DNA from: a virus
Reading direction: 5' to 3' (one strand)
DNA length: 21,133 bases
IMG/VR virus record: IMGVR_UViG_3300036770_003577
Span: 1-21,133 of that record
This document shows positions 1 to 21,133 of this stretch, in pieces (the first letter of the stretch is position 1; the number at the start of each line of letters is the position of its first letter). The translations under genes were made by a program, and so were the position numbers. Under the pieces are notes generated by a model. It ran no database searches, was not told the origin of the DNA, and saw nothing but the letters and a program-made list of their open reading frames with translations.

Positions 1-2
1 TA

Positions 3-767
3 TGGCAGATAATTGATTTTCCTTCTATTGGTTTTAAACAAATCTTGATGAAGAATTTAATTGTGTCAGGTTTCCCAACGGTTAAGTTTGTTAAACAATC
101 CTGTTTTCTTCGGGTTTTAAGCAATCTAACTAAATCACAGGTATTAGTTGATAGAGACTTTTATGAAAATGTAGATATGTTTTATTTGAAATTCTTTGAA
201 GAATTGATTGATTGGTTTCAATTAAATTTTGATTCAATCAGTTCGAGTAAAGTCAAATATGATATTAACTTAATGGAATTTGATAAGGAGAAATTCCAAT
301 ACAGTATTGATGGTAATCTCTGTGTTACTTCAGGTAACGTTATGACGCAATATTTCCGTGATTTTTTAATGTTTCATCAAGCAGAGGAGGGTTTACTCAT
401 TATAGATGATGATACGTCAAAAATGAGCCATTTAATTGAGAAATTCCCTAATCATAGATTTATAGACCAAACATTTGAAGAGAACGATGGATTAGGATCA
501 GATTATATTGCTGAAAGAATGCAATCAGGATTAGATGGAGCTATTAATAAATGTATTGTAGAACTTATTTTTAATACAGATTATGATGTTAACAGAATTA
601 TGTCGATGGATAAATCAACATATTATGATAATTCATATTTCTATGTGGTTGAAGAAATGAGTATTCAACAAATCAAACCAGAATTACTATTTACAGAACT
701 AATTAAGTATGGTAATGATAGTGATATACATTACGGATTAACTAGATTAGGTTTTATAAAATTATAG
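3..767 (+). CDS. Unrecognised phage protein, 5' end outside window
   Basis: I do not recognise this protein. The frame stays open from base 3 (reads WQIIDFPSIGFKQI before the first ATG at 48) with no stop before the window edge, so the gene probably starts upstream and the ATG at 48 need not be the true start. The visible part is about 254 residues, with no signal peptide, membrane segment or known catalytic motif that I can see. An acidic stretch IIDDDTSKM lies in the middle. The stop TAG is one base before the ATG of the next gene, so the two are almost certainly cotranscribed and probably translationally coupled. Function cannot be given from sequence alone. Confidence 0.75.
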   Translation, partial: WQIIDFPSIGFKQILMKNLIVSGFPTVKFVKQSCFLRVLSNLTKSQVLVDRDFYENVDMFYLKFFEELIDWFQLNFDSISSSKVKYDINLMEFDKEKFQYSIDGNLCVTSGNVMTQYFRDFLMFHQAEEGLLIIDDDTSKMSHLIEKFPNHRFIDQTFEENDGLGSDYIAERMQSGLDGAINKCIVELIFNTDYDVNRIMSMDKSTYYDNSYFYVVEEMSIQQIKPELLFTELIKYGNDSDIHYGLTRLGFIKL

Positions 768-768
768 A

Positions 769-1719
769 ATGTCACAAATAATTGAATTAACAGAACGACA
801 ATTTGATAAATTAAATGATTTACGCATTGAGTTAACTGCTAAGTATCCAATAACAGAATACACGGTATCTCCAAAAGATATTAGTAATGAGGAAGTAATT
901 TATATTCACCAATCGTGTAATAAATTGAAAAAATTAGAGTTACGTGAATGGTTAAAAGCTAAAGGTATTAAACAAACATTTGATCCTTCTGAAGCAACTA
1001 TAATGATTGTTAAGAATAAAATGATTGGTTATAATATATCATCATTTATTAGAATTAATACTACTACTTACAGTGTAAATTGGGAAGGAAAAAAATACTA
1101 TTCTGATACATATGAACTTGGTTCATTAGGTCGACAAGCTGATGTTAAAGATTATGTTGCTAATAATGGACCACTTCCTAGAAAAGTAATCCCATATACT
1201 TGTAGAATCAGAAATCAAAATATTTCTCATTGTCTTGATGATATATTAAGAATAAATAAATTTGTCGATCAGGAAGAATTACAAATCGAGTTGTATAAAT
1301 GGCAATTAACAGTCGAGAAATATGAAGATCCTACTGATTATAATTGGGATGCTATTGAACAATTATTAAAATCTGATACTTATAAAGTAGCAGTTAATAT
1401 ATTGAAGAATAAGAATCTTGAATTGTATAAAGAGGATTTAATAATGTTTATTATTGATAATTTTAATAAGTTAATACGTATTCCAGGTTGGATGTCATTT
1501 GTTAGAAGACATTTATTTTCTAAAGATATTATCCTTGAAAAAGCACTTCATAAAGCTTATTTATTTAATAGAGAAGTTGATATAAATTATTTGCTAAATA
1601 AACTTAGAACAAACAATGCTATTAAATTAAACATGGATAAAATACTAACTAAATACGATTATAATAAAGACTTTAATAGATTTATTCATAAATCTGTAAA
1701 TTCATTAGCTTCTGTTTAA
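769..1719 (+). CDS. Unrecognised 316-residue phage protein
   Basis: The ATG at 769 follows the preceding stop by one base. The 316-residue product is rich in Lys, Asn and Ile. It seems to have an N-terminal mixed alpha/beta part (about residues 1-130, including the aromatic-rich TTTYSVNWEGKKYYSDTYEL) and a mainly helical C-terminal part (about 160-316). I see no signal peptide, membrane helix, nucleotide-binding or nuclease motif. It sits just before the cell-wall hydrolase but is separated from it by a 62-base gap holding a weak terminator-like hairpin, so it belongs with the gene upstream. No function is assigned. Confidence 0.8.
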   Translation: MSQIIELTERQFDKLNDLRIELTAKYPITEYTVSPKDISNEEVIYIHQSCNKLKKLELREWLKAKGIKQTFDPSEATIMIVKNKMIGYNISSFIRINTTTYSVNWEGKKYYSDTYELGSLGRQADVKDYVANNGPLPRKVIPYTCRIRNQNISHCLDDILRINKFVDQEELQIELYKWQLTVEKYEDPTDYNWDAIEQLLKSDTYKVAVNILKNKNLELYKEDLIMFIIDNFNKLIRIPGWMSFVRRHLFSKDIILEKALHKAYLFNREVDINYLLNKLRTNNAIKLNMDKILTKYDYNKDFNRFIHKSVNSLASV

Positions 1720-1736
1720 TAGTTAGTAAACGTACC

Positions 1737-1765
1737 TTTATTGTTTCAATACAATAAAATTTTTT
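1737..1765 (+). terminator. Weak terminator-like hairpin
   Basis: TTTATTG (1737-1743) pairs with CAATAAA (1752-1758) around an 8-base loop, followed by ATTTTTT. The stem is only A/T-rich, so termination may be weak. It lies in the gap between the unknown gene ending at 1719 and the hydrolase starting at 1782. Confidence 0.4.
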
Positions 1766-1781
1766 CACAAATCAAATAACT

Positions 1782-2363
1782 ATGAGGAATGTACTATCAG
1801 TTATCGCTTTTATAACTCCTTTAAACTCAGTTACTTATTCTGCAACTAATCCAATTAAAATTGATGATATTGACGTTTTAGAAAGTCAAATTAGAATGAT
1901 AAATGTTGATTCTATTAGAAGTAAAAAACCGAGAATATCAATAACAGATTACTTAAAAATTGATAAAAAACTAAAAGACTATGAGGTAAAAAACCTTACT
2001 GCATTAATTAGTTTATATCCTATATGGGAATATCTTGAAAGAGTTTATCATATACCTAAGTATATTTCAATATCATTTTGGATTGAAGAAACAGGCTGGG
2101 GAAAATCAAGATTATTTAAAAAGAATAATCTCGGAGGTATAAGACGAAACGCTACTTCATTTGCTGAATATAAAACTCTATTAGATGGAGTTAAAGCATG
2201 GGGTAGAGTTCTATCATTAGATAGATACATTAATAAAGTCAATAAGCCGGATAACTATTTAAACTGGTTGAAAGCTTATGATAAAGGTGGTTATTGGGGA
2301 AACGAAGATGGAATCCCTAATCGTAAATATCACATAGATAAATTAAATTTAACTGAACTCTAA
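1782..2363 (+). CDS. Glucosaminidase-type cell-wall hydrolase with N-terminal signal
   Basis: This 193-residue protein resembles the glucosaminidase (GH73/LytG-like) lysozyme-fold family that cuts the glycan strand of peptidoglycan. The family core is visible: the helix FWIEETGWGKSRLFKKNNLGGI (about residues 99-120), matching the usual E-[ST]-GWG-x-S...NxxGI block with a candidate catalytic Glu at 102 or 103, then FAEYKTLLDGVKAWGRVL and a late Tyr/Gly region. The N-terminus (MRNVLSVIAFITPLNSVTYSA) looks like a signal peptide with possible cleavage near residue 21, fitting a hydrolase exported by the host secretion system. It forms its own short unit between a weak hairpin and a strong terminator. 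It could be an endolysin or a host-remodelling enzyme; no holin is visible next to it. Confidence 0.75.
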   Translation: MRNVLSVIAFITPLNSVTYSATNPIKIDDIDVLESQIRMINVDSIRSKKPRISITDYLKIDKKLKDYEVKNLTALISLYPIWEYLERVYHIPKYISISFWIEETGWGKSRLFKKNNLGGIRRNATSFAEYKTLLDGVKAWGRVLSLDRYINKVNKPDNYLNWLKAYDKGGYWGNEDGIPNRKYHIDKLNLTEL

Positions 2364-2367
2364 AACG

Positions 2368-2399
2368 AAGGTGGTAGTCAATTGACTATCACCTTTTTT
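2368..2399 (+). terminator. Rho-independent terminator after hydrolase gene
   Basis: GGTGGTAGTC (2370-2379), loop AATT, then GACTATCACC (2384-2393) form a 10-bp stem with one G-U pair, followed at once by six T (2394-2399). It begins seven bases after the hydrolase stop codon. Confidence 0.9.
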
Positions 2400-2438
2400 A
2401 TTTATGGAAAGCATTTAATTACATTTTAAAATTATAAA

Positions 2439-3854
2439 ATGAATACAAGAGAAATACTTGAAGATGTTGAGAAGTCTTCAATTCAATTAATGTTAGAAGA
2501 AACATTTTACGGACATTTCTTTACAAGATTAGTTCGCGAAATTGTTAGTGAAGAAACTAGTCCACAGAAAGCTAAATTAATTGGTACTGCGGCTATTATG
2601 TTATCTAATAACATTCTTTCATTAGTTGTTAACGAGAAATTCTGGAATCATATTCACAATACTTATACAGAACCAGAAGACAGAAAAAGAAAGAAATATG
2701 GTTTAATTAAACATGAAATACTTCATATTTTATTCAAGCATATATTTCTATACAACCACTTTTCAGATAAAGATTTATCAGCTATTGCTGTTGACTTAGT
2801 TGTTAATCAATTTATCAAACATGAACAATTACCAGATATTGATAAAATAGCAATACTTGAAAACTTCCCAGAATACTTTCCTGACGATTCATTCAGAAAT
2901 TTAACAACAGATGGGTACTATGCTATTCTAGTTCAAAAGAGAAATGAATTAGAAAAGAAACTTGGTCAAATGATTCAAGGTAAAAAAGATTCAAATGGAC
3001 AAGGAGGACAAGGTCAAAGTGGTGAAGGAGAAGATGGAAAAAGTAAAGAAGAAAAGCAAGATGGATTAACTCAAAGTGATATTGATAATAATCCAGATTT
3101 GAATCAATCTGAAAAAATGCTCGCTAAATTCTTATCAAATAATTACGGAGAAAATCATAGCTCATGGGAAGGTATTGGTCAAGGAGGAAATGGTTCAAAA
3201 GAATTCATTGAGAACTGGATAAATACTAATATTAAAGCTGTCTCTGAAACAATGGATAAGAAAAGTAATGGTTCCAACTGGCGAGGAACTTTACCTACTG
3301 GAATACAAGCTTATCTTGAAGAATTGATTAATAGCTTAAAACCAACATTAGATTGGAAGAAAGTATTTAAACAATTCCATCAGAATAGTATTCGTTCATA
3401 TAAAGTAACTACTAAGAAAAGACGTAGTAAACGATTCAATACAATTCCCGGATCTAAAGTAAAACGACGTAATAAAATTATGATTGCTATTGATACATCA
3501 GGTTCAGTTGATGATGAGAGTTTAGCTGAATTCTTTGGAGAAGTACATCATGTTTTTAAAGCAGGTGCGGAAGTACATATTGTTGAATGTGATGCTCAAA
3601 TTGGTAATGTATGGCAGTATAAAGGTAAGTTTCCTAAAAAGATTACGGGAAGAGGTGGAACTGATTTTAATCCACCTATTAAATTCGCTAATGAAGAAAT
3701 GCGACCAGATGCTGTTATTTATTTGACTGATGGTTATTGTCCACCACCAATCAAATGTAACTACCCAATACTATGGATTCTATCAAAGAATAATAGTGTT
3801 GATGTAGATGCTATGACAGACTTTCAAGGGACAAAAGTAAAAATGGATTTTTAA
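2439..3854 (+). CDS. Metallopeptidase-like / VWA domain protein (DUF2201 type)
   Basis: The 471-residue protein has two recognisable parts. Residues about 20-180 look like the putative metallopeptidase domain of the DUF2201 family: zinc motif HEILH at 92-96, followed by AIAVDLVVNQFI, which matches the family pattern of a conserved Asp and Asn after HExxH. A Gly/Gln/Glu/Lys-rich linker covers about 180-215. The C-terminal part (about 345-471) is VWA-like: MIDAS motif DTSGS at 352-356, a later GGTDF and the strand AVIYLTDG. In cellular genomes such proteins pair with MoxR-type AAA+ ATPases, and exactly such an ATPase follows 32 bases downstream. Both the HExxH and the MIDAS look intact, so metal binding at both sites is likely. 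Substrate and role in the phage are unknown. Confidence 0.85.
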   Translation: MNTREILEDVEKSSIQLMLEETFYGHFFTRLVREIVSEETSPQKAKLIGTAAIMLSNNILSLVVNEKFWNHIHNTYTEPEDRKRKKYGLIKHEILHILFKHIFLYNHFSDKDLSAIAVDLVVNQFIKHEQLPDIDKIAILENFPEYFPDDSFRNLTTDGYYAILVQKRNELEKKLGQMIQGKKDSNGQGGQGQSGEGEDGKSKEEKQDGLTQSDIDNNPDLNQSEKMLAKFLSNNYGENHSSWEGIGQGGNGSKEFIENWINTNIKAVSETMDKKSNGSNWRGTLPTGIQAYLEELINSLKPTLDWKKVFKQFHQNSIRSYKVTTKKRRSKRFNTIPGSKVKRRNKIMIAIDTSGSVDDESLAEFFGEVHHVFKAGAEVHIVECDAQIGNVWQYKGKFPKKITGRGGTDFNPPIKFANEEMRPDAVIYLTDGYCPPPIKCNYPILWILSKNNSVDVDAMTDFQGTKVKMDF

Positions 3855-3886
3855 ACAATTATATAACTATTAAATTTTAATTACAA

Positions 3887-5113
3887 ATGGCTAAAGCTAA
3901 AAAAGAAAACACGCATAAGTATGAGTATCATGGTTCAATGGCAACCGTTAATGAAGTAAAAGAAATTATTAATCATGTACATGATTGTAATCTCAGATTA
4001 ACAGAAGATGAAGACCGTGTTCCTGTTTGTGTGTGGGGTCTAGCTGGTATTGGTAAAACAGCAATTATGAGTCAGATTGCTAAAGAACGTGGAATTGGAT
4101 TCAAATATTTTGCTCCTGCTCAATTTGAAGAGATGGGTGATTTATTAGGTATGCCTTCAACCGGTATGTGGATGACAAAAGGAAATGTATCAAAAATAAT
4201 TGATAAGGACTTGGCTACATCTTATGAAAACGCAGGATGGATACGCGATATAACAAGACCTAATCAAACTGTAGTTGCTCCACCTAGTTTTGTACCTAAT
4301 ATTGATTTAGGTGATAATGAAGAAGGTATTCTTTTAATTGATGATGCTAATAGAGCTATTCCAAACATTATTAATGGTTTAATGCAATTAATACAAAAAG
4401 GTGAATTAGCTACTTGGAAATTACCACGTAAATGGACAATTGTAATGACTGCTAATCCAGAAGGTGGTGAGTATCAAGTAAATAGTTTTGAAACAGCTCA
4501 ATTAACTCGTCTATTACATATTAGTATGAAATTTGACGAGAAAGAATGGGCAAAATGGGCTGTGGTAAACAATATTGATGGTAGATTAATCAATTTTGTT
4601 TTGAAATATCCTGAAGTTATTCACGGTGATAAAACAAATGCTCGTACTATTGTATTGTTTTCTAAAGTAATCAAATCAATTGATAACTTGAAAAATAGAT
4701 TAGGATTTGTCCTACAATTAGCTAAAGGTTTATTGGATGATGAAACAGCAACTGCGTTTACTACATTTATCAATGATGATTTATCTATTATGATTACTCC
4801 CGAACAAATCATTAATAGTAAAAACTTCGATAAAGAAGTAGCTAAAGATGTTGTACTTCATTATACAAAAGGTTCAGCTCCACGTGTTGACATTATTGGT
4901 ATCTTATCTTCTCGTTTAGTAATGCATTGTATTGAGGTGTTAGAGGGTGATTTAACTCCAAGTCAAATTGAAAATTTAAAATCTTATATTAAAATTGAAA
5001 GTATTCCAAATGATATTAGATTGAATATGGCACAAGAGTTGACTAACTCAGGTAAGTTGAAAACACTTATGTCAGACCCAATCGTTGGAAAACTTTTACT
5101 AAAAAGAATGTAA
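3887..5113 (+). CDS. MoxR-type AAA+ ATPase
   Basis: This 408-residue protein is an AAA+ ATPase of the MoxR/RavA kind. The Walker A motif GLAGIGKTA is at 51-59; Walker B is ILLIDDANRA at about 148-157 (MoxR proteins usually have IDEINRA, so Asp replaces the second-position Glu); sensor 1 lies in IVMTANPEGG at about 184-193. An Arg-containing segment (QLTRLLHISMKFD) follows where the arginine finger is expected. The C-terminal third is helical and unassigned. MoxR ATPases act as chaperone-like remodelers of a partner VWA protein, and the VWA/metallopeptidase gene is immediately upstream. The stop overlaps the next ATG by one base. The function in this phage is an inference from pairing only. 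Confidence 0.88.
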   Translation: MAKAKKENTHKYEYHGSMATVNEVKEIINHVHDCNLRLTEDEDRVPVCVWGLAGIGKTAIMSQIAKERGIGFKYFAPAQFEEMGDLLGMPSTGMWMTKGNVSKIIDKDLATSYENAGWIRDITRPNQTVVAPPSFVPNIDLGDNEEGILLIDDANRAIPNIINGLMQLIQKGELATWKLPRKWTIVMTANPEGGEYQVNSFETAQLTRLLHISMKFDEKEWAKWAVVNNIDGRLINFVLKYPEVIHGDKTNARTIVLFSKVIKSIDNLKNRLGFVLQLAKGLLDDETATAFTTFINDDLSIMITPEQIINSKNFDKEVAKDVVLHYTKGSAPRVDIIGILSSRLVMHCIEVLEGDLTPSQIENLKSYIKIESIPNDIRLNMAQELTNSGKLKTLMSDPIVGKLLLKRM

Positions 5114-5460
5114 TGAGTAACTATAGAAAAACTAGTTTATTAAAAGATTATTATCAGGTTATTAAGAGTTCAAATGGTACTTATACAATTAATTTACCTT
5201 ATGAAACTATTGCTGTAACTAAAACTCTCATTGAATATTTAAAGAATAACGGAGGTAAAACAGTGTTTTTAGTTCCAGTTGATTCAATAGAGGGAAAAGA
5301 ATTTGAAAAAATTAACGAACTTAGAAAAACATCAGACCAAACAAATATGGAATTATCCCATACTTTAATGACAGGTTTGATGGAAGCATTTCAAGATAAC
5401 TGGACAAAGGTTATAACTGAAATGATAGAGAAAGAGTTTGATACTGTTATTGTCGAGTAA
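5113..5460 (+). CDS. Small protein coupled to the MoxR gene
   Basis: I do not recognise this 115-residue protein. Its ATG overlaps the stop of the MoxR-type gene by one base (TAATG), so translation is probably coupled and the product may work with the MoxR/VWA pair. The N-terminal half looks beta-rich (YYQVIKSSNGTYTINLPYETI), the C-terminal half helical (about residues 60-110). No catalytic motif, signal or membrane helix is visible. Confidence 0.75.
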   Translation: MSNYRKTSLLKDYYQVIKSSNGTYTINLPYETIAVTKTLIEYLKNNGGKTVFLVPVDSIEGKEFEKINELRKTSDQTNMELSHTLMTGLMEAFQDNWTKVITEMIEKEFDTVIVE

Positions 5461-5481
5461 AACTGAAAATAATAAATATTC

Positions 5482-5494
5482 GGGTTTTTAACCC
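5482..5494 (+). other. Short hairpin in the intergenic gap
   Basis: GGGTT (5482-5486), loop TTT, AACCC (5490-5494) form a short G/C-capped hairpin, or equally an inverted repeat, in the 56-base gap before the next gene. No T tract follows, so it is not a classic terminator; it may be an operator or chance. Confidence 0.3.
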
Positions 5495-5516
5495 AGTATA
5501 CTTACATTACATTTTA

Positions 5517-6194
5517 ATGAAATCAACGATTTATAAATACACGTATAACGGAAAAGTACATTACGCAGAAGGATATAATGAACCTTCTATAAGAACAGCA
5601 TTGGAGAATTATTTACATATAACACCCGGCACATTAAGTGTCGGGGTTTCTCCAGCTTTAAGTGAATTAAAATTAATCTGGGATAGGTCCAATAAAACCC
5701 ACCGGTTAACCTTATCTAAAGAACAAACTACTCCGCGAGAACAACTTGAACAACAGCGTAAAAAGCAACATGCTATTCATGAATTGCGTCAATTATTGAG
5801 AGAAGATGAAAAATTCCTCAATGGAATGCAAGGTCATATTATTGCTAATGAAGAGAATGAAGTTCGCATGTGGAATAGTAAAGTTACATTCGAGGATGGT
5901 ATCGACCGCGGGCATGAGATGTGTTATACATTTCGCGGTAGTCGTGACCCAGATATGACAGACTCTATTTATAGATTCAAACGTTTATCTAATGCTTATA
6001 AACATGTTCGTAGTGAATTAATTCGACTTGGAATACAAGATGAAATGTTTAATAAAAACTTCACTACATTGGAAATATGTGATTCATTTATAGCTGGATT
6101 TGGTAATGCTGATTTATACCAACAAGGAAAAGATATTATGGTTAAATCACAACATCAAATTAATCAATCAGCTTTAAAACAATTCGCTTTATGA
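5517..6194 (+). CDS. Unrecognised 225-residue phage protein
   Basis: I do not recognise this protein. Residues 1-65 look like a small alpha/beta domain (TIYKYTYNGKVHYAEGYNEPSIRTALENYL). A Gln/Arg/Glu-rich segment of about 75-105 (REQLEQQRKKQHAIHELRQLLRED) is a likely long helix or coiled coil. The rest contains FEDGIDRGHEMCYTFRGSRDPD and a helical C-terminus. The coding sequence contains a strong RNA hairpin at 5625-5645. The stop overlaps the start of the exonuclease gene (ATGA), so the two are probably coupled, but nothing visible shows a shared activity. Confidence 0.8.
   Translation: MKSTIYKYTYNGKVHYAEGYNEPSIRTALENYLHITPGTLSVGVSPALSELKLIWDRSNKTHRLTLSKEQTTPREQLEQQRKKQHAIHELRQLLREDEKFLNGMQGHIIANEENEVRMWNSKVTFEDGIDRGHEMCYTFRGSRDPDMTDSIYRFKRLSNAYKHVRSELIRLGIQDEMFNKNFTTLEICDSFIAGFGNADLYQQGKDIMVKSQHQINQSALKQFAL
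5625..5645 (+). other. Strong hairpin inside the start of a coding region
   Basis: CCCGGCAC (5625-5632), loop ATTAA, GTGTCGGG (5638-5645) form an 8-bp stem with one G-U pair. This is G/C-rich in an otherwise AT-rich genome and lies about 110 bases into the gene starting at 5517. A short T-rich run (GTTTC) follows. It could be an attenuator or an RNA-level element; it may also be chance. Confidence 0.45.
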
Positions 6195-6922
6195 TAAACC
6201 GAGAGAATATAACATTCTTCGATTTAGAAACAACTGGGTTAAGTACAGATAAGGATAAGATAGTTTCAATTTACGCAGTTAATCCTCGTAAGAAATTTGA
6301 AATTCATACTATACTTGATCCAGAAGTATTGATAACACCAGAATTAACTGCTATTCATGGTATTGATAATAAAATAGTTAAGGGAAAACCTAAATTTATT
6401 CATGTTGCTCCAACTATTAAATCAATGTTTGAAAGTAGTGATTATCTGGCAGGGTATAACATACGTAAATTTGATATACCATTTATTCAATCAATGTTTC
6501 AAAGAGAGAATGAAGAGTTTAATATTGAAGAATTAAAATACATTGACGTGTATTTAATAGCAGTCAATATTATCCCGGAAAGTGATTTAAAGGCTCTTCC
6601 TGACACTAAATTAAAGTCGGTATATAAATATATCACCGGGGAGGAGTTAGACGCTCACAGGGCTAAAAATGACGTTATAGCGTGTATTGAAATACTAGAA
6701 GAATTTGACCGGCAAAAACTAAATTGGCGCGGGCTTATTTTGAGTAAGGAAGATTTACCTGATTATGAAATATCAAACTTAGATTATATTATGAAGTATG
6801 GTAAGCATAAAGGTAGTACAATTAGGGAGATTATCTCTAATGATAAGAGTTATGCTAAATGGATGGTAGACAAACGAATGATTAAGCTATCATCTGATTT
6901 ATTGACATTAATTAAAAAATAA
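6191..6922 (+). CDS. DnaQ-like 3'-5' exonuclease with ExoX-like C-terminus
   Basis: The 243-residue protein is a DEDDh-type 3'-5' exonuclease. Exo I is FFDLETTGL (Asp11, Glu13), then AIHGID at 54-59, Exo II GYNIRKFDIPFI with Asp95, and Exo III AHRAKNDVIA with His156 and Asp161; all four acidic ligands and the catalytic His are present. Residues about 196-243 (YIMKYGKHKGSTIREI...YAKWMVD) match the small ExoX-like C-terminal domain found behind many such nucleases. It starts inside the previous stop (ATGA) and its own stop overlaps the next start by one base. The DNA polymerase downstream has its own exonuclease domain, so this enzyme more likely trims DNA ends or degrades DNA than serves as the proofreader. 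Confidence 0.9.
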   Translation: MINRENITFFDLETTGLSTDKDKIVSIYAVNPRKKFEIHTILDPEVLITPELTAIHGIDNKIVKGKPKFIHVAPTIKSMFESSDYLAGYNIRKFDIPFIQSMFQRENEEFNIEELKYIDVYLIAVNIIPESDLKALPDTKLKSVYKYITGEELDAHRAKNDVIACIEILEEFDRQKLNWRGLILSKEDLPDYEISNLDYIMKYGKHKGSTIREIISNDKSYAKWMVDKRMIKLSSDLLTLIKK

Positions 6923-7431
6923 TGAATGATAATAAACTTACGGACTTACAACATGTAATACTGCTGTTAGTTCGTTGTGGTAGAGACCATGAAATGAATC
7001 CAAAATGGATTAAACAGATTGAATCATTAGAGAAAATTGGACTCATACAATTAAAACCTAATACTAAAAATGAATGGATGTTAACCTTAAAAGGTGAAGA
7101 TTGTATGGTTAAGGATATACTTATTAAATATCCACTTCACACTAAAGGAGATACGGGAAGTTACAATAAAGTATTAGCTACAATGGATGACAGTGCTTTA
7201 AATGCTTTAGTTTGTGCTATGACAAATGAAGAGTGTTTCTCTAGGATTGATGAGAAAATAGCCCGTACATTTAGTCAAAAGCTTTTAGACATTGAATTTT
7301 ATAAGAAATGGGGCCCTGTCCTAATTGAGAAATGGTTTAAACAGATGGAATCAAGTAGATTGTTCTTTACCAATATGAATAAAAAGTATGGTAAGACCAG
7401 TTCAACTTCACACGAAGTTAAAGAAGGGTGA
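6922..7431 (+). CDS. Unrecognised protein with possible winged-helix N-terminus
   Basis: I do not recognise this 169-residue protein. The first 60 residues (LTDLQHVILLLVRCGRD...KQIESLEKIGLIQLK...EWMLTLKGEDCM) have the look of a winged helix-turn-helix, ending in the common L-x-x-K-G-E wing, but this is a pattern impression only. The remainder is helical. The ATG overlaps the exonuclease stop by one base and the gene's 3' end overlaps the next gene by 44 bases. It sits between exonuclease and polymerase genes, so a DNA-related role is plausible but unproven. Confidence 0.75.
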   Translation: MNDNKLTDLQHVILLLVRCGRDHEMNPKWIKQIESLEKIGLIQLKPNTKNEWMLTLKGEDCMVKDILIKYPLHTKGDTGSYNKVLATMDDSALNALVCAMTNEECFSRIDEKIARTFSQKLLDIEFYKKWGPVLIEKWFKQMESSRLFFTNMNKKYGKTSSTSHEVKEG

Positions 7432-8146
7432 TATAATTGATATTTATACTGATTATCAAGACGAATTAAATTATGAAGGTAAAGCTGAATTAATTGAACG
7501 GGTCCGTCCTGGCGATTCATTTTTCCTAAAGGATGAAAAAATAATTCCTGAAGATAAAAAAGAATACAGTAAAAAAGATTTAGCTGCTATTCATAAATTT
7601 AATCGTCTTGAAAATCTATTAAAATCTAAAAACACTCATATTCAATGTAAAAAACTCTATAAGAAATTAGTAGCCGAAAGAAATTATGAATTAGATGATT
7701 ATGAACGTATTAAATCCGTTATTAAGGATTACCGTGATTTATATACTAATTCAATACATAAGATTGGCTGTGTAATGCGTGAATACGATGATTATTATTT
7801 GTATAGGTATATCCATCAGGATAAGAAAAATTGGCAGCCGAGTTTATTCTCATATGAGAGATGGGTTGTCAGATTTATTGAAGACTCTACTGGATGGAAA
7901 GTGGATTGGACTACTCAACGTAATATACGAATATTGAAATTAGTTAATCCTAAGCAACAAGTCCTAGTTGAAAATACAACTTATGATAATGGTATTCCTT
8001 CTAAAAAGAGAGAAAAGGTTGAAGATTTACCCAAGTATTTAAAAAGAAGACAAAGAAGATTAAATAACAAACTTCGTCTGGAGTCATTATTAATTGATGA
8101 TGAAGAAGATGACGAGGATAACGATTTTTATGATGAAGAAGAATAA
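7388..8146 (+). CDS. Unrecognised protein with beta-barrel-like N-terminus and acidic tail
   Basis: I do not recognise this 252-residue protein. The ATG at 7388 overlaps the preceding gene by 44 bases; I keep it because residues about 10-48 (KLKKGDIIDIYTDYQDELNYEGKAELIERV) look like one small SH3-like beta unit that a later start would break, and no later in-frame ATG precedes it. A basic, helical middle follows (residues 55-180), then a Lys/Arg-rich stretch KYLKRRQRRLNNK and a strongly acidic end IDDEEDDEDNDFYDEEE. An acidic tail on a basic body often marks a protein that contacts DNA-binding partners, but no function is assigned. Confidence 0.8.
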   Translation: MVRPVQLHTKLKKGDIIDIYTDYQDELNYEGKAELIERVRPGDSFFLKDEKIIPEDKKEYSKKDLAAIHKFNRLENLLKSKNTHIQCKKLYKKLVAERNYELDDYERIKSVIKDYRDLYTNSIHKIGCVMREYDDYYLYRYIHQDKKNWQPSLFSYERWVVRFIEDSTGWKVDWTTQRNIRILKLVNPKQQVLVENTTYDNGIPSKKREKVEDLPKYLKRRQRRLNNKLRLESLLIDDEEDDEDNDFYDEEE

Positions 8147-8561
8147 AACAAAAGAGTTGCTGGATAATCCTTATGCAACTCAATATGGAGCTACTCAAGC
8201 TGAATTATTTGATACAATCAGTAGATTAGATAAAAACGAATTGGTTAAAATTACATTCCGTAAAAAACCAAATAAAAATAGTCGCGATACAGCAGTACAA
8301 ACAGCTGTTAAACAAATGAGTAGTTTGACTCTAGCTGATTTTCAATCAGGTAGACACGAAAGTGTATTGAAAACAGTAATTGATAATTATCAAGGAGAAC
8401 TTGTAATTGATTACTATAAAAGACCTGAACAAGAAGAACTACGTAATAAAAGTGGTTACATCTTGATGAATAATGAAGATGGGGAGTGGAAATCAGTTGA
8501 CGTTAAAAACATAATCAGCATTTGTAGAGCGGGAACTTTACAAACGCGTGAGCAGCTCTAA
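8130..8561 (+). CDS. Small unrecognised protein upstream of DNA polymerase
   Basis: This is a roughly 143-residue protein starting at the ATG-ATG pair at 8130/8133, inside the acidic tail codons of the previous gene (17-base overlap). A TTG further upstream at 8094 is open but would run deeper into the neighbour, so I reject it. The protein has a Lys-rich segment (ITFRKKPNKNSRD), a helical region and a beta-rich end (SGYILMNNEDGEWKSVDVKNIISICRAG). No known motif is seen. Its stop lies 14 bases inside the polymerase gene, so translation of the two is probably coupled. Confidence 0.7.
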   Translation: MMKKNKTKELLDNPYATQYGATQAELFDTISRLDKNELVKITFRKKPNKNSRDTAVQTAVKQMSSLTLADFQSGRHESVLKTVIDNYQGELVIDYYKRPEQEELRNKSGYILMNNEDGEWKSVDVKNIISICRAGTLQTREQL

Positions 8562-10494
8562 CAGAGGAGTATGGGTATATGATATTGAATCGTTCGCCAA
8601 TTTCTTTAGTTGTATATTTCTAAATATAGATACTGAAGAGAAACGAGAATATATTGTATGTAAGTGGCGTGATGATTTAACCGAGTTTATTGAATTTGTA
8701 TTGAATAAAGAATTGGTTAAAGGAATGATCGGGTTCAACAATTTATCGTATGATTTTCCAATAATTTTTAATATAATTACAAAACCATTTCAGTTCCGTA
8801 ACAAAACTGGAGAAGAGAAAGCTAGAATAATCAAAGGTGTATCAAATAACATTGTAAATCAGGAGTATTCTGATATAAATCCTAAGTTAGTGCAAGTGCA
8901 ACAGCTTGATTTATATAGAGTTATGCATTTTGACAATAAATTTTGCAGCTTAAAGCAATGTGAGTTCGTAATGAGATGGAATAATCTAATGGATTTACCT
9001 TATCATCATGAACATGAAGTTAAAGAAGATGAGATACCTGGAATTATGGAGTATAACTTTAATGATGTTCTTGCTACTTATAAATTGTATAAAGATAATC
9101 TTGGTAAAGTAGAATTACGTAAGAAACTTACTAATACTTTCGGTATAAATTTAATTAATGCAAATGATCCGAAAATTGGCTCGGAGATATTTGCAAAGTT
9201 TATATGTGAAAGTAAAGGTATCTCATGGAATGAATTAAAAGACATGAGAACTTATCGGGATAGTATTAAGTTATCAGAGTGTATATTTGATTATGTTAAG
9301 TTTGAATCTAAAGAGTTTAATGACTTATTACAATTCTTTAAGGGTAAGACTATAACAGAAACTAAAGGAGTGTTCAAAGATTTAGTGGTAAAGTATAAAG
9401 GATTGTCATATGTCTATGGTTTGGGAGGACTTCACTGCTCATGTGAACCAGGTATTTATAACGAAAATGATGAATATGTAATTTACGACATAGATGTGGA
9501 GTCGTACTACCCGAATCTCTTCATTCAAAATAGGGTATATCCTGAACATTTAGGAGAAGTCTTCTGTGATATTTATACTAATATAATTAAAGATAGGGTA
9601 AAAGCTAAACAAACAGGTGATAAGATAACTGACGCGGGCTTAAAACTTGCAGCCAATGGTAGCTTTGGTAAATCTAAAGATGAACATAGTTACTTATATG
9701 ACCCGAAAGCATTCATGAAAATTACGATCAACGGGCAACTATTACTAAGTATGTTAATTGAACAGCTAACTAAGGTATCAAGTATACTACAATGTAATAC
9801 GGATGGAGTAACTATTAGAATAAAAAAGAGTAATGTTGAACAAATGTTTTCTATGATTAAAGAATGGGAAGGATTAACTAAACTTAAAATGGAGTATGTC
9901 ATGTACAAAACCATGGTAATTCGTGACGTTAATAACTATTTATGTATAAAATCAGATGGAAGTGTTAAACATAAAGGTACATTTGAAATAGATAAAGAGA
10001 TGAAAGGTGAAGTACAATATTACAAAGATCATTCAAATAGAATAGTTCCTCTAGCAGTAAGTTTATATTTTACAGATGGAATACCTGTTGATAAAACAAT
10101 CCGTGAACATTTAAACGGTCAGGATTATTATTCAGGTAAGGTTAAAAATTACGGTATTTTCGACTTTTGTGCAATGACTAAAGCTAAAGGTGGTAAGAAA
10201 GGAGTTCCTACTATTACAGCCCGTTATGTCAACGATAAAGGTATTATACAAGAAGAGAAATTACAAAAAATAAATCGCTATTTTATAGCCAATAAAGGTG
10301 TTCAATTATTGAAGATTTACCCAAACAAATCAGAAGAACAAGTAGTTGCACATCCTCAAAAAGGACGTAGTTATAAAGCACATATATTCAATAAAATAGA
10401 AGATGTTGAATATAATCTTGATTATACCTACTATATAAGAGAAGCGAACAAAATAATAAACTCGATTGTTGATTTCAATTATAGTTTATTTTGA
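8548..10494 (+). CDS. Family B DNA polymerase with 3'-5' exonuclease domain
   Basis: The 648-residue protein is a compact phage replicative polymerase of family B. Exonuclease motifs: VYDIESF (Asp12, Glu14), GFNNLSYDFPI (Asp69) and YNFNDVLATYKLY (Tyr169, Asp173). Polymerase motif A is DIDVESYYPNLFI (Asp316 as metal ligand), motif B KLAANGSFGKS (Lys366, Asn370), and motif C CNTDGV, where Asn417 replaces the first Asp of the usual DTDS and Asp419 is kept. The start is GTG at 8548, because an in-frame stop at 8512 precedes it and there is no in-frame ATG before residue 60, which would cut off exonuclease motif I. It overlaps the preceding gene by 14 bases and is followed by a terminator. It is shorter than typical cellular family B enzymes (750-1000 residues). 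Confidence 0.93.
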   Translation: MSSSNRGVWVYDIESFANFFSCIFLNIDTEEKREYIVCKWRDDLTEFIEFVLNKELVKGMIGFNNLSYDFPIIFNIITKPFQFRNKTGEEKARIIKGVSNNIVNQEYSDINPKLVQVQQLDLYRVMHFDNKFCSLKQCEFVMRWNNLMDLPYHHEHEVKEDEIPGIMEYNFNDVLATYKLYKDNLGKVELRKKLTNTFGINLINANDPKIGSEIFAKFICESKGISWNELKDMRTYRDSIKLSECIFDYVKFESKEFNDLLQFFKGKTITETKGVFKDLVVKYKGLSYVYGLGGLHCSCEPGIYNENDEYVIYDIDVESYYPNLFIQNRVYPEHLGEVFCDIYTNIIKDRVKAKQTGDKITDAGLKLAANGSFGKSKDEHSYLYDPKAFMKITINGQLLLSMLIEQLTKVSSILQCNTDGVTIRIKKSNVEQMFSMIKEWEGLTKLKMEYVMYKTMVIRDVNNYLCIKSDGSVKHKGTFEIDKEMKGEVQYYKDHSNRIVPLAVSLYFTDGIPVDKTIREHLNGQDYYSGKVKNYGIFDFCAMTKAKGGKKGVPTITARYVNDKGIIQEEKLQKINRYFIANKGVQLLKIYPNKSEEQVVAHPQKGRSYKAHIFNKIEDVEYNLDYTYYIREANKIINSIVDFNYSLF

Positions 10495-10504
10495 TTACTA
10501 AGTT

Positions 10505-10539
10505 GGGTTACCCTATATAGGGTAGCTCTTCTTTTTTAT
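10505..10539 (+). terminator. Rho-independent terminator after DNA polymerase
   Basis: GGGTTACCCTA (10505-10515) pairs with TAGGGTAGCTC (10518-10528), including two G-U pairs; the inner TACCCTATATAGGGTA is a perfect palindrome. A T-rich tract TTCTTTTTT follows. It lies ten bases after the polymerase stop codon. Confidence 0.85.
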
Positions 10540-10575
10540 AACATAACTAATATCAATAACAGTAATTTATAGAAA

Positions 10576-11136
10576 TTGATAAAGTTAATTTGTAACGTAG
10601 ACATACTTAATTCCTTGATTCGCGAACATGTAGTCGAGCCACAAGGAAACGGAAAGTATAAAATATACACGAAAGCGAATTTGAAAGGAGAGTCATTTCC
10701 CATGGAAGTAGAATATGACGAACATTTATCCATTACAGCAACACCAGACCCGGAAATTGAAACAATAACACGAACGTTAGATACGTGGTATAATATGATT
10801 AAAGATGAATTTCCAACTAATGCTGGTGCACATTTAGGAATAGATGGGCGTAATTTACGCACGGGAAATAAAGCTAAAGTAAAAAAGAGAATCCAAACAT
10901 TAATTGATGAATCATATAATATGGATGCAGTTCTTAAAGCCATAAAATATGAGGTTTGGTTTCGTAAGAAGTCATCAAGTACAAATGATAATAAGTTGGA
11001 TTTCATGCAAGGATTGGAAGCATGGTTAAATAATACAACTAATATTGATGCTATGATTGAACGTAGTCGTTCATCTGCTGAATTTAAAGTTTCCGGAAAT
11101 GAGCAAGTCGTTAAAAGAAAAGTTAAACTCTCTTAG
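10576..11136 (+). CDS. Unrecognised protein preceding the DnaB-type helicase
   Basis: I do not recognise this protein of up to 186 residues. No in-frame ATG occurs until 10702, so the start is uncertain: TTG at 10576 (just after an in-frame TAG at 10570) or TTG further in gives a folded-looking beta-rich N-terminus (IKLICNVDIL...YKIYTKANLKGESFPMEVEYDEHLSITATPD) that the ATG start would lose. Residues 65-165 are helical with basic patches (GNKAKVKKRIQTLIDES). Its 3' end overlaps the helicase gene by 38 bases. Position directly before the helicase would suit a helicase loader or another replication accessory protein, but no loader motif is visible. Confidence 0.7.
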   Translation: MIKLICNVDILNSLIREHVVEPQGNGKYKIYTKANLKGESFPMEVEYDEHLSITATPDPEIETITRTLDTWYNMIKDEFPTNAGAHLGIDGRNLRTGNKAKVKKRIQTLIDESYNMDAVLKAIKYEVWFRKKSSSTNDNKLDFMQGLEAWLNNTTNIDAMIERSRSSAEFKVSGNEQVVKRKVKLS

Positions 11137-11887
11137 TCCACCAGGCCATTTACCACGTATAATGACTCAAGCTCAAGCAGTAATGCAAAATAAAGAGTAT
11201 ATACGTAAACGTGCTAGTGGTGAGATTACATTTTTAGAGACATGTTATCCTAGATTGAATAAGGCATTAATGTTGGAGCCAAATACTATGTTGACTATCA
11301 GTGGTTTAAGTGGAAGCGGAAAATCAACTCTTAGTAAGAGAATTAGTAATAGTATTCATGCTAATCTTATTAAATCAGGTAAACAAGCAATTGGATTAAG
11401 TTTTAATTTTGAAATGTTAGCACATAAAACTATCGGTCGAGAGGTAGCTAATATGTCTAAAATGACATTACAAGAACTGTATTCAAATGAACATCCGTTG
11501 GCTGAAGCTATAATGGAAAAGGTATTTAAACAATACCATTCTAAATTATTTGATTATCCACTTATTTATGTTGAGGAACCACAAGATTGGAAAGTAATAG
11601 GAGATACTATTTATTATTACTGGAGTGAATTATGTAAAAATGGTGAGTATATTATTGTTGAAATAGATCATGCTGTTATTACTCGTGGTAGAACTGGTGA
11701 AACCCAGAAAGATAAAATAGATAACTTAATGGAAGAATTAAATAGAGTAAAGAAACGTATTGCATATGAAGGAGGTAATGTATTTTTCATAATACTTTCA
11801 CAAATGAATCGTGAAATTAAAAGTACAGAGAGACTTTCAGCTCCATCGTTACACTATCCAATTACTAGCGATTTATTCGCTTCGGGT
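11099..11887 (+). CDS. dnaB: DnaB-type replicative helicase, exon 1
   Basis: Exon 1 encodes 263 residues of a DnaB-family RecA-like helicase motor. Walker A is SGLSGSGKST (68-77), the catalytic-Glu motif FNFEM (Glu105) corresponds to FSLEM of DnaB, Walker B is YIIVEIDHA (Asp190), motif 3 is ILSQMNREI (233-240), and the exon ends in YPITSDLFASG. I choose the ATG at 11099, which overlaps the previous gene by 38 bases; a TTG at 11057 is open but adds 14 unconvincing residues. The N-terminal DnaB domain is absent, so this is a motor-only helicase. Read unspliced, the frame continues only 13 codons into the intron and stops at 11927-11929. The last base T11887 fits the U expected at a group I 5' splice site. 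Confidence 0.9.
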
Positions 11888-13203
11888 AAAAATAAAACAT
11901 TAAATGGATTATATAATGTAGTTTCATAAATATTATTTGTAAATTTGTAATTAATATAATTAATACAAAATAATAAAATATAAATTATTTATGACACTTA
12001 TTGAAAAGATTAAAGAATTAGGTCCTGAATTAAAAAACATGACTATTAAAGAAGTTTCTGAAAAACTTAATTGTGATAATAGTCATGTTGGTAAAACAGT
12101 TAAAAAATTAGGATTAAAATGTAAAAAAGCAGATAAATCTAAATACGGATTTATGGTAAAAGCAGGACATAGATACTCAAGAATTAAAAAACTTGTTGAG
12201 CTTGGGTACACTAATCAAGAAATATGTTTATTAACAGATGAAAAACAAACTAATCTAATAAAATATAAACATAAGGTAGGTATTCCTTGTAATCAGTATA
12301 GAAAAGTAGAATTAACTAATATACAAAAGCAAGTAATAATAGGATCTTCTTTAGGCGATGCTTATATAGAACCAAGTGATAGTAATAAGACTGCTGCTAT
12401 AGTTTTTAAACATTCCTTGAAACAAAAAGATTTTTTAGAATTTAAGAAAAACTGTTTGACAACTTTAATATATCCTAGTAAACAATGTATGGTAATGAAA
12501 ACAAAAATTCTTAAAAAAAGAAAAAGTATTTTAGACGGTAGGGAAATAGAGTCGGAAGCCATTGAAACTAGAACAATGCATCATCCTTGTTTAACATACT
12601 ATCGTGATATTTTTTATCCTAATGGTGTTAAAATAGTACCTAAAGAAATACTGGATGAAATAGATGCTATGGGGATTGCAGTATGGTTTATGGATGATGG
12701 TATTAAATACCATGGATATTCATTTAAAATATGTACTCATTCTTTTTCTAAAGAAAATGTCAATCTTTTAGTAGATATGTTTAAAAAAAGATTTAATATT
12801 AATTCTCATTGTTATACAGATTCTGGTAATTATAATATACTTGTTATAGATGCTTCAAGTATACATGATTTCAGAAGACTTATAGAACCTTATATAATTC
12901 CTAGTATGGCTTATAAACTATACGAAAATAAAATGCTCGAATAAAACCTTGTGAATTGCTGGAAAACCCGAAACTAGGACAATCAGCAGCCAAGTATCAT
13001 AGAAATATGATAAAGGTTCAACGACTAATTAAAGTAATCTTACCAAGTTGTGTTGGAGATGAAATAAACACGAGCGCAAGGATGTTAATTATACTTATAC
13101 AAAAAGTTAAACGTTAACATATGATATAGTCTCATCTACCAATATAAGTTAAAAATAAAATGGTAGGAGTAGTAGGATAAAGAGCCTACGAAATAAGAAT
13201 ATG
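11888..13203 (+). ncRNA. Group I intron in the dnaB-like gene
   Basis: The 1316-base intron interrupts motif SDLFASG|AIEFFSDY; E. coli DnaB has SDLRESGSIEQDAD there, so this junction gives a gap-free match. Core elements: P1 of TTCGGGT (11881-11887) with GCTCGAA (12935-12941), 7 bp ending in U-G; P4-like TGCTG/CAGCA (12957-12961 / 12984-12988); a 7-bp hairpin TATCATA-GAAA-TATGATA (12995-13012); P7 GACTA (13023-13027) with TAGTC (13127-13131); P9 CTACCA/TGGTAG (13136-13141 / 13161-13166); and a further hairpin GTAGG/CCTAC (13172-13176 / 13185-13189). The last base is G13203. The endonuclease gene fills the P1 loop. A convincing P10 was not found, so the 3' end rests on the protein match and the comparison with the second intron. 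Confidence 0.88.
11991..12944 (+). CDS. LAGLIDADG homing endonuclease of the dnaB intron
   Basis: This is a 317-residue homing endonuclease. The N-terminal part (about 1-105) has helix-turn-helix-like segments (MTIKEVSEKLNCDNSHVGKTVKKLG, then GYTNQEICLLTDEKQTNLIKYKHKVG). The nuclease core has two LAGLIDADG motifs: QVIIGSSLGDAYIEP (about 114-128) and MGIAVWFMDDGIK (about 224-236), both with the acidic residue kept; the second is the form common in the LAGLIDADG_2 family. As a two-motif protein it should cut as a monomer at the intronless dnaB junction, spreading the intron. The ATG lies 103 bases into the intron, in very AT-rich DNA. The last codons (ATG CTC GAA) also supply the strand that pairs with the 5' exon. 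Confidence 0.92.
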   Translation: MTLIEKIKELGPELKNMTIKEVSEKLNCDNSHVGKTVKKLGLKCKKADKSKYGFMVKAGHRYSRIKKLVELGYTNQEICLLTDEKQTNLIKYKHKVGIPCNQYRKVELTNIQKQVIIGSSLGDAYIEPSDSNKTAAIVFKHSLKQKDFLEFKKNCLTTLIYPSKQCMVMKTKILKKRKSILDGREIESEAIETRTMHHPCLTYYRDIFYPNGVKIVPKEILDEIDAMGIAVWFMDDGIKYHGYSFKICTHSFSKENVNLLVDMFKKRFNINSHCYTDSGNYNILVIDASSIHDFRRLIEPYIIPSMAYKLYENKMLE

Positions 13204-13485
13204 GCAATTGAATTTTTTTCGGATTATATTTTATGTTCTCATATGCCCGCCAAATTGAATTTAAAGGCATATACAGACAATAACTTTCCAATCCGATTGA
13301 TTACCCCTACTGAAGAAATTGAATTCATTTATTGGCATATATTAAAGAATCGCGAGGGTGTACCTGACCAGATTATTCCAATGCTAAATAATTTGAAATA
13401 TTTCGATTTCACTGAAGTACCTTTAGATGATTTTGATTACTACCATAAGGAGTTTGAGAAATTAGGAAAGTGTACTCAAAGATAA
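13204..13485 (+). CDS. dnaB: DnaB-type replicative helicase, exon 2
   Basis: Exon 2 adds 93 residues, starting AIEFFSDYILCSHMPAKLNL, giving a spliced helicase of 356 residues. AIEFFSDY completes DnaB motif 4, and SHMP corresponds to the segment carrying the arginine finger (often HRP in relatives; here Met stands where Arg is usual, so the finger may lie elsewhere). An in-frame ATG at 13201 is the end of the intron and would otherwise look like the start of a separate small gene; there is no DnaB-like start logic for it. The C-terminal half (PDQIIPMLNNLKYFDFTEV) is family-specific. The stop TAA forms part of the repeated leader motif before the next gene. Confidence 0.85.
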   Translation, partial: AIEFFSDYILCSHMPAKLNLKAYTDNNFPIRLITPTEEIEFIYWHILKNREGVPDQIIPMLNNLKYFDFTEVPLDDFDYYHKEFEKLGKCTQR

Positions 13486-13494
13486 ACTAACTAA
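13482..13494 (+). promoter_or_regulatory. Leader motif ATAAACTAACTAA, copy 1
   Basis: This 13-base sequence occurs identically before three successive genes. Here it contains the dnaB exon 2 stop codon and ends 25 bases before the recT start. Role unknown: promoter part, processing site or translation leader. Confidence 0.5.
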
Positions 13495-13519
13495 TAATAC
13501 TAATGTTTAATTATTAAAC

Positions 13520-14056
13520 ATGTCAAAGAAAGGAGAATTGGTATTAACCAGTACAACTGAAGATTTATTCAATGCAGCTAATTACTTGATTGAAAAGAAA
13601 GTAGTTCCATCAAGTATTAAACGTCCTGAAGATGTTGTAACCATTATCAATATGGGTAAGCAACTTGGAATGGAACCAATCACTGCTTTAAATTCAATGA
13701 ATTTAATTCAAGGTAACGTTGCTTTGAAGAGTTCAGTAATTCCAGGTTTATTAGCTAATGCAGGTATTGCAACAGAATTAATTAAAGATTATGAACCAGT
13801 AATGGTACGTAAACCATCTGTAATGCTTGATAAAGATAATAAACCAGTTGTAGATGAAAATGGTAATGTTAAATATTACCGTGGACCAGATGGAGAAATA
13901 CTTTATAAAGAAACACAATTAGAGGTAAATGGTCATCTTGAATTTGTAACAACTATTAGATTTCATAGATTCTATGAGAAGTTAAATCGCACAATATCAA
14001 GTGATTATTCATTTTATTGGAGTGATTGTGTTTCTGCGGATTGGCACAAGAAGGAT
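13520..14056 (+). CDS. recT: RecT-type single-strand annealing protein, exon 1
   Basis: Exon 1 encodes the first 179 residues of a RecT-family annealing protein, which pairs complementary single strands during phage recombination. Family features are visible: the N-terminal helix, IINMGKQLGMEPITALNSMNLIQGNVALKSSVIPGLLANAG (about 48-90), a charged variable middle, and VTTIRFHRFYEKLNRTISSDYSFYWSDCVSADWHKKD at the end of the exon, which leads into the conserved NW-x-x-x-P-x-x-M block of exon 2. Without splicing, a TAA comes directly after the last exon codon, removing the 63 C-terminal residues. The gene lies between helicase and SSB genes, both natural partners. Confidence 0.88.
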
Positions 14057-15205
14057 TAATTAAAAATAAGTGTCATGAAGAGAATAATAACAGAATTAGA
14101 AAAGAGAAAGGTGATTAATCTTGCAAAAAATGGTTTTAGCAGACCAAATATAGCTAAAATGTCAGGAGTGAGTCAAGCTTCTGTAGATAGAATACTACGT
14201 AAAACAGGTGTTAGTTCAAATGGTAGAGCTAAAGCTGTAAGGCCAAATCACGATGAAAAGGTTAGGGAATTACATTCAAAAGGAATTCCTGATAAAGAAG
14301 CTTATTCACAATCCGGTTTATCATATGCTCAATATTTATTTGTACGTAAGAAATTAGGTTTAAAATATATTGCTGTTAAACAAGTTTGTAATTTATCTCA
14401 ACGTCAAAAAGAGATATTAATAGGAACAATGATGGGTGATGGTAATATATCAAAATGTGGTAAAGGTACTCGTATCGAAACATATAAAATAAATATAGGT
14501 CATTCTCACAAGCAGTATAAATATTTTGAATGGAAGTTAGAACAACTTAATATTAAAGGTAGTATTTTCTGTAGAATGTCTAGTAAAAATCATTGGGGTT
14601 TGTGGGCTAGTTCTTTACCATATGAAAATCTTAAATATTATTATCGAATGTTTTATATTAATGGTGTAAAAACTATTACTAAAAACATGCTTGAGAAATT
14701 AACACCATTATCTATAGCTGTTTGGTACATGGATGATGGAACTGTAAGTGATACATATTATATATGTACTCAAGGTTTTGGTAAAGAAGGTTGTGAAAAA
14801 ATAAGAACTTGGTTATATAATAAATATAGTATTGAATCAAGTTTAAATTATCCTAAATCTCAAGACCAACCAGTCCTTAGAATAAAATCATCATCTCGTA
14901 GTAAATTTACTGAATTAATTGAACCTCATATATTACCAGAATTTAACTATAAAATATATTCCAGTAGTCCTTCTAAAAAATCCCGTTAAACAAGGAAACT
15001 CTCAATGAGACAACCCTGTGCTAAATCATTTAGAAATAAATGTAAATGCCGAACGACTAGACATGATGCTTAACAGATAATGCTGATGCTATAAATTGTC
15101 CACGAAAGCGGGAGTCATGTATAAGAATACATGATATGATATAGTCTAAACTATATAGTGATATATAGAAGTATAGAATAAAGAATCTATACATTAATAA
15201 AATTG
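14057..15205 (+). ncRNA. Group I intron in the recT-like gene
   Basis: The 1149-base intron starts with TAA in frame and ends in G15205. P1 is AGAAGGAT of the exon (14049-14056) with GTCCTTCT (14967-14974): 8 bp ending in the diagnostic U-G. P10 is ACTGG of exon 2 (15207-15211) with CCAGT (14961-14965), immediately next to the P1 strand as expected. Core: hairpin TCTC-AAT-GAGA (15000-15010, P5-like), CATTTA-GAAA-TAAATG (15027-15042), P7 GACTA (15055-15059) with TAGTC (15142-15146), P9 CTATATA-GTGA-TATATAG (15151-15168), and GTATAG/CTATAC (15171-15176 / 15187-15192). It shares AACGACTA and ATGATATAGTCT with the dnaB intron. The joined reading frame is HKKD|NWKKLPRFM. Subgroup was not determined. 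Confidence 0.93.
14075..14989 (+). CDS. LAGLIDADG homing endonuclease of the recT intron
   Basis: This is a 304-residue homing endonuclease whose ATG lies 18 bases into the intron. The N-terminal 100 residues hold two helix-turn-helix-like segments (KVINLAKNGFSRPNIAKMSGVSQASVDRILRKTG, and GIPDKEAYSQSGLSYAQYLFVRKKLG), probably adding DNA contacts. The nuclease core has motif 1 KEILIGTMMGDGNIS (about 111-125) and motif 2 LSIAVWYMDDGTV (about 219-231), both with the acidic residue. It belongs to the same family as the enzyme in the dnaB intron but is clearly diverged. The last codons, 296-300 (TCC AGT AGT CCT TCT), contain both the P10 and P1 pairing strands of the ribozyme, so C-terminal sequence is constrained at RNA level. 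Confidence 0.93.
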   Translation: MKRIITELEKRKVINLAKNGFSRPNIAKMSGVSQASVDRILRKTGVSSNGRAKAVRPNHDEKVRELHSKGIPDKEAYSQSGLSYAQYLFVRKKLGLKYIAVKQVCNLSQRQKEILIGTMMGDGNISKCGKGTRIETYKINIGHSHKQYKYFEWKLEQLNIKGSIFCRMSSKNHWGLWASSLPYENLKYYYRMFYINGVKTITKNMLEKLTPLSIAVWYMDDGTVSDTYYICTQGFGKEGCEKIRTWLYNKYSIESSLNYPKSQDQPVLRIKSSSRSKFTELIEPHILPEFNYKIYSSSPSKKSR

Positions 15206-15397
15206 AACTGGAAAAAATTACCAAGATTTATGATGTATGCTCGATGTGTTGTACGTGGTGCAAGAGGTGTAGCGAGTGACATCATGGGTGGTCTATACGA
15301 TACTCATGAAGTAGCTGAATTTTCTAAAATTGATTTTACATTAGATCCAAAAACTAACGACGTTATTCCCGTTGAATACGAGGAAGTAGACGTATAA
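15206..15397 (+). CDS. recT: RecT-type single-strand annealing protein, exon 2
   Basis: Exon 2 adds 63 residues starting NWKKLPRFMMYARCVVRGARGVASDIMGGLYDTHEVAEF, which is the conserved RecT C-terminal block (W-x-x-x-P-x-x-M-x-x-R...R...D-x-x-x-G-x-Y-x-x-x-E). The spliced protein is 242 residues. A TTG at 15203 could be misread as a separate start, but it straddles the intron end and the exon cannot fold as RecT alone. The C-terminus is acidic (VIPVEYEEVDV). The stop TAA lies inside the second copy of the leader motif. Confidence 0.87.
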   Translation, partial: NWKKLPRFMMYARCVVRGARGVASDIMGGLYDTHEVAEFSKIDFTLDPKTNDVIPVEYEEVDV

Positions 15398-15406
15398 ACT
15401 AACTAA
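15394..15406 (+). promoter_or_regulatory. Leader motif ATAAACTAACTAA, copy 2
   Basis: Identical 13-base copy that includes the recT stop codon and ends 27 bases before the next ATG. Confidence 0.5.
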
Positions 15407-15433
15407 CAATATTTAACTCAAAATTATTAAACA

Positions 15434-15958
15434 ATGTTTGATACATCAAGAGTAAAACCAAAAGAAACAATCGTTATTTCTCAACCTACAAAATATCCTA
15501 ATACACCAGTATTAACATTGATACCAGGAAATGATGAGAAACGTCATACGATTAAATTAAACCAAAAAGCAGTACAAGTAATGGGTATTAATCCTGATAA
15601 GAATAGAATAATTCTTGTTCCAGATTATGATATTGCTGGAGACAACCAACCTACTAACTACCAAACAATTCTCGCTGTAACAGCTGAGAAAACAGTTCGC
15701 ATTAATGACCGTAATACAAAAACATACGATTGTCATTTAGCAACACGTTCTATCAAATCTAAAGAAATCCACAATGCTATTTGTACATTGTTCAATTTGA
15801 ATGAGGAACAAGAACATGAGGTGGAAATCGTAACTACTTCATTACCAGATGTTTATGTGTTCCATTTATTGAATACTAACGTAACTCCAACAGTCGAGTC
15901 AGTTGATGTAGAGTTCAACAAAGGTGAAGAAGTACAAGTAGAGGAGTCAATCGCGTAA
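15434..15958 (+). CDS. Unrecognised protein between RecT and SSB
   Basis: I do not recognise this 174-residue protein. It looks beta-rich over most of its length (PVLTLIPGNDEKRHTIKLNQKAVQVMG, NRIILVPDYDIAG, TILAVTAEKTVRINDRNTKTYDCHLATRS), with a short helical region EIHNAICTLFNLNEEQ and an acidic C-terminal tail (EFNKGEEVQVEESIA) reminiscent of tails that compete with DNA or dock partners. It has the same leader motif as recT before it and ssb after it, so the three are probably expressed together and at similar levels. A role with the recombination proteins is an inference from position. Confidence 0.8.
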   Translation: MFDTSRVKPKETIVISQPTKYPNTPVLTLIPGNDEKRHTIKLNQKAVQVMGINPDKNRIILVPDYDIAGDNQPTNYQTILAVTAEKTVRINDRNTKTYDCHLATRSIKSKEIHNAICTLFNLNEEQEHEVEIVTTSLPDVYVFHLLNTNVTPTVESVDVEFNKGEEVQVEESIA

Positions 15959-15960
15959 AA

Positions 15961-15973
15961 ATAAACTAACTAA
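15961..15973 (+). promoter_or_regulatory. Leader motif ATAAACTAACTAA, copy 3
   Basis: Identical 13-base copy two bases after the preceding stop codon, ending 28 bases before the ssb start. Here the stop codon is not part of the motif, arguing that the motif itself is conserved. Confidence 0.5.
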
Positions 15974-16001
15974 TATTTTGTAATATCAATTTGATATACA
16001 A

Positions 16002-17078
16002 ATGAAATCAACAAGTAAAACAAAAAACCAATCTGAGAAACCACAATTAAATTTTCGCGCAATGTTTACTGGAGAAGTATTGGCTACTCCTGTAAAGTTC
16101 AACCCAACGGCGGATGATTTGCGTAAAATCAAAAACATTAAAGATGACTTTGATGTTAAAGAACCTGAATATCGTAAAACGATCCAAGGTAATGAATATC
16201 AAACTGTATCATTATTGTTGAAGTTCAATCCTAATAAAGTATTGAAACTTAAAAATCAAGCATATCCTAATGAGATGTTTACCGAATATAAAATCTACGT
16301 ATCAAATCGTCCGAACGTAGCTGGTAAATCAGGTAAAACACAAATCATTGACCAACATAACCAATCAGCTTGGATTAAATTGGAAGGTAAAGATTCATTA
16401 GAAAAACAAGTGATGAAAGCACAAGAAGTTGATAGCCCATACTCTCCTGGCGACCCACTTCGTAAAATCAATCCTAAAACTGCCCGTGTAGCAATGCAAG
16501 GTGAAGTAGCATTATATGATTTAGTATTTAAAATGTCAACATTGGATAAACATAAAATCAATGAAGACGATGCTACTAAATCAACGTTCTTGGAAGACTT
16601 CGTATTGGGTGAAAATCCAAAAGAAGTTATGGAGAATATCTTCAATGGAGAGTGTACAAGCTTGAATATGCTTGTCGATAAAGAATCTGACTTCCCTGGT
16701 AAGGAATTCTTCTTTAATAAAGATGGTGAAAATAATCCAATTGGTGTAATGTTGGGAGTTCGCCCTAACGATTCTGGAGATAAAATCTATCAAGAAGTAT
16801 ATGCACCATTCACTGTATTCCCTGTTGCTCAAGAAACAACATTCCGTCCAATGGATAAAGAATATGATTATTCTGATATTAAATTTAACGGAGTTAAATT
16901 AGATAAAGGTCATCTTAACAAGAAAGCGGTTGAAGCAATGACTGACGCTAATTATCCTTGGAAAGCATTCTGGAATAATTCGTTTAAATTCCAAGAAGTT
17001 ACTGTTGATGATTTACCAAAACAAGGTAATGATATTCAACCTCCAGTAAGTCAACCTACTGACGATTTGCCATTTTAG
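16002..17078 (+). CDS. ssb: Large single-stranded DNA-binding protein
   Basis: The 358-residue protein is best explained as the phage SSB. The decisive feature is the C-terminus, QPTDDLPF: an acidic tip ending in Pro-Phe after a Gln/Pro-rich flexible linker (about 340-353), the docking tail used by bacterial-type SSBs to recruit replication and repair proteins. The body is much longer than the 110-residue OB fold of bacterial SSB; it has a Lys-rich start (MKSTSKTKNQSEKPQ), then a beta-rich region with aromatic residues, fitting an extended phage OB-fold protein. It follows RecT and an unknown gene and is closed by a terminator. The tail is clear; the fold of the body is inferred. Confidence 0.75.
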   Translation: MKSTSKTKNQSEKPQLNFRAMFTGEVLATPVKFNPTADDLRKIKNIKDDFDVKEPEYRKTIQGNEYQTVSLLLKFNPNKVLKLKNQAYPNEMFTEYKIYVSNRPNVAGKSGKTQIIDQHNQSAWIKLEGKDSLEKQVMKAQEVDSPYSPGDPLRKINPKTARVAMQGEVALYDLVFKMSTLDKHKINEDDATKSTFLEDFVLGENPKEVMENIFNGECTSLNMLVDKESDFPGKEFFFNKDGENNPIGVMLGVRPNDSGDKIYQEVYAPFTVFPVAQETTFRPMDKEYDYSDIKFNGVKLDKGHLNKKAVEAMTDANYPWKAFWNNSFKFQEVTVDDLPKQGNDIQPPVSQPTDDLPF

Positions 17079-17083
17079 TATAT

Positions 17084-17113
17084 AAAGGGAAGCCTAAAAA
17101 ACTTCCCTTTTTT
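17084..17113 (+). terminator. Rho-independent terminator after ssb
   Basis: AAAGGGAAG (17084-17092) and CTTCCCTTT (17102-17110) form a 9-bp stem around a 9-base A-rich loop, running into a T tract that ends at 17113. It starts five bases after the ssb stop codon. Confidence 0.9.
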
Positions 17114-17170
17114 GTTTTAAAAAAGGTATAATAACTACATATCTTGTGGACCTTTCAAACGAATTAACCT

Positions 17171-17220
17171 TTATAATAGATATATTAATATGAATGATTC
17201 TTATAACAGATATATTATCA
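17171..17220 (+). repeat. Imperfect 20-base direct repeat around the primase start
   Basis: TTATAATAGATATATTAATA (17171-17190) and TTATAACAGATATATTATCA (17201-17220) agree at 17 of 20 positions with a 30-base period. The second copy lies in the first codons of the primase gene. It could be a pair of protein-binding sites or a tandem promoter-like element; the rest of the 115-base gap holds the ssb terminator and AT-rich DNA. Confidence 0.45.
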
Positions 17221-18189
17221 AGGACAAGTGAAAAAGAAATAATGGAGTTTTACTGGGGAGAACGATTATTGGTTAATAGAGCAATTTATAAGAATCCAAT
17301 GAGATATGATGATACAGGAACTTGTTATTTCTTCTGGTCCAATGGTAAATTCAAATTCGCCGATAGAGCTCGGTCTCATTATTTTGATTGTTTCGACTAT
17401 GTTCAATGGCTGTTTAAATGTAATTTACGCGAAGCATTGATTAGAATAAATACAGACATGTCATTGAATAGGACTGAACAATTAATTAATTCAGCTATAC
17501 CAATTCATAAAACTAAATCTAAAAAGAAGGTTAGTTTTAAAATTAAACTAAGGGAATGGAATAATTATGACAGAGATTACTGGGCTCAATTTGGTATTAA
17601 TATACGGACGGTTAATAAAATTTGTAAGCCAGTCCAAGAATATAGTAGTAATTCTAATTCATTCAATTTCACATTAAAATATAAATATGACTACCTTAAC
17701 CCTTGCTACGTATATACATTTAGAAAGAATGTTAAATTATATTGTCCCTACTCAAAGACTAATAAATGGTCAACTAATACAGATGTCGGAGACATATTTG
17801 GTTATGATAATTTACCTAGTTTTGCAGATTCTTTATTTATAACAAGTGGTGGTAAGGATATGATGTGTATGTGGGAAATGGGATTTAATGCGATTGCGTT
17901 TCAAAGCGAGGTTACTTCAATCAATGAGGACCTACTTGAACAATTAAAGCAACGATTTAAATCTATTTATATCTTATATGATAATGATGAAGCAGGAATT
18001 AGATTATCAGCCATATTATGTGATAAATACAAACTAACTAATATTATCCTACCTAAGATTGATAAAGCTAAAGATATAGCTGAATTCTGTCAAAGATTAG
18101 GATTAAATAAAGTAAAAGAAATTATAAATGGAAAGTGTAACAAAACCATCGACCAACGCAGCTCAACCACAACAACCAGTTTCAGTTGA
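17194..18189 (+). CDS. DnaG-type primase with Toprim domain
   Basis: The 331-residue protein is a phage primase that makes RNA primers. The N-terminal 85 residues (ILSRTSEKEIMEFYWGER...YFFWSNGKFKFADRARSHYFDCFDYVQWLF) match the template-binding N-terminal domain of short phage primases but lack a full zinc-binding Cys/His set. The Toprim domain covers about 210-305: LFITSGGKDMMCMWEMGFNAIAF (Gly220-Lys221-Asp222, where many Toprims have an acidic EGxxD) and ILYDNDEAG (Asp263, Asp265). The last 20 or so residues are Ser/Thr-rich and read over the start of the next gene (62-base overlap). It starts a new unit after the ssb terminator and complements the DnaB-type helicase. Confidence 0.85.
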   Translation: MILITDILSRTSEKEIMEFYWGERLLVNRAIYKNPMRYDDTGTCYFFWSNGKFKFADRARSHYFDCFDYVQWLFKCNLREALIRINTDMSLNRTEQLINSAIPIHKTKSKKKVSFKIKLREWNNYDRDYWAQFGINIRTVNKICKPVQEYSSNSNSFNFTLKYKYDYLNPCYVYTFRKNVKLYCPYSKTNKWSTNTDVGDIFGYDNLPSFADSLFITSGGKDMMCMWEMGFNAIAFQSEVTSINEDLLEQLKQRFKSIYILYDNDEAGIRLSAILCDKYKLTNIILPKIDKAKDIAEFCQRLGLNKVKEIINGKCNKTIDQRSSTTTTSFS

Positions 18190-18385
18190 TGAAATTATGA
18201 CTAAGCTTAATATGGACTTCTCTCTATTGAGAATTCGCGCTTCATTATTTGAATTGAAAAAAGCCAAACTAGAAACATTGAAAGATATGTTGAATAATGG
18301 TGGATTGAATAATGAGCAAATTGAAAAAGCTCAGTCTACAATTTCATCATTATGCGATGAATTAATTAACCTACCAACAAGCTAA
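18128..18385 (+). CDS. Small helical protein overlapping the primase gene
   Basis: I do not recognise this 85-residue protein. It starts Gln/Pro-rich (PSTNAAQPQQPVS) and is then almost wholly helical, with a likely coiled-coil (residues about 22-80: LLRIRASLFELKKAKLETLKDML...EQIEKAQSTISSLCDEL). The ATG at 18128 lies 62 bases inside the primase gene; a later ATG at 18197 would remove the overlap but cut into the helix. The stop overlaps the next start by one base. Confidence 0.7.
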   Translation: MESVTKPSTNAAQPQQPVSVDEIMTKLNMDFSLLRIRASLFELKKAKLETLKDMLNNGGLNNEQIEKAQSTISSLCDELINLPTS

Positions 18386-18603
18386 TGAAAGTATCAGAAT
18401 TTACAGATGCAGATATTAAAACTATTATATCTGGAACCAGTAAAACACATGAGTTAGTAGAACTATCTAAACATGATAATATTGACAATATGTTTGACAT
18501 AACCGTAAAGGACCAGAAAGGTGAGACATATACAGGTATAGTTCAATATCGTGAATTACATGGTTACTCAATAGTAGGAGATACTGCATTTAAAAAATCT
18601 TAA
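18385..18603 (+). CDS. Small unrecognised protein
   Basis: I do not recognise this 72-residue protein. Its ATG overlaps the previous stop by one base. It has a short helical start and a beta-rich end (MFDITVKDQKGETYTGIVQYRELHGYSIVGDTAF), suggesting one small alpha/beta domain. It ends the primase unit, six bases before the terminator stem. Confidence 0.7.
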   Translation: MKVSEFTDADIKTIISGTSKTHELVELSKHDNIDNMFDITVKDQKGETYTGIVQYRELHGYSIVGDTAFKKS

Positions 18604-18608
18604 TTAAC

Positions 18609-18642
18609 AACCCCGTACTAACAATACGGGGTTTTCTTTTTT
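18609..18642 (+). terminator. Rho-independent terminator directly before the ligase start
   Basis: AACCCCGTA (18609-18617), loop CTAACAA, TACGGGGTT (18625-18633), a perfect 9-bp stem, then TTCTTTTTT. The T tract ends only two bases before the ligase ATG at 18645, leaving no room for a normal promoter between them. Confidence 0.9.
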
Positions 18643-18644
18643 AT

Positions 18645-19757
18645 ATGAAATTACAAAGATTATATCGTAAAGATCAAAATGGTAAAATAACATTCATTGA
18701 TCTTTACACTAAGAAAGATTCCGGGTTACAATCATACACAAAATATACTCGTACGGGAATATTAGGTAGAGAGGATAAAGCTAAAACAAGTAAGGTTCAA
18801 GTTAAAACTGGTAAGAATATAGGTAAATCAAATGAAACGACACCTCAACAACAGGCTGAACGTGAACTACTTAGCGAGTGGAACCTACTATTCAATCAAG
18901 GTTATAAAGGGGACGTGACACAAGTCGCTGATTCTCAATACAATACCTTCGCCGACCAATCATTAATGCCGATGCTATTAAATAAGGATAAAGGTAAATT
19001 CCAACCTTGTTATGCACAACGTAAGTATGATGGTGTTAGATGTATTGCTGAAAGACATAATGGAGAGGTTAGAATAAAATCTCGTGAGGGAAATGTATTC
19101 AATATACCTCATATATTAGAGTCTGTAACTAAATTAATGAATGAACAACTTGATCAACCACTTGATGGAGAGTTGTATATACATGGAGTTGAATTACATG
19201 ATATTATTAGTATGGTTAGTACTGGAGATATTAATTGTAAATTAGAATACCATATTTATGATGTACCAGTTGCTCAGTTGGAATTTAGTCAACGTCGTAA
19301 TCTATTATTAGCTCTTTCGGTTGATAATATTCCAAACTTGAAAATAGATTATGGTAAACCTTGTCAAACAGAATATGACCTACAATTGTTCCATGAAGAA
19401 TCCCTACTATTAGGATATGAAGGAACAATTGTGTGTAACCCCACTGGACAGTATGAGTTTGGATTCCGTACATCTGATAAATCTAAAATCAAACCTCGTC
19501 AAACAGATGAGTTTGAATGTATTGATCAATATTGGAATAAAGGTAAAATGTCCAATCAAACAACCCTTATCTGTAAGAATAAAGAGGGTAAAACATTCCA
19601 TGTTAAATTGAAAGGTAATAATCAACAACGTGAGGAATGGGCCCGTAACTTTGATGAGAAAGTTAAAGGTAAACTAATAACGATTGAATATCGTAAATTA
19701 TCTAAATACAATACACCAATTGAAGGAGTGGGTGTAGCAATCCGTGATTATGAATAG
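18645..19757 (+). CDS. ATP-dependent DNA ligase
   Basis: The 370-residue enzyme seals nicks using ATP. Motif I is QRKYDGVR with Lys127 as the residue that takes AMP; then SREGN (147-150), motif III LDGELYI (173-179), IIIa YHIYDV (202-207), IV YEGTIV (258-263) and V KSKIKPR (279-285). A C-terminal OB-like region follows (about 286-370). The N-terminal 90 residues, with KTGKNIGKSNETTPQQQAEREL, form an extra domain resembling a WGR-like or DNA-binding module seen in other phage ligases. The gene stands directly behind a terminator and its last bases overlap the nuclease gene. Its job would be joining Okazaki fragments after primer removal by the exonuclease downstream. Confidence 0.93.
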   Translation: MKLQRLYRKDQNGKITFIDLYTKKDSGLQSYTKYTRTGILGREDKAKTSKVQVKTGKNIGKSNETTPQQQAERELLSEWNLLFNQGYKGDVTQVADSQYNTFADQSLMPMLLNKDKGKFQPCYAQRKYDGVRCIAERHNGEVRIKSREGNVFNIPHILESVTKLMNEQLDQPLDGELYIHGVELHDIISMVSTGDINCKLEYHIYDVPVAQLEFSQRRNLLLALSVDNIPNLKIDYGKPCQTEYDLQLFHEESLLLGYEGTIVCNPTGQYEFGFRTSDKSKIKPRQTDEFECIDQYWNKGKMSNQTTLICKNKEGKTFHVKLKGNNQQREEWARNFDEKVKGKLITIEYRKLSKYNTPIEGVGVAIRDYE

Positions 19758-20352
19758 AACATTTGATTCAGATGAAGAACGTTATTTCTATCACTGGTTA
19801 TTAGAGTTACAAGAATCTGGTTATATTTCTGAAATATTAGAGCAACGTACTTATGAAGTGTGTAGTGATAAAATAGTAACCAGAAGAAGTAAAACATTAA
19901 AGAAGGATAAATCTGAACTATTCATATTAACTAAAAAACGTGAATATACTCCAGACTTCGAGTTCAACTTTACTGAAAAAGCTCGCGGATTATTTTTCCA
20001 TGATGTAAACGGTGGTTATGAAAAACGTCCATTCTTCTATATTCATAATCCAGATCTTCTATGTATAGTTGATATAAAGGGTTCATTCACCGCTCAATTC
20101 AATAGTTCCATTACTTTCCCCGACAGACAATCAATGTTAATGAAAACCTATAATCTATATGTTCAAAAAGTAATTCCGTATGGTAACAAGAAAGGTCAAA
20201 CAACCTTATTTAATTCTACGTTTACCCCACAGGTTATGATTACAGAACAAGTATATAAAACAAATGGTAAAACATGGAAGGTTGGCGATAGTAAATTAAA
20301 ATGGAATGTATTAAACTTAGATAAATATGTTAATTCCAAGACTATGGATTGA
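19750..20352 (+). CDS. PD-(D/E)XK-type nuclease
   Basis: The roughly 200-residue protein carries the motif layout of the PD-(D/E)XK nuclease fold: an early Glu in SDEERYFYHWLLEL (Glu9/Glu10), REYTPDFEFNF with Asp69, and CIVDIKGSF with Asp108 and Lys110. Similar small proteins in phages include endonucleases of the Holliday-junction or replication-nick type, but the substrate cannot be read from the sequence. I start at the ATG at 19750, eight bases before the ligase stop; a GTG at 19744 is possible. The last 26 bases overlap the FEN-type exonuclease gene, so the ligase, this nuclease and the exonuclease look like one coupled set. Confidence 0.8.
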   Translation: MNRTFDSDEERYFYHWLLELQESGYISEILEQRTYEVCSDKIVTRRSKTLKKDKSELFILTKKREYTPDFEFNFTEKARGLFFHDVNGGYEKRPFFYIHNPDLLCIVDIKGSFTAQFNSSITFPDRQSMLMKTYNLYVQKVIPYGNKKGQTTLFNSTFTPQVMITEQVYKTNGKTWKVGDSKLKWNVLNLDKYVNSKTMD

Positions 20353-21094
20353 TGGTAGTTCACTAGCATTTATTCATGGAAACAAACCAGATTACCAGCA
20401 AACAATTTATAATCATTTATTTAATCTTACGGAAAAGTTCCAAACAGATGAATTTAATATTATATTGGAATCAAGTAAAACTAATTTTCGTAATGATGTG
20501 GCAGTAAGTAATGAATATAAAGGAACTAGACGTACCGAGAAGAAGATAAAAACAATTGAAGAGTATTTACCTAATCTTAAAGATTGTTTTGAGGAAATTA
20601 AAAATACGTACTCCCCTACAACGTATTTAAACATTGAAAATGACGATGCTATTGCTATACTTCATACGAGGATACCCAACTCAGTGATGATAGCAAATGA
20701 CCGTGATTATTTAGCAATACCGGGTATTTATTACAACATAAAAACTAATCAAACAACAGTTATTAAATACCCCGGTACAATTGAATTAATCAACGGTAAA
20801 ATCCATGCAACGGGATATTTCCAGGTTTATAGTCAATTATTAAAAGGTTCTCAAAAAGAGAATTATAAAGGGGTTGAAGGATTAGGTGATAAAGGAGTTT
20901 ATAAAGTATTAAAAGATTTAAAAACTGAAGATGAATTAAAACAAGTCTGTACACAATTATTTATAGACAGATATGGCATCGAGGAAGGAGTTATTAAACT
21001 TGAAGAGGGATTCAGATTATGCTGGATCATAACTCATAATGAAAGTTTACAAACACCTAAGCCAATTAAATTTTCAGAAATTAAATTAAAATAA
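20327..21094 (+). CDS. FEN/PIN-type 5'-3' exonuclease (RNase H-like flap nuclease)
   Basis: The 255-residue protein resembles the T4 RNase H/T5 exonuclease group that removes RNA primers and 5' flaps. Acidic ligands are visible in order: LWIDGSSLAF (Asp9), NEYKGTR, IENDDAIA (about 102-109), ANDRDYLAIPG (about 122-132), and the helix-hairpin-helix-like block LKGSQKENYKGVEGLGDKGVYKVL (about 167-190) with the Gly-x-Gly-x-x-Gly turn that grips DNA. The ATG at 20327 overlaps the nuclease gene by 26 bases. Together with the ligase two genes upstream it would mature the lagging strand. I saw no broken key residue. Confidence 0.9.
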   Translation: MLIPRLWIDGSSLAFIHGNKPDYQQTIYNHLFNLTEKFQTDEFNIILESSKTNFRNDVAVSNEYKGTRRTEKKIKTIEEYLPNLKDCFEEIKNTYSPTTYLNIENDDAIAILHTRIPNSVMIANDRDYLAIPGIYYNIKTNQTTVIKYPGTIELINGKIHATGYFQVYSQLLKGSQKENYKGVEGLGDKGVYKVLKDLKTEDELKQVCTQLFIDRYGIEEGVIKLEEGFRLCWIITHNESLQTPKPIKFSEIKLK

Positions 21095-21095
21095 A

Positions 21096-21133
21096 ATGAC
21101 TATTTATACAGATTTATCAAATAGGAATCTAAC
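21096..21133 (+). CDS. Start of a further gene, cut by the window edge
   Basis: An ATG one base after the exonuclease stop opens a frame reading MTIYTDLSNRNL to the end of the window with no stop. The AT-rich leader AATAAA before ATG is like that of other genes here. Only 12 residues are visible, so no function can be given. Confidence 0.5.
   Translation, partial: MTIYTDLSNRNL

Follow-up and report, generated by a model that had tools for sequence, protein, structure and literature searches.

In a viral sequence fragment of metagenomic origin (the window, i.e. the whole stretch of 21,133 nt analysed here), the open reading frame of a homing endonuclease runs into the ribozyme core of the group I intron that harbors it. 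This raises the question whether the last codons of the nuclease gene at the same time guide the splicing of the intron and, if so, whether the overlap couples translation to splicing or reflects the passive extension of a reading frame.

The splice junction follows from the host gene. Exon 1 of a recT-like gene (13520-14056, + strand) is open up to position 14056, and the first codon of the intron is a TAA (14057-14059). Joining 14056 to 15206, the first base of exon 2 (15206-15397, + strand), restores the RecT frame and yields a protein of 242 residues (..HKKD|NWKKLPRF..). The intronless homologue L014 contains a single unbroken frame that reads ..NKKDNWKKLPRF.. across the junction (68% identity to the joined exons, 233 aa), and a cut placed one base upstream or downstream would not fit the conserved D-N codons. 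Since the joined frame matches that of the intronless L014, the junction is known independently of any RNA pairing.

The segment delimited by this joining (14057-15205, + strand) matches the Rfam family RF00028 with 60.0 bits and an E-value of 4.5e-15 (gathering threshold 50; scan of a short stretch), indicating a group I intron with a td/sunY (IA2-like) core. The RF00028 alignment reveals the helices P3-P4-P5-P6-P7-P8 in the expected order, all on the + strand: the 5′ strand of P3, UCCCGUU (14981-14987), pairs with positions 15106-15107 and 15109-15113 of its 3′ strand AA.CGGGA (15106-15113); P4-P5-P6 and the 5′ strand of P7 extend over 14990-15059, with GACUA at 15055-15059; the P8 hairpin GUCAUGUAU..AUACAUGAU is located at 15114-15135; and UAGUC (15142-15146) provides the 3′ strand of P7, the guanosine-binding helix. 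Over about 75 nt the core is 78.7% identical to that of the T4 nrdD (sunY) intron, and by this similarity the intron would be placed as IA2-like, of the td/sunY type. The features of group I splice sites are present as well, namely the U14056-G14967 pair in P1 and the intron-terminal G15205 (omega G), and the RNA is predicted to self-splice. That the intron has decayed and no longer splices, its pairings being relics, is very unlikely: a single mismatch in P4 of the Rfam alignment would fit such decay, whereas the core is complete, the exon frame and the ORF are intact and neither P1 nor P10 is degraded.

Neither of the two group I introns was reported by an Rfam cmscan of the whole window (1-21133) with an E-value limit of 1, while scans of short stretches found both. 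We therefore dismissed the empty result as a filter effect, as the same search on short stretches detects the introns. Group I introns can escape Rfam scans of whole contigs.

The ORF of 304 codons (14075-14989, + strand) encodes a LAGLIDADG_2 homing endonuclease. Its match to PF03161 (E 3.6e-33) comprises residues 112-278 and the full-length profile (1-168), that is, the domain with the catalytic motifs. The start codon is located 15 nt downstream of the exon 1 stop, and the stop codon TAA (14987-14989) lies inside P3/J3-4. As the earlier note had proposed, the gene fills the P1 loop; it also runs past it, with 30 nt of its 3′ end (14960-14989) lying over ribozyme structure and spanning strands of P10, P1 and P3. 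Here, the 5′ strand of P3 coincides with the last codons and the first base of the stop. The nuclease would be expected to cleave the intronless form of recT, and an allele of this kind exists (L014).

The same note had placed the internal guide within the last codons of this gene, and the pairing bears this out. The 3′ strand of P1, GTCCTTCT (14967-14974, + strand; codons 298-300), is wholly complementary to the end of exon 1, AGAAGGAT (14049-14056, + strand), which results in 8 bp with a U-G pair at the splice site, formed by the 5′ splice-site base U14056 and G14967. For P10, the proposed strand CCAGT (14961-14965) does pair with exon 2, but the helix is one base pair longer than had been stated: TCCAGT (14960-14965, + strand; codons 296-297) forms 6 bp with ACTGGA (15207-15212), leaving A14966 and A15206 unpaired. 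Re-reading the coordinates and codons likewise places both guide strands in codons 296-300 (TCC AGT AGT CCT TCT), and the same bases serve as codons and as guide for both splice sites.

Among all stretches of the intron, 14967 is the best guide candidate, followed by 14610 (7 pairs, 3 of them wobbles) and 14873 (6 pairs). Chance yields a G-U-led run of at least 8 at the fixed splice site in 0.3% of cases if the search is confined to a random 25-nt zone upstream of P3, and in 13% if a whole random intron of 1149 nt is searched. Because the pairing as judged from the window alone is suggestive, relatives of the intron were collected.

For this, protein searches were combined with DNA patterns taken from the ribozyme core. 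The first relatives from the protein search were inteins, ORFs in other loops and free-standing genes, with no P1-loop case among them, and in a scan of genome_contigs for P1-loop members none of the loci passed the P7-motif filter. For the comparison, 14 introns whose P1 loop carries an ORF were chosen without regard to pairing, and the guide zone was scanned against the exon end. A further set comprised 27 introns of phages in which a LAGLIDADG ORF lies in the P1 loop and adjoins a P7 motif. A first permutation test, for which the splice sites had been picked by hand on the basis of pairing, was dropped as circular. The splice sites of the relatives are set by pairing and reading frame, except where an intronless homologue exists.

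In the scans, which took the best score in the same way for own and for swapped guides, the 14 introns reached a mean score of 14.6 with their own guides vs 11.7 with swapped guides (p 1.5e-5; 1.4e-4 with one intron per site), and the 27 LAGLIDADG introns 14.2 vs 12.0 (0 of 200,000 permutations), all of these permutation p-values being optimistic, since the relatives share ancestry and their independence is overstated. Most of the best matches share one register, located 13, 16 or 18 nt upstream of the P3/J3-4 anchor, and the offset shifts slightly with the P3 variant. In L249, L266, L282 and L318 the best match falls off the family register, and L266 has none at that register.

Compensatory changes between the C-terminal codons and the exon, the comparison that the earlier note had called for, were found among the relatives in two groups of introns sharing an insertion site. 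The first is located in a RecA-like ATPase gene (..DD|YQY..; the intronless homologue reads IIDD|FQY). In L094 and L219 the exon ends with GACGAT and the guide reads GTCGTC, and in L155 and L249 the exon ends with GATGAT and the guide reads GTCATC. The exon change is synonymous; the matching change of the guide alters the tail of the nuclease, which reads SRLK or CRLK with the GTCGTC guides vs SHHK or KSSL with the GTCATC guides. At the second site, in a helicase gene (..K/R-D|), the exon ends CGAGAT, AGAGAT and AAGGAT are matched by the guides GTCTCG, GTCTCT and GTCCTT, respectively (L199 among them), the equivalence of the positions being judged by lining up the protein ends (..ADxKxxxRD / KD) and not by a formal alignment. 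In addition, the P10 strands co-vary with exon 2.

Taken together, the sequences of the relatives make the proposed pairing firm. It is exceedingly improbable that the true guide is located elsewhere in the intron and that the match within the ORF arose by chance. Such a reading could invoke the 13% of random introns of equal length that contain an 8-pair match somewhere, as well as the stretches at 14610 and 14873, which pair over 6-7 nt. However, these alternatives are shorter or rich in wobbles and distant from the core, whereas the match at 14967 lies at the family register beside P3 with P10 adjoining, and both the swap test across the family and the compensatory changes favour this register.

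A DnaB-like helicase gene of the window is also split by a group I intron (11888-13203, + strand; RF00028, 52.5 bits, E 8.2e-13), which is absent from L014. Its P1 loop likewise contains a LAGLIDADG_2 ORF (11991-12944, + strand), and its guide GCTCGAA (12935-12941, + strand) lies in the last codons (..ATG CTC GAA TAA), pairing with the exon end ..TTCGGGT (11881-11887) over 7 pairs, including the U-G pair and one further wobble. When a P10 was sought in this intron, none was recognisable. The ends of this intron rest partly on pairing, and the protein match to L014 (..LMASSSIEFF.. vs ..LFASGAIEFF.. at the junction) supports them to within a codon.

Several further arrangements were observed among the relatives. 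At the ATPase site, the ORFs of L155 (1783-2688, - strand), L156 (5166-6071, + strand), L219 (8482-9396, + strand) and L249 (2685-3584, - strand) span P1, P3, P4, P5, P6 and the 5′ strand of P7 up to approximately the 3′ strand of P3 or P8. In these four introns nearly the whole ribozyme core is coding, with a tail of the form ..KTPLNxETPxxDNxVLNxQEIEExA..AGHC... Other ORFs are found in the P1 loop of introns of this type, namely a GIY-YIG ORF (L015), an Endonuclease_7 ORF (L246) and an ORF without Pfam match (L028), and the latter two extend over the guide as well. In L239, ARAGORN predicts a tRNA-Leu(UAA) gene (6723-6797, minus strand) inside a group I intron, positioned between the 5′ strand of P7 and the 3′ strand of P3.

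The guide and the protein are separated by a natural deletion. L170 and L034 share about 99% identity on both flanks, and about 990 nt comprising almost the whole ORF are absent from L170. The same deletion junction is found in L242, L247 and L248, and L228 represents the ORF-bearing form, as does L034. Since the L170-type deletion retains the guide, along with a few preceding codons of the loop, and not the ORF, the guide is kept where the protein is gone. At the L034 site the splice-site pair reads as C-A and not as U-G, with 7 bp at the same register. A reading of P1 with U-G only had missed this site, and allowing C-A recovered it; C-A may stand in for U-G at the splice sites of group I introns.

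On the protein side, the last invariant residues among the 11 relatives compared are Y292 and K293, the codons of which typically lie only 5-10 nt upstream of the guide. The tail that follows varies in both sequence and length among these relatives, and residues 300-304 have a pLDDT below 50 in the structure model. The residues encoded by the guide thus probably constitute an unstructured tail that the enzyme does not need. The converse, namely that the C-terminal codons are constrained as protein, e.g. as a DNA-contacting tail, and that the RNA pairing is secondary, is highly improbable. Such a function might fit a short tail with many basic residues (KKSR), but this tail is conserved neither in sequence nor in length, it is modelled with low confidence, and the guide survives in an intron without the ORF. 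For annotation, this means that no protein signal should be read into the C-terminal residues of such nucleases.

Why, then, does the gene extend over the guide? Core creep, as put forward by Edgell, Chalamcharla and Belfort (2011, PMC3073962), predicts a variable extension and an inessential end of the ORF; it was proposed from scattered single cases, and some of the overlaps were cautioned as possible annotation errors. In the recT intron, the 3′ end of the ORF lies over ribozyme structure, and across the family the length of the extension varies, as expected for core creep. The frame includes the entire guide in 21 of the 27 introns and stops upstream of it in the remaining 6, and the stop codons lie between 19 nt upstream and 186 nt downstream of the guide start, in all three frames. 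As counted over 26 introns, the guide is covered by the ORF in 20, compared with 16.7 ± 2.4 expected from random stops at the base composition of these ORFs; coverage is near the chance level. The overlap itself is real, recurring in about twenty related phage introns.

We consider it very likely that a mobile td/sunY-type intron carries a LAGLIDADG ORF in its P1 loop that passively runs into the guide. As the conserved nuclease domain and the guide sequence nearly abut, the frame usually continues through the latter to the next in-frame stop, here the UAA in P3/J3-4. By pairing with both exons, the guide would choose the splice sites; the host gene would dictate its sequence, and the encoded tail would change whenever the guide must. 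This process would correspond to core creep at the 3′ side of P1, and we infer that the overlap is a by-product.

The earlier note had gone further and proposed that, on any one RNA molecule, translation of the endonuclease should rule out splicing and vice versa. Strict exclusion is not supported: a ribosome would cover the guide only while reading the last codons, and P1 could form afterwards. Transient interference between translation and splicing is plausible, and is expected because ribosomes reading the last codons or finishing exon 1 would occupy strands of P1. A ribosome terminating at 14987-14989 would mask the guide and the 5′ strand of P3, and ribosomes translating exon 1 would stop at the first intron codon, on the other strand of P1. 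According to a passage in PMC2988022, which cites Gibb and Edgell 2010, splicing of td in T4 drops when translation of I-TevI is unregulated (for precedent see also PMC3073962). However, since the guide is made after the whole ORF and P1 would form once the ribosome leaves, the RNA may be translated first and spliced later, and the excised intron would still carry the complete ORF.

The masking of both P1 strands and the T4 precedent could also be taken to suggest a selected switch, in which ribosomes finishing the nuclease block P1, so that an RNA is either translated or spliced and the balance between nuclease and RecT is set in this way. We regard this as unlikely, as the frame ends ahead of the guide in 6 of the 27 relatives, overlap is about as frequent as expected from random stops, the interference would be transient with the guide transcribed after the ORF, and a regulatory hairpin sought at the start codon of the nuclease was not significant (z -0.77). 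It is equally doubtful that the guide is kept in the last codons by selection because the finishing ribosome masks P1 and thereby delays splicing until the nuclease has been synthesised at least once; if true, the intron family would carry a built-in order of translating first and splicing later.

One homologous family of phage introns provides 27 cases in which the constraint on the RNA can be read from the host gene: the exon determines the guide, which in turn determines the tail of the enzyme in those introns whose ORF covers it (21 of 27). Core creep thus becomes testable by means of the variable stops and the natural ORF-deletion pair that retains the guide. A search of the open-licence literature by titles and abstracts returned no description of covariation between guide and exon in such ORFs.

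The kind of overlap is already known from P1. The intron in the tRNA-fMet gene of Synechocystis encodes I-Ssp6803I. Its ORF is located in P1 and overlaps P1/P2 by 61 nt (Table 1, PMC3073962). There, the enzyme is a PD-(D/E)-XK nuclease and the host a tRNA gene, whereas the present introns combine LAGLIDADG_2 enzymes and phage protein genes with a family-wide covariation of guide and exon. The Physarum LSU intron likewise carries its ORF, of the His-Cys box type, in the P1 loop, but no overlap with intron structure is listed for it (Table 1, PMC3073962). The T4 nrdD (sunY) intron, which encodes I-TevII, shares the core over about 75 nt; judged from coordinates relative to the core match, its GIY-YIG ORF lies downstream of the matched stretch and not in the P1 loop. 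The arrangement is also reminiscent of T4 td and I-TevI (PMC3073962), likewise a phage intron with a similar type of core, in which the ORF reaches from a loop into the ribozyme core and stops there, the last codons double as structural RNA and, as would apply here, the tail lies outside the needed part of the protein. In td, however, the ORF is located in P6 and 20 nt overlap P6a/P6.0/P7 (PMC3073962), whereas in the recT intron it occupies the P1 loop and overlaps P3 as well as the P10 and P1 guide strands.
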